Below are positions 1 through 64,000 of a stretch of DNA of 64,000 nucleotides, in pieces. Positions within the stretch are counted from its first letter, which is position 1; each line of letters starts with the position of its first letter. The stretch spans positions 62,001-126,000 of the forward strand of contig JAAXXI010000001.1 in the NCBI GenBank assembly GCA_013334565.1, read 5' to 3'. The position numbers were made by a program, and so were the translations under genes. The notes under the pieces were generated by a model that was given only the letters and a program-made list of their open reading frames with translations, ran no database searches and was not told the DNA's origin. The DNA comes from Chlorobiaceae bacterium (GTDB taxonomy: Bacteria > Bacteroidota > Chlorobiia > Chlorobiales > Chlorobiaceae).

Positions 1-616
1 GCACCGCGTGGTGGCGCTTTTTCAAGGCCACGAGCTTTTCAAGGTCGGCAAGGTCGCCGTCCATGCTGAATACGGATTCCGTGACGATGAACACCTGGCG
101 GTAACGGCCTTCCGCCGCGGCAAGAAGTTCCTCGAGATGGCCGTAATCCCGGTGCCTGTAGCGCTGAGACTGCGCTTCGGCGAGCCTCATGCCGTCAATG
201 ATGCTCGCATGGTTCAGTTTGTCGCTGAGAATGAGGTCGTGGCGGCCGCTCAAAGCCGGAAGGATGCCGATGTTGGCATGGTAACCGCTGTTGAAAACCA
301 GTGCAGCCTGTCGGCCGTAAAGCCTGGACAGCTCATTCTCGAGCTGAGTGTAGAGCGGATGGTTTCCCGTCAGGAGCCTCGAGGAGGAACTGGTCATGGA
401 ATAGCCCTTCGAACGGCACTCGTCGAGGTAACTGTCGAGAAGCTCACTGTCGTCGCCAATACCGAGGTAATCGTTCGAAGAGAGGTTGAGGAGCCGGCGG
501 CCGTCCAGTTCGAGGTACTTGCCCGTCCGTGCGGTAACCGGAGGCAGCGCCCTGAAACGATCCACCTTCCGAAGCTCCGAGAGCTCCCGCTCCATTCGTG
601 CCCTCAATTCGTGCAT
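1..616 (-). CDS. bioF: 8-amino-7-oxononanoate synthase, C-terminally truncated by window edge
   Basis: Reverse-strand reading gives MHELRARMERELSELRKVDRFRALPPV...LDGRRLLNLSSNDYLGIGDD...GYSMTSSSSRLLTGNHPLYTQLE...HANIGILPALSGRHDLILSDKLNHASIIDGMRL, an AONS-type PLP enzyme; next to bioB. Start codon approximate. Confidence 0.88.
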   Translation of the reverse strand, partial: MHELRARMERELSELRKVDRFRALPPVTARTGKYLELDGRRLLNLSSNDYLGIGDDSELLDSYLDECRSKGYSMTSSSSRLLTGNHPLYTQLENELSRLYGRQAALVFNSGYHANIGILPALSGRHDLILSDKLNHASIIDGMRLAEAQSQRYRHRDYGHLEELLAAAEGRYRQVFIVTESVFSMDGDLADLEKLVALKKRHHAV

Positions 617-630
617 CCCGTAACCTGCGT

Positions 631-1653
631 TCAATTGAAACAGGCTATCTGCTGGGCAAACCTGCGGTCTTCGGCAACATCCCGTCCTCTTGTCGTCAGG
701 TAGCCGCCCGTCAGGAATCCGTTCGCCCCGGAAAGCATGAGCAGGCCCTGGAAATCCTTCATGACCGTCTCCCTGCCAGCCGCGAACTTGATGATTTTAG
801 CGGGATGCGCGAGGCGGCAGATCGCGAAGGTTTTCACGATGTCCGTCAGGCAGACTGGCTCGTTGCGGGCAACCGGCGTACCCTCGATCGGCACAAGCAC
901 GTTGAGCGGAATGACGGTGACGTCGAGCTCCTGCAGGGCGAATATCATGTCGATGCGGTCGGACATGGTTTCGCCGACCCCCATGATGCCTCCGCAGCAG
1001 ACAGAAATACCGTTCTTCCTCAGCAGCCTGATCGTCTCGATGCGATCCCCGATGCCGTGCGTGTCGGAAATGAGCTCCCGGTAACGGTCCGGAGCTACCT
1101 GAATATTGATGTTGTAGTGGGCGATACCGTGCCGTGCAAGCTCGGCGGCTGTCTCCTCGCCGAGCACACCGAGCGACGCACAGACGTTCAGTCCGGGAAG
1201 TTCCGCATGCAGCCTGTCGATCATGGCGAGCAGGCGCCGGAATTCTCCGGACATCTTTTTGAAGCCGTACCCGCTCGTCACGATGCCGAAATGCGAAACG
1301 CCCTCCGCTACGGCATGCCGCGCTTCGATCAGGACCGACTCCTCGCTGACGAGATCGTAGACCTCGATGTTCGCATTGTTGTGTTTGGATTGCGCGCAGA
1401 AACGGCAGTTTTCCCCGCATATCCCCGATTTGGCGTTCATGATGGAGCACGCATGGAATTCGCCGGTTTCCGCTGGAGCACCATACCTGTTCCTTACCTT
1501 GTTTGCAAGGGAAGCGAGGTCGAGCACATGCTCCCCGGAAAGCCTTGAAAGCAGGAGAGCATCTTCCTTCCCGATAGGCTCTCCGGTTTCGAGGACACGA
1601 TATGCGGCGGCAAGCGCCGGATGGAGAAAGTTCATCTGATTTTCCTTGTTCAT
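631..1653 (-). CDS. bioB: Biotin synthase (radical SAM)
   Basis: [15 protein letters not shown] radical-SAM motif, full-length BioB-like ORF (340 aa); ATGA overlap with birA stop. Confidence 0.96.
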
Positions 1654-2636
1654 GGTTGTTCTTTTCTGATATGGGCCTCCCCGGAGGCGACAAAAAGCGG
1701 GCGACCGTCCGCGCCAAGAAGGATAAGCTCCCCTCCCGGGGCAATTCCCGCCACTTTTCCCCGGATGGTCTGCCTGTGCTGATCCACAGCCACCTCCCTG
1801 GCGTTGAGGTACGAATGCTCTTCAAGGTACGGCACGATGAACGAGAGGTCGTCCTTTGAGAGCCATTCGCGATAGAGCGGTTCGAAATGGTTCAGTACTC
1901 CCGCGAGCAGTTCCGGCCGGCAAACAGCACCTCCCGTTTCCAGGGCAAGCGAGGTTGCCATGTGCTGCAGTTCAGGTGAAAAACCTGACTGGTTCACGTT
2001 GATGCCGACACCGACAATCACAAAATGGGTCAGGTCGGGCTCGGACTGCATTTCGCACAGAACACCGCACACTTTGCGGTCGTTCAGGAGAATGTCGTTC
2101 GGCCATTTCACCTTCGTCCGTGCGCCGGGAACATGCCTGACAAGCGCCCGGTGGATTGCCGCCGCGACAAGCAGGGTGAGCTGGGGAATACGGACCGACG
2201 GGAGTTCAGGGCGAAGGATGAAGGAAAAATAGAGATTGACGCCCGGCGGGGAGCTCCAGCTCCTTCCCATCCTGCCCCTGCCGCCCGTCTGGGCATCGGC
2301 CGCGACCACGGTGCCTTCGGGGGCGCCTTCCTGGGCAAGTGCTTTTGCGATCTGGTTGGTGGAAACCGCTTCGTGCCGGAAAATGAAGTTTCTGCCCAGG
2401 CTGCCGGTTTCGAGGAACATGCCGACCTCGGCACGCACCGGCTTTCCGGAAAGCCCAGCCATTCGATATCCCCGGCCGGTCACTGCTTCGATGAGGTAGC
2501 CCTCGTCCCGAAGCAGGCCGACATGCTTCCACACAGCGCTTCTGGTAATTGAAAATTCACGGCACAGTTCTTCGCCCGATATGAATGAAACGGACCTGCA
2601 GAGCGTGTCGAGAATTCCGGCTGTGACTTCGTTCAT
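1650..2636 (-). CDS. birA: Bifunctional biotin-[acetyl-CoA-carboxylase] ligase / biotin operon repressor
   Basis: N-terminal winged-HTH plus [22 protein letters not shown] and [21 protein letters not shown] ligase motifs. Confidence 0.94.
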
Positions 2637-2676
2637 GTTCCCGCAGAGAGACGTTGCGGCACCCGCCGCCTGAAAA

Positions 2677-2708
2677 TTGTAAACCTGAATTTATGGCGAG
2701 GTTGACAA
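2677..2708 (-). promoter_or_regulatory. BirA operator-like palindrome (9-N14-9)
   Basis: TTGTAAACC-N14-GGTTGACAA immediately upstream of birA; matches the classic BirA box TTGTNAACC-N14/15-GGTTNACAA. Confidence 0.85.
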
Positions 2709-2713
2709 CTATG

Positions 2714-2745
2714 CAATAAAAAAACGCGCCGGAGCGCGCCTTTTG
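2714..2745 (-). terminator. Rho-independent terminator of the amidase gene
   Basis: Minus strand GGCGCGCTCCGGCGCGTTTTTTTATT; GC stem followed by T-run. Confidence 0.7.
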
Positions 2746-2760
2746 TTGCGATGCCGGCAT

Positions 2761-4536
2761 TCAAGGCTTCTGCCCCATCGCCGCCATGGTCGAAGTTTCA
2801 TAGTTGCGGCGATAAGACTGGATCCCTTTGAAAATTGCCCAGGCAAGCCGGGACTGCACCTCACGGCTGCGCAGCAGCTCTTCTTCGCGGGGGTTCGAAA
2901 GATAGCCCACCTCGACCAGCGCACTGGGCATGGAAGGGGTCCACAATACCATGAAGCCTGCCTGTCTTACCCCCCTCGAACTGACCGCACGTTGCTCATC
3001 CGGGGTGAGGATATCCTGGGCGAGGCTGGTTGACTGCTTGACGAAAGCGCTCTGCGCCATACTGCTCATGATGAGGTATTCTTCGGAAAACCCCTTGTAC
3101 TGCTCCCGATAATCGGATTCCTGCCGGATAACGGCATTTTCCATCATTGCCACATCGAGTGATGCTTTGGTTTTGTGGGGACCGAGTATGTAGACCTCGG
3201 AACCGCGTGCGGAAGGGTTCGGGCTGGAGTTGCAGTGGACGCTGAGGAAGAGTTTCCCGCTGTTCCGGTTGGCGATGCGGCCCCTCTCATGCAGCGGAAT
3301 GAAGGTATCGTCATCCCTGGTGTAGATCACTTTGACTTCAGGCCACTGCTGCCGGATATAGTTGCCGATATCGTGAACGATATTGATGGTGACGTCCTTC
3401 TCCCTGGTGCCGGTCACGCCGATCGCCCCGGGGTCCTTGCCGCCGTGGCCGGCATCGAGCACGATGGTGTCGAACTTCCATTTTTCGATGTCACGGCTTA
3501 TGACCTTTTCGATCTGCCGCTGTTTTTCCCTTCTGTGGATCTCCTCGACATTGGCATCGTAACGGACATAGATCACGTAACGTCTGTTCTTTTCATCCCT
3601 GGTAAGCTCGATAGACCTGATCACGTAAGCCCGGTTGTCGAGCGACAGGGTGAGCTGCACGCCGCCGCCTTCGAACTTTTTCGGGGTGATCGACTTGACC
3701 ACACCTCCGCTGTAGATTTTCGACAGTGCACGAAGGTCGCAGGCAGCCTTTTCCATCGAGAAATAGGCATACCCTTCCGAGTCGGGTTTCAGCAGCGATG
3801 CCTGAGCGAGCGGCCCCGATGCCTGAACCGTGATGATCGCGCCGTTCGCGCGGTTGTTCACATCGACGCCGGTGATCTGCATCATCTCAGGTTGTGCCTG
3901 AACATCTGCGGCAGGGGGCGGTGTCGGTCCCTGTCCCGGAAGGGGCGGCGGCAAAACGGGTGCGGTTTCGGGTTCGGCGACGACGATGCCTGTCGCTTCC
4001 GCTTTTTCGCTGTTACGGCGGCCGTCGAACCTTGCGCTTATCTTTTCAAGCGACGGATTGAAGGTTATCTCCCTGTCGAGCCAGAGTTCGAAAAGCCTGC
4101 ATGCGTCGGCAACCGGAAGAAACAGGCGGTTGCCTCTTGCCGTAACCGGGGAACGGACCTGGATGACCCGCCTGGGCAGGTCCGGGTCCCTTGAAACGAT
4201 GCGTGCGAAATTGCTGCCCCCGAGAAGCGTGCAGAGGCTGCCAGGCACGCCGAGGGTCTCGTCGATGACCAGCGATCCCTGTTCCCTGCGGGAAATCAGC
4301 CGAAGGGACCTCGCGAAGGATTCGATATCCACCGAGAGGTTGCTGCCGCTTTTCATGGAAAGAACCCCGATGACATAACCCTGGTTGTACCCGGTGGTAA
4401 CGACAAGCGGCACCTTCGTTTCCCCGGGATATCCGGGCTGAGCCGCACCGAGCGGCACGGCGGGAAGAAGCAGGAAAACGGCGAAAGCAAGGACGATCGA
4501 ACGGTAACGCAAACCATGCATCATGGAGGACATCAT
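2761..4536 (-). CDS. N-acetylmuramoyl-L-alanine amidase (Amidase_3) with N-terminal AMIN-like region
   Basis: FDTIVLDAGHGGKDPGAIGVTGTREKDVTINIV, SVHCNSSPNPSARGSEVYILG, PSALVEVGYLSNPREEELL; signal peptide. Confidence 0.93.
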   Translation of the reverse strand: MMSSMMHGLRYRSIVLAFAVFLLLPAVPLGAAQPGYPGETKVPLVVTTGYNQGYVIGVLSMKSGSNLSVDIESFARSLRLISRREQGSLVIDETLGVPGSLCTLLGGSNFARIVSRDPDLPRRVIQVRSPVTARGNRLFLPVADACRLFELWLDREITFNPSLEKISARFDGRRNSEKAEATGIVVAEPETAPVLPPPLPGQGPTPPPAADVQAQPEMMQITGVDVNNRANGAIITVQASGPLAQASLLKPDSEGYAYFSMEKAACDLRALSKIYSGGVVKSITPKKFEGGGVQLTLSLDNRAYVIRSIELTRDEKNRRYVIYVRYDANVEEIHRREKQRQIEKVISRDIEKWKFDTIVLDAGHGGKDPGAIGVTGTREKDVTINIVHDIGNYIRQQWPEVKVIYTRDDDTFIPLHERGRIANRNSGKLFLSVHCNSSPNPSARGSEVYILGPHKTKASLDVAMMENAVIRQESDYREQYKGFSEEYLIMSSMAQSAFVKQSTSLAQDILTPDEQRAVSSRGVRQAGFMVLWTPSMPSALVEVGYLSNPREEELLRSREVQSRLAWAIFKGIQSYRRNYETSTMAAMGQKP

Positions 4537-4898
4537 TGTCAGGTACAGTTTATCTTCATCGTTCAGTGAACATGAATGCGAGGGAAATGTTCAGTCCGGC
4601 CCCTCTGTTTTTCAATGCCGAAGCCCGGTTGCGGGATTGTCCCGGCAGACCGGTTTTCATTGCGCCTTGCGCAAATTCTTCCCATAACAGTCTTCAGAGG
4701 TTACCGGCAGATAAAATTAAAATACATTTTTTTCAGTGCCGCTCTAACCGGTATTTGTGAAAGGGGCTGCAACTTCCGAACGGTTTCGCCGGCAGCGCGA
4801 AGGACAGGGAAAATTTGTTTTTTTCGCTTCAACACCTATCTTTTTCAAAATTTTACACTCAGGCATTTCTTCTACCGACTTTCAACAGGGACCGACCA

Positions 4899-7295
4899 AT
4901 GGCTGCACCATCATCAACACCATCCGCCAGGAACAGGACCCTGGTTGTCGTCGAGTCTCCGTCGAAGGCAAAAACCATCAATAAATATCTCGGGGACAAA
5001 TACACGGTCTTCGCTTCGGTAGGGCACATCAAGGACCTGCCGAAAAAAGAGATCGGCCTCGATTTCGACAGGCATTACGAACCCCGCTACGAAATTATTG
5101 CCGGAAAGGAAAAAGTCGTCAGGCAGATCAAAAAGCTTGCCTCCGAAGCGGATGAGATCCTGATCGCAACAGACCCTGACCGCGAAGGAGAAGCGATCGC
5201 CTGGCACATCGCCAACGAAATCGGGCCGGTTAAAAAGCCGGTATCGAGGGTCCTGTTCAATGAAATCACCAACAACGCAATCAGGGCGGCCATCCAGGAA
5301 CCGAGGCAGATCGATTACCGTCTGGTGCGATCACAGCAGACCCGGCAGGGGCTCGATAAAATCGTGGGTTACAAGATCAGCCCGTTCCTCTGGAACGTGG
5401 TCCTGCGCGGCCTCTCGGCAGGCAGGGTGCAATCGGTCGCGCTCCGGCTCATCTGCGAACGTGAAGCCGAGATAAACAATTTTCAGGTCAGGGAATACTG
5501 GACCATCGCCGGCGATTTCCAGGCACCCTCGGGAGAACCTTTCAGGACGAAGCTCGTCCTGCTCGGCGGAGAGAAACCGGAAATCGGCAATCAGGCCGAA
5601 GCGGAAGCGATCGCGGCGCAGATCGGAACGTGCAGGTTTTCCGTTGCCGATATCGTGCCCCGCATCCAGCAGCGAAGACCGCCCGTCGCCTTCACCACGT
5701 CGCTGCTCCAGCAGGCGGCATCGAACCAGCTCGGTTTCGGATCGAAAAAAACCATGAGCCTCGCCCAGCAGCTTTATGAAGGTATCGATCTCGGTCCGGA
5801 AGGCGCAACAGGCCTGATCACCTACATGAGGACCGACTCGACCCGTATCGGCAACGAAGCCGCTGCCCATGCGAGGGAGTTCATCGGCAAGGAGTTCGGA
5901 AAGGATTATATCGGACATGGGGGCTCTTCCCGCCAGGGCAAGAACGCGCAGGACGCGCACGAAGCCATACGGCCCACCTCAGTCGCACGCAGGCCGGAAC
6001 TGGTCGCACGCTTCCTCTCGAACGACCAGTTCCGGCTGTACGAGCTGATCTGGAAGCGCTTCGTCGCATCGATGATGGCCCCGGCAAAAATCGAACAGAC
6101 CAGGGTCGATGTGGGCGAACCCTCCTCGAAGTTCCTCTTCAGGGCAACGGGCAGCAGGGTCCTTTTCCCCGGCTTCATGCGCGTCTACGACGACCAGCGG
6201 GAGCTCGACTACGAAGCCCAGTCTTCGACAAAGGAAGATGTCGAGAAGGAGCAGAATGTCCAGCTTCCGGAAAAACTCGCTGTGCGCGATCCGCTGAAAC
6301 TCGAAAACATCGACAGCAGGCAGAGCTTTACCCGCCCTCCTGCACGATACTCCGAAGCGAGCCTCGTCAAGGACCTCGACAACTACGGCATCGGCCGCCC
6401 GTCCACCTACGCATCGATTTTTTCCACGCTCCAGGAACGGCGCTATGTCGAGCTTGAAAAAAAGAAGATCATCCCGACCGAGCTCGGCAAGGACGTCTCG
6501 CTCATCCTCGTCGCAAATTTCCCGGACCTTTTCAACGTCGGTTTCACGGCTTACATGGAAAACGAGCTCGACAAGGTTGCAACCGGTGAAGACGAGTATG
6601 AAAAAGTGCTCGACAGTTTCTACAAACCTCTCGAAACCGCCCTCAGCCTTCGCAAAAACGACCCGCTGATTCCGCAGAACAGCGAAACCGAGACCTGCGA
6701 TAAATGTGGCAAGGGAAAGATGATCATCAAATGGACGGCAAGCGGGAAGTTCCTGGGCTGTTCGTGCTACCCGAAATGCAAGAACATCAAGGCGCTCAGC
6801 TCCAGCAAGGCAAAGCCCACCGACACCGGGGTGCTCTGCCCGGCCTGCGGGGAAGGGCACATGCTCCTGCGGAAAGGAAGGCTCGGACCATTCCTCGCAT
6901 GCTCGAACTATCCGAAGTGCAACACCCTGCTGAACCTCAACAAACAGCGCCACATCGAACCCATGAAAACCCCGCCGGTGCAGACCGACATCGCCTGCCC
7001 GAAATGCGGCGCGCCACTCTACCTGAGAAGCGGCAAACGGGGGCTCTGGCTCGGCTGTTCGAAATTCCCGAAATGCAGGGGCCGCCTCGCCTGGGGGACG
7101 CTCGAGGAGAAGGTCCAGACCCATTGGGAAACGGTGATGGAAAAGCACCGCAGTGAACATCCGGAAGTGACGCTGAGGATGACCGACGGCAAACCGGTGC
7201 CCATGAACATCTCCGTGGACGATATCATCCATAGGGCGGAAGAGAGCGGGCTGGTGTCATCCCCCGTCAGCGAGGGCTCTGAAATCACTGCATGA
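4899..7295 (+). CDS. topA: DNA topoisomerase I
   Basis: TLVVVESPSKAKTINKYLG Toprim start, ATDPDREGEAIAWH, ITYMRTDSTRI active site, three C-terminal Cys4 zinc ribbons. ORF opens at 4815; ATG at 4899 preferred. Confidence 0.96.
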   Translation: MAAPSSTPSARNRTLVVVESPSKAKTINKYLGDKYTVFASVGHIKDLPKKEIGLDFDRHYEPRYEIIAGKEKVVRQIKKLASEADEILIATDPDREGEAIAWHIANEIGPVKKPVSRVLFNEITNNAIRAAIQEPRQIDYRLVRSQQTRQGLDKIVGYKISPFLWNVVLRGLSAGRVQSVALRLICEREAEINNFQVREYWTIAGDFQAPSGEPFRTKLVLLGGEKPEIGNQAEAEAIAAQIGTCRFSVADIVPRIQQRRPPVAFTTSLLQQAASNQLGFGSKKTMSLAQQLYEGIDLGPEGATGLITYMRTDSTRIGNEAAAHAREFIGKEFGKDYIGHGGSSRQGKNAQDAHEAIRPTSVARRPELVARFLSNDQFRLYELIWKRFVASMMAPAKIEQTRVDVGEPSSKFLFRATGSRVLFPGFMRVYDDQRELDYEAQSSTKEDVEKEQNVQLPEKLAVRDPLKLENIDSRQSFTRPPARYSEASLVKDLDNYGIGRPSTYASIFSTLQERRYVELEKKKIIPTELGKDVSLILVANFPDLFNVGFTAYMENELDKVATGEDEYEKVLDSFYKPLETALSLRKNDPLIPQNSETETCDKCGKGKMIIKWTASGKFLGCSCYPKCKNIKALSSSKAKPTDTGVLCPACGEGHMLLRKGRLGPFLACSNYPKCNTLLNLNKQRHIEPMKTPPVQTDIACPKCGAPLYLRSGKRGLWLGCSKFPKCRGRLAWGTLEEKVQTHWETVMEKHRSEHPEVTLRMTDGKPVPMNISVDDIIHRAEESGLVSSPVSEGSEITA

Positions 7296-9423
7296 GCAGC
7301 GCAAGCCTGTAGGCGATGAAAGACAGTATCCAGGCCATGCTCAGGGAGTATGCCGAGTAGATCGCCACAGGCTTCCAATGCCCGACCTCCTTTTTCATCA
7401 CACCGATCGTCGCCACACACGGCAGGTAAAGCAGGACGAAAACCATCAGGCTCAATGCCGTCGCCCGGCTGAATGCCGGATCGCTTCTCAGGATCATCGA
7501 AAGCTCAGGATGATCCGCCCCCCCCTTCCCGATGGAAAAGATGGTCCCCAGCGTCGAAACGACAACTTCCTTGGCGCTGAGACCGGTCACCAGCGCGATG
7601 CCGATCCGCCAGTCGAACCCGAGCGGCCTGATGAGCGGTTCGAGCAGTTTACCTGCCCTTCCGGCAACGGAATATTCAAGCTGCTCCGCCCTCGTTCGAG
7701 ATCCAAGTTCCTGCAGACGCAACGTTTTTTCACTTTCGGCAAGTGCGCTTCCCTGTATGCGCACCGTTTCCGTCGCCAGCTTCCGGTCAAGCTCCGGCTG
7801 CCGGGGATAGTTGCTTGCCGCCCAGATGACGACAACTGCGCCGAGGATCAGGGTGCCCGCTTTTTTCACGTACATCAGCGCTTTCATCCTCGCCTGAAAA
7901 AATACCGAGGAAAATGTCGGCCAGCGGTAAGGCGGCAGCTCCATGACGAAAGGTTCCGAATCGGCTTTCAGCACGGTCGATTTCAGCAGTTTCGCAGTCA
8001 GCAGGCCGACGGCGATGCCCAGCAGATAGATGCCGAACATGACGTTGGCCGCTTCACGGGGAGCGAAGAATGCCCCGCAGAGAAGAATATAGAGCGGCAG
8101 TTTAGCCCCGCAGCTCATGAAGGGAATGATCATGATGGTCGCGATCCTGTCGGAACGGTTCTTCAGGGTCCTTGTAGCCATGATGGCCGGAATGGAGCAA
8201 CCGAATCCGGTCACCATGGGAATGAAAGACTTGCCGTGAAGACCGAAACGGTGCATCACCCGGTCGATCACGAATGCTGCCCTGGCCATGTAGCCGGAAG
8301 CTTCGAGGAACGACAGCCCGATGAAAAGCAGCACGATATTGGGCACGAAAATGAGAACGCCGCCCACCCCTGACAGAATACCGTCGATGAGCACCGAACG
8401 GAGCAGATCGTTCCTGATGAGCGGGGCAAGGAGCGCCGCCGCATTTGTAAACAGCCATTCGAGCGCGTCCATCAGCGGAGCGCCGAGCGTGAACGTCCCC
8501 TGGAAAATCGTCCAGACGACCAGCAGAAAGACCGGAAGGCCGAGCACCCTGTTGAGCACGATCATATCGATATAATCGGTGACGGAGGCTTTCTTCCTCT
8601 CCGGCTGCCGCACGCACTCCTGCATGGCGCCCCGGATAAATGCGTGGCGGTCTTCGGATATCAGCTCTTCAGGATCGGCATCGTACAACCGTTCCGTCTC
8701 CCTCATCGTATCCAGCAGCGCAAGTTCGGCTTTCACCCATACCGGGTGTTTCTGCACCTCATGGTACACTTCGCGGTCGTTTTCAAGAAGTTTCACGGCA
8801 AGCCATCGAGGATTGTAAGCCCCGAGTTCCTTTTCCGTTTCCAGAATGCCTTCGATCCTGCCGATCCGGATCTCGAGCTCATCACGGTAGTAGAGTTTGT
8901 TCCTGCGGATTTCGATATCCTTCCGGGAAACCCTGATGATATGGTCCAGCAGCTTTTCAATTCCGATATTCTTTTTTGCGGACACCGGCACGATGTGGCA
9001 GCCAAGCAGTTTCTGGAGGTACTTCGTGTCGATGGAAATCCCTTTTTCCTGAACTTCGTCGATCATGTTGAGCGCGACGAGGAAATCGACCTCAAGCTCC
9101 ATGAGCTGGGTGGTGAACAGCAGGTTCCGTTCCAGGTTGGGCCCTTCGATAACATTGACCACAACATCGGGCCGTTCCCTGATCAGGTATTGCCTCGCGA
9201 CGATCTCTTCAGGAGAGTATGGCGTTAGCGAATAGGTGCCGGGCAGATCGACAAAAGTGATCCTGTACCCTTTGTATTCGAGGTCACCCTCGTGTTTTTC
9301 GACGGTAACGCCGGGAAAATTTCCGACTTTCTGGTGAGAACCTGTCAGAAGGTTGAACAAGGAGGATTTACCGCAGTTAGGGTTTCCGGCAAGGGCGACC
9401 CGGATCTCCCGTTCCGCGCTCAT
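7285..9423 (-). CDS. feoB: Ferrous iron transport GTPase FeoB
   Basis: VALAGNPNCGKSSLFNLLTGSHQKVGNFPGVTVEK G1/G2, FVDLPGTYSLTPYSPEE, multi-TM C-terminus. MSAERE start chosen over the longer ORF. Confidence 0.95.
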   Translation of the reverse strand: MSAEREIRVALAGNPNCGKSSLFNLLTGSHQKVGNFPGVTVEKHEGDLEYKGYRITFVDLPGTYSLTPYSPEEIVARQYLIRERPDVVVNVIEGPNLERNLLFTTQLMELEVDFLVALNMIDEVQEKGISIDTKYLQKLLGCHIVPVSAKKNIGIEKLLDHIIRVSRKDIEIRRNKLYYRDELEIRIGRIEGILETEKELGAYNPRWLAVKLLENDREVYHEVQKHPVWVKAELALLDTMRETERLYDADPEELISEDRHAFIRGAMQECVRQPERKKASVTDYIDMIVLNRVLGLPVFLLVVWTIFQGTFTLGAPLMDALEWLFTNAAALLAPLIRNDLLRSVLIDGILSGVGGVLIFVPNIVLLFIGLSFLEASGYMARAAFVIDRVMHRFGLHGKSFIPMVTGFGCSIPAIMATRTLKNRSDRIATIMIIPFMSCGAKLPLYILLCGAFFAPREAANVMFGIYLLGIAVGLLTAKLLKSTVLKADSEPFVMELPPYRWPTFSSVFFQARMKALMYVKKAGTLILGAVVVIWAASNYPRQPELDRKLATETVRIQGSALAESEKTLRLQELGSRTRAEQLEYSVAGRAGKLLEPLIRPLGFDWRIGIALVTGLSAKEVVVSTLGTIFSIGKGGADHPELSMILRSDPAFSRATALSLMVFVLLYLPCVATIGVMKKEVGHWKPVAIYSAYSLSMAWILSFIAYRLALLMQ

Positions 9424-9713
9424 GCAGCGCCTCCATCGCCCAGTACGGCAGGAATGCATGCGTCGGCATCGATGCACCGAACTTCATCTCCCGGTTTCTC
9501 GACCATGATCCCGTGGGCCTCGTTCTTCCTCAAAGCCAGGTACATTCCCTTGAAAAAAATCTCTACCGGGTCACCGAGTGGGGCGACACGCAGCACCTTG
9601 AAGGAGGTCCCCCTCGTCAGTCCCATATCCATGATCCTTCTCCTGACCGCCTGCTCGGCTTTGAGCGCTTTCACTTCGGCCGTTTCGCCAACCTTCAGAT
9701 CCGATAACCGCAT
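9420..9713 (-). CDS. feoA: Ferrous iron transport protein FeoA
   Basis: MRLSDLKVGETAEVKAL...RRRIMDMGLTRGTSFKVLRVAPLGDPVEI, SH3-like FeoA; overlaps feoB start. Confidence 0.92.
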   Translation of the reverse strand: MRLSDLKVGETAEVKALKAEQAVRRRIMDMGLTRGTSFKVLRVAPLGDPVEIFFKGMYLALRKNEAHGIMVEKPGDEVRCIDADACIPAVLGDGGAA

Positions 9714-9811
9714 AAGTACAACTTTATTGAAATCGTCAGAAAAAATATTAATTAGATTAAATATAAATAACTGAGCAGTCACAATAAAGGTTCATCATCT
9801 TTAAAAAAAAT

Positions 9812-12532
<2,721 letters not shown>

Positions 12533-12553
12533 GGTGAAGCCTCCCCATCGTTT

Positions 12554-12934
12554 TTATCCATGCTCCCGGGCGATTCCCGGGAACGGCGGCCACCCCATGG
12601 TCTTCCCGCCGACAAGGTGCCCGTGGATGTGGAACACGCTCTGGAGCGCGTCCCTGCCGTTATTGAAGACGAAACGGTACCCGGATTCCCTGATGCCGAG
12701 AATGCCTGCGACATGTCCGGCCGCTAACATGATCTGGCCGGCAATCGCTTCGTCTTCTGGCGTCAGGTCGTTGAGGGTCGCAATATGTTTTATCGGGATG
12801 ATAAGCACGTGCTCTGGCGCAACCGGAGTGATGTCACGGAACGCCATGACATATTCGTTCCGGTAGACTGTCGCCGCAGGAATCTCCCCGCGCACGATGC
12901 GGCAGAAAAGGCAGTCGGTATGCTGGTCTGACAT
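12554..12934 (-). CDS. HIT family protein (histidine triad hydrolase)
   Basis: DCLFCRIVRGEIPAATVY, APEHVLIIPIKHIATLNDL; C-terminal HIHGHLVGGK. Confidence 0.93.
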   Translation of the reverse strand: MSDQHTDCLFCRIVRGEIPAATVYRNEYVMAFRDITPVAPEHVLIIPIKHIATLNDLTPEDEAIAGQIMLAAGHVAGILGIRESGYRFVFNNGRDALQSVFHIHGHLVGGKTMGWPPFPGIAREHG

Positions 12935-12991
12935 GATCGAAAAAGGTTATGATGCTCCAAAAGGGTGGATTTCCTGAATACACAGGTGCGG

Positions 12992-13510
12992 TCAGGGCTC
13001 CTTGACAACCGTCAGCGAGCCGCTGCCATTGCCGGTTATCAGTACAACCTTCAGCTTCTCTTTTTCCCCGGAAACGGTTCCGCCTTCACCTTCATTTGAT
13101 GTTATGATGGTGGAAACCGTCTGAAAGCCGCTGTTTTTCAACAGGGCCTCATAGCTTTTGATGATGTTGCCCGGAACATTATCAAAAACAACGGACCAGC
13201 TTTTCCCGTCGGGCGAATCCGAGCGGGTGACCGCCTTGATCTGGCCGTATGCAAACTTCGGAACATCCCCAGGTATATCGTTGGGCCATACGCCCGATTC
13301 ACTGCCCTGGATCTGGATTTTCTGTCCCTCCGACTGGATGGTGATATTCTGGCCGCCTGAATTGATATCGACCTTGTTTCCCGTGGATTGCTCGATCGCT
13401 TTCTCGAGAAGCACATCACCCGCCTTTTTCTGGCATGAGGAAAGGGCGCCGCAGGCAACGATGATCGCGAGAGAAATCCCCGCAAGGCGTAGTATCGAAC
13501 GTTCGCGCAT
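12992..13510 (-). CDS. Putative lipoprotein, unknown function
   Basis: Lipobox-like ALSSC after hydrophobic N-terminus; 172 aa. Confidence 0.6.
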   Translation of the reverse strand: MRERSILRLAGISLAIIVACGALSSCQKKAGDVLLEKAIEQSTGNKVDINSGGQNITIQSEGQKIQIQGSESGVWPNDIPGDVPKFAYGQIKAVTRSDSPDGKSWSVVFDNVPGNIIKSYEALLKNSGFQTVSTIITSNEGEGGTVSGEKEKLKVVLITGNGSGSLTVVKEP

Positions 13511-13720
13511 AGTGAAGATGGTTTAGGGTTACGGGAAGAAGAAGCGCATTAGGATTACGACAGCAACAATATGTCACAAATCAATTTATTTACTCCGGTT
13601 ATGAAAAGTGCAAAAAAACGGTTAGCGACAACAGTTCCAGTTTTGTCATGCTGAGTTCCCTGTCTCCGGCCGTTACCGCCCACGGGCGATTCTTGCCTTC
13701 CGAGTTTTTTGTCATTCTGC

Positions 13721-14160
13721 CTTTTTCCTGTCATTCTGAACGAAGTGAAGAATCCACAAAGGGCAAAGTCAGGTGACGGATGCTTCACTGCATTTCATTA
13801 CGTTCAGCATGACAGTACGGTTCGTCATGCTGATTCCACTATTTCCGGCCGCTACCGCACACGGACCATGAACAATAACCTCGTAAATTTTTGGCCCCGG
13901 ATATTCTGAAAGCGATACCGGTTCATGGAACGCAAAGCGAAGAATCCAGATGTTTATTGCCCTGAGAAGATGGATCCTTCACTCCGCAATGCTTCGTTCA
14001 GGATGACACCTGACTTTCAAAACAAATTCAGTGCTCTTGCCATGCCGTCTTTTTCCTGTCATTCTGACTTTTTCCTGTCATTCTGAACGAAGTGAAGAAT
14101 CCACAAATTATTGTATAGTTATAAAATGGATTCTTTGCATTGCTCAGAATGACAGCTCCG
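13721..14160. repeat. Cluster of dispersed inverted-repeat (REP-like) elements
   Basis: Identical 40-nt copies ctttttcctgtcattctgaacgaagtgaagaatccacaaa at 13721-13760 and 14068-14107; each followed by partly complementary ggatYctt...cttcgtTcagRatgaca-type arms near 13779-13815, 13970-14008 and 14126-14157. Confidence 0.8.
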
Positions 14161-14260
14161 TTGCTTGGATTTCCTTGAGATTCATTATTGCCGGAATCAT
14201 AATAAAGGTAATCAAAAGCCCGGCAAGGGGAAACCCGGAACGGAAGGAAATGCCGCCAGG

Positions 14261-15610
14261 TCAGGACGATTCTTCCTTTTCCGTTGCGTCAGATTCTTCC
14301 TGCCCTGACGGCTCGGGAACCGGGGTCGCAAGGACCTTGTCGATCCTCTGACCGTCGAGATCGACGATCTCGAGGTTCCAGTCCTCCCAACTGACGATAT
14401 CGCCTGTCCGGGGCATGCGGCCCAGAAGCAGCATCATCATGCCGCTCAGGGTGTGATAACGCCCTTTGTCTTCTTCCGGAACGCTTTTCAGCTCGAGCGT
14501 GTCCATCAGTTCGGGAAAAGGGATGAGGCCGTCGAGAAGCCATGATCCGTCCCCGCGTTCAAGGGCCCAGGAGTCCTCGCTGTTGCGGGGAACGAACTCG
14601 CCGGTCACCGCTTCGAGCAGGTCCTGCAACGTGACCAGGCCCTGGATTTCACCATACTCGTCGACCACGAAAACCATCTGCGTTCCCGAAGTGCGGAAAT
14701 GATGGAGCAGTTCCATACCGGTCAGCGTTTCAGGTACATAGACGCAGGGCAGCAGCTGCGAGGAGAATTCGGTCAGGCCGCCCCTGAGCGTCTTTGAGAG
14801 CAGCTGCTTGGAGTTGACAACGCCGAGCAGCGTCTGCAGCCCTCCGTTGCATACCGGAAAACGGGAATGCTCCGATTCGGTGACACGCAGGATGTTCTCC
14901 TCCAGCGGACGGGTGATATCGAGATAGACGATATCCGCTCGGGGGACCATCAGCGAGCCGAGTTGGCGGTCGTCAAGCCGGAAGACGTTACGGACCATCT
15001 CGTGCTCCTGCTGCTCGATGACGCCAGCTTCTGAACCCTCCTCGAGCATAGCGTGGATCTCCTCTTCGGTAACGCTCGGCAAGGCATGGGGGTTCTTGCC
15101 CATAAGCCGGAGGATCGCATCGGTCGATGCGGTAAGAAGCTTTCCGAACGGACGGGTAACGGTTGCAAGCGTCTGCATCGGGCGTGCGACGATACAGGCT
15201 ATCCCTTCGGGATTGAACTGGCCGAGGCGCTTCGGCACGAGTTCTCCGATGACGATCGTGACAAAGGTGATGCAGACAACGACAAGAAGCGTAGAAACCA
15301 GATGACTGACCCCATGTTCGAGACCGTACGTTTCGAGGCGTGCAGCGAGAGGTTCGGCAAGGGTGCTTTCACCGAAAATGCCGTTCAGGATAATGATGGA
15401 GGTCATACCGATCTGCACGGTAGAGAGGAACTTGGTCGGCTCGTGGCCAAGCTTCATAGCGATAGCGGCGGACTTGTTTCCGTCCTCGGCAAGTTTAGAA
15501 AGTCTCGAGCGTTTCGCCGTCACCAGGGCTATTTCCGACATGGCGAAAAAGCCGTTGAGCAGGATCAGGAGAAAAAGAATCAGTATTTCCATATGTCGAT
15601 ATTTGAACAT
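14261..15610 (-). CDS. Hemolysin/CorC-type transporter: DUF21 (CNNM) + CBS pair + CorC_HlyC domain
   Basis: LLILLNGFFAMSEIALVTAKRSRLSKLAEDGNKSA; CBS regions; VDEYGEIQGLVTLQDLLEAVTGE. Confidence 0.92.
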   Translation of the reverse strand: MFKYRHMEILILFLLILLNGFFAMSEIALVTAKRSRLSKLAEDGNKSAAIAMKLGHEPTKFLSTVQIGMTSIIILNGIFGESTLAEPLAARLETYGLEHGVSHLVSTLLVVVCITFVTIVIGELVPKRLGQFNPEGIACIVARPMQTLATVTRPFGKLLTASTDAILRLMGKNPHALPSVTEEEIHAMLEEGSEAGVIEQQEHEMVRNVFRLDDRQLGSLMVPRADIVYLDITRPLEENILRVTESEHSRFPVCNGGLQTLLGVVNSKQLLSKTLRGGLTEFSSQLLPCVYVPETLTGMELLHHFRTSGTQMVFVVDEYGEIQGLVTLQDLLEAVTGEFVPRNSEDSWALERGDGSWLLDGLIPFPELMDTLELKSVPEEDKGRYHTLSGMMMLLLGRMPRTGDIVSWEDWNLEIVDLDGQRIDKVLATPVPEPSGQEESDATEKEESS

Positions 15611-15863
15611 TCAGACGATGCCCGGCAATGGCACTGCGTCAGATGGTGAACCGGAATACCGGTCCCGGGAATGTTCCGTTCTTGTGCAAAGCTGTTTGTA
15701 ATGGTAACAAATGCACCTTCATTCTGCAATCCGGCAACGGACTGGAGAAGGTTAAATCCTTGTAAAATTATAAGTGCAAACAATAAAACAAGCTAAAAGA
15801 TTTCATGAGGTTATTGACGGTTTTCGGACAGGCTGGAGTGTTCTCTTTTTTATGTAAATAGAA

Positions 15864-15900
15864 AACCCTGCAGGACGATACGGAACCGTTCTGCAGGGTT
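15864..15900 (-). terminator. Terminator hairpin downstream of TonB receptor gene
   Basis: aaccctgcag...ctgcagggtt inverted repeat just 3' of the receptor stop. Confidence 0.65.
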
Positions 15901-15921
15901 GACAGGGCGCGAAGGTGGTTA

Positions 15922-18222
15922 TCAGAACTTGACGTTCATCCCCACATAAACCGAACGCCCCATTCCCGGAACGGCGATGCCGTAGGGAATTCCGTTCAGC
16001 GACATCGTCATGCCCTGTCCGGTATAGGCCCCGCCGAGCGGAAGGCAGTAGAACTTGTCGAAGATGTTGTCCACCCCGAAATCGAACCGGATGTTCTTCC
16101 ATGTGTAGCTGCCGCTCCAGTTGACCAGGGTGTATCCCGGTGTGGCGAGTTCCTGCCTCGGTTCAGAAATATTGGTCTTCGCATCGACGCCAACCACTTC
16201 CAGCGTATTGCTCCAGCCGCTCGATTTCTGCTGCAGGGCAATTTTCGCGTTGAGTGGCATGATGTTGTACAACCCGCTTCCCGTATCGAGGTTTCGCCCG
16301 TTCACGTAACTCAGGAGGCCCTTCAGGCTCCATTCGCCAAGAGCGTTTTTGCCAATCGGCGTGCGTCCTGAAACGTCCACACCGTAAAGCCGTGCATCCT
16401 GGTTTGCATACTTAAGGATGCCGAACTTTCCTGGAGGATTAGAAACAGGAGTTCCCGGCACATTATTTTTCGCATCCCACTGGACAGCATCGATGAAATC
16501 GTTGACCCTCGTATAATACGGGGTAACCTTGAGTTCCCTCGACTTGTCCGCATTGTGCCAGCTGAGGCTCGCACTGAGCGTATACGCCGTTTCGGGTCTC
16601 AGGTCGGGATTGCCGAGGTACCCGTTGCCGTCGCCTACGAAGTTGTTCATGATGAGCGCCATGGAATTGCGGGACCACGAGTAGCGCTCATAGAGGTTGG
16701 GCGTCCTGGTTTTTCGCGCGAAACCGAACTCGTAAGTCTGGCTGTCGTCGGGCGTATAACGTGCCAGGGCTGTCAGGTCGAGATTGATATCGGTACGCTT
16801 CCGGTCGAGCGCGTTGAAATCGGTCGCCGAAAGGAGATAACCGGTATAATACATATACAAATAACTGGGATAATACGGATCGGCGGGATCGACGTTGTTA
16901 TATCCCTGCACAGGCCCGGTATCCATGTTGACGAGCTCTGTACGAATGCCCAGAAGCGATGTCCACCGGGGGCTCCATTTTGCTTCCCACTCGCCGAAAA
17001 GGGCGAAACGGTCACGTTTGCCGTCATTGATGTTCCAGAATGTATTGGGAGACATTCCTGCAGCAATAGCTGGATCCGGATGGGCAGAACTGAAGAGCAT
17101 CCCTGTCAGATCAGCAGGAGAGGGCGGCCACCAGTCGTCGAGACGGTAAAGCTGTGTTTCAGCTCCTAAACGCAGCAGGTCCCGTTTTGAGAGATCGATG
17201 TCGGCTTTCAAAGCCGCACCTACCGTTACCCCGTGTGTATACATAGGCATGCCGGGAGCGACAACATATGGTGCCGAACCGTAAACAAACTGCTTGTCCT
17301 GGCCAAAATCCATGTAGTGGTCGACATTTTCGGCATAGATCCTCGCATCGAGCTTCCCCCACCCTTTCTTCCCCTGATAGTGAAGGTTAATCACCTGCTG
17401 CTTGTTGTCCAGCATATCCATCCGCTGGTTCGGATAAAGCTGACAGGGAATATGCTGGTAACCCAGTTTCACCTCATAGAGATCATCGACGTTCTTCCAT
17501 GCCATATCGACGGAGTGGTTCCATGTTTCGTATGCGGTGGATCCGACTTCGTTCTTCGGGATATCCCTGCCCGGTCTGCCTGTGGCGGTGAAGCTCCTGA
17601 AATCATCGGCCGCCTTGTAGTTGTCGGCCTCGGCATAGGCGCCGCGATAGGTGATGCTGAATTTTTCGCTTGCATGTGTCGCGGAGATGTTCACTCCTCT
17701 GGCATGGCTGTTGCCGCGATAGAAAGCACCCACATCACCCTTGTTGATGCTTTTCTGCTGCGCCGAGGCAAACTCAGGTTCCGGTGAACTGACGATGATG
17801 GTGCCGCCGATGCTGTCCCCTCCCAGGCTCACGGGTGCTATGCCTGCATAGACTTTCAGCTCCCCGACCTGGTTCGGGTTGAGGGTGGACAAGGGAGGGT
17901 TCATATGGTTGGGGCACGAACAAATGAGACCCATACCGTCCAGGATGATGCGCAGCCGGTCGTCTGCAAGCCCGTCAATGACCGGCAGGCTCGAAACGCC
18001 GCCGCCGGTGGCGAGGCTGACGCCGGGGGTATCGCTGAGAAGCGCAGCGGTATCGCTTGTTTTCGCACGTTTTTCCGCAAGGGCTTTCTTCTCTTTTTCC
18101 CCTGCTGCGGTAACGACGATCTCTTCGCTTTTCGCTTCCGCAGCGAACGCCTTCAAGGGAAGGGCAGACGCGAGAAGGACAAGGGCGAAGAGATTTATGG
18201 TATTTCTTCGAAATGTTTTCAT
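15922..18222 (-). CDS. TonB-dependent outer-membrane receptor, OprC/NosA-like (candidate copper importer)
   Basis: Signal peptide, plug domain, C-terminal barrel ending VYVGMNVKF; CPNHM (C103/M107) plus HYM (H302/M304) match the OprC CxxxM-HxM copper site pattern. Confidence 0.85.
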   Translation of the reverse strand: MKTFRRNTINLFALVLLASALPLKAFAAEAKSEEIVVTAAGEKEKKALAEKRAKTSDTAALLSDTPGVSLATGGGVSSLPVIDGLADDRLRIILDGMGLICSCPNHMNPPLSTLNPNQVGELKVYAGIAPVSLGGDSIGGTIIVSSPEPEFASAQQKSINKGDVGAFYRGNSHARGVNISATHASEKFSITYRGAYAEADNYKAADDFRSFTATGRPGRDIPKNEVGSTAYETWNHSVDMAWKNVDDLYEVKLGYQHIPCQLYPNQRMDMLDNKQQVINLHYQGKKGWGKLDARIYAENVDHYMDFGQDKQFVYGSAPYVVAPGMPMYTHGVTVGAALKADIDLSKRDLLRLGAETQLYRLDDWWPPSPADLTGMLFSSAHPDPAIAAGMSPNTFWNINDGKRDRFALFGEWEAKWSPRWTSLLGIRTELVNMDTGPVQGYNNVDPADPYYPSYLYMYYTGYLLSATDFNALDRKRTDINLDLTALARYTPDDSQTYEFGFARKTRTPNLYERYSWSRNSMALIMNNFVGDGNGYLGNPDLRPETAYTLSASLSWHNADKSRELKVTPYYTRVNDFIDAVQWDAKNNVPGTPVSNPPGKFGILKYANQDARLYGVDVSGRTPIGKNALGEWSLKGLLSYVNGRNLDTGSGLYNIMPLNAKIALQQKSSGWSNTLEVVGVDAKTNISEPRQELATPGYTLVNWSGSYTWKNIRFDFGVDNIFDKFYCLPLGGAYTGQGMTMSLNGIPYGIAVPGMGRSVYVGMNVKF

Positions 18223-18500
18223 GGAGATTTGCGATAAAGTTGGCTAAAAATCATGCTTCGTTTTTTTATACGATCACGACGCACCCTTCCGATATGAACG
18301 GGAAATCGCAACCGTCAGGGGCTGCATTGATACAGCGGAAGAAATCGCATTCGCGGGAGGAATTCCTCCTGCAGAACAGTGCATACCTTGAGACCTTGCA
18401 TACCTTGAATACGCAAGCATGCCGGACATCATGGATGCCGGCATGCGCCAGGGCGCCGGTAAAAGAGTGCCGATATCAGGCGGTTATGATTTTGAGGAGA

Positions 18501-18887
18501 TCAGGCGTTCGGGGGATGGTCGATCTTTCCCGCAACCCCGTCAAGCAGGAAGCGGGGCTTCAGAGAGTCGTAGGAGCGTGTCCGGGAGATTTTAAGCGAG
18601 GAAGCCACTTGGCTGGGAAGCATGCCGGGCATGGCGTCCAGCACTTCCTGGAGGTTTTTCGAAGAGTGATTCTTTTCTGTTGGAACCGAAGGCTCTTCCG
18701 TAGCTGCGGCGATCTTTTTTCTCAGGAAGCAATGCCCGCAGCAATCCCTCACTTTCTTTTCGCAGACCGTTTCCGATATCGCCTTCCGGTTCAGGAAATA
18801 GAGCCCGTAGCAGCCGAGGACCACGTTGATCTGAAGAAGCATTCCGATAATCATCAGAACGGCAATGTACCGGTTTGCTGGGATCAT
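18501..18887 (-). CDS. Small membrane protein with Cys-rich CxxxxRDCCGHCFLRKKI segment
   Basis: 128 aa, N-terminal TM, CEKKVRDCCGHCFLRKKI; directly upstream of the TonB receptor on the same strand. Confidence 0.6.
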   Translation of the reverse strand: MIPANRYIAVLMIIGMLLQINVVLGCYGLYFLNRKAISETVCEKKVRDCCGHCFLRKKIAAATEEPSVPTEKNHSSKNLQEVLDAMPGMLPSQVASSLKISRTRSYDSLKPRFLLDGVAGKIDHPPNA

Positions 18888-19258
18888 ACTGCGGAAAAAG
18901 ATAAAAAAGGGAGGTGTTTACGATTGTTAATGTAATCACTGCAACCAAGAATTCATAACGGCACCTTCTGTTTATTGTCCTGGAAATTCAATTATACGGC
19001 TGCTGAAACCCTACAAGATCGGCAATAACGTATCACCGGGACCGATTCGAGTGACATGGGTTCGAATCATATATGCAGGGGGACCAAAAATAGCCTTCGG
19101 CACCTCATGAATATTCCGCCCCCTGTAAGACGAAAGAGGTGCAAACAGTGAGCTTACAGGAAACGAGCGAAGATGCGTAAATGGACCGGGAGCAAACAGA
19201 ATGAGGAGGAACGCCGGTTTGCCATTGGATGAGGCAAACCGGCGCGCGTTTCACCGGA

Positions 19259-19660
19259 TTAAAAGAAGTCTTTGACGTGCGCGATGAACTGGTTTTCCGT
19301 CACCCTGTCGAGGGTTTCTACTCCCCGTACCTTACCCTGAAATGTTCCGGCATGCTCCATCTCTTTTGCAAGTTCGGTCTTCGCTTCACCCGGCCCGAAA
19401 ATAACAATGGCATCGGAATCACCGAGAATCTTGATGATATTTTTGTAGAACGCGTGGTACTGATGTTTGCGGCGTTCTTCGTCGGCATGTTCGCTCGCTA
19501 CGGACTGGGCTACGGAGGTGCCGGATGATTTCCACCCGCCGGATGGCTTGAAATGGCTGTCCGCGCCCGATTCGATATGCAGCACCGTGGTTTCATCCCC
19601 TTCGATCGAAACCACCAGGGCATCCCTGTGATCAATCCAAATACCTGTGTTTTTTTTCAT
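19259..19660 (-). CDS. Bacterial eRF1-like/host-attachment-type protein (133 aa)
   Basis: MKKNTGIWIDHRDALVVSI...YKNIIKILGDSDAIVIFGPGEAKTELAKEM; resembles baeRF/Pelota C-terminal-like small proteins. Confidence 0.6.
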   Translation of the reverse strand: MKKNTGIWIDHRDALVVSIEGDETTVLHIESGADSHFKPSGGWKSSGTSVAQSVASEHADEERRKHQYHAFYKNIIKILGDSDAIVIFGPGEAKTELAKEMEHAGTFQGKVRGVETLDRVTENQFIAHVKDFF

Positions 19661-19874
19661 GGCCGTACACTGTTGATTTTAAAGACCGTGAAGCTGCCCC
19701 GCTTTCGAAAAGCTGAGGCACCATTACAAAGATACCGATGCCCGGCGATTTTTCACCAAGAAATCAATTGGGAACCCGCTGACAATTCCAACCATTATGT
19801 GAATAATTGCTAAATTATACTTTAAGATCAGGTATACCTTCCCTCCTCAAAACGCTTTCAAACGATTTGTCCCC

Positions 19875-21743
19875 ATGCCGGAAAATGAATTGTTCAGACT
19901 GGAGGAATTTGAAAACGCGGTATATACCCGCAAATATGAACTTGCCGGAAAATTATTATTACGATTGCTGTTGCTGATCGATCAAAACTATGGCGAGTTC
20001 GCTCGTGAGATTCAGTTTAAAAACAACAGCCATCAGATTGAAATAGAGCAAGTTATCGATCATTTCTTCGGCAGGTTGGCGGCAGCGATCACCTCACTTT
20101 TTGCCGATCCGGATTTCCAGTTGAGCGAAAGCGGTTTTTATCAGTTGATGGCCTATCAGCGATGGCTTGATGTGGTTTTTTCCCGAACTCCGATGAAGAA
20201 TGCCGACCATGTCATCTACAGCCTGAACAACCTCGGCTGGGACAGCCCGACGATCCAGTGGAATGCGCGGGATATTTTGAAAATGGCACTGATCATGCTG
20301 CCGGATTCAGGGGTACCGATCGATCTGAATATGGTCTGGAAATCGAGCCCCCTGCTTGCTGTCAACATAGCCCTTGCCTGGGTGACACCTCGTTTCCTTG
20401 GAACAGAAACGGCCCATAAAAGAAGGGATTTCGCCCTGACGTGGCTACCGGAGCATCTTGAGAAATTAAAAATGGAAGAACTGCTCCAGTTGCCTCTCAA
20501 TAAATTGCATGACGTCTATATGCATTGCAGTTATTCTTCCCGAAAAAATAAACACGATATCAAGAAAGCCATCCACCTGATATGCCATAAACTGATTGAT
20601 TATTGCGGCGTGAAAGAGATTTCCGGGAACACATGCAAAGATATTCCTCTTGTAAGCGGAAAACCTGTCATGGTCGTCCTCCTGGAGTGGTTCAATACAA
20701 ATCACTCTGTATTTAGGACACATTCAAGGTCTCTGCTTGCGATGAAAAACAAATTCTATCTGATCGGTATCGGGGATGACAAATGTGTGGATCAAGGCGG
20801 ACGGGATGTGTTCGATGAATTCGTTACGCTTAAGCCAGGGACTTTTCTTGACCAGTTGAAGTTTGTCAAGGAAATTATCGATACAAGAGGAGCAAATGTA
20901 CTCTATATGCCATCGGTAGGAATGCAGCTCATCACGATTTTCACTTCGAGCATTCGGCTCGCACCTGTTCAGTTTACTGCATTGGGCCACGGAGCGTCAA
21001 CACAATCGCCATGGGTGGATTATTTTGCTGTCGATGAAGATTATATCGGTGAAAAAACGACATTTTCGGAAAAAATCATTGCCTTGCCCGTAGATGCCAT
21101 GCCATTTATCAACTCCAGTTCGCTCGATGCATCTGAAATAAAACCGTTAAGCCATGCATGGAATGGAAAGGTAAAAATTGCGGTGGCGGCGACGGTAATG
21201 AAACTCAATCCTGAATTTTTAAGCGCTTGCCGGCAGATAACCGAACGGGCAAAAACAAAAATCGAGTTTCATTTTTTTGTCGGCGGATGCACCGGGCTTG
21301 TCTGGCCGCTGGTTCAGCAATTCATTTCCGGCTACCTTCCGGACAAATCGATCATCTACAGACATCTGCCGTATCCTGAATACATGCGGAAGTTGAATCA
21401 ATGCGAGATGTTCATCACGCCGTTTCCGTACGGAAACATGAACGGCATTGCCGATGCCGCAATTTGCGGACTTGTCGGTGTCTGCAAAAGCGGCCCTCAT
21501 GTGCATGAACATATCGATGCAGGCCTTTTTAAAAGGCTCGGACTGCCGAAATGGACAATAGCGAAATCAGTAGAGAAGTATATCGAGGCGGCTGTTCGCA
21601 TGGCGGATGTTCATGAAGAACGAGTAAAACTCCAGAGACAACTGATCAGCGGCAACAACCTGAACAACTTGTATGAAGGCCGTCCGGAGATACTGGGCGA
21701 GGAAATTCTGAAAATACTCACAGACGGCAGTACTTCAGGCTGA
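19875..21743 (+). CDS. HMW1C/NGT-type UDP-hexose:protein asparagine N-glycosyltransferase (GT41 family)
   Basis: 622 aa, collinear with the HMW1C/ApNGT family from memory: DVYMHCSYSSRKNKHDIKKA, GKPVMVVLLEWFNTNHSVFRTHS, FYLIGIGDDKCVDQGGRDVFDEF, LYMPSVGMQLITIFTSSIRLAPVQFTALGHGASTQS, AATVMKLNPEF, TPFPYGNMNGIADAAICGLVGVCKSGPHVHEHIDAGLFKRLGLP. Confidence 0.92.
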   Translation: MPENELFRLEEFENAVYTRKYELAGKLLLRLLLLIDQNYGEFAREIQFKNNSHQIEIEQVIDHFFGRLAAAITSLFADPDFQLSESGFYQLMAYQRWLDVVFSRTPMKNADHVIYSLNNLGWDSPTIQWNARDILKMALIMLPDSGVPIDLNMVWKSSPLLAVNIALAWVTPRFLGTETAHKRRDFALTWLPEHLEKLKMEELLQLPLNKLHDVYMHCSYSSRKNKHDIKKAIHLICHKLIDYCGVKEISGNTCKDIPLVSGKPVMVVLLEWFNTNHSVFRTHSRSLLAMKNKFYLIGIGDDKCVDQGGRDVFDEFVTLKPGTFLDQLKFVKEIIDTRGANVLYMPSVGMQLITIFTSSIRLAPVQFTALGHGASTQSPWVDYFAVDEDYIGEKTTFSEKIIALPVDAMPFINSSSLDASEIKPLSHAWNGKVKIAVAATVMKLNPEFLSACRQITERAKTKIEFHFFVGGCTGLVWPLVQQFISGYLPDKSIIYRHLPYPEYMRKLNQCEMFITPFPYGNMNGIADAAICGLVGVCKSGPHVHEHIDAGLFKRLGLPKWTIAKSVEKYIEAAVRMADVHEERVKLQRQLISGNNLNNLYEGRPEILGEEILKILTDGSTSG

Positions 21744-21808
21744 GCGAACTGCCATCCCTGCCAGATAATGGATAAGATATTTCGATTCAACCCTTTAATA
21801 AACGAAAT

Positions 21809-23344
21809 ATGTCAGACTGGACATCAGGTTATATGGCCGATATCGATTACACGTTCGGTTATTATGCCGAACTCAATCCGTTCAGGCTCAAACTTGCCTT
21901 TCTGAATGCCGGCCTTGTTTTTCCTGAAACCGGGACGGCATGCGAACTTGGTTACGGCCAGGGGCTCTGTGTAAACATTCATGCTGCAGGTAGCCTTGTG
22001 GACTGGTATGGAACCGATTTCAATCCTTCACAGGCTGCTTTTGCGGAAGAGATTGCCTCGAAGTCCGGAGCAAATCTTAAACTTTACGACGAGGCATTCG
22101 ATGATTTTTGCTCGCGCAAGGACCTCCCGGATTTTGATTATATCGGCTTACATGGCATCTGGAGCTGGATTTCGGACGAAAACCGGCATGTCATTGTTGA
22201 TTTTATCAGAAGAAAATTGAAAGTAGGCGGTGTTCTCTATATCAGTTACAATACCATGCCGGGATGGGCGGCATTTGCGCCTATCCGCCATCTGATGAAC
22301 CTGCATGCCGAAATTATCGGGGCCGACGGAAAAGGAATTTTAAATCGTGTTGACAGTGCAATCGATTTTACAGAAAAACTCCTTGCAACCAATCCGCTTT
22401 ACTCGAGAGTGAACCCTCAGATTCCGGAGCGGATTAAGAACCTGACGGGACAGAACCGCCAATACCTTGCCCACGAGTATTTCAACAAGCATTGGTATCC
22501 CATGCATTTTTCAACCATGGCAGATTGGCTGGAACCGGCAAAACTGCAGTATGCCGTTTCGGCAAATTTTCTCGATCATATCGATATGCTCCACATGAGT
22601 ATGGATCAGCAGGCCTTTATCAATGGTATTCCTGATCCGATATTGCGCCAGAGTGTCAGGGATTTCATGGTGAATCAGCAGTTCAGGAAAGACTACTGGG
22701 TAAAAGGGGCAAGGAGATTGACCTCACTCGAGCAAGCAGAAACCCTGCGCGGTCTCAAGGTGATCCTGACGGGCCATCGACCCGATATAGAAATGAAAGT
22801 TACCGGAGCCCTCGGGGAAGCGTCCTTGAACGAAGAGATTTACAATCCTATTCTTGATGCACTATCGGAGAATACGCCGAAAGAAGTTGCTCAGCTTGAA
22901 ATGGAGCTCCAGTCTAAAGGAATTGGTTTGGCGAAGATATTATTGGCATTGGTGCTGTTTTCCGGCACGGGACATCTTGAGCTGGTCCAGGATGAAGAAT
23001 CCATTGCCGAAGCGAAGAAAACCGCACACAAAATCAACACATATCTCATGACCAAGGCAAGGGGCTCGAACGACATCAACTTCCTTTCCAGTCCTGTAAC
23101 GGGGGGAGGTGTTCATGTCGGACGGATACAGCAGTTGTTTCTTCTTGCTCTCATTGAAGGGAAGGATAGTCCTGAAGAGTGGGCCCGGAAGGCATGGGAA
23201 GCACTCCGTGTTCAGGACCAGAAACTTATCAGGGACGGAAAAGTTCTTGAGTCATCCGAAGAAAACCTGTCAGAGCTCCTGGAACAGGCAAGGATATTTA
23301 AAACGAAGAGACTGCCGATTTTAAAAACATTGCAGGTGATCTGA
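21809..23344 (+). CDS. SAM-dependent methyltransferase with methyltransferase-regulatory (PF10119-like) region, PKMT-like
   Basis: DYTFGYYAELNPFRLKLAFLNAG, CELGYGQGLCVNIHAA (SAM motif I), FDYIGLHGIWSWISDENRHVIVDFIRRKLKVGGVLYISYNTMPGWAAFAPIRHLM. Confidence 0.85.
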   Translation: MSDWTSGYMADIDYTFGYYAELNPFRLKLAFLNAGLVFPETGTACELGYGQGLCVNIHAAGSLVDWYGTDFNPSQAAFAEEIASKSGANLKLYDEAFDDFCSRKDLPDFDYIGLHGIWSWISDENRHVIVDFIRRKLKVGGVLYISYNTMPGWAAFAPIRHLMNLHAEIIGADGKGILNRVDSAIDFTEKLLATNPLYSRVNPQIPERIKNLTGQNRQYLAHEYFNKHWYPMHFSTMADWLEPAKLQYAVSANFLDHIDMLHMSMDQQAFINGIPDPILRQSVRDFMVNQQFRKDYWVKGARRLTSLEQAETLRGLKVILTGHRPDIEMKVTGALGEASLNEEIYNPILDALSENTPKEVAQLEMELQSKGIGLAKILLALVLFSGTGHLELVQDEESIAEAKKTAHKINTYLMTKARGSNDINFLSSPVTGGGVHVGRIQQLFLLALIEGKDSPEEWARKAWEALRVQDQKLIRDGKVLESSEENLSELLEQARIFKTKRLPILKTLQVI

Positions 23345-23364
23345 AACAATTATAAAAATGGACA

Positions 23365-23408
23365 AAACAGAAAGGGCGGTCACCTTTGAGGAACCGCCCT
23401 TTCTGTTT
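23365..23408. terminator. Bidirectional hairpin between convergent methyltransferase and autotransporter genes
   Basis: Perfect 16-bp stem aaacagaaagggcggt / accgccctttctgttt with 12-nt loop. Confidence 0.85.
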
Positions 23409-23425
23409 GTTAACCGGAGAGACTC

Positions 23426-26400
23426 TTAGAAGGCTTTCCGAATACCTACGTTCAGTCTGTAATTGTAGGAATCGAGGTTATCCAGACCATAGATCGCTTC
23501 TGCCTTCAGGAAGTAGCTGAGGTTGTTCTTTTCCGAAATCCTCCGGCTGATGCCGATAGCTCCACCGAGGAAGAGTGTTTCCGGTTTGGACGACAGCGTA
23601 ACAGGCTCTTTGGTGTCAGCGTAATACGCATTGTTCATGGAGTAGGTTACGCGGTTAGACTCGCTGAAGTCCTTGATCAGGTTGATTTCAAAGAACGGAT
23701 TGAAATCAAAATCGCAGGACTTGAACATGCCGGTGATTCCCAGCCTGCCTTGCAGCGCATCGTGCTCTTCGATGTTCACATCGCCCGTAAGTATCGGCGT
23801 AGTGATTCCGAGCCCATCGGTGTGCTGGTAAACCAGCTGGGCCTGTGGCTGAAGGGTGAAGCATTTGCCTATCGGTATGCCAACTCCGACTTCAAGAGAG
23901 CCGAGGTAACTCCACATATCGACATCGTGTTTCGGATAGGTCAGATAGTCGATATCGATATTGTGGCTGGTCGCCTGGGCGACACCCTCGATATAGAACT
24001 TGTCGGGATTGTGAACGGTAACATACGCACCAACCGAGTAAGCCGTATCGTTGAGTTTGCCGGCCAGGTCGCTTCTCAGGCCTGCGACATCCGCTTCGTT
24101 ATAGCCGATACCCGCATACAGGCCGATGTTGTGCCGTGTATCTTTTCCTCCGGCTGCGATGTCGGCACCGATCTGCATGCCGCCGCTGTATCCTTTGAGC
24201 TCGGTTGCTGCGTCACCGCTCATGCCGAGGCGGTATTTGCTGCCGTAACCCCTTACCCAGAATGCGGATTTTTCGGCATTTTTATCGGCAAACCAGGTAT
24301 AGGTGCGGCGTTCGTGGAAACGCGGTATCGATTCATACCCGAGCTTCTCGACAAACGGAGTCACAGCCTGCAGCACGGCGGCCTCCTCACGGTATCCGGG
24401 AGACTGCAGGTACCAGTCATGATCCGAACCTTCGACAAGGTTAACCGCAAATGGGCCGAAGTCGTCAGGGTTGCCAAGAAGAAATGCGTTGGATGAAACA
24501 GGATTGTTTGTATCGATAATCTTGATTCCATTTCCAGCCGTTACTGCTACAGGGTTTACGACGTTATTGACGAATACTTTTGTCGGACCTGATGCCGTGC
24601 CGTTGATGGTAACAAGCTCCGCTGATGTATTACCGCTTGTACTGAGATCGGCATCAAGCAAGAGGACCCCTGTACCGCTATAATTACCGGTGACCGTCAA
24701 AGTATCGTTTACCTCATCGTCAAGCAGTGAATACGTTCCATTATTGACCATATTGCCGGCAATGGTGACGTCTACCGGAGAATGGCCACCTCCATAGACG
24801 AACGAACCGGGATCGATATTGAATTCAACAAGACCGGAAGTCGACGTAATATTCATTTTGCCGCGGTTATCGATGATATCAACAATTCCATCACCGAGAT
24901 CGACTTTGGAGTTGTTGGTGACCCAGATGTTCTCCCATTCGACGACCTTTGTGCCAACCATACCGGTCCAGCCGTCAAATTTCAGCAGGTCGCCAGTCGT
25001 CATATTGACTGGAAGGGAAGCAATGTCGTCTCTCGTAGACTCGGAGCCAATACTGTAACCGCCGGATAATGTCGGGACTGTGCTTATAATCGCGTTGTCC
25101 TTGATTACCATGGTATCGTTGCCTTGCCCAAGGTAGACGTTGCCGATAAGCTGGGCATTTTCTTCAACGGTGATGTTGTCTTTATTGGGATTTGTAAAAA
25201 GAGCATAGCCGCCGAAGCCATCGAACCTGCCTGAACGGATAGCATAACCGAGATCGGTTTCATTTTTATCGGTGCCGGATACAATCGCATTGCCGGAAAT
25301 GTCAAGATCCATCTGGCCATCGGCAAGAATACCCGCCGCCGCACCGTTCGCTGTCGCGCTGATGTTCCCTGTAATGATGAGCGGCGTATAGCTCGTCGTT
25401 CCAGAGTCATATGTGCCGATATGATCTCCCGCGGCAATACCGGCGGCGGAATGTCCTCCGGCTTCCGCGATCACCGTTCCGGACAGGATGCCTCCGATTT
25501 TCAGGTCATCCCCGGCATAAAGCCCATAGGCAGAATTGTGCGTACCGTTGGCTACCGTAACACTGGCAAAATCGTAACCGGCTTGTGCAGTAACATTGCC
25601 GGAGAGATCACCGCCTATGATGATATCGTCATTACCATCGGTAAAGAGTCCATAAGCGTTATCATCACCAGCCTGGGCTGTAATGTTACCCGACAGATTG
25701 TTATTAATGTTAATGTCATGTTGATCCGCATAGAGACCGTAGGCTCCATCACCTCCAGCCTGGGCTTTAACCGCTCCGGAAAGATTACCATTGATATTCA
25801 GGTCATAGCCGGCATGCAACCCGTAGGCAGTATTGAAATTACCGTTGACTACCTTACCATTGGCAAAATCGTACCCGGCCTGGGCGGTTATCGTACCGTT
25901 GAGATTGCCACCAATGGTGATATCGTCATTACCATCTGTAAAGAGTCCATAAGCTTCACCAGACCCACCCTGTGCAGTAACATTGCCTGAGAGACTGCCT
26001 GTGATGTTTATGTTCCCGCCAGAAGCGTACAGACCGTAGACATCATCACCTCCAGCCTGGGCTTTAACCGTTCCGGAAAGATTGCCATTGATGTTCAGGT
26101 TATCACCAGCACGAAAACCGTAGGCGTCATCGTTACTTCCGTTAACGACGGTTTTAGTCGTGAAATTATACCCAGCCTGAGCGTTAACATTTCCGAGGAA
26201 ATCGCCATTGACGGTAATGTCATCATTTAAAGTAAAGAGACCATATGCACCATCATCTCCTGCCTGGGCGGTAACCGTTCCATTGAACACATTGCCAGCA
26301 GTACCAATAGTTATATGATCTTCGGCATAGAGTCCGTAAGCTTCAACTCCTCCAGCCTGCGCGGTAACTGTCCCGGAAAGGGTTCCTCCTATGGACAGGT

Positions 26401-27241
26401 CATTTTTGCTGGCGCGCAGTCCATATGCGTTATTGTGGTCACCGTTTACAACAATATTGTTCAGGAAGTCATAACCTGCCTGAGCAGTAACAGAACCGGC
26501 GAGATCTCCGGTTATTTTAAGGTCATTTGCCCCTCGCAAACCATAAGCTTCGTCATCGCCAGCCTGAGCAGTAACGGTTCCGGAAAGGGTTCCATTGATA
26601 TTTAGATTTTTGCCTGTATTGTAGGCGCGTATGCCATAGGCCTCATCGTTGTAAGCTTGTGCGATAACGGAGCCAGTCAGATTTCCGTTAATAGTGAGGT
26701 TATCTTTAGCGAAGAGGCCGTATGCCTGGTTATTGGATGCAACAGCTGTAAAAGTGCCATTGATATCGTTGCTCAGTAAACCAGAACCGGTTGCATAAAA
26801 ACTGTTGATAGTCAAGTTGTTCGTACCATAAACGGCTGTAACATTATTGCCTGTACCTGTTGCGTCAACAGAAAATCCGTTATCTAACGTAAGTACTGGG
26901 CTATTAATTGTTCTCAGTAAACTGGTTCCTGCAACGCTCGTGCTCGAGATGGTAACAGGGTAGCCATCCGTTGTTTCAAAAATTACACTTTGATTGACAG
27001 TTACAATATCTGAGGGGTTACTTGTCTGAATCTTAAATGGATTCGTTGTGTTGCCAAAAAAAATTGTACTGGTATCACTATCTCCATTGGCACTTGTAAT
27101 TGCACTTTGAATACTGTTTGAACCTGTTGGGGTTGTGGTTGTTACATCATAAACAAAGGCAGAAGGAATACTTTCCGCATTCGCCTGGCCGGCACCAAGT
27201 GCGACAAATAAAGCTACAAGAGCTATGTTTCTCTTTTTCAT
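23426..27241 (-). CDS. Autotransporter (type Va) adhesin-like protein with repeat beta-helix passenger
   Basis: Signal peptide MKKRNIALVALFVALGAGQANA; repeated AYGLxA..NLSGxVTAQAG units; C-terminal autotransporter barrel (FWVRGYGSKYRLG... ending NYRLNVGIRKAF, terminal F). Confidence 0.92.
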   Translation of the reverse strand: MKKRNIALVALFVALGAGQANAESIPSAFVYDVTTTTPTGSNSIQSAITSANGDSDTSTIFFGNTTNPFKIQTSNPSDIVTVNQSVIFETTDGYPVTISSTSVAGTSLLRTINSPVLTLDNGFSVDATGTGNNVTAVYGTNNLTINSFYATGSGLLSNDINGTFTAVASNNQAYGLFAKDNLTINGNLTGSVIAQAYNDEAYGIRAYNTGKNLNINGTLSGTVTAQAGDDEAYGLRGANDLKITGDLAGSVTAQAGYDFLNNIVVNGDHNNAYGLRASKNDLSIGGTLSGTVTAQAGGVEAYGLYAEDHITIGTAGNVFNGTVTAQAGDDGAYGLFTLNDDITVNGDFLGNVNAQAGYNFTTKTVVNGSNDDAYGFRAGDNLNINGNLSGTVKAQAGGDDVYGLYASGGNINITGSLSGNVTAQGGSGEAYGLFTDGNDDITIGGNLNGTITAQAGYDFANGKVVNGNFNTAYGLHAGYDLNINGNLSGAVKAQAGGDGAYGLYADQHDININNNLSGNITAQAGDDNAYGLFTDGNDDIIIGGDLSGNVTAQAGYDFASVTVANGTHNSAYGLYAGDDLKIGGILSGTVIAEAGGHSAAGIAAGDHIGTYDSGTTSYTPLIITGNISATANGAAAGILADGQMDLDISGNAIVSGTDKNETDLGYAIRSGRFDGFGGYALFTNPNKDNITVEENAQLIGNVYLGQGNDTMVIKDNAIISTVPTLSGGYSIGSESTRDDIASLPVNMTTGDLLKFDGWTGMVGTKVVEWENIWVTNNSKVDLGDGIVDIIDNRGKMNITSTSGLVEFNIDPGSFVYGGGHSPVDVTIAGNMVNNGTYSLLDDEVNDTLTVTGNYSGTGVLLLDADLSTSGNTSAELVTINGTASGPTKVFVNNVVNPVAVTAGNGIKIIDTNNPVSSNAFLLGNPDDFGPFAVNLVEGSDHDWYLQSPGYREEAAVLQAVTPFVEKLGYESIPRFHERRTYTWFADKNAEKSAFWVRGYGSKYRLGMSGDAATELKGYSGGMQIGADIAAGGKDTRHNIGLYAGIGYNEADVAGLRSDLAGKLNDTAYSVGAYVTVHNPDKFYIEGVAQATSHNIDIDYLTYPKHDVDMWSYLGSLEVGVGIPIGKCFTLQPQAQLVYQHTDGLGITTPILTGDVNIEEHDALQGRLGITGMFKSCDFDFNPFFEINLIKDFSESNRVTYSMNNAYYADTKEPVTLSSKPETLFLGGAIGISRRISEKNNLSYFLKAEAIYGLDNLDSYNYRLNVGIRKAF
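24960..26780 (-). repeat. In-frame coding repeats of the autotransporter passenger (about 13 units in 3-unit super-repeats); bounds approximate
   Basis: Units begin AYGL(R/Y/F)(A/T) and end TAQAG; every third unit carries an AGYDFxxxxVVNGxxN extension. Confidence 0.8.
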
Positions 27242-27644
27242 GAGTGTGTGTGGTTTGAATGAGAGAAAGAAATATGTAAATCGCAATAAAGATCGATACT
27301 TCACAAAAATATCAGCACTGGGAACTTCAAACCGGTTGCCTCAGCAGATACTCTTTTCGTAACACATCGTAACCCTTCGCCATACAATCTCGTCTCTTCT
27401 ACGTCCTTCGTGGCTTGAGCAATCAATAGGGGAGGTCAACAGTCAATGGAGGAAATTACAACTAATCACGGTAAAAAACTACTGTTTCTTTTTCATATCT
27501 GAACAATGAAAGAGAAACAGGTGAGATAATGCACTATTATTACACCAAGCAAAAAAAATAACACTCAATTTGGAGAGTACCGGAAAACACGTTTTCGAAA
27601 TACAGACCGCATCTCCCGGTTGTCTCGAGGACGATCCTGGATCG

Positions 27645-27902
27645 TTACCCTTCTTTCGTGCCTTCGGTAACGGTAAGCTGCGTATCGTTCCTTTTGAGAA
27701 TTCCATCCGCCACCATTTTGTTGACAGCCTGTGTCAGCTGTTCATAGGTTCTGAGCAGTGCCGGAAGTGACATTGCCAATGAACCGATGGGCCGGATGTT
27801 CGCCTTGTCTTTTTCGATCTGTAAGATATTGACAAGGTCAAACCGGACGATGCCGTCGATCATCGTGATATTGGCAATACCGTCTACATACGATGTCATC
27901 AT
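27645..27902 (-). CDS. Conserved-looking small protein of unknown function
   Basis: 85 aa ORF with plausible start and no overlap; MTSYVDGIANITMIDGIVRFDLVNI... Confidence 0.5.
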   Translation of the reverse strand: MMTSYVDGIANITMIDGIVRFDLVNILQIEKDKANIRPIGSLAMSLPALLRTYEQLTQAVNKMVADGILKRNDTQLTVTEGTKEG

Positions 27903-28053
27903 GGATTATTCCTTCGATTGAGGTTAAAAAATACATCTTGAAACCGGAGAGCTTAACGAAATAACAAAGTACAACCGCGGGCTTATTTTACAAAAAAACA
28001 GATCCATTTTCTCCTCTGCGGTTAACCATCTGCCTGGATAAAAAAAGCATTCC

Positions 28054-28860
28054 TTATCGACCGGGTGGCTGGACTTGCGGCTGGACCTGCTCCTGATTTT
28101 TTTCGGGCTCTTTCTTCACGACAGGTTCGACTTTCCTTTTGTACTTCTTTTCCCAGGCCTGTATTTCCTTCGCCCGGAATGATACACGCCCGGTCCGGGT
28201 CCCGGTGATTTTCAGCAATCGGCCCGGTGCGAGCCGGGTTCCGGGCTCAACCTCGGCCTTGCTGACATCGACCGTCCACAGGACTTTTCTGAATGTTCTG
28301 AGCACAATGACACCCTTCTCTTTATCATATGCCAGGATTTTCCCGCCGAGTCGCCCCTTGCTTGCCTGTGACCATCGGAACTCGTTCGAATAGATCAGGC
28401 GGTGGTACCCACGGACATTTTCGACAAGATAACGGTGAATATATCCCCCGACGTCTACCGTATTGAGGCAGAGGCTGATCAGCAGGCTCGCCAGCAGAGA
28501 GGCAGCGACAACCTTCGCGGTCGTATACCGGTACCCTTTCCTGGTATGGCGGAACCCGTAATAGGCAACAAGGATGAACAGGGCGAGGGCCCCGATCCAG
28601 AGGTAGGGAATGCTCCTGAAGATATCGGCGACGAGGGGCTGCTGTTCGAAATAAAGGGTGATGACTTCATGATCCTCGATGAAGTCGTTGTCGAGGAAGA
28701 CATACATGGCCGTGGCCATGGCGATGCTGCCGGTCAACACGGAAAAGACGGCAAGCGCCCAGAAAGCGAATTGCCTCAGCACGAAGTGCCAGCGGGGAAT
28801 CGGCACCGCCTGTCTTTTTTCGATTTCCTCGAGAATCGATCCTGCTCTGTCCTTGGGCAT
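28054..28860 (-). CDS. Membrane protein, candidate membrane-bound regulator paired with ECF sigma factor
   Basis: Multiple TM segments plus soluble C-terminal beta-rich domain; starts 6 nt after the sigma factor stop. Confidence 0.65.
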   Translation of the reverse strand: MPKDRAGSILEEIEKRQAVPIPRWHFVLRQFAFWALAVFSVLTGSIAMATAMYVFLDNDFIEDHEVITLYFEQQPLVADIFRSIPYLWIGALALFILVAYYGFRHTRKGYRYTTAKVVAASLLASLLISLCLNTVDVGGYIHRYLVENVRGYHRLIYSNEFRWSQASKGRLGGKILAYDKEKGVIVLRTFRKVLWTVDVSKAEVEPGTRLAPGRLLKITGTRTGRVSFRAKEIQAWEKKYKRKVEPVVKKEPEKNQEQVQPQVQPPGR

Positions 28861-28865
28861 GGCTG

Positions 28866-29510
28866 TTATCGGTGATTCTTTTCCAGAGACTCCCTGATTT
28901 TCTTTTTCGCCCTGCTGATCAGGGTGGCAACGGTACCCTGCGGCATCTGCAGGATATCGGAGATTTCCTCGTAACTCTTTTCCTCAAAAAATTTCAGGAC
29001 AATGATGTCGCGATATTTCGCTTCGAGCCGGTTGACGGCCTCCTGAATCTCGGCGGCACTGAACTTCCGGCCATCATCCTGATGAAGGCCGGCATCATCG
29101 ACTATTGTTTCGAACAGGAAGAAATCGGTCTCTTTTTTCAGGACGAAAGGCCGGACCTTTTCCTTCCGGAAGGCACTGACAATCTCGTTATGGGCTATCC
29201 TGTAAATCCATGACGAGAATGGAAGCGACGGATCGTAATCGTTGAGATTGACATAGGTCTTGATGAATATCTCCTGCAGCAGGTCCTGAGCCGTAGAAGC
29301 ATCTTTCCAGCCCATCCGTAAAATGTACCGGAGAAGGGGAGCGTCATAACGCCTGACCAGCGCCGTAAATGACTGTTTGTCCGCGAGAGTGCGGGAAACG
29401 AGTTCCTGGTCGGGTTCCCTGTTTTTTTGGCCGTTCGATGGTTTGCCGTCGACAACCCGCAACAGTGTTGCGAAATGCAGCCAGGAAAAGTAGAATGGCA
29501 CCCTTGTCAT
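28866..29510 (-). CDS. RNA polymerase sigma factor, ECF (sigma-70 family)
   Basis: DLLQEIFIKTYVNLNDYDPSLPFSSWIYRIAHNEIVSAFRK (region 2) and EEKSYEEISDILQMPQGTVATLISRAKKKIRE (region 4). Confidence 0.93.
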   Translation of the reverse strand: MTRVPFYFSWLHFATLLRVVDGKPSNGQKNREPDQELVSRTLADKQSFTALVRRYDAPLLRYILRMGWKDASTAQDLLQEIFIKTYVNLNDYDPSLPFSSWIYRIAHNEIVSAFRKEKVRPFVLKKETDFFLFETIVDDAGLHQDDGRKFSAAEIQEAVNRLEAKYRDIIVLKFFEEKSYEEISDILQMPQGTVATLISRAKKKIRESLEKNHR

Positions 29511-29516
29511 GAAAGG

Positions 29517-30056
29517 CTATTCGCAAGTGTTGAGGTCCCGGGCTGCTCTACGGCTGAAGCGCCCGTTACGGAAAAGCACGACGATCAGGTAAAATACGAT
29601 AACAAGGTTGAGAGCAACAAAACCGATCTTCATCCATGAAACCCCTTTTGCAAGCTCGAAAAACTCTACAGGAAGGTAACTTCCGGCACTGAACAGCGCA
29701 AACCATTCTGCCCACTTCCTGCCCGTCCAGAGACCGTATGCCTCGATGAAACGCATGGACGAATAGAGCAGGGCCAGTACCGAAAAGAAAATCAGTTTCG
29801 AATCGGTGATGTCGGCAGCGGCTGCGGCGAAAATCCTCGGAAAGTGTTTTGCGGGATTGAGGTGCATCTGGCTGACAAGCTGGTCGGCAAGGAGCTGGAC
29901 GTTCTGATGAATGAGGGAAAAGGCGGCAAGCCCGGCAAGCAGGACAAGGGCTCCTTTAGCGGCTTCGAATACGGCAACGGCTTTCAGGCCGGTTCTGACG
30001 TCATTGGGCAAGGATACAGGAAGTAACGGTTCATGGAAAGTATCCGACGGAAAGAC
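29517..30056 (-). CDS. DUF2127-like integral membrane protein
   Basis: GLKAVAVFEAAKGALVLLAGLAAFSLIH...RFIEAYGLWTGRKWAEWFALFSAGSYLPVEFFEL; start uncertain (non-ATG likely). Confidence 0.75.
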   Translation of the reverse strand, partial: VFPSDTFHEPLLPVSLPNDVRTGLKAVAVFEAAKGALVLLAGLAAFSLIHQNVQLLADQLVSQMHLNPAKHFPRIFAAAAADITDSKLIFFSVLALLYSSMRFIEAYGLWTGRKWAEWFALFSAGSYLPVEFFELAKGVSWMKIGFVALNLVIVFYLIVVLFRNGRFSRRAARDLNTCE

Positions 30057-30210
30057 AATCCTGATATTGTATATAATAATATAGAACCGGAGGAGTGAAA
30101 ATCCTTTTACTGCTGGAACGGGATTCAGGAAAATGGTTATGGGGCAGGATGGTCCGAAGGCCCATGCGTTCCCGGCCGTTCCGGAAAAAGCATGGACCGC
30201 CGTTCCTGTG

Positions 30211-30984
30211 TTACAATGATTCCCGGATAATTTTTTCTTTTTCCGAAAAGACTTTCGCATGCAGGAATTCCCGGTTCATCCTGGCGATATTGATGACGGA
30301 AATGCTTTTCGGGCATTCAGCTTCACAGGCGTAAGTGTTGCTGCAGCTGCCGAACCCGAGCTCGTCCATGCGTGCAACCATGCTCTGCACCCGTTTCGCC
30401 GCCTCGACCCGACCCTGGGGTAGCAGCGCGAGATGGGACACTTTCGCCCCGATAAACAGCATTGCCGCGGCATTCGAACAGGATGCGACGCAGGCCCCGC
30501 AACCGATGCAGGTTGCCGCGTCGAACGAGGAGTCCGAATCGTGTTTCGGGACGGGAATGGAGTTGGCATCGGGAACGCCGCCGGAATTGACGGAAACGAA
30601 CCCTCCTGCCTGGATGATCCTGTCGAAGGCGCTCCGGTCTACGATGAGGTCCCTGATGACCGGGAACGCACGTGCCCGCCATGGTTCGATATGGATGGTT
30701 TCGCCATCCCTGAATGAGCGCATGTGGAGCTGGCAGGTGGTAACCCCCTTGACCGGGCCGTGTGGGCGACCGTTGATATACAGGCTGCAGGTTCCGCATA
30801 TCCCCTCCCTGCAGTCATGGTCGAACGCCACCGGATCACCGCCGCTGATAATCAGCTGCTGGTTCAGGGTATCGAGCATTTCGAAAAACGAGCTGTCGGG
30901 AGAAATACCGGTTACATCGTAGGAAACCATTCCACCTTTGGCTTTCGCGTTCTTCTGTCTCCAGATCTTCAGTTTGAAGTTCAT
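30211..30984 (-). CDS. sdhB: Succinate dehydrogenase/fumarate reductase iron-sulfur subunit
   Basis: [23 protein letters not shown] [2Fe-2S] motif; [13 protein letters not shown] and [10 protein letters not shown] clusters. Confidence 0.93.
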
Positions 30985-30993
30985 GATGTCCTG

Positions 30994-32934
30994 TTATTTG
31001 TAGCTCCTCTGGGAAAGCTTGATCTCTTTGAATTGAAGGTCCTCTCTGTGCATTTCAGCGGCAATGTCGCGCCCCTTGAACTCCCATGCGGCCACGAAGG
31101 CAAACTCCTTGTCGTTGCGGAGCGCTTCGCCGTCGTTGGTCTGGTACTCTTCCCTGAAATGCCCGCCGCATGACTCGCGGCGCTGAAGCGCGTCGCGGAC
31201 CATGAGCTCGCCGAGGTCGATGAAATCCGCAACCCTGCACGCTTTCTCGAGCTCGGGATTATATTCGTCCATCGCTCCGGGAATTTTTACGTCTTTCGCA
31301 TAGTCATGGCGAAGTTCGGTGAGCAGGTAGAGCGCTTCGGTAAGGCCCGCATCGTTACGCGCCATGCCGCACTGTTCCCACATGATCTTGCCGAGGCGGC
31401 GGTGGTAGTGGTCAACCGGCTCCTTGCCGCCGGCGTTCTTCAGTTTGTTCAGGCGGTCGGTGACTTCATCCGCCGCAGCCTTGAATTCCGGCAGCCCCGG
31501 ATCGATGCGGGGTGTGTGGATCTCATTGGCAAGGTAGTTGCCGATGGTGTACGGCAGCACGAAGTAACCGTCTGCAAGGCCCTGCATCAGGGCTGACGCA
31601 CCGAGGCGGTTTGCTCCGTGGTCGGAAAAATTGCACTCGCCGATTGCATAGAGTCCCGGAATGGTGGTCATCAGTTCATAGTCCACCCAAAGCCCTCCCA
31701 TGGTATAATGCACCGCAGGGTAGATCATCATCGGTTTTTCATAAGGGCTCTCGGCAACGATCTGTTCGTACATCTGGAAGAGGTTGCCGTAGAGGGCATC
31801 GATGGTATCGTGCCCTTTTCGCTTGATCGCGTCGGCAAAGTCGAGAAAAACCGCAAAACCGGTGCTGCCGACACCGAATCCGGCGTCGCACCGCTCTTTA
31901 GCAGCGCGTGACGCCACGTCGCGGGGTACCAGGTTGCCGAAGGCCGGATAACGGCGCTCAAGGTAATAATCGCGGTCCTGGTCGGGAATATCCGTTGGCT
32001 GTATCTCCCTGTTGCGCAGCCTTTCGACATCCCTCATCTTTGCCGGGACCCATATCCTTCCGTCGTTGCGGAGGCTTTCGCTCATCAGGGTGAGTTTCGA
32101 CTGGAAATCGCCATGCACGGGGATGCAGGTGGGATGGATCTGGGTAAAGGAGGGGTTCGCGAAAAACGCGCCCTTCCGGTAAGCACTCCAGGCTGGAGTG
32201 ACGTTGGAACCCATCGCGTTCGTGGAAAGGAAAAACACGTTTCCGTACCCTCCGTTGGCAAGCACCACGGTATGGGCTGCATGTCGTTCGATTTCACCGG
32301 TGACGAGATTCCTTGCAATGACCCCCCTCGCCTTGCCATCGACAACAACGATATCGAGCACGTCCCGCCGGTTGCAAAGTTCCACCTTTCCTGCCGCGAT
32401 CTGGCGGCTGAGTGCGCCGTATGCGCCGAGAAGAAGCTGCTGGCCGGTCTGCCCCCTCGCATAGAAAGTCCTCGATACCTGGGCACCACCGAACGAGCGG
32501 TTGGTGAGCAGGCCGCCGTATTCCCTTGCGAAAGGCACACCCTGGGCGACGCAAAGGTCTATGATACTGGTACTGACCTCGGCAAGGCGGTAGACGTTCG
32601 CTTCACGAGCGCGGTAGTCGCCGCCCTTGATCGTATCGTAAAACAGACGGTAAACGCTGTCGCCGTCATTCTGGTAGTTCTTCGCCGAGTTGATGCCGCC
32701 CTGTGCCGCGATGCTGTGGGCACGGCGCGGAGTATCCTGGTAACAGAACACTTTCACATTGTAGCCGAGCTCCCCGAGCGTTGCGGCAGCCGATGCTCCC
32801 GCGAGGCCGGTACCGACCACGATGATGTCAAGTTTCCTCTTGTTGTTGGGGTTTACCAGCTTGCAGCCCGATTTGTAGGCTTTCCATTTGTCAGCCAACG
32901 GTCCTTCAGGAATCCTGGCGTTGAGGAGTGTCAT
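30994..32934 (-). CDS. sdhA: Succinate dehydrogenase/fumarate reductase flavoprotein subunit
   Basis: [95 protein letters not shown]. Confidence 0.95.
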
Positions 32935-32990
32935 TGAAACGGGTGATAAGGATTGTTTTCGGGTAAAAACACGGTCGTATCAGAACAGGC

Positions 32991-33650
32991 TTATCTGAAA
33001 AAATAAACGTAAATCGGCACGAGGCTGAAGCCAGCCGTCATCAATAGGGAATAAGCCGAGCCGATGAGCTTCACCGCGCCCATGTATTTGGTATGGTTCA
33101 GCCCGAGAGTCTGGAACGCCGACTGGAAGGCATGGTTGAGGTGAATACCGAGAAAGATGAAACAGATGATATAGATGGCCGAGTAGACCGGGCTCGAGAA
33201 CAGGACGAGGGTGCGGTGATAGAAATCGTGGCTCTCGATTCCAGGCGGAGGAGCAACCAGGCCGATCTTGATGAAATAGAAATCGATGAAGTGAAGGACA
33301 AGGAAGATGAAGACGATAATGCCGGTATGAAACATGTACTTGGAGAGGAGGGACGTTTCCGATCTGTTCCCAACGACGTAGGATTTTCCCCGTGCAGCGC
33401 GGTTCTGGCCGGAAACCCAGAGACCGAAAAAGATATGAATGAGAAATCCCGAAAACAGAACAATTTCGGCAACCCTTATAGCCGGGTTCGTACCCATGAA
33501 GCTTGCGGCCGCCGTGAACGTTTCTCCTCCGTCATCTCTCAGAAGCATCAGGTTGATTCCCAGATGCACGCACAGGAAGGTAACCAGGAAAAGGCCTGCC
33601 AGCGCCATAAGCACTTTTCTGGTAATGGATGAAAACAGCATAGTGTTCAC
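32991..33650 (-). CDS. sdhC: Succinate dehydrogenase cytochrome b subunit
   Basis: Five-helix cytochrome b558-like protein in sdhCAB order. Confidence 0.88.
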   Translation of the reverse strand: MNTMLFSSITRKVLMALAGLFLVTFLCVHLGINLMLLRDDGGETFTAAASFMGTNPAIRVAEIVLFSGFLIHIFFGLWVSGQNRAARGKSYVVGNRSETSLLSKYMFHTGIIVFIFLVLHFIDFYFIKIGLVAPPPGIESHDFYHRTLVLFSSPVYSAIYIICFIFLGIHLNHAFQSAFQTLGLNHTKYMGAVKLIGSAYSLLMTAGFSLVPIYVYFFR

Positions 33651-33755
33651 ACATTGGTTGTTTCGATGGTAAAGAACAGGGAAGCGAACCTCCCGGGTGC
33701 CGAAATGTAATGCACCGTTCTGGAAGTTGCAATAAAAAAATTCACGTAATCCCCG

Positions 33756-34394
33756 TTACTCCGCAATCGCCACCACCCTTGCCGGAGATGCTTCAGCACC
33801 GGCAAACCTGAGAGGAAAACAGGAAAAAGAAAAGGTGAGGGTAAGGAGCGGCGAGAGGTTGTTGAGGTTCTCGATGATGACGATCCCGTTTTCCAGCAGG
33901 AGGTTATGGATGCGGTAACGTTCGTCGGACGGCGCATCGACGGAAATCATATCCACACCGATCCCTTTCAGCCCGATACCGGACAGCCACCGTGCGGCTT
34001 CGGGACTGAGTACGGGATATCCCGAGTAATAGGCCGGCTCCCCCCAGAACCTGCTCCAGCCGGAACAGAGCAGCAGGAATTCGCACGAACGTATTTCCTC
34101 CTCGAACCGGAGACAATCGTCGAGGGTGACAATATCTCCACCATCTGTTCGGACATCCATCGCATAACCTTTCCCAAAAAAACATTCCACCCCGAAATCA
34201 TCGAGGGAACGGCCACCCTCGAGCATATGCGAAGGAAAGTCTAAATGAGTTCCTGTGTGGGAGGAAAGTGTGAGGACCCTTTCGGCAAAGCCATGCCGGT
34301 CCAGTGAAAAAAGAGAGGTGATGCCGGGTGCCGGGCTTCCGGGATAGACAGGCATGCCGGGCTCGATGGTATGACTGAGATCGAAAAACCGCAT
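33756..34394 (-). CDS. Cyclase family / kynurenine formamidase-like metal hydrolase
   Basis: FFDLSHTIEPGMPVYPGSPAP...LSSHTGTHLDFPSHMLEGG...GVDMISVDAPSDERYRIHNLLLENGIVIIENLNNL. Confidence 0.92.
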   Translation of the reverse strand: MRFFDLSHTIEPGMPVYPGSPAPGITSLFSLDRHGFAERVLTLSSHTGTHLDFPSHMLEGGRSLDDFGVECFFGKGYAMDVRTDGGDIVTLDDCLRFEEEIRSCEFLLLCSGWSRFWGEPAYYSGYPVLSPEAARWLSGIGLKGIGVDMISVDAPSDERYRIHNLLLENGIVIIENLNNLSPLLTLTFSFSCFPLRFAGAEASPARVVAIAE

Positions 34395-34544
34395 CGCTTA
34401 CAATTTTACTGAAACGGGCCTCTTCATAGAGCTAACAATCCTCGCCTCCCATCTGTTCCATCGGGCCTGCATGCCTGAAAACAAAGCTCTCCGCTCATTT
34501 TTCCCGAAGAACCAGGTGATCGCATGCGAACAGGAGCGCCATTC

Positions 34545-34592
34545 TGACACAATCAACAACACAGGGCCAACTGTATCATCGCGACACAGCAA
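34545..34592 (+). promoter_or_regulatory. Upstream repeat copy 1 (TGACACA ... CGACACA, 37-bp spacing)
   Basis: tgacacaatcaa-N16-gtatcatcgcgacacagca; near-copy at 34753. Confidence 0.4.
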
Positions 34593-34752
34593 GAAAACCG
34601 GAAAATCCATTTAACTCACAATAATAAAAACATATAACAAGAATTATGGTTTTTGTTTCACTTTGACCCAGGCAGATCAGCTCCTCCCTCCCATACCATT
34701 GCCAGACAGGCAATACGGGCTAACAGCACACCATTTCCGAACTGATACAATT

Positions 34753-34798
34753 TGACACAATCAAATAAAGATTATAACCGTACCATCATGACACAGCA
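34753..34798 (+). promoter_or_regulatory. Upstream repeat copy 2 (TGACACA ... TGACACA, 36-bp spacing)
   Basis: tgacacaatcaa-N15-gtaccatcatgacacagca. Confidence 0.4.
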
Positions 34799-34852
34799 CA
34801 AAACCAGCACAGGACGATTTAATCATATATAGTAATATAACTTAGAGGACAC

Positions 34853-34868
34853 TGGCACGGCTCTTGTT
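34853..34868 (+). promoter_or_regulatory. Candidate sigma54 (-24/-12) promoter
   Basis: TGGCACGGCTCTTGTT vs consensus TGGCACGN4TTGCW (GG-N10-GT instead of GC); 37 bp before the zincin ATG. Confidence 0.45.
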
Positions 34869-34905
34869 GATCTACTGTCGAAACAGCAACCAACGGAGAG
34901 TCACC

Positions 34906-35547
34906 ATGAAAAACGCAACACTGAAAAACCTGGCCGCAGCAGCAGCAGTAGCAATGTCGCTTCTGACTTCCGCCTCGCTTTTCGCATCGACAGGTTTCAC
35001 CCCGGCATCGACACTCCAGGAAGCTGAACAGGCCGCAAAAAAATCCACATTCTTCATCGCCTACAACAGCAACGCTTACGGCGAAAGCATCCCTGAACAG
35101 GAAAGGCTCGACAGGCTGAACAGGATCAACAGGGAAATCATCAGGGTCTGCGATACTTACTCGATCGTTCTTCCGAAGGTTACCCGCCTCAACGTCCTCG
35201 ACAGCAACAGGGGCATGTACAACCCGACAAGGGACGAGATCGTTTTTTCGACCAACAACATGGAACGCACCCTCCGCCACGAATTCGGACATGTTATCGA
35301 TTCAAGGCTCGATATCAACAACGGTGAATGGAAAACCCTGGTCAGGACCCTCGAAACAAAGTATGATTTCGCTCCGAGCAACTATGCAAGGACCAACGAA
35401 GCGGAATACTGGGCGGAAGCCTTCGCAGCCTATACCTCTCCGAACTATGGAACGACCATCAACCGCTTCCCGGCAGAACTCGAAAGTTTCATCCAGAACG
35501 TTCTTGCAAGAATCAGCGATTCGAAGGTCCTGACCGCAGCACGCTGA
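34906..35547 (+). CDS. Secreted putative zinc metallopeptidase (HExxH zincin)
   Basis: Signal peptide; LRHEFGHVIDSR (HExxH) and downstream TNEAEYWAEAFAAYTSP with candidate third-ligand Glu. Confidence 0.7.
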   Translation: MKNATLKNLAAAAAVAMSLLTSASLFASTGFTPASTLQEAEQAAKKSTFFIAYNSNAYGESIPEQERLDRLNRINREIIRVCDTYSIVLPKVTRLNVLDSNRGMYNPTRDEIVFSTNNMERTLRHEFGHVIDSRLDINNGEWKTLVRTLETKYDFAPSNYARTNEAEYWAEAFAAYTSPNYGTTINRFPAELESFIQNVLARISDSKVLTAAR

Positions 35548-35595
35548 CAGGTTCGATAAACCGGGACGGCCAGATAGCCTCAGTGTCCCGGATAT

Positions 35596-35635
35596 AAAAC
35601 CGAAAGGCCCTTGAGTTCCGGGGCCTTTCGGTTTT
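35596..35635 (+). terminator. Rho-independent terminator of the zincin gene
   Basis: aaaaccgaaaggccc ttgagttccg gggcctttcggtttttt; 15-bp perfect stem with T-run. Confidence 0.9.
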
Positions 35636-35761
35636 TTAAGGCTGTCCGGCATCCGGAAATTCCCTGACCACTGACAACCCTCAGTGCTGCTACAGAAAGG
35701 CCGTACAAAACAGTGGCTGGAGGGTGTGACATGAAATATTCCCGCGAATTCCCTATTTTTC

Positions 35762-36298
35762 ATGGACAAGGAAAAAAACGCCATGATGATACGCCGTTTC
35801 CCCATATCCCTGTGCGTGCTTCTGATGCTCGCCCTCGCCGCTTGCTCGACCGGAGAGTTCACGGCACCTCCTTCCGCAGGAACGGGAGGCATTTCACCCG
35901 AGGAAGCCTACCGACTCGGAAAGATCAAGAATACGCCCTATATCATCAATGGCAGGATTTACGTCCCCATGGCCTACGAGGAATCGCTCGCTTACGAGGA
36001 AACGGGAACAGCGTCCTGGTACGGGCAGGAAACCCTCGATCAGCATAACGGACAGGCAACCGCTTACGGAGAAACCTTCGATCCTTCCAGACCAAGCGCA
36101 GCCCATAAATACCTGCCGCTGCCGGCGATTGTGAAAGTCACCAATCTCGACACGAAAGCCTCCATTATCGTCAGGGTGAACGACCGGGGGCCATTTGTCG
36201 ACGACAGGGTCATCGACCTGAGCGCCGATGCGGCGAAGAAGCTCGGTTTCTATGAAAAAGGTACGGCGAGGGTGAAGCTCGAAGTGCTGTCGAGGTAG
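35762..36298 (+). CDS. rlpA: RlpA-like septal lytic transglycosylase lipoprotein (DPBB)
   Basis: ALAACS lipobox; GTASWYGQ...NGQATAYGETFDPSRPSAAHKYLPLPAIVKVTNL...VRVNDRGPFVDDRVIDLSADAAKKLGF. Confidence 0.93.
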   Translation: MDKEKNAMMIRRFPISLCVLLMLALAACSTGEFTAPPSAGTGGISPEEAYRLGKIKNTPYIINGRIYVPMAYEESLAYEETGTASWYGQETLDQHNGQATAYGETFDPSRPSAAHKYLPLPAIVKVTNLDTKASIIVRVNDRGPFVDDRVIDLSADAAKKLGFYEKGTARVKLEVLSR

Positions 36299-36395
36299 CG
36301 AAACCAACGTTATTTATCGATTGTTGCATTTCCAGCAGATTTCCGCTGCATACCGGACGCCCCGAGCGGTGTCATCCGGCCGATCATCCGCACTT

Positions 36396-36887
36396 TTACT
36401 GGATATTGAGGTCCCTTCCCCTGTAGAAATCGATATCCCCCTGGAAGAGGTACTTGCAGAACCAGGCGAACTGGCCGGTGTGGTAGCTGAAATGCTCCGA
36501 GACCTGCAGCAGGATATCATAACCGCTCCGCTCGTTGCCCTGAACGGTATAAATCGTTAAAAGATCTTCCTCGCCGAGTCCACCGATAATGACAATGCAT
36601 TGGTTGACCGCTTCCCGTAGCATGGCTTTCAGCGCATCCCGGTCAATTTCCGGCTTGAGGGAAAATTCTTTTGCCCTCTCCCGCAGGTATGGATTCCCTC
36701 CAAGCGTCCGTAACACATACTGGCTGAGGTTGCCGACAAGGTGCAGGACGAGGTTGCCCGGACTGGAGAGGTTCGGAGCAAAATCAACCCAGAGCAAATC
36801 CTCTTCGACCATGTCGATGCAGGCCGCAAGCCGTTCGGCAGTTACCTGAAGATTCCTCGTGACCGCTGTGCAGAATGGATGTGGCAT
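36396..36887 (-). CDS. DinB/DUF1572-like superfamily protein
   Basis: Four-helix pattern with NLVLHLVGNLSQYV and VSEHFSYHTGQFAWFCKYL. Confidence 0.8.
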   Translation of the reverse strand: MPHPFCTAVTRNLQVTAERLAACIDMVEEDLLWVDFAPNLSSPGNLVLHLVGNLSQYVLRTLGGNPYLRERAKEFSLKPEIDRDALKAMLREAVNQCIVIIGGLGEEDLLTIYTVQGNERSGYDILLQVSEHFSYHTGQFAWFCKYLFQGDIDFYRGRDLNIQ

Positions 36888-37142
36888 GGAGTTAGAACTA
36901 ATGGATATTATATGCATACAGGTCAAGGTCGGGCTACAACCTGCGCAATACGGAAATTGTTACTGATATTCATGAGCCCGAACTTACCGTATATGCTCGT
37001 TAAAGCATGTATACCTTGGGATCCGGGTTACAACCAGGCAACATCTAATCATTACTCAAAACTCTCTTCTCTGCCACGATTACGGGCACGATTGTGTGGG
37101 TCCATTGATCAAGAATCGGAAACACTCCGGAAATTCAGCTTT

Positions 37143-37391
37143 TCACACGTTCTTTACCGAATTCATCAAGCGAGGTATTGACAATTGAGTAAAATCGGGC
37201 GTTGGAAGAGGTATTGGAGATTCGATTCGTAAATCAATCATGCCATCCGGAGCATCCTGATTTCCTACGGCAATTACTGAGGACACAGGACAACCCTGAC
37301 TGCGAAGCTACGCCCCAATCAATTTCTTGACCAACTCACGCAAGTTTGCATCACCCAAGTTAGCGATGTCGTTACCGGTAACTTCAAACAT
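37143..37391 (-). pseudogene. Decayed N-terminal remnant of a larger accessory (probably defence-associated) gene
   Basis: MFEVTGNDIANLGDANLRELVKKLIGA*LRSQGCPVSSVIAVGNQDAPDGMIDLRIESPIPLPTPDF; one in-frame TAG, coherent reading on both sides of it. Confidence 0.6.
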
Positions 37392-37799
37392 CTGTCCGCG
37401 TTTAATACGTTGACCCGGAAATTATAAAGTAATATAAAGCACTTGATGATTCTTTGTGCCGGAACGTATACTGATCTGGGTATAAAAAAGACGGAAGGAT
37501 TGGAGACAAATTCCAGGAAAAGCGTGAGTCGAGTTAATCGACGTGAATTTCAGAGATGCATCGACGATTCATGAGGTACTGCAAGCGTAGGAATACGCAG
37601 TGGTATTTTTTTTTAGTATTGCGCTTGTTGTTGCGTCAGACATTGCGTCAGAAGCAATCATTAAAACGCAATTAAACTATTATGCGAAAGCATTTTAAAA
37701 TAAGCCAAAACAAAACTGTCAATTTACTGTTGTCCATTTATTGAAGCAATACGACATGCCGCAGGTAGTTTGGAAAATGAACGGCAAGTCATTACTTTT

Positions 37800-37837
37800 G
37801 GTTTAAAATGTATTAATAATAATGCATTTTTTAAACC
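37800..37837 (+). promoter_or_regulatory. Palindromic operator candidate upstream of XRE-ImmA/IrrE gene
   Basis: ggtttaaaatgtattaataataatgcattttttaaacc imperfect 38-bp inverted repeat ending a few nt before the start codon. Confidence 0.6.
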
Positions 37838-37843
37838 AACACC

Positions 37844-38938
37844 ATGGAACAAAACACCATGATCGGAGAGCGAATATATAAGGCTCGAAAAGTCGCAGGG
37901 TTGACGCTTGCAGAATTAGGGGCACAAATCGGGGTCTCCCATACCGCTATCCAGAAGTTTGAAAAAGGCATTCTTACGCCAAACTCAGCGCAACTTCTGG
38001 CACTTGCAAAAGCCTGCGGCATTCGTACCGAATATTTCTTTCGTACCCATACCGTAGAACTGATCAAGCCTGAGTTCCGAAAACGGGTACAATTTGGTAT
38101 AACAGCACAGGAAAAGATATTGATAAGGGCGACTGAACAGGCGGAAAGGCGTGTAAAACTTCTCGGCTTGTACCCGTCACCACCAATTACACCATTCAGG
38201 ATTCCGGAAGCTCTTCTGCATAAAATCGAGAATTACGAACAGATAGAAGAGTTTTCCGAGACGTTACGAAATGAATGGCTGCTTGGTATGGATCAAATCA
38301 CGGACCTCTACGACACTCTTGAGGCCAACGGAATATTTGTCATCATGCTTGACGAAAAAAATTCCGCTTTCGACGGTCTGATGGCAAATGTCTGTACAAA
38401 TGATGGCAGCATCTACCCGCTTATCGCCGTTTCAAAGCATTGGCCGTCAGACAGGCAACGATTCACGCTTGCCCATGAACTGGGGCATATTCTGCTTTCA
38501 GGCCGCCTCGGAGAAGAACTAGAAATTGAAAAGGCATGCAACCGTTTCGCAGGAGCGTTCCTTGTACCGAAACCCGCCATCATCCAGACCTTGGGAAAAC
38601 AACGATCGGAAATCGAGTGGCATGAACTGTATACACTCAAGCATGAATACGGATTATCAATGGGCGGGTGGCTTATCAGGGCTAATCAGTGCGGGGTTAT
38701 CACAAAAAGCGTATATGATTCACATTACATACGTTTCTCTAAAAAAGGGTGGCGAACCTGTGAGCCGGGAGAAGCATTACCGCAGGAACAACCGAAACTT
38801 TTCGAGCAACTGGTTTTCAGGGCGTTGGGAGAGTCCCTGATAACCGAATCGGCAGCGGCGACTTTGCTGGGCATACCGCTGATGACGCTATACAGGCAAC
38901 GCCAACTGGAACCTGAAGATGATTCTGCTCATCAGTGA
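37844..38938 (+). CDS. XRE-family HTH + ImmA/IrrE (COG2856) Zn-peptidase fusion, antitoxin/regulator
   Basis: GERIYKARKVAGLTLAELGAQIGVSHTAIQKFEKG HTH; RFTLAHELGHILLSGRLGEELEIEKACNRFAGAFLVP (HExGH). Confidence 0.92.
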   Translation: MEQNTMIGERIYKARKVAGLTLAELGAQIGVSHTAIQKFEKGILTPNSAQLLALAKACGIRTEYFFRTHTVELIKPEFRKRVQFGITAQEKILIRATEQAERRVKLLGLYPSPPITPFRIPEALLHKIENYEQIEEFSETLRNEWLLGMDQITDLYDTLEANGIFVIMLDEKNSAFDGLMANVCTNDGSIYPLIAVSKHWPSDRQRFTLAHELGHILLSGRLGEELEIEKACNRFAGAFLVPKPAIIQTLGKQRSEIEWHELYTLKHEYGLSMGGWLIRANQCGVITKSVYDSHYIRFSKKGWRTCEPGEALPQEQPKLFEQLVFRALGESLITESAAATLLGIPLMTLYRQRQLEPEDDSAHQ

Positions 38939-39404
38939 CGCCAACATCCTGATTGATCTGGAGGCTGGCGAGCTGCTCGAAGTCTTCTTTCGCCTGCCTA
39001 TGCAAATCGGTATACCGGATATCCTCTACAGGGAAGAAATAGAACCGGATACTCCTGGGCTTGAATTGCTGGGGTTGACACTGCTTGAAATTGAAGGTCC
39101 ATATGTTGAATATGCCTACAATCTTCCATTACGGTATGGAACAAAACCAAGCCATAATGATTATCTCGCACTTGCACTTGCAAAGCAGGAACGATGCCCG
39201 CTCCTAACCGGCGACCGGGAGTTGAGAAGAGTTGCGGAGGCTGAAAAAGTTGAAACAATGGGCACGATCTGGGTGCTTGAAAACCTTGTCAGGCATGCCA
39301 TTATCGAGGCGCAATCAGCCTATGATTCGCTTGAAAAAATGAGACAGTCAGGACGACGGCTTCCATGGCATGATGCTGAAAAAATTCTCCGGGCCCTTTT
39401 CTAA
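38919..39404 (+). CDS. PIN-like domain protein, putative toxin partner
   Basis: ILLISDANILIDLEAGELLEVFF, GTKPSHNDYLALALAKQERCPLLTGDRELRRVAEAEKVETMGTIWVLE; 20-nt overlap with upstream gene. Confidence 0.85.
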   Translation: MILLISDANILIDLEAGELLEVFFRLPMQIGIPDILYREEIEPDTPGLELLGLTLLEIEGPYVEYAYNLPLRYGTKPSHNDYLALALAKQERCPLLTGDRELRRVAEAEKVETMGTIWVLENLVRHAIIEAQSAYDSLEKMRQSGRRLPWHDAEKILRALF

Positions 39405-39437
39405 ATCCATTCCGCTCTATCCCGGATGCACATATAA

Positions 39438-39471
39438 AAAAAAGCCGGAGATGCTGGGCATTTCCGGCTTG
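39438..39471 (-). terminator. Terminator of transaldolase gene
   Basis: Minus strand aagccggaaatgcccagcatctccggctttttttttatatg. Confidence 0.85.
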
Positions 39472-39499
39472 AGAGGAATCTGAAAGGTGCAGGTAAAAC

Positions 39500-40168
39500 C
39501 TACTTCTTCATCACCGAAGCGTCTTCCATGAATTTCTTCAGGCCGAGATCGGTAAGCGGGTGGTTGACCAGCTGCTTGATGACGCTGAAAGGAATCGTCG
39601 CAATATCGGCGCCGAGCATGGCGGATTCGACCACGTGCTGCGGATGCCTGACGCTGGCGACGATGACCTCGGTCGGATAGCCGTAGTTGTCGTAGATATG
39701 TACGATCTGCTCGACAAGCGCCATGCCTTCCGTGCTGATATCGTCGAGCCTGCCGACGAAGGGGCTGACAAAGCTTGCTCCGGCTTTTGCGGCCAACAGC
39801 GCCTGGTTCGGAGAGAAAACCAGGGTTGCGTTGGTGCGGATGCCGTTATCGGAAAAATGCCTGATCGCCTTGAGGCCCTCGAGGGTAAGCGGGCACTTGA
39901 TGACGACATTTTCGTGAATGTTGGCAAGGTCCTCGCCCTCCACGATCATCTCGCGGGCGTTGAGGCTGGTCACTTCGGCGCTGACCGGACCATCGACGAT
40001 TTCGCAGATCCGGGCGATATGCTCCTTGAAGTCCCCGTAAGTGAAATTACTTGGGTCGCTGACGATTTTCGCGATCAGCGAAGGGTTGGTCGTCACACCG
40101 TCAAGCATGCCGAGCTCGGCTGCTGCACGGATTTCGTCAAGATTGGCGGTATCGATGAAAAATTTCAT
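39500..40168 (-). CDS. Transaldolase / fructose-6-phosphate aldolase family (small TalC type)
   Basis: [34 protein letters not shown]...[56 protein letters not shown]. Confidence 0.95.
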
Positions 40169-40178
40169 TTGAACTCCC

Positions 40179-41228
40179 TTAGGCGTTTACCTGTTGGCGA
40201 TCGAGCATTGCATTGAAATTCTTTGCCTTGCGGCCTTCCCAGTTGCGCTTGTGGTAGGCGTAACCGGCGATGAGAGGCATGGCGATGGTGGCTTCGGCAT
40301 AGACCATCTGCTCGTAAACCGTATCGACCTTGCCCCATGAGCTGGCTTCCTTGAGGGTAGAGCCGGAAAGGGCTCCGTCGCGCTCGTCGGCAACCGTGAT
40401 CTGGACGGCATAGGTGTGCATCGTGACATCTTCGTAACCGAGCACTTCGGCCGCGACGACGATATCCTGGGTGAAGTTTTTCGGAACACCGCCGCCGATC
40501 ATGAAAATGCCGGTTTTGTCGTTCTCGATCTTGATCCTGGTAAGTTCGCGGAAATCCTTGACGGAATCGATGGCGACATGCTTTTCGGGATTGTTCCACT
40601 GGTGGTGGACAAGGCCGAAGCCTGCGGAACAGTCGGAAAATGCCGGGCAGAAAATAGGCACGCCCTTCTCGTATGCCTTGTAGACAATTGAATTCTTGTC
40701 GAGGTTGTTTTTCTCGATATACCGCGCCATCTCAATGATGAACTCGCGGGAAGAACAGGCTCCGGGCTGCATGGAATTCGCGATGATCGCCATGGTGTCG
40801 TCACAGACGCGCAGATCGTCCTCGTCGATATAGGTATCGTAGATACGGTCGATGTGCATCTCCCTCAGGATGGCGTCATCGATGAACGGGGTCCCTTTGT
40901 AGTGACGGAAGCCGAGCGCCTCGAAGAAATCCTGGTCGACGATGTTCGCTCCTGTCGAAACAATCGCGTCTACCATGTGATGCTCCAGCATGTCGATGAT
41001 GACCTGCTTCAGTCCTGCGCTGATAAGGGAACCTGCAAGCGTCAGGATGACGGCGCAATCCTTGTCCTGCTGCATGAGATCGACAATGGATGCCGCCCTC
41101 TGGAGATTTCTCGCCTGGAAAGCCGTATCGCCCATCTGGTCGATGAGAGGAACAATATTCAGCTGCTTGATGTCGATATGCTTTACCGGCGCGCTCAACA
41201 ACTCTTCTTTTCTGACCCCTGTGTCCAT
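40179..41228 (-). CDS. Deoxyhypusine synthase-like protein (DHS family; likely polyamine-type role)
   Basis: [47 protein letters not shown]...[21 protein letters not shown]. Confidence 0.9.
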
Positions 41229-41273
41229 GTCGTATCTCCCCTGTCCATTGAAAATGAAATAAATAAAAAAAAA

Positions 41274-41373
41274 GAGAGTAAGCTTGCTATATCACACATT
41301 CATATTACCGGATGCTGCTTCCTTCCGGACCTGACATGGTTGGGTAACTGAATGTTGTATAGGACTTACTCTC
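41274..41373 (-). ncRNA. ffs: Bacterial small signal recognition particle RNA (4.5S)
   Basis: Minus strand carries TGTCAGGTCCGGAAGGAAGCAGCA domain IV core; termini gagagtaag / cttactctc pair; followed by T-run. Confidence 0.93.
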
Positions 41374-41614
41374 CTAATATAATCTGTTTCGGGTTCTTGT
41401 TCACTCATGGAACCGGAAACAAGTTGCATAATATAGCGCAATGAAATCAAAAAACAAATAATAGCGCTTTTATCTTTATGGCAACTGTTATAACTTCATA
41501 GGCTCCTGCTGACAGCCCCGGCTGCAAACCAGCAGACTGGTTCTATCTCAACAAATAAACGGTCCTGCATGATGCGGCCGCACCGCTGCCGGATGCTGAG
41601 GCAATAACCGATAT

Positions 41615-42661
41615 ATGCGAACACTGCGAATTCTGAGCGGGATGCGCCCGACCGGAAAACTCCACCTCGGGCACTATACCGGGGCACTGGAAAACTGGGT
41701 GGCACAGCAGAACCTGCTGAACGAGGACGGCTCGAGAGCCTATGAAACCTGCTTCCTCATAGCCGACTACCACAACCTCACGACATCGCTCGATACGGGC
41801 GATATCTATACGCACACGATAGACATGCTTGTCGACTGGCTCGCTGCCGGGGTCGATCCGGAAAAAAGCCCGGTCTTCCGCCAGTCCCAGATAAAAGAGC
41901 ATGCGGAGCTTTTCCTGATTTTCTCGATGCTGATCACCTCTTCCAGGCTCGAAAGGAACCCGACCCTCAAGGAGCAGGTGCGCGACCTCAACATGGATTC
42001 GCTCGTCTACGGCCATCTCGGCTACCCGGTCCTGCAGGCTGCCGATATCCTTCTCTACAAAGGCAATGTGGTGCCGGTCGGAGAGGACCAGATACCCCAC
42101 GTTGAGATCACCCGCGAGATAGCCAGGAAATTCAACAATCATTACACCCATCCGGTAGTCGGCGACGTTTTCCCGGAACCCGAACCGAAGATAACGAAAT
42201 TCTCGAGGCTCGTGGGGCTGGACGGCAAGGCCAAGATGTCCAAATCGCTGGGCAACACCATTTACCTTTCGGATGCTCCTGAAGAGGTGATGAAAAAAAT
42301 GAGGAATGCCGTTACCGATACGCAGAAGGTCCGCAAAAATGACCCGGGGCGGCCGGAAATCTGCACAGTGTTCAGCTACCATGAAAAATTCACGGCACCG
42401 CATCAGCTTGCCGGCATCGAAGAGGGCTGCCGCAGCGGATCGCTCGGATGTGTGGACTGCAAGAAACTCTGCTCTGAAAATATTTCCAGCGAATTGGCCC
42501 CGCTCCTCGAAAAACGGCGCCACTACGAAGCCAATCCTGACCTTGTCAGAAATATCCTCATCGAGGGAGAAACCAGGGCAAGGGAGATCGCCAATCATAC
42601 CATGCAGGAAGTGAGAGAAGCCATGAAGCTCGGACAGAAAACCATAAGCAGCAACCTGTAA
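41615..42661 (+). CDS. trpS: Tryptophanyl-tRNA synthetase
   Basis: RILSGMRPTGKLHLGHYTGAL (HIGH) and KMSKSLGNTIYLSD (KMSKS). Confidence 0.95.
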   Translation: MRTLRILSGMRPTGKLHLGHYTGALENWVAQQNLLNEDGSRAYETCFLIADYHNLTTSLDTGDIYTHTIDMLVDWLAAGVDPEKSPVFRQSQIKEHAELFLIFSMLITSSRLERNPTLKEQVRDLNMDSLVYGHLGYPVLQAADILLYKGNVVPVGEDQIPHVEITREIARKFNNHYTHPVVGDVFPEPEPKITKFSRLVGLDGKAKMSKSLGNTIYLSDAPEEVMKKMRNAVTDTQKVRKNDPGRPEICTVFSYHEKFTAPHQLAGIEEGCRSGSLGCVDCKKLCSENISSELAPLLEKRRHYEANPDLVRNILIEGETRAREIANHTMQEVREAMKLGQKTISSNL

Positions 42662-42666
42662 AGCAC

Positions 42667-43365
42667 ATGCCCGGAAAAAAGAAATACGCGTTCATTTTCG
42701 ACATGGACGGGGTGCTGACGGACAATATGCGCTTTCACGCCGAATCATGGGTTGAACTTTTCAGGGACTACGGGCTCGAAGGCATGGATGCCGAGAGATA
42801 CCTGGTCGAAACCGCGGGCATGAAAGGGCTCGACGTGCTCCGTTATTTCCTCGACCCCGATATCGGCCATGCCGAAGCCGAACGCCTCACCGACCTCAAG
42901 GATTTCCTGTACCGCGTCATGTACCGCGGTCGTATCAAACCCCTTCCGGGCCTGAACGAATTTCTCGATGCAGCAGCAAAGCTTGGCATCGGGCTCGGTA
43001 TCGGCACCGGAGCGGGCCACGCCAATATCAGGTATGTGCTCGGACTTCTCGGGCTTGAGGACCGTTTTGGCGCCGTCGTGAGCGCTTACGACGTCGAACG
43101 GGGCAAACCCAGGCCGGACATTTTCCTCCGTGCTGCAGAACTCCTCGGTGTCGAGCCGTCCTCCTGCATCGTCTTCGAAGATGCGCTCCCAGGGGTCGAG
43201 GCCGCACGGAATGCGGGCATGCAATGCGTTGCCCTGACAACAACCAATGACGCCGGGGCGTTCGCATCTTTCGACAACATACTCGACATGGCCGACGATT
43301 TCACGGCACTCCTGCCCGCCGAACTGACGGCAAAACTCCTCCTCAGGCAATCAATGACCTTTTGA
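42667..43365 (+). CDS. HAD-superfamily phosphatase/phosphoglucomutase-like
   Basis: [50 protein letters not shown]. Confidence 0.92.
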
Positions 43366-43376
43366 TAACGACCCAG

Positions 43377-45035
43377 ATGCATGAATTTTTTATCCCGTTC
43401 ATAAGCGATGCCCTGAAATCCGCCGGTATCGAAACTGACAAACCGGTCCAGATCGAGCAACCTGCCGACAGGAAGTTCGGAGATTTTTCGACCAATATCG
43501 CCATGCTCTGTGCAAAGGAGTGCAGGAGGAACCCTCGTGAACTGGCAGGCGAGCTGCTCAGGCACCTTTCATTCCCTGCGGGCACGGTCGCAAAGTCCGA
43601 AGTGGCAGGCCCGGGGTTCATCAATTTCTACCTCTCTCCGCTCTTCATCATGAAATCGGTCGAGCAAATCCTGCTCGACGGCGATGCTTACGGCAAAGGC
43701 CGTTCCGGTGCCGGTCAAAGGGCAGTCGTCGAATATGTGAGCGCCAACCCGACCGGACCGCTCACAATAGGCAGGGGCAGGGGCGGCGTGCTCGGGGACT
43801 GTATCGCGAACCTGCTTGAAACCCAGGGGTACGAGGTCACGAGGGAATATTATTACAACGATGCGGGCAAGCAGATGACCATCCTTGCGGAATCGGTCCG
43901 GTACCGCTATCTCGAACTCTGCGAACAAGCCGTGGATTTCCCCCCCACGCATTACCAGGGCGAGTACATCAGGGATATCGCAGAAGTGGTGTTCATGGAA
44001 CACAGCACCGCTCTTGCAGGTTCCGGTGAACTCGGGGTATTCAAGGAAGCGGCCGAAACCATTATTTTCAACTCCATAAGGGCAACCCTCGAACGCCTCG
44101 GCATCAGGCACGACTCCTTTTTCAACGAGCATACCCTTTACATTAAGGACAGCGAGGGCACCTCTCCCAATCAGAGGGTCATCGACGCCCTCGCCTCGAA
44201 AGGGTTCATCGGCAATCATGAAGGGGCAACCTGGTTCATGACGACGAAACTCGGGCAGGAAAAGGACAAGGTGCTCGTCAAATCGTCAGGGGAACCAAGC
44301 TACCGGCTGCCGGACATCGCCTACCACATCACCAAGTTCGACCGCAAGTTCGACCGGATGATCAACGTGTTCGGTGCAGACCACATCGACGAATACCCGG
44401 ATGTCCTCGAAGCGCTCAAAATCCTCGGATACGATACCGGATGTATCGAAATAGCCATAAACCAGTTCGTCACGACGACCGTCGAAGGACAGACCCTGAA
44501 AATGTCGACCCGGAAGGGGAACGCCGATCTTCTCGACGATCTTATCGACGATGTCGGTGCCGATGCGACAAGGCTTTTCTTCATCATGCGCGGCAAGGAT
44601 TCCCACCTGAACTTCGATGTGGAACTTGCCAAGAAACAGTCGAAAGACAACCCGGTCTTTTACCTGCAGTACGCTCACGCAAGGATATGCAGCCTTCTGA
44701 GGATGGCGAAGCAGGAAACGGGCTTCGACGCGGATCTTGTCAACAATTATGAGGGGTTGAGCCGCCTCGAGTCACCGTCGGAAATCCAGCTCGGTTTCTC
44801 GCTGCTCGAATACCCTCACTGGGCCAGGACAAGCCTGAGGCTTCTTGAACCGCAGAAAATGGTCGAATACCTCCACTCGCTCTCGGAACAGTACCACCGG
44901 TTCTACCAGGAATGTCCCATCATCAAGGCGGAACCTGAAATTACAGAGGCCAGGCTGCTGCTCTCCATAGCGACGCGCCAGGTCCTTCGAAACGGCTTCA
45001 GGATACTCGGGATCTCGGCTCCTGAAGCCATGTAG
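43377..45035 (+). CDS. argS: Arginyl-tRNA synthetase
   Basis: [48 protein letters not shown]-terminal DALR-like region. ATG at 43377 preferred over TTG at 43362. Confidence 0.95.
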
Positions 45036-45042
45036 GAAGCGT

Positions 45043-45633
45043 TCAGCTCCGGTAAAGGCTATGCTCGGCGATGTAGTGCCTGATCGAGGAAGGGACCAGA
45101 CCTTCTACAGGCTCTCCCCGTGCGACAAGCTCCCTGATTTCCGTGGAGGAGACCGGAAGGTCGAATGCAATGAACCGGACAGACCCCGCATACGGACTGA
45201 TGTTCGCGACGTTTGCGGCTGAGCGGTTTTCCCTCCCGAAAACAGCGATTTCACACAAATCCATTACCGTTCCCGGCTCTTTCCATAACGGAAGTTCCCG
45301 GTAGCTGTCCTCTCCAAGCAGAAGGGTAATATGCTGGCTGGGATAGAGCGTATGGATGTACTTCAGCAGATCGACGGTATAGGAGGGAGTGCGCTTTTCC
45401 AGTTCCCAGCCGCAGACCTCGCTGGATACCCCGGTAAGGTTTATCTCGGCCGAAAGCAGTTCGGCCATATGTTTTCTGTCTGAATCGTGCGCGCCCCGCC
45501 CATGCTTGAACGGGTTGTTCGATACGGAAATGATGATACGGTCGAGCTGAAGAAGCTCCCTTGCAAGAAGACAGAGCGCAAGGTGTCCGTTATGTGGCGG
45601 ATCGAACGATCCGCCATATACTCCGAGCCGCAC
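45043..45633 (-). CDS. nadD: Nicotinate-nucleotide adenylyltransferase
   Basis: MRLGVYGGSFDPPHNGHLALCLLARELLQLDRIIISVSNNPFKHG; SSTEIRELVARGEPVEGLVPSSIRHYIAEHSLY. Confidence 0.94.
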   Translation of the reverse strand: MRLGVYGGSFDPPHNGHLALCLLARELLQLDRIIISVSNNPFKHGRGAHDSDRKHMAELLSAEINLTGVSSEVCGWELEKRTPSYTVDLLKYIHTLYPSQHITLLLGEDSYRELPLWKEPGTVMDLCEIAVFGRENRSAANVANISPYAGSVRFIAFDLPVSSTEIRELVARGEPVEGLVPSSIRHYIAEHSLYRS

Positions 45634-45644
45634 TGCCGTTCAGC

Positions 45645-46547
45645 TTATTTGGAGCGGAGATTGCCTTTGATTTTGTCCCGCTCACCCTGCATCTGCTTTT
45701 CCTTCGCCGGATAGAGCTGCAGGTACTGATCGATCGTCTGGTTCGCATCGAACCATTTCTTCCTCTTTATAAGCACATCGATCTTTCCGGTCCAGGCAAG
45801 AGGGGCATAGCTCGTTTCCGGATACTTGGTGATGACTTCGTCATAATAGATACCGGCAGCCCTGTACTTTTTCAGCTGGATATACGTTCTGGCGATCGTG
45901 AAGGTATTCTTTGCGAGCTTTTCCCTCAGGACGGGAATTGTCTTCGCCGCATAGTTCAGGCTGTCGAGACGGTGAATCTGGGATTTTGCAGAAGCAAGCC
46001 CCTCCCTGTAAGACTGATTGTTCGGGTTGACTTTCAGCAGTTCCGTATACATTTCGATATCACCGGCATACTTTGCGGAGTCAGGTTCCGGGTAAAGCTC
46101 ACGGTAAAGGGTGTACTGCTCTATTGCCTTGACGGTATGTTCCTGGTCGAGTTCGTAATGAGGAGAAAGTTTCTCATGTGATTTCGCCAGCATGAATTGC
46201 GCTGTTTTGAGATAGGGAGATGAGGGTACCTGACGGATGAGCCGTCCATACATATCGACAGCGAGAAGGTACTGTTTCGAAGCATAATAGGTCTGTCCGA
46301 GCAGGAACAGCACCTTATCCTCGAATGCCGTTCCCCGCGATGTGAAGATCAGCGATTCAAGCTTCAGGGCGGCATCGTCGTACTTTCTTTTTGCATAGAG
46401 GCCCTGGGCTGCATCGTAGCTCTCCTTCACTCTCGAAGAAGCAGGTTTGTTAGCCGCATGTTTTGAAGAAGAACAGCCGGAACTCACAAGCGTGATGGCC
46501 ATGAACAGGACAGGAAAGGCACGGGAGAAAAATCTGGAAAAAGGCAT
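45645..46547 (-). CDS. TPR-repeat outer-membrane lipoprotein
   Basis: LVSSGCSSSKHAAN lipobox; tetratricopeptide-like repeats. Confidence 0.75.
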   Translation of the reverse strand: MPFSRFFSRAFPVLFMAITLVSSGCSSSKHAANKPASSRVKESYDAAQGLYAKRKYDDAALKLESLIFTSRGTAFEDKVLFLLGQTYYASKQYLLAVDMYGRLIRQVPSSPYLKTAQFMLAKSHEKLSPHYELDQEHTVKAIEQYTLYRELYPEPDSAKYAGDIEMYTELLKVNPNNQSYREGLASAKSQIHRLDSLNYAAKTIPVLREKLAKNTFTIARTYIQLKKYRAAGIYYDEVITKYPETSYAPLAWTGKIDVLIKRKKWFDANQTIDQYLQLYPAKEKQMQGERDKIKGNLRSK

Positions 46548-46946
46548 AGAGAAACTCCATTATCCGATTAAAAGATCAAAAAAGACTCGGCAAAGACAAA
46601 TGCGAATCGGGCATATAACCATAAAGCTTTTCTTCAGCTGACGCCGATATGCCCTGATCCGTGTTCATGGCATATTGAAAAGTGGCAGAGGTATTACAAT
46701 TGCTCAAACCCTGTTCAGTACCTTTAAATCTGCATATCTTTCAATATTACAATCTCTTTGCCTCAGAAACAATATTCGGCACAGATTTTTACACCCGTTA
46801 CCCGGTACAGGCATTCTTGTCCGAATTACTGCACAGTGAGGTATTTGCGGATACCGGAAATGAATAGAGTCTTGCGAAACGGGAGTTATTCAGGCAGCCG
46901 CTGAAATATAAGGGAAGAAATGTGCTGTATTGTCGGGAAAAAAGGG

Positions 46947-47019
46947 TGGAGCTTAGGGGAGTCGAACCCCTGACCTTCTCATTGCGAACGAGACGCTCTA
47001 CCAACTGAGCTAAAGCCCC
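46947..47019 (-). tRNA. tRNA-Ala (anticodon CGC)
   Basis: GGGGCTTTAGCTCAGTTGGTAGAGCGTCTCGTTCGCAATGAGAAGGTCAGGGGTTCGACTCCCCTAAGCTCCA folds as cloverleaf; G3:U70 identity pair; CCA not encoded. Confidence 0.96.
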
Positions 47020-47119
47020 GTATATTTCCATGGGCGCCATGCAGTTTGGGCCCTGTTGGCAAAATAGCCTGCGGTGCAGGCTATTTACGCTGAATACTCT
47101 TTTCTGCAGGTGCTTTCGA

Positions 47120-47665
47120 TCAGGTCCGTTCTGTTACAAGCGCCTGTTTCAGCATCTGAAGCTGATACTTTATGCTGCCATCGAAAATCGTATCGCCGAT
47201 TTTCACGGCAACGCCGCCGAGAAGTTCTTCGTCGACGGACATCTTTGCCCGTATTTTCTTGCCGGTCGACTGCGAAAGCTTGCCGACAAGCGAGTCTACC
47301 TGCTCCTGTGAAAGCTTCACGGCGCTGGATACTTCTGCATTGACGATACCCTTCTTTTCATCAAGAATCAGCATGAACTCGTCAATAATTTCAGGAAGGA
47401 GACCTGCCCTTTTTTTCCTGGCGATCAGGTTCATGAACAGAAGCACTTTGTCGCTGACGGTTCCCTTGAAAATTTCCGAAAGAATATGTGCTTTCTTATC
47501 GCCTTTAACCAGGGGACTGCGTAGTGCCTGCACCAGTTCACGGGAATTTCCGAGGGTTTCACGGATAACCTTGAGCTCTTCAACAGCCTTTTCGAGAAAT
47601 CCGCCTTCCTCGGCTGCAGACATCAGGGCTGTAGCATACCGACGGCTTGCAATTACTTTAGACAT
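47120..47665 (-). CDS. atpH: ATP synthase F1 delta subunit
   Basis: ASRRYATALMSAAEEGGFLEKAVEEL...GGVAVKIGDTIFDGSIKYQLQML. Confidence 0.93.
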   Translation of the reverse strand: MSKVIASRRYATALMSAAEEGGFLEKAVEELKVIRETLGNSRELVQALRSPLVKGDKKAHILSEIFKGTVSDKVLLFMNLIARKKRAGLLPEIIDEFMLILDEKKGIVNAEVSSAVKLSQEQVDSLVGKLSQSTGKKIRAKMSVDEELLGGVAVKIGDTIFDGSIKYQLQMLKQALVTERT

Positions 47666-47675
47666 GTCGAGCTGT

Positions 47676-48209
47676 TCAGTTACGTTTTGTGGAAATGTCC
47701 TGGATCATGCTGTCAACAATCTTCTTCTGAAGATCGGCATCGAGTGTCGTCTTGATAATTTTCTCGGCACCCTTGACGGCAAGGTCGGCGACCTCGTTTC
47801 TCAGAACGTCAAGTGCGCGGCGTTTTTCCTGCTCGATCTCATCTTTCGCACTGGAAATCATTTTTTTCGCTTCAGCCTGCGCTTTTTCAGAAATGTCGGC
47901 GCGAAGCCTGTCTGCATATTCTTTTCCCTCACGGATGATCCTGTCAGCTTCGGCATCTGCCCTGGCAAGGGTCTCCCTGTTCTTTTTCAGAATCGCTTCG
48001 GCTTCATCCTTTGCCTGGTGCGCACGGTCGATAGAGGACTGGATACCTTTTTCCCTTTCGTCAAGGGCTGAAATGATCGGGCCCCATGCAATTTTTTTCA
48101 GAATGAGAAGCACAATCACAAATGTCACTGCAGTCCAGAAGATAAGACCGGGGTTCGGGCTCAGAAGACTGCCGGCAAGAAGTATGGTTCCCGACGTTAG
48201 CATGAACAA
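47676..48209 (-). CDS. atpF: ATP synthase Fo subunit b
   Basis: [45 protein letters not shown]. Confidence 0.94.
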
Positions 48210-48306
48210 TTTTTCCTTTTACGGTTTAATAAAACCCGGCTGCAGTCTGCTCATGTCAGCTGCAACCGGAATTTTTCAGGTATCAAGCAGAGGCTTCTCC
48301 CTTGAA

Positions 48307-48528
48307 TTACTTGAGGGCGAGAAGCACGCAGATAACTTCACCGAAGAGCGCGACACCTTCGATAAGTGCTGCAGCGATAATCATGGTTGTGCGGATATCA
48401 GCAGTAGCTTCCGGCTGACGTGCAACACCTTCTGCTGCCGATGCTGCAACATTACCAATACCGAGACCGGCACCAATAACAGCAAGACCAGCGCCAATAC
48501 CTGCTCCTAAAAATCCCAGACCTTCCAT
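48307..48528 (-). CDS. atpE: ATP synthase Fo subunit c
   Basis: GAGIGAGLAVIGAGLGIGNVAASAAEGVARQPEATADIRTTMIIAAALIEGVALFGEVICVLLAL. Confidence 0.95.
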   Translation of the reverse strand: MEGLGFLGAGIGAGLAVIGAGLGIGNVAASAAEGVARQPEATADIRTTMIIAAALIEGVALFGEVICVLLALK

Positions 48529-48637
48529 ATTTGAATTACCTCCGTTTATTTGTTGTAAGTTTTTTGCTAAGAAGTTCAGCAGTTATAAAACACGTTATGA
48601 AAAACACTCTCCGATCCACAGCCCCTCATGCCGGCTG

Positions 48638-49669
48638 TCAGTGGTGCGCAGCTCCGGCTTCATGCTCGTCGTGTCCCTCGTGGGCTGATGCAAGCCCGAT
48701 GAAGAGAGCGGAAAGCATGGTAAAGATGAAGGCCTGGAGGAACGCGACAAACAGCTCGAGCAGATAGATGAAGATCGAGAACGGAACGGACATCACTACC
48801 GCCACGATATAGCTTTTCAGGATAAAGCTGATGAAAATGAGGCTGAGTATGACGATATGGCCTGCGGTCATGTTCGCGAACAACCGGATTGTCAGCGCGA
48901 CAGGCTTGGTAAAGAGGCCGATGAATTCGATAGGGATCATGATGATCCAGAGCGCGGGATGGGTGCCTCCCGTCAGGTGCGCAAGATAGCCTTTGATGCC
49001 GTGCGCCTTGAGTGCCGCAGCCTGGGTGATGAAGAACGTGAAGGTCGCGAGCGTCAGGGTAACATTGATGTTGCCGGTAGCTGTAGAGCCATAGGGAACG
49101 AGGCCCAGCAGGTTACATACCAGAATGAAGAAAAATGCCGTAAGAAGGAAATCCAGATATTTTTCATATCCCTTTCCGATGTTCGCCTTTGCCACATCGT
49201 CACGGATAAACTGGACAAGCGCTTCAAGAGCGTTAGCGAGCCCTTTCGGAGCCTGGCGTGAAGTCATGTTTTTAAATGTACCGCCGGCAAGGGCAAAAAG
49301 GCCGATGACGATAGCGGACACTGTCCAGAGCATGACGACATGCTTGGTAATGGAGATATCGAACCCGCCGATAACGATCTTCGGCAGCTCGATTTCGCCG
49401 AACGGCTCGAAAGCGAGAACATTGTTGTCGAGAATGTGGTGCATGATGACATCACCGGCTTTCTCTTCACCGCCGGCAGCGGCTTCATGCGCTTCCTCCG
49501 GCGCTTCAGCGGCAGCATGGGGCTCTATCGCAGCTGCAGCCACCGGGGATACTGCCGGAGCCTCCTGGGTAGTAGCAAGAGCAAGGCCGTTGATATTCAG
49601 CAGAAGAGGTACGATAATCGCGAGAACCTTGATAATAGCGTTTGCCTTGGTGGCTTTTACCCGTTTCAT
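48638..49669 (-). CDS. atpB: ATP synthase Fo subunit a
   Basis: Multi-[23 protein letters not shown]-like region ([18 protein letters not shown]) and [23 protein letters not shown]. Confidence 0.94.
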
Positions 49670-50052
49670 GCAGCCTTTTTTTTCTGTTTATTTTTCTTCT
49701 GATACCCGAGTATTTCGAGGATCACGTAACTACAATAAAATGCAAAAAGAGAGAACACGAACTGGTCTGTATCGACCATTTTCCTGATTATCACGACCGC
49801 CACCGCCAGCATCAGAATCAGCAGCCTGACAACCAGGCCCCCGAAAACGAATTTGGTGAAAACAGCGGATTCCTTTTCAAAAGCGTACTCAAAAAGCAGG
49901 TACCCTGCGACCGTATTGACGAATACCAGCACCCATGCCGAAAGTACGGCAGGAAGCTGAATGACGCCAGATACAGGACCGTAAAGAATAACCACCCATA
50001 AAATGACTGACAAGATACATAACTTTACTAAAAAGTCAAACAAAGGCTTCAT
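49666..50052 (-). CDS. ATP synthase-associated membrane protein (AtpI-like)
   Basis: 128 aa, four hydrophobic segments, translationally coupled to atpB. Confidence 0.65.
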
Positions 50053-50099
50053 ATAACCGGACCCATTCTATATTGAGAGAAAACGGGAGGTCCCTCCCC

Positions 50100-50345
50100 T
50101 TATTTTTTCCTGTTTGCCTGACCGGCAACCTTCAACAGCACAAGGACCATTCCTGCAAGACCGGCAATAACCCCCACGAAAAGCAGAAAAGGCGAAGTGC
50201 CGAAACGGCCGTCCGCCCAGTAACCCAGAAAGACGAAAAGTGCGAAGCTCACCGCTATCTGCAAACCCATGCCGAGATAATCAGAAAGCGCTCTCACCGA
50301 ACGGCCGAACTGGTCGGAAAAACGTTCATCATCGGAGTTTTTCAA
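50100..50345 (-). CDS. AtpZ/AtpI family protein; TTG start proposed
   Basis: KNSDDERFSDQFGRSVRALSDYLGMGLQIAVSFALFVFLGYWADGRFGTSP; TTG preceded by aagggggg Shine-Dalgarno-like run. Confidence 0.75.
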   Translation of the reverse strand: MKNSDDERFSDQFGRSVRALSDYLGMGLQIAVSFALFVFLGYWADGRFGTSPFLLFVGVIAGLAGMVLVLLKVAGQANRKK

Positions 50346-50524
50346 TGACGGCCCCCCTTGATTATATTGATACCCGCAGGCAAGGGGGGCCTGACAGATC
50401 CCGATGCGCATGCAGGTACGTTCACGACAAAAAGCTAATATAACCTTATCGGCGAAATAATGAACCATTCCCTTCGCATCACCGATTCGGGAATTTTTCA
50501 CGGTGACGCCCCCTGATTGAAAGC

Positions 50525-51322
50525 ATGCCATCTACCGACCGATACAGCCGATCCGTGGCGCCTCCGGAATACCACTCTCCCTCCTGTTTCGGCACTTTTC
50601 CGGAACTCGTGGCCCTGCAGAGCACGCGCAAGGGCGGCATCAGCAAAGGGCCATTCCATACCCTGAACCTCGGCATCACAACCACTGACGATGCTGAAAA
50701 CGTTCGCGAAAACACCCGCATCCTGTCGTTAGCCGCCGGCTTCGATCCTGCAGGGCTGGTGAGCAGCGACCAGGTGCATGGCACCTCGGTCCTGATCGCT
50801 GAAAAACCGGGCAGATACCCTGGGTATGACGCGTTCGTCACCCGGACGGAAAACTTGTTCCTCTGTATCTATACCGCCGACTGCTACCCGGTGCTCATCT
50901 ACGACCCCGTCAACAGGGCTGCAGGCGCTGCACATGCAGGATGGAAAGGCACGGCAGGCAGAATCGTGGTCAAAACGCTTGAAGCGATGCATGAATCCTT
51001 CGGCACCAGGCCGTCGGAGTGCACCGCATGGATAGGGTCGGGAATTTCAGCAGGAGCATACGAGGTAGGCCATGAAGTGGCGGACGCATTCCCTTCCGAA
51101 TGCTGCCTGCCGGCAACATCGGAAGAGAACGGGGAAAAAAAACAACTCGATCTTTCGTGGGCGAACTATCTGCAGCTGCTCGGCTCAGGCATCCCGGAAG
51201 CGAATATCGGGCGGGCGCCTTTCTGCACCTTCCGCGACAGCGACCTGTTTTATTCATACCGTCGAGACAACGGCATCACCGGCCGCATGGCCAGCATCAT
51301 CGGCATGAAGCCGGGCTTCTGA
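50525..51322 (+). CDS. pgeF: Peptidoglycan editing factor PgeF / multicopper-oxidase-like laccase-domain (YfiH) protein
   Basis: VSSDQVHGTSVLIAEKPGRYPGYDAFVT...CIYTADCYPVLIYDPVNRAAGAAHAGWKGTAGRIV. Confidence 0.94.
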   Translation: MPSTDRYSRSVAPPEYHSPSCFGTFPELVALQSTRKGGISKGPFHTLNLGITTTDDAENVRENTRILSLAAGFDPAGLVSSDQVHGTSVLIAEKPGRYPGYDAFVTRTENLFLCIYTADCYPVLIYDPVNRAAGAAHAGWKGTAGRIVVKTLEAMHESFGTRPSECTAWIGSGISAGAYEVGHEVADAFPSECCLPATSEENGEKKQLDLSWANYLQLLGSGIPEANIGRAPFCTFRDSDLFYSYRRDNGITGRMASIIGMKPGF

Positions 51323-51327
51323 GCGGC

Positions 51328-52629
51328 TCAGAGGTGCTGTCCGCAGGTCTTGCCGTAAGAACCGTAAAGTTCGTGGGCACGGCGGCAGATATCCTCCCTG
51401 AAATCCGGATGGGCTATACTTGCGAGCGCTTCGGCCCTCTGGCGCAGGTTCATGCCGTGGAGGTTGACAATGCCGTACTCGGTAACGACATACTGGACAT
51501 GGGCCCTTGTCGTGACCACGCCGGCACCCGCTTTCAGCTGCGGAACGATCCTCGACATGCCGTTCTTCGTAATCGACGGAATGGCGATGATCGGCTTGCC
51601 GCCTTCGGAAAGGGCCGCGCCCCGGATGAAATCCATCTGTCCCCCGACACCTGAATAGTACATCTGACCGATCGAATCGGCGCAGACCTGCCCGCTCATA
51701 TCGATTTCAAGGGCACTGTTGATCGCTGTTACCTTCGGGTTCCTGCGAATCTGGGCGGTATCGTTCACATAATCGGACGGAAGCATTTCGACGAGGGGAT
51801 TGTCATCGACGAAATCGTACAGCCGCCTGCTCCCGACGAGAAAACTGGAAACGATGATCTCCCTGTTTATTTTCTTTTTCCTTCCGTTGATCACCCCTTT
51901 TTCGACAAGTTCGATAACACCGTCGGAGAACATTTCCGAGTGGATACCGAGATCCTTGTGCCCGGTCAGGGCGGCAAGGGTCGCGTCCGGAATCGCTCCG
52001 ATGCCCATCTGGAGTGTCGCACCATCTTCGACGATCGATGCGATATGGTTGCCGATGCGGAGCTCGATATCGGACAGTTCGTGTCTGGGATGCTCGGGAA
52101 GGGGATCGCTGACCTCGACCATGGCATCGATCTTGCTGATGTGCAGGAGCCCTTCCCCGTGCGTGCGCGGCATATGCGGGTTCACCTGCGCGATGACAAG
52201 CCTGGCGGCATGCACCGCGGCAAGGCTGACATCGACGGAGACGCCAAGCGAGCAGTATCCGTGCCGGTCAGGCGTGGATACATGGACCAGCGCTACATCG
52301 AGGGGAAGAACGTTGTTGAGGAAAAGGGAGGGGATATCGCTGAGAAAAACAGGGATCGCGTCGCCGTCGCCATGCTGGACGGCAGATCGGACATTCTTGC
52401 CAACAAAGAGCGCGTTGATCCTGAAACTCTCGTGATATTCAGGCTTTGTATATGGAGCGGTGCCTTCGGTATGGAGGCTGATGACCTCCACATTCCTGAG
52501 TTCCGGCGCCCGCAGCACCATCGCGTCGATAAGCCTTTGCGGCACGGCCGCAGCTGTATGCAAAAAAACCCTGTCACCCGATTTGATCCTTCCGACCGCG
52601 TCTTCTGCGGAGAGTGTACGATTGTACAT
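51328..52629 (-). CDS. Acetyl-CoA hydrolase/transferase (4-hydroxybutyrate CoA-transferase-like)
   Basis: LQMGIGAIPDATLAALTGHKDLGIHSEMFSDGVIELVEKGVI; VVTTRAHVQYVVTEYGIVNLHGMNLRQRAEAL. Confidence 0.92.
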   Translation of the reverse strand: MYNRTLSAEDAVGRIKSGDRVFLHTAAAVPQRLIDAMVLRAPELRNVEVISLHTEGTAPYTKPEYHESFRINALFVGKNVRSAVQHGDGDAIPVFLSDIPSLFLNNVLPLDVALVHVSTPDRHGYCSLGVSVDVSLAAVHAARLVIAQVNPHMPRTHGEGLLHISKIDAMVEVSDPLPEHPRHELSDIELRIGNHIASIVEDGATLQMGIGAIPDATLAALTGHKDLGIHSEMFSDGVIELVEKGVINGRKKKINREIIVSSFLVGSRRLYDFVDDNPLVEMLPSDYVNDTAQIRRNPKVTAINSALEIDMSGQVCADSIGQMYYSGVGGQMDFIRGAALSEGGKPIIAIPSITKNGMSRIVPQLKAGAGVVTTRAHVQYVVTEYGIVNLHGMNLRQRAEALASIAHPDFREDICRRAHELYGSYGKTCGQHL

Positions 52630-52662
52630 GAACTACAGTATTGATTGAAAGAAAAGGCAAGT

Positions 52663-53946
52663 TCAGTTGCCCGTGTTTTTCCTGCGCAGGTAAGCCGGTG
52701 TTCCCGGCAGTCCTTTCTGTATCCTGTCTTCGTGGTCGCCGGGCCCCTGCTGGCCCTGATCGGCATCGAACCCCGCCCTGCCCTTGAGGGCCGGATGATT
52801 CGGATCGCTTACGGGGACCTGCCTCCTGATATAAGCCGGAATACGCCGGTCTTCTTCCTGGCGTTCCGGATAGACAGGCATGCCCGGCTTCCCGGCCTGT
52901 AGAGACTGACCGAACCACGGTCCTTTGACCGATGCGCCAGGGTGCCTGTGTGAAGGTTCTTTCGATTCTCCGTGCTCCCTTCGCTTGAAGCCGGTCACGA
53001 TAACCGTGACCCTTATTTCTCCGGATACCTGGGGCTCATCCACATAACCGTTGATGATCTTCGCTTCGCTGCCGACCTGTTCCTCGATATAGTTCATGGC
53101 GTCCGACATGTCGCGCATGGTGACCTCGCCGGTTATGTTGACCAGGACCCCTTTCGCGCCATCCACCGAAACACCTTCGAGAAGCGGGCTGTTGAGCGCG
53201 TCGCAGGAAGCCTTCAGCGCCCTGCGTTCACCGGAAGCGGCAGCCGATCCCATGACCGCGTCGCCGGCGCCGGACATGATGCTGCGCACATCGGCGAAAT
53301 CGACGTTGACATGCCCGTGGCGGGTAATGATGTCGGCGATTCCTTTTGCCGCCCTGTAGAGGACGTCGTTCGCCATATTGAACGCCTCGGTTGCGCTTAC
53401 CCCTTCCTCGGCAAGGCTGAGGATTTTTTCGTTCTCGACAAGGATAAGCGTATCGATATATTTGCGGAGCTCCGCTATGCCGCCATCGGCAATGCGGGCC
53501 TTGACCTGGCCCTCGAAATTGAACGGCCGCGTAACGACGCCTATGGTCAGTATCCCCATGTTCCTCGCAATGGAAGCGATGACCGGGGCCGCACCTGTTC
53601 CGGTGCCTTTGCCCATCCCCGCCGCAATGAAAACGAGGTCGGCCCCTTTCAGCTGGGCCGCAATGATCTCGCGGTCATCTTCGGCCGCCTGGCGCCCTTT
53701 GGCCGGATCGGCGCCTGCGCCGAGCCCGTTCGTTGCCTTCTTGCCGATCTGTACCCTTATAGGCGCCTTCGAATTGAGGAGCGCCTGGCGGTCGGTATTG
53801 AAAACAACATATTCGACACCGCTGATTTTCCTGTCGATCATGTTGTTCACGGCATTTCCTCCGCAGCCGCCCACTCCGACGATTCTTATGGTGACCCCTT
53901 TACCCTGGTCGCTGTCGAACAGGCCGGGATCGAGCTCAAATGCCAT
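52663..53946 (-). CDS. ftsZ: Cell division GTPase FtsZ
   Basis: [31 protein letters not shown] tubulin signature; two C-terminal-peptide-like motifs. Confidence 0.97.
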
Positions 53947-53987
53947 AAATCATATCTCCCCTTTAGAACGCACGTTAACGTCTCTTT

Positions 53988-55325
53988 TCAAAGCTGTTCC
54001 CAGAATTTCCTTATCCGTTCGACAATCTTCTTGCCCGCAGGGTTCTGCTCCTGGCCTGGAGCATCTTCCCCCGTCTCTGCCGTCTTCTTCTTTTTCTCAG
54101 GGGCGGGAGGTTCCGACACCAGCGCGATATTGTGATCAACGGAAAGATTGTTCCTGAACGAATGGGCCACAAGACCCATGACCGTAGCGTATATGGGATT
54201 GTTGACCGAATCCTTTATGCCTCCCGAAACACCTTCCGGATAGCCGATCCTGACATCGAGGCCGAGCACCTCGTGCGCGAGCTCTTCCGTGCCGGGAAGC
54301 AGAGAGCCGCCACCGGTGATGATGGCGCCTGCATTGATATATTCATAGTAACCGGAACGCCTCAGCGAATCCCGGACCAGTTCGAAGATTTCCATCATCC
54401 GTGCCTCGATGATCATGGTCAGGGAGCTTTTCGGGAACGTTTTCTGAGGACGTCCCTCGATACCGTCGATGAGCAGGTCCTCCTCTTCGGCCTTGATGCC
54501 GCTGCAGGCGCAGCCGTGGCTGATTTTCAGCTCTTCGGCCACTTCATAGAGGGCCTTGACGCCGTGCGCGATATCATGCGTCACGTCGTTCGCGGCAACC
54601 TTGATCACCTCGGAATATCGGATCGCACCTTCGATGTAGATGGCGACTTCGGTGGTCCCGCCTCCGATATCGATGACCACGACACCGCTTTTTTTCTCGC
54701 TCTCCTTCATGACGGCAAGCCCCGAAGCTACCGGTTCGAAGGTGAGTGCGCTGATTTCCAGGCCCGCCTTTTCGATACACTGCTTGATATTGCGGATCTT
54801 CGTCCTCAGGCCGACGACGATGTATGCGCTGCCGCGCATGGTCGTCCCGGCCATACCGATCGGGTCGAGAAGCCCTTCCTGGTCATCGACGATAAATTCC
54901 TGAGGGATGACGTGGATGATCTCGTGATCGATATCGAGGTAGCGGATATTGGTCTTGGCCTTTTCAAGGAACCGTTTCACATCGGATTCATTGACGATGC
55001 CCGTCTGGTTGACGCTGATTTCCGAATTACTGTGGATGCAATGCACATGCGCTCCGGAAATTCCGACGTTCACCCCATGTATGCGTATGGATGATTCCCT
55101 TTCGGCATCGGCGACAGCGGCCCTTATGGCAGTGACGGTCTTGTTGATATTGACGACCGTCGCGCGCTGCAGGCCGTCCGAACTGGATCGGCCCTTTCCG
55201 AGGACGTTGAGCTTGCCAAGCTCGTCCCGCTCTGCGACAACGACACAGACTTTGGTCGTCCCGATATCAAGACCGACAGCGATATTGCTTTTCAGCATTG
55301 TTTTATTTTCCTGCATGTTTATCAT
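53988..55325 (-). CDS. ftsA: Cell division protein FtsA
   Basis: AVGLDIGTTKVCVVVAERDE; VVIDIGGGTTEVAIYIEGAIRYSEVI; TGGGSLLPGTEELA. Confidence 0.96.
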   Translation of the reverse strand: MINMQENKTMLKSNIAVGLDIGTTKVCVVVAERDELGKLNVLGKGRSSSDGLQRATVVNINKTVTAIRAAVADAERESSIRIHGVNVGISGAHVHCIHSNSEISVNQTGIVNESDVKRFLEKAKTNIRYLDIDHEIIHVIPQEFIVDDQEGLLDPIGMAGTTMRGSAYIVVGLRTKIRNIKQCIEKAGLEISALTFEPVASGLAVMKESEKKSGVVVIDIGGGTTEVAIYIEGAIRYSEVIKVAANDVTHDIAHGVKALYEVAEELKISHGCACSGIKAEEEDLLIDGIEGRPQKTFPKSSLTMIIEARMMEIFELVRDSLRRSGYYEYINAGAIITGGGSLLPGTEELAHEVLGLDVRIGYPEGVSGGIKDSVNNPIYATVMGLVAHSFRNNLSVDHNIALVSEPPAPEKKKKTAETGEDAPGQEQNPAGKKIVERIRKFWEQL

Positions 55326-56197
55326 GGGGAAACCTGCTGCGGCACCTTGACGGAAACAGTATCCCTGGTAAAAACCCTGTCCCTGAACCTCAGGTCCACA
55401 GCTTCATAGACATCAAAACCCTTCTTGGATACAACCTTTTGCCAGAATATCTCGAATTTTTTCAACTTTTCCTTGAAGTTGCCGTCATTACCCACAATAA
55501 ACCGGGTCGGTGACTGGCGCGTCAGACAATAGCTCATGTTGTTGTCGGCATAATGGAACTCGCTGATGAGCAGGCTTGCGTAATCAGTCTCACCAAGGGC
55601 GTTGAAAAAGTCGACGACAAGCCCGGCCTCCATGCTGTCGATACGCTGCAGGCCGTTCGGCATGCTCCTGATGCGGCTGATCCCCGAGACAAGCGGCAGT
55701 TTCGGATAATATGCCCGGATGCGGCTGTTCTCGGGCAGAAGGACACCTTCATGGTCGATGTCCATGGCCCTGCCGTAAAGAACTGTCCTGGCTACCGGCA
55801 GCCGTTCAAGAAGCGTTACCCTGATCACTCCGTTCATCTCTTTCTGGAGCAAGGCATCGCTGACGTAAGGGAACCGGAGGACTTTTCTGCGAAGTTCGCC
55901 GGTATCGACATCCTGCATGTTGAGCCCTTTGCAGTTCTTCAGGACATTGACCACATCGGCTGCCGGTACGAGTGTCGCACCATCGACAAGTATCTGCCGG
56001 ACCTCTACCTCCTTTTTCCATTTTCCTGCATAGTAGGCAAGCCCGCCAAGCGCCCCGGCCACCAGAACAAAAACAACGAACAGCAGCTTCCAACCACCCG
56101 AATGTTTCCCCGGTGCTCCATCCCTTCCATCAGACGGAGGTTCCTGCCAGTCCGGGACAGTATAGGCCCCTCCGGGCTCGAATCGTTCATCAGGCAT
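55322..56197 (-). CDS. ftsQ: Cell division protein FtsQ (POTRA)
   Basis: Single N-terminal TM, POTRA-like region, between murC and ftsA. Confidence 0.88.
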   Translation of the reverse strand: MPDERFEPGGAYTVPDWQEPPSDGRDGAPGKHSGGWKLLFVVFVLVAGALGGLAYYAGKWKKEVEVRQILVDGATLVPAADVVNVLKNCKGLNMQDVDTGELRRKVLRFPYVSDALLQKEMNGVIRVTLLERLPVARTVLYGRAMDIDHEGVLLPENSRIRAYYPKLPLVSGISRIRSMPNGLQRIDSMEAGLVVDFFNALGETDYASLLISEFHYADNNMSYCLTRQSPTRFIVGNDGNFKEKLKKFEIFWQKVVSKKGFDVYEAVDLRFRDRVFTRDTVSVKVPQQVSP

Positions 56198-56282
56198 GGC
56201 CGTGCGACGTTTCAGATCGTTGCATGAACCGGCATCTGCCTCCCGGATCTTCCTTTTTCAGCCGCTTGACAGCCATCGTTCC

Positions 56283-57692
56283 CTACCCGGGGGTTCCGCT
56301 TTCGCGCTGCCAGCAGAAATCCGCCGTTTCCGATGCGAGGTGCGTGATGTCGCCCGCGCCCATGAAGAGCAGCAAGTTCCCGTCGGAAGCAAGTTCCTGT
56401 ATCGCGGAAAAAAGGGAAGCCCTGTCAGCAAAAAATTCCACCTGTTTTCCTCCCGCCCTGCGCACTGCCGATGCGACCAGTTCCCCGTTCACGCCGGGGA
56501 AGTCTTCGGCTTTTTCCCTTGCCGGATAGACATCGGCCAAACAGACAATGTCCGCCCTCGACAATGCCCACCCGTATTCGTCGGAAAACTCTTTCGTGCG
56601 GGAAAAGAGGTGTGGCTGGAAAATGGCTACAACTTTCGAGTCCGGCCATCCGCCCTTGGCCGCCCTGACGGTCGCTTTGACTTCCGAGGGATGGTGGGCA
56701 TAGTCATCGACAACCATGAGCCCTCGCCCGTTATCGAACTTCACCTGGAACCTCCTCCTCATGCCGCTGTATACCCCAAGCCCCGAAATGAGCCGGCCAG
56801 GTTCGATGCCGAGTTCAAGGCCCGTGGAAAATGCGGCAAGGGCGTTCAGGACGTTGTGCTTTCCGGGTACGTTGATGCGCACATCGGGGTAGCGGGCGCC
56901 ATGCGCCTCGATGGTAAACCTGCTGCCCAGCTTTTCGAGCACGATATCCGTGGCCATGACGTCGGCGGGCTCCTCGATGCCGAACGTCGAATATCTCCTG
57001 TTCATCGACGGGATGATCCGCCTGATTTCAGGCCAGTCGACGCAGCAGATCACCCTTCCGTAGAACGGGACTTTGTCCCCGAAGGTGACGAACGCCTGTT
57101 TCAGCTCTTCGAGGGTGCCGTAGGTGTCCATATGCTCGGACTCGAGGCTGTTCAGCACGGCGATGGTGGGCGTGAGCTTCAGGAATGCCCGGTCGTATTC
57201 GTCGGCTTCGATAACCATGTATTTGCCTTCGCCGACAACGGTGCTTCCCTTGAGGTAATCCGATATTCCTCCGATCATCACGGTCGGGCGTTCACCCGAT
57301 TCGATGAGCATGGTGGCTATCATGGAGGTGGTCGTGGTTTTGCCGTGCGTGCCGGCCACGCAGATCCCGAATTTGTACCTCATGAGCTCGCCCAGCATCT
57401 CGTCACGCTTGATGACGGGAATACCGGCTTTCTCCGCGGTGATGATCTCGATGTTTTCCTTCGGCCTTACGGCTGAAGAATAGACAACCACATCGCACGA
57501 ACCGACATGCTCGGCACGGTGACCGCTATGGATGACCGCACCTCTCTCGGCCAGTTTTTCGGTCACCTCTCCGGACGAAAGATCGGAGCCGGTCACCCTG
57601 AACCCTGATTTGAGCAGGAGTTCGGCTATCGCGCTCATGCCTGCGCCGCCAATACCCACGATATGAACGCTTTTTGTCTTTCCCAGTTCCAT
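56283..57692 (-). CDS. murC: UDP-N-acetylmuramate--L-alanine ligase
   Basis: [49 protein letters not shown]. Confidence 0.96.
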
Positions 57693-57707
57693 GTTGTAAC
57701 GTATCTG

Positions 57708-58805
57708 TTAATGGTTGCCTGCAAGGGCCTTGATCCGCAAGGCGAGCCGGTGCGCCGCGTCAGGGTAGGCAAGTTTTCGTGACGCCTCACCCATGGATGC
57801 GAGTTCAGATGAGTCCCGCAGCAGTCCGAGCAGCTTTCCCTGCGTAGCAGGATCGCCAAGAGCGCTGTCATCCATAAGCAGCGCAGCACCATTGTCCACG
57901 AGGGCCATGGCATTGTACCGCTGGTGATCGCCCGTCGCAAAGGGATAGGGCACCAGGACCGAAGGCTTGCCGAGATTGGTGATTTCCGCAATGGTGGATG
58001 CACCCGACCTGCAGAGGACGAGGTCGGCGGCGCTGTATGCACTGCCCATATCCTCGATATACGGGGCCACCCAAAGGGTATCCGATGGTTTTACCTTCGC
58101 CTTTATCCTCTCGAAATCGACGCTGCCCGTCTGCCAGACGAGGTTCGACGACGCGGTGATGGCCGGAAGCATCGACAGGACGGCGCTGTTGATCGAACGG
58201 GCACCCCGGCTTCCACCGAAAACAAGCAGCGTCGGGCGCTCTTCCCTGATGCCGAAGCGTCTGCGCGCCTCACCGGCAGGGATCGGAACAAACGAGCGGG
58301 CGGGATTTCCCGAAACCTGTATTTTCCCGGATTTCACGAGGTACTTCCGGGCTGCCTCGAAGGAGAGGTGCACTTCGCTGGCAAGCAGCGACAGCAGTTT
58401 GGTCGTCACTCCCGGGAAAGCGTTCTGTTCCTGGATAAGCGTCTTCCTTCCCATGAGCTGGGCGGCAAGCAGCAGGGGGGCGCTCACAAAACCGCCGGTG
58501 CCGACAACGACGTCGGGCTTTTCTTTTGCCACGAGAGAGAGCGCCTTGCCGAGCGCCCCGGCAAAATCGAAAAGGACCGGAATATTGCCCAGCAGCTCCT
58601 TCAGCGAACGCCCTCTTTTCAGGCCGCGTACCGGAATGAGGTGGAGCCGGTACCCGAGCCTGGGCACTTCCGTGGCTTCAATCCCGGTGCTCGTACCCGC
58701 AAAGGATACCGATATCCCCGGTACGAGCTTCTTCAGCTCTTCAGCCATGGCTATGCCAGGGTAGAGATGGCCGCCGGTACCGCCACCGGCAAAAAGCACG
58801 TTCAT
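57708..58805 (-). CDS. murG: UDP-GlcNAc:lipid I N-acetylglucosaminyltransferase
   Basis: [54 protein letters not shown]. Confidence 0.96.
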
Positions 58806-60007
58806 GCGACTCTCCTTTCATTGACTGATATTCCGGCCGTTTTTGCCTGCATGCGCTTCTTGTGGCCCGCGATGCTGAGCAGTATGCCTACACCAAGCGA
58901 GTTGAAGAGCAGTGCGGTACCTCCGTAACTGATGAACGGCAGCGCGACGCCTGTCGTCGGAAGCAGGTGGCACGCGACCGCGATATTGATGAACGCGAAC
59001 AGGGAGATTGCGAGGGTTATGCCGCATGCGACAAACCTGCCGAAATTGTCCGGGGCATGCTTTGCGATGATAAGGCCGCAGATGAGGAAGCCGGCAAAAA
59101 GAGCGATGACCGCTACCGCCCCGACAAAACCGTACTCCTCTCCCACCACGACAAAAACGAAATCATTGTAGGAAAGCGGCAGGTAGAGCTCCCGCTGCTT
59201 GCTTGCACCGATCCCGAGTCCGAAAAGCCCTCCGTTGCCAAGCCCGATCAGCGCCTGGACCACCTGGTAGCTCAACCCTTTCTCGTCACCGCTGAAAAAA
59301 GAGAGGAGGCGTGCGACCCGGTATGGAGCCGCAATGGCAAATACCGCAGCGATAGGGATGAGCAGTGAAAATGTAGCAAGCAGGTGACGGATGCTGACCC
59401 CGCCGATGAACATCAGCAGGAATCCGATAATCGCGATCAGTGACGCCGTGCTGAAATTCGGTTCGAGGGCCACGAGCGCCACAACGGCCATGAGAAGTGT
59501 CAGCAGGGGGTAATAGGTGTTATTGAGGTCTTTGATATATCCCTGCTTTTCACTGATCAGCCTTGAAAAATGAAAGATCACCGCATATTTGGCAAAATCG
59601 GAAACCTGGAATTTCAACGGCCCGAAACCGATCCAGCGGGCGGCCCCGGAAATGATGTGCACCGCTTTCATGGCAAGGAGAGCAGTAAGCAGGATGATGC
59701 TCGCGAACAGCATGATCTTGCTTGTCTTCCAGAATATGTGGTAGTCGATGTGGGCAACCATGAACATGGTCGCGATGCCGAGAGCTGAAAAAACAAGCTG
59801 TCGCCAGAGGAAATATTCGGAGCTCGAATACTTGTTCTCCGCCCAGCCTGCACCGCTGCTGTAGACAATGGCGATACCGGCGCACATGAGCACGGCGATG
59901 ATGAGCAGCATCAGCTTGCCGGCAATCCCCTCGCCCCACGACTGCACAGGGAGCTGCGCGATGTCCTCCGCTTCGAAGGAGGGCCGTTCTTCCGGAGAGT
60001 TTTTCAT
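58802..60007 (-). CDS. ftsW: SEDS peptidoglycan polymerase FtsW
   Basis: Ten-TM SEDS protein; [52 protein letters not shown]. Confidence 0.95.
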
Positions 60008-61386
60008 GGTTGCAGATTATGGACGCATTGTTTGAACTGCATTCCCCTGTCCTCGAAATTCTCGAACATGTCGAAACTTGCGCAGGCGGGAGAAAAAAGC
60101 ACGGTCTGTCCTGATTCGGCCGCATCGCGGGAAATCGAGACCGCTTCGCAGAGCGAACCTGCAGGCTTCACGTCCATGATGCCGCGGAACGCCGAAACGA
60201 TTTTTTCCCTTGATTCGCCGATCGCCACAATAAGCGACACTTTCCGGCGGACGAGGTCGGCGACGGAAGAATAATCATTACCCTTGTCCCGTCCCCCGGC
60301 GATGAGCACGACCTTGCCGGGCAGCGCTTCGAGCGCCTGCCGCATGGCATTGAGATTGGTGGCTTTCGAATCGTTGACCCAGCCGATCCCTCCGACGGTC
60401 GCCACGAACTCCTGCCGGTGCTCGACGCCCTGGAACCCTTCGAGCGCAGTGGTAACCGATGCGTTGCCTATACCGAGCGCCCCTGCTGCGGCAACGGCGG
60501 CAAGTGCGTTATAGATGTTATGCTTCCCCCTGAAACTGTTTTTCAGGAACGATGACGTGTCGATGACCTGTTCTTTTTTGCCCGAAACCGTCGTGACGAT
60601 GGCATCCCCTTCGAGGAACACGCCCGGAAAACCGGGGACCCGGTCGATTGCAAACGGGACTACCCTGAACGGAAAGCTCCCGGTGCCGCGTTCGAAATGC
60701 CCGCTCAGTATCGGATCATCGGCGTTGTAGATAAGCGTGTCGCCCTTCGCCTGGTTCGCGTGGATCCTGAATTTCGCTTCGGCATAGCGCATGATATCGC
60801 CTCCATACCGGGCCAGGTGGTCCGGCGTGACGTTGGTGATCAGCGACACTTCAGGCCTGAAGGTTTGGCAGCGTTCGAGCTGGTAGCTGCTCAGTTCGAC
60901 GACGGCGATGTCCTTTCCGCTCAATTCCTTCACCACGGATGAAAACGGGACCCCGATATTGCCTGCAGCGACGGAACGGTACCCGTTGGACTTTCCGTCC
61001 GTTTCACAGATCCGGTGCACGAGTGTCGTGGTCGTCGTTTTCCCGTCGGTGCCCGTTATCCCCACAATCCGCGCCCGGCAGAACAGAGAGGCGATCTCTA
61101 TCTCGCTGTAGAGCCCGATGCCTCTCTCCTGCATGGTCCTTACCACCGGGGCCGTTGGCGGGATGCCAGGGCTGACCACCGAAAAATCGGCATTGAACAC
61201 ACGCTCCGAATGGTTTCCCTCTTCGAATTCTATGCCCGCATCCCTGAGTTTCGAAGCCTCGGCTTCATGGATCCTGCCGAGCTCGCTCAGGAACACCGCG
61301 GCACCTTCGCTCCGAAGCAGCAGGGCTGCGGCGGTTCCGCTTTTTCCGGCCCCGAGGACCGTGACCTTCTTTCCCGATACTGTCAT
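60004..61386 (-). CDS. murD: UDP-N-acetylmuramoylalanine--D-glutamate ligase
   Basis: [55 protein letters not shown]. Confidence 0.96.
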
Positions 61387-61393
61387 CTCGGCG

Positions 61394-62500
61394 TTACCTC
61401 AGTTTCAAGGTCATGAGACTTGCAAGCAGAAGCAGAATGGCCAGGATCCAGAACCTGATGACGATCTTCTGTTCGGGCCACCCCTTGAGCTGGAAATGAT
61501 GGTGGAGCGGCGCCATGAGAAAAATCCGCTTTCCCTGGCCGGTCCTCATTTTCGTATACTTGAAATAAAGCACCTGCAGGGAAACCGAAAGGGTTTCGAG
61601 CAGGAAAACCCCCGCAAGCACCGGCAGGAGAAGCTCCTGCTTGATAAGAAGCGCTATGACCGCGATGGCGCTCCCCAGTGCGAGCGAGCCGGTATCGCCC
61701 ATGATGATTTCGGCCGGATTGGTGTTGAACCAGAGAAAGCCGACACAGGCCATGACGATTGCCATGCAGACAACGGCAATCTCGCCGCTGCCCGAAATGA
61801 ACGGGATGTTGAGATAGGTTGCGTAGACCGCATTGCCCGCGAGGTAGGAAAACCCGCCGAGTCCGAAGACCACGATTGCGGAGACACCTGACGCGAGGCC
61901 GTCGAGGCCGTCGGTGAGGTTGACCGCATTGGAAACGGCAGTGATGATGAATATCACCATCGGGATATAGAAATAGCCGTAGTCGAATACGAAATGCTTG
62001 AAAAACGGTAGGGCCGTTTCTGAACGGAGCACTGAAAACGAAGGATTGAACCAGGTGTAAAGGCCTACGATAAGGCCGAGCGCAACCTGTCCGGCAAGTT
62101 TGTAGCGCGGCGACAGCCCTCCCTTGATCTTCAGAACCACCTTGCTGTAGTCGTCGATGAACCCGATGCCGCCCATCCAGATCACCGCCAGCATGACAAG
62201 CCATACATGCGGATCGGTGAACTTCGACCAGAGAAGCACGGAGATTTCGATGGCGAAGATGATGAGAAGTCCTCCCATGGTCGGCAGGGACTTTTTCTTG
62301 CGGTGCTCAGGGGGAGCCTCCTCCTTGATGGGTTCGATGAAACGGGCCCGAAGGTAGCTGATGAACCGGGGACCGACAAAAAGAGTGATCAGGAGCGCGG
62401 TAATAGCTGCCGCGCTCATCCTGAAGGTGACGTACTCGATAACACCGAAACCCGGAGGGGCGAAAAGATCCTTGATATATTTCAGGAGATAGTAAAGCAT
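61394..62500 (-). CDS. mraY: Phospho-N-acetylmuramoyl-pentapeptide transferase
   Basis: [61 protein letters not shown]. Confidence 0.97.
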
Positions 62501-62527
62501 TCCTTATCGTATGGGATTATAAACCTG

Positions 62528-63943
62528 TTATTGTTTCCTCTGCTTCTCGATCGCTTCGACAAACTGCTCGAGCTTCATGCCGCGCGATCCTTTGAACAGG
62601 ACGACGTCTCCGGTCTGCAGCTCAGATTTCAGGACTTCGAGAAGGCTGTCGCGGTTGTCGAAATGGCCGCTGCACCGTCCCGTCGCTTCCCGGCAGATCA
62701 GGCGGGCGCTCTGGCCGAAGGTATAAAGCAGATCGACAGGACGCTGCTGAATATACCTGCCGACCGCTTCATGTTCAACATCACCTGCAGCTCCGAGCTC
62801 GAGCATATCGGCGAGCACCGCGACCCTTTTTCCCTCGCAGGGCATGTCACAGAGGGCATCTATGGCAAGCCGCATCGAATCCGAATTGGCGTTGTAGGTA
62901 TCATTCAGGATCCGGAGGCCGCAAGCATCGAGCACTTCCAGCCTTTTCCAGCCGGGCGCAGGCACGAGCCCGCCCAGCCTTTCGGCGATATCACCGAGGG
63001 GAAGGCCGAAATGCCGGCCGACTGAAGCTGCAGCGACGGCGTTGATGACATTGTGCCTGCCGGTAAAATTGAGCGTCACCTGTTCGCGCTCGGAGCCCGA
63101 ACAGAGCAGGAACGAAAGCCTGCCGTCGCGCTCTATCGAGATATTGCAGGCATAGCAGAGATGACCGGGATTTTCCCGGAGGCCGTAGGAGATATGTCCC
63201 GGCAATTCCTTTCCAGCAGCCCTGAGTCTCGGATCATCCTCGTTGACGAAGCATTTTCCCCCGTTCGTACTCAGATATTCGAACAGCGACAGCTCTTCGG
63301 CGGCAACCCCTTCCAGATCGACGAGGAACTCCAGGTGCTCGTGACCGATATTGGTCAGCAGTCCGTGCGTGGGACGGGCAAGCGAAGCGAGCTGCCGCAT
63401 CTCCCCCCGGTGGTTGATCCCCATTTCGACAACCGCTATCCCGGTATCCCTGCGGAGCTGGAGAAGCGTGAGCGGCACCCCGAGGTGGTTGTTCATGTTT
63501 CCCCTGCTCATCCTGACTGAAAAGCCGGCAGAGAGCACCGCCGCCACCATCTCCTTGGTCGTTGTCTTGCCGTTGCTCCCTCCGACCGCGATGACCGGAA
63601 TTGCAAAGGTATCCCGGTAAAGCGCGCCAAGCAGCTGCAGTCCGGCAACTGTATCTTCGGTTACGATAAAACCTTTTCCCTCAGGCGGTTGAGCCTCTTC
63701 GAGAGAATCGTGCCATTCCCTGCTGACCACCGCCCAGTCCGCCCCTTTCCGGAAAACTTCGTCGACAAATGCATGCCCGTCAGTCCTTTCGCCTTTCAGG
63801 GCGATAAAGATCTCGCCGCCCTTTACGGTCCGCGAATCGATCACCGCAACCGGATCGGTTATGGTTCCGTCTCCCGGCAGCCGTTCTCCCGCTACCACTC
63901 TGCCGACCTTTCCAAGGTCGTCAATGTTCAATAAGCCCTTCAA
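62528..63943 (-). CDS. murF: UDP-N-acetylmuramoyl-tripeptide--D-alanyl-D-alanine ligase
   Basis: AVGGSNGKTTTKEMVAAVL; GINHRGEMRQLASLARPTHGLLTNIGHEHLEF. Confidence 0.96.
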   Translation of the reverse strand: MKGLLNIDDLGKVGRVVAGERLPGDGTITDPVAVIDSRTVKGGEIFIALKGERTDGHAFVDEVFRKGADWAVVSREWHDSLEEAQPPEGKGFIVTEDTVAGLQLLGALYRDTFAIPVIAVGGSNGKTTTKEMVAAVLSAGFSVRMSRGNMNNHLGVPLTLLQLRRDTGIAVVEMGINHRGEMRQLASLARPTHGLLTNIGHEHLEFLVDLEGVAAEELSLFEYLSTNGGKCFVNEDDPRLRAAGKELPGHISYGLRENPGHLCYACNISIERDGRLSFLLCSGSEREQVTLNFTGRHNVINAVAAASVGRHFGLPLGDIAERLGGLVPAPGWKRLEVLDACGLRILNDTYNANSDSMRLAIDALCDMPCEGKRVAVLADMLELGAAGDVEHEAVGRYIQQRPVDLLYTFGQSARLICREATGRCSGHFDNRDSLLEVLKSELQTGDVVLFKGSRGMKLEQFVEAIEKQRKQ

Positions 63944-64000
63944 CTCTTCTCCTTGCCGGAAACCGCTGTCTGGCGGGTCCCCATTATATTAAAAAATGTC

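Follow-up and report, generated by a model that had tools for sequence, protein, structure and literature searches.

N-glycosylation in the cytoplasm and methylation of many lysines, both acting on surface proteins, have each been described in a few systems, mostly in animal-associated bacteria. The known HMW1C-like N-glycosyltransferases (NGTs; family GT41), among them HMW1C, ApNGT and AaNGT, come from Pasteurellaceae, Enterobacteriaceae, Neisseriaceae and Burkholderiaceae, and their genes lie in two-partner secretion loci or stand alone (PMC3983070). In the rimO-ngt-agt operon of A. pleuropneumoniae the NGT gene is accompanied by one for another modifying enzyme (PMC5303269), an alpha-6-glucosyltransferase that extends the glycan. 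The Rickettsia lysine methyltransferases PKMT1 and PKMT2 methylate the autotransporter OmpB, and Acinetobacter KmtA methylates more than 130 lysines of the adhesin AtaA; loss of KmtA results in more surface display and adhesion (PMC11784438). No linked N-glycosyltransferase is described for these enzymes in the literature searched. The self-associating type Va autotransporters AIDA-I, TibA and Ag43 are glycosylated as well, by glycosyltransferases of an enzyme family different from the NGTs. Their sugars are O-linked (PMC5303269), TibA has a partner enzyme, TibC (PMC10450907), and no methyltransferase takes part.

The locus presented here combines features of these systems. Its NGT lies beside a type Va autotransporter, predicted to be glycosylated, and a putative protein lysine methyltransferase (PKMT), in a member of the Chlorobiota. 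Like the A. pleuropneumoniae operon it encodes a second modifying enzyme, here a putative protein methyltransferase rather than a glucosyltransferase, and a putative substrate gene is adjacent. That substrate would be an autotransporter, as for PKMT1, PKMT2 and KmtA; unlike in those systems, it is lysine-poor and monomeric. We propose, with a probability of roughly 0.6, that the NGT and the PKMT form a two-enzyme modification module serving this one surface protein.

Organization of the locus

The window is the whole stretch of DNA analysed (64,000 nucleotides), taken from a green sulfur bacterium genome (G000; 2.35 Mb, 91 contigs, about 87% complete) whose nearest named relative is an 'uncultured Chlorobiaceae' MAG. 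The earlier note had placed the three genes correctly: the NGT reading frame is open, the methyltransferase (MT) gene starts 65 nt past its stop on the same strand, and the autotransporter gene, from its ATG at 27241 to the end of its stop codon at 23426, runs convergent to both on the opposite strand. The features are:

19259–19660, minus strand: left-flank conserved 133-aa Chlorobiaceae gene, outside the module; present in 54 of 87 family genomes
19875–21743, plus strand: HMW1C-like cytoplasmic N-glycosyltransferase (NGT, GT41), 622 aa; Pfam HMW1C_N and HMw1_D2, NF049992, PDB 3q3e, active-site map
21809–23344, plus strand: predicted OmpB/KmtA-type protein lysine methyltransferase (PKMT), 511 aa; MethyTransf_Reg, PKMT structures, profile match, D70/H115
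23361–23410, no strand: hairpin separating the converging MT and autotransporter genes; −31.3 kcal/mol, z −5.7 relative to shuffled sequence
23426–27241, minus strand: type Va autotransporter, 1271 aa; Pfam AC_1 and Autotransporter, TIGR01414, sequon count, AlphaFold
27645–27902, minus strand: ORF of 85 aa lying upstream of the autotransporter and matching no family; DNA also at the G040 locus
28054–28860, minus strand: right-flank conserved 268-aa gene, outside the module; near the 133-aa gene in G010, G369 and G083

The hairpin is a probable bidirectional terminator shared by the MT and autotransporter genes; an Rfam search at the locus gave no match. The 85-aa ORF is probably a resident of the locus. 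Beyond it, an ECF sigma factor gene (28866–29510 of the window) is followed by the 28054–28860 gene, which encodes a conserved membrane protein of unknown family; this pair is present in up to three copies in some Chlorobiaceae genomes.

The two predicted modifying enzymes

The NGT matches HMW1C_N (E 1e-20) and HMw1_D2 (E 5e-22) in Pfam, is about 40% identical to the A. pleuropneumoniae enzyme, and aligns at full length with PDB entries 3q3e (E 9e-166) and 8p0q (E about 1e-165). An all-alpha N-terminal domain (HMW1C_N, HMw1_D2) and a GT-B catalytic part make up the whole length. The Pfam, NF049992 and PDB matches all agree with the earlier assignment of the 622-aa ORF to the HMW1C/ApNGT family, and by homology the protein is a member of it. 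Its score against NF049992, the NCBI equivalog for UDP-glucose:protein N-beta-glucosyltransferase, is 666 bits, below the cut-off of 1000 bits; UDP-glucose equivalog status is thus not claimed, and it should not be taken for granted that the sugar used is glucose.

The active site was mapped from the AaNGT complexes (PMC10507012). The sequon-reading residues R177, H214 and D215 of AaNGT correspond to R173, H212 and D213, and the donor-site residues H276, S277, R280, H370, T437, K440, N520 and D524 to H277, S278, R281, H372, T440, K443, N523 and D527; all are kept, as is the donor-site G369. The earlier note regarded missing catalytic positions as evidence against the family; all catalytic and sequon-reading side chains are present, and three pocket positions differ. 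These are (AaNGT numbering on the left) Q468 to G471, S495 to L498 and T519 to M522, or Q469G, S496L and T520M in ApNGT numbering, and they set this enzyme apart from the known NGTs. The position of G471 is Gln in 71 of 82 aligned sequences. Since mutation of Gln469 to Ala increases the activity of ApNGT (PMC10507012), the glycine need not harm the enzyme. On the basis of family and residues, the enzyme would transfer an N-linked hexose to Asn in N-X-S/T.

The product of 21809–23344 (METHYLTRANSFERASE) carries the MethyTransf_Reg domain (PF10119, E 1.6e-31), and its only close solved structures are Rickettsia PKMT2 (E 2e-15) and PKMT1 (E 9e-15). A profile of 14 homologues matches PKMT1 across positions 11–495 (E 1.1e-47). 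Residues D70 and H115, invariant in all 14 homologues, correspond to Asp102 and His146 of RpPKMT1, which hold SAM (PMC11784438). The SAM methyltransferase of the earlier note therefore stands, although its generic reading missed the PKMT identity: with a SAM-binding fold bearing MethyTransf_Reg and a full-length PKMT match, the protein is classed here as an OmpB-type protein lysine methyltransferase, a candidate second modifier of a surface protein. An AlphaFold model from two sequences reached a pLDDT of 36. By analogy with its characterized relatives, the enzyme would methylate lysines of a surface protein.

Among 398 genomes of the phylum, close MT relatives are found in six, all Chlorobiaceae. 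The surroundings of homologues agree with a role at surface proteins: one adjoins an autotransporter, with no NGT, in G326 (L054), and in Ruegeria, R. rubrum (Rhodospirillum), Niveispirillum, G206 and G209 they lie beside RTX proteins together with genes for type I secretion. The neighbourhood in G032 contains no obvious surface-protein gene, and the G186 contig ends close to the homologue. OmpB-type methyltransferase genes repeatedly accompany genes for RTX calcium-binding proteins and for type I secretion (L055:8389-15252, L091, L087, L089), which suggests that RTX proteins may be an unexplored substrate class of these enzymes.

The autotransporter as putative substrate

The autotransporter consists of a signal peptide (MKKRNIALVALFVALGAGQANA), repeats, an AC_1 autochaperone, an Autotransporter barrel (E 6e-30) and a C-terminal Phe. 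These are the elements of type Va proteins (signal peptide, beta-helix passenger, autochaperone, terminal Phe and a barrel, here predicted to have the usual 12 strands). A single-sequence AlphaFold prediction of residues 129–640 gives a parallel beta-helix (pLDDT 86.5, pTM 0.90), and a fold search with the passenger returned generic beta-helices only (best E 0.02). A type Va protein had been read from this strand before, and the AC_1 and barrel domains, signal peptide and terminal Phe bear this out; the description 'giant' was overstated.

The passenger (810 aa) contains 27 N-X-S/T sequons compared with 15.1 ± 3.4 in shuffled sequence, while the reversed motif is also common (21). At 3.38 sequons per 100 residues (946-aa stretch) the density is the highest of 21 Chlorobiaceae autotransporters, the others having 0.69–2.66; the L054 row, a wrong ORF, was left out of this comparison. 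The ratio of observed to expected sequons, 1.88 (about 1.9), is nearly matched in relatives whose genomes lack an NGT (1.87, 1.79 and 1.61), so the enrichment is largely a trait of the beta-helix family. The label 'sequon-rich' holds as a count, and it is weak evidence for glycosylation; as proof of NGT targeting the enrichment was rejected. The second autotransporter (L182) of G246, the other NGT-bearing Chlorobiaceae genome, shows no enrichment (0.99 sequons per 100 residues, z −0.9). Lysines are few in the passenger, 17 of 810 residues compared with 234 of 3630 in AtaA.

A single enzyme, most likely the PKMT, might act on the autotransporter, with the NGT acting elsewhere. In many genomes PKMT-family genes are found with those of secreted proteins, the PKMT–autotransporter pair of G326 does without an NGT, and the sister species G040 has an orthologous autotransporter with neither enzyme. 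This reading fits less well with a passenger poor in lysines and rich in sequons, with the preference of the NGT family for secreted adhesins (PMC3983070), and with two enzyme genes 65 nt apart on one strand that occur together in both species; we regard it as quite improbable.

The main rival to a dedicated module is that the NGT and PKMT act broadly on surface or secreted proteins, the autotransporter being one substrate, maybe a minor one, and its neighbourhood a convenient insertion site. The gene for ApNGT, one of the unlinked Pasteurellaceae NGTs, has no adhesin gene next to it, and the enzyme acts on several proteins of the outer membrane (PMC3983070; PMC5303269); the PKMT homologue of G032 lacks an obvious surface-protein neighbour, and other autotransporters share the sequon enrichment. 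A second type V cargo was, however, not detected in the G000 genome: elsewhere in the roughly 87% of it that is assembled, no other PF03797 protein and no YadA anchor were found, and the best ShlB profile score was 21.5 bits, under the cut-off of 22.7. Other substrates may be missing from a genome of this completeness. No TpsB transporter or TpsA exoprotein, as in HMW1-type two-partner secretion, is adjacent at the locus. As the enzymes also landed beside the autotransporter and the order was kept in G246, we consider general modification unlikely, though a good deal less so than the action of a single enzyme.

Distribution and history

A scan of GTDB species genomes yielded 307 NGT loci, of which the best 80 were inspected up to 10 kb on each side, together with five plasmid loci (85 in total). 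The three-gene order is repeated in one other genome, the Chlorobiaceae MAG G246 (locus L097; 90.5% DNA identity; passenger incomplete), and is absent from the 79 further GTDB loci of the best 80 and from the five plasmid loci. Only in L097 does a PF10119-type enzyme lie near the NGT among the best 80 of 307 loci, a PF10119 match at L160 reaching E 0.002, and the same is true of a type Va barrel related to the one here. Of 50 NGT genomes, 16 encode a PF10119 enzyme somewhere, none inside the inspected neighbourhoods, and a strong TpsB match is present in 14 of the 85 loci (weaker in others). Among 398 genomes of the phylum, full-length NGTs are confined to G000 and G246. The trio's co-occurrence in other Chlorobi, which the earlier note put forward as a check, thus extends to one further species. 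In the literature searched, with subscription papers mostly outside it, there is no report of an HMW1C-like enzyme in Chlorobiota, nor of N-glycosylation and multi-lysine methylation brought together at a single substrate gene.

NGT–methyltransferase pairs on Caballeronia, Paraburkholderia and Cupriavidus plasmids were rejected as parallels, the methyltransferase being longer, different and without a PKMT profile match. In these Burkholderiales two-partner-secretion loci the NGT is followed by a methyltransferase-domain protein of about 585–590 aa (L092:11965-15623, L093:9953-13581, L094:9971-13646, L095:9965-13610), the C-terminal half of which resembles a glycosyltransferase; it is possibly a second partner enzyme of the NGT. 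PLSDB annotation of plasmid NGT genes (e.g. H1, H7, H11) as 'peptide transporter' or 'cobalt ABC transporter permease' looks like misannotation. L100, from Cytophagales MAG19 and filed as Bacteroidota, has an NGT that clusters with those of Comamonadaceae (99% support); this MAG may be mislabelled or contaminated.

In the NGT tree (a quick method, with some long branches) both Chlorobiaceae proteins group with a Burkholderiales MAG (55% identity, SH-aLRT 100) inside the betaproteobacterial NGTs, which indicates that the NGT was acquired, as had been supposed. The GC content of the trio (0.46–0.49, compared with 0.55–0.58 in two flanking genes) is low, as the earlier note observed, but this holds for the resident autotransporter just as for the acquired NGT; GC alone is no proof of acquisition and was set aside as a sign of it. 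Nor does the trio look like a single acquired unit: the autotransporter belongs to a native Chlorobiaceae family, and G040 has its ortholog (barrel 89% identical) at the same locus, beside frdB, with both enzymes absent. In G040 the 133-aa gene is adjoined by the DNA of the 85-aa ORF (L212:7138-7388). Both this DNA and the autotransporter are inverted there, each close to the end of a contig, which suggests that the locus has undergone an inversion. The distance between the 133-aa and 268-aa genes is 8.4 kb in G000, about 165 bp in G010 and in G369, and about 1.2 kb in G083; these three lack the cassette between them. The simplest reading of these comparisons, and the most likely, is that a resident autotransporter was joined by two modifiers in the ancestor shared by G000 and G246; loss of the NGT and MT in G040 is the alternative history. 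Purifying selection acts on all three genes between G000 and G246, with dN/dS of 0.10 for the NGT, 0.21 for the MT and 0.11 for the C-terminal part of the autotransporter.

Each of the two genomes is a draft in many contigs, G246 being a MAG, and the NGT belongs with betaproteobacterial ones, as might be expected if assembly or binning had merged betaproteobacterial and Chlorobiaceae DNA. Such an artefact is already close to refuted: in two separate genomes with 9.5% DNA divergence, Chlorobiaceae genes flank the NGT–MT pair to the left and right, and third-position GC is similar in the NGT, MT and autotransporter. In phototrophic consortia a partner related to Comamonadaceae is enclosed by Chlorobium cells, and some of the envelope genes appear to be shared (PMC4053972); that the betaproteobacterial origin of the NGT recalls such consortia is speculation.

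A proposed dual-modification module

The two-enzyme module is favoured by the full active site of the NGT, the full-length PKMT match, the order kept in G246, the lack of another PF03797 protein in the G000 genome and the highest passenger sequon density of 21. Against it stand the few passenger lysines, the common reversed motif, a sequon ratio like that of NGT-less relatives, the sub-cut-off equivalog score and three pocket substitutions of the NGT, and an arrangement seen in two species only.

In the proposed mechanism the NGT and PKMT, encoded in tandem, would probably be produced together in the cytoplasm, where both would act on the unfolded autotransporter chain ahead of inner-membrane crossing. 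The NGT would put single hexoses on Asn of N-X-S/T, the PKMT would methylate passenger lysines, and the modified passenger would leave through its own barrel to be displayed as a beta-helix. The likely effect would be to adjust how stable, abundant or sticky the surface protein is in contacts between cells or with surfaces. We give even odds to the proposition that a single passenger bears N-linked hexoses as well as methylated lysines, added by a two-gene operon of unrelated sources beside a resident autotransporter of green sulfur bacteria, which would make this a dedicated dual-modification locus outside Pseudomonadota.

What is new is the pairing of an NGT and a PKMT beside an autotransporter, seen in two uncultured green sulfur bacteria among the genomes examined. 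Since sister genomes hold the autotransporter with and without the enzymes, they offer a natural before-and-after comparison of the effect of modification, and the putative enzyme pair may provide a compact two-enzyme set for producing doubly modified proteins.
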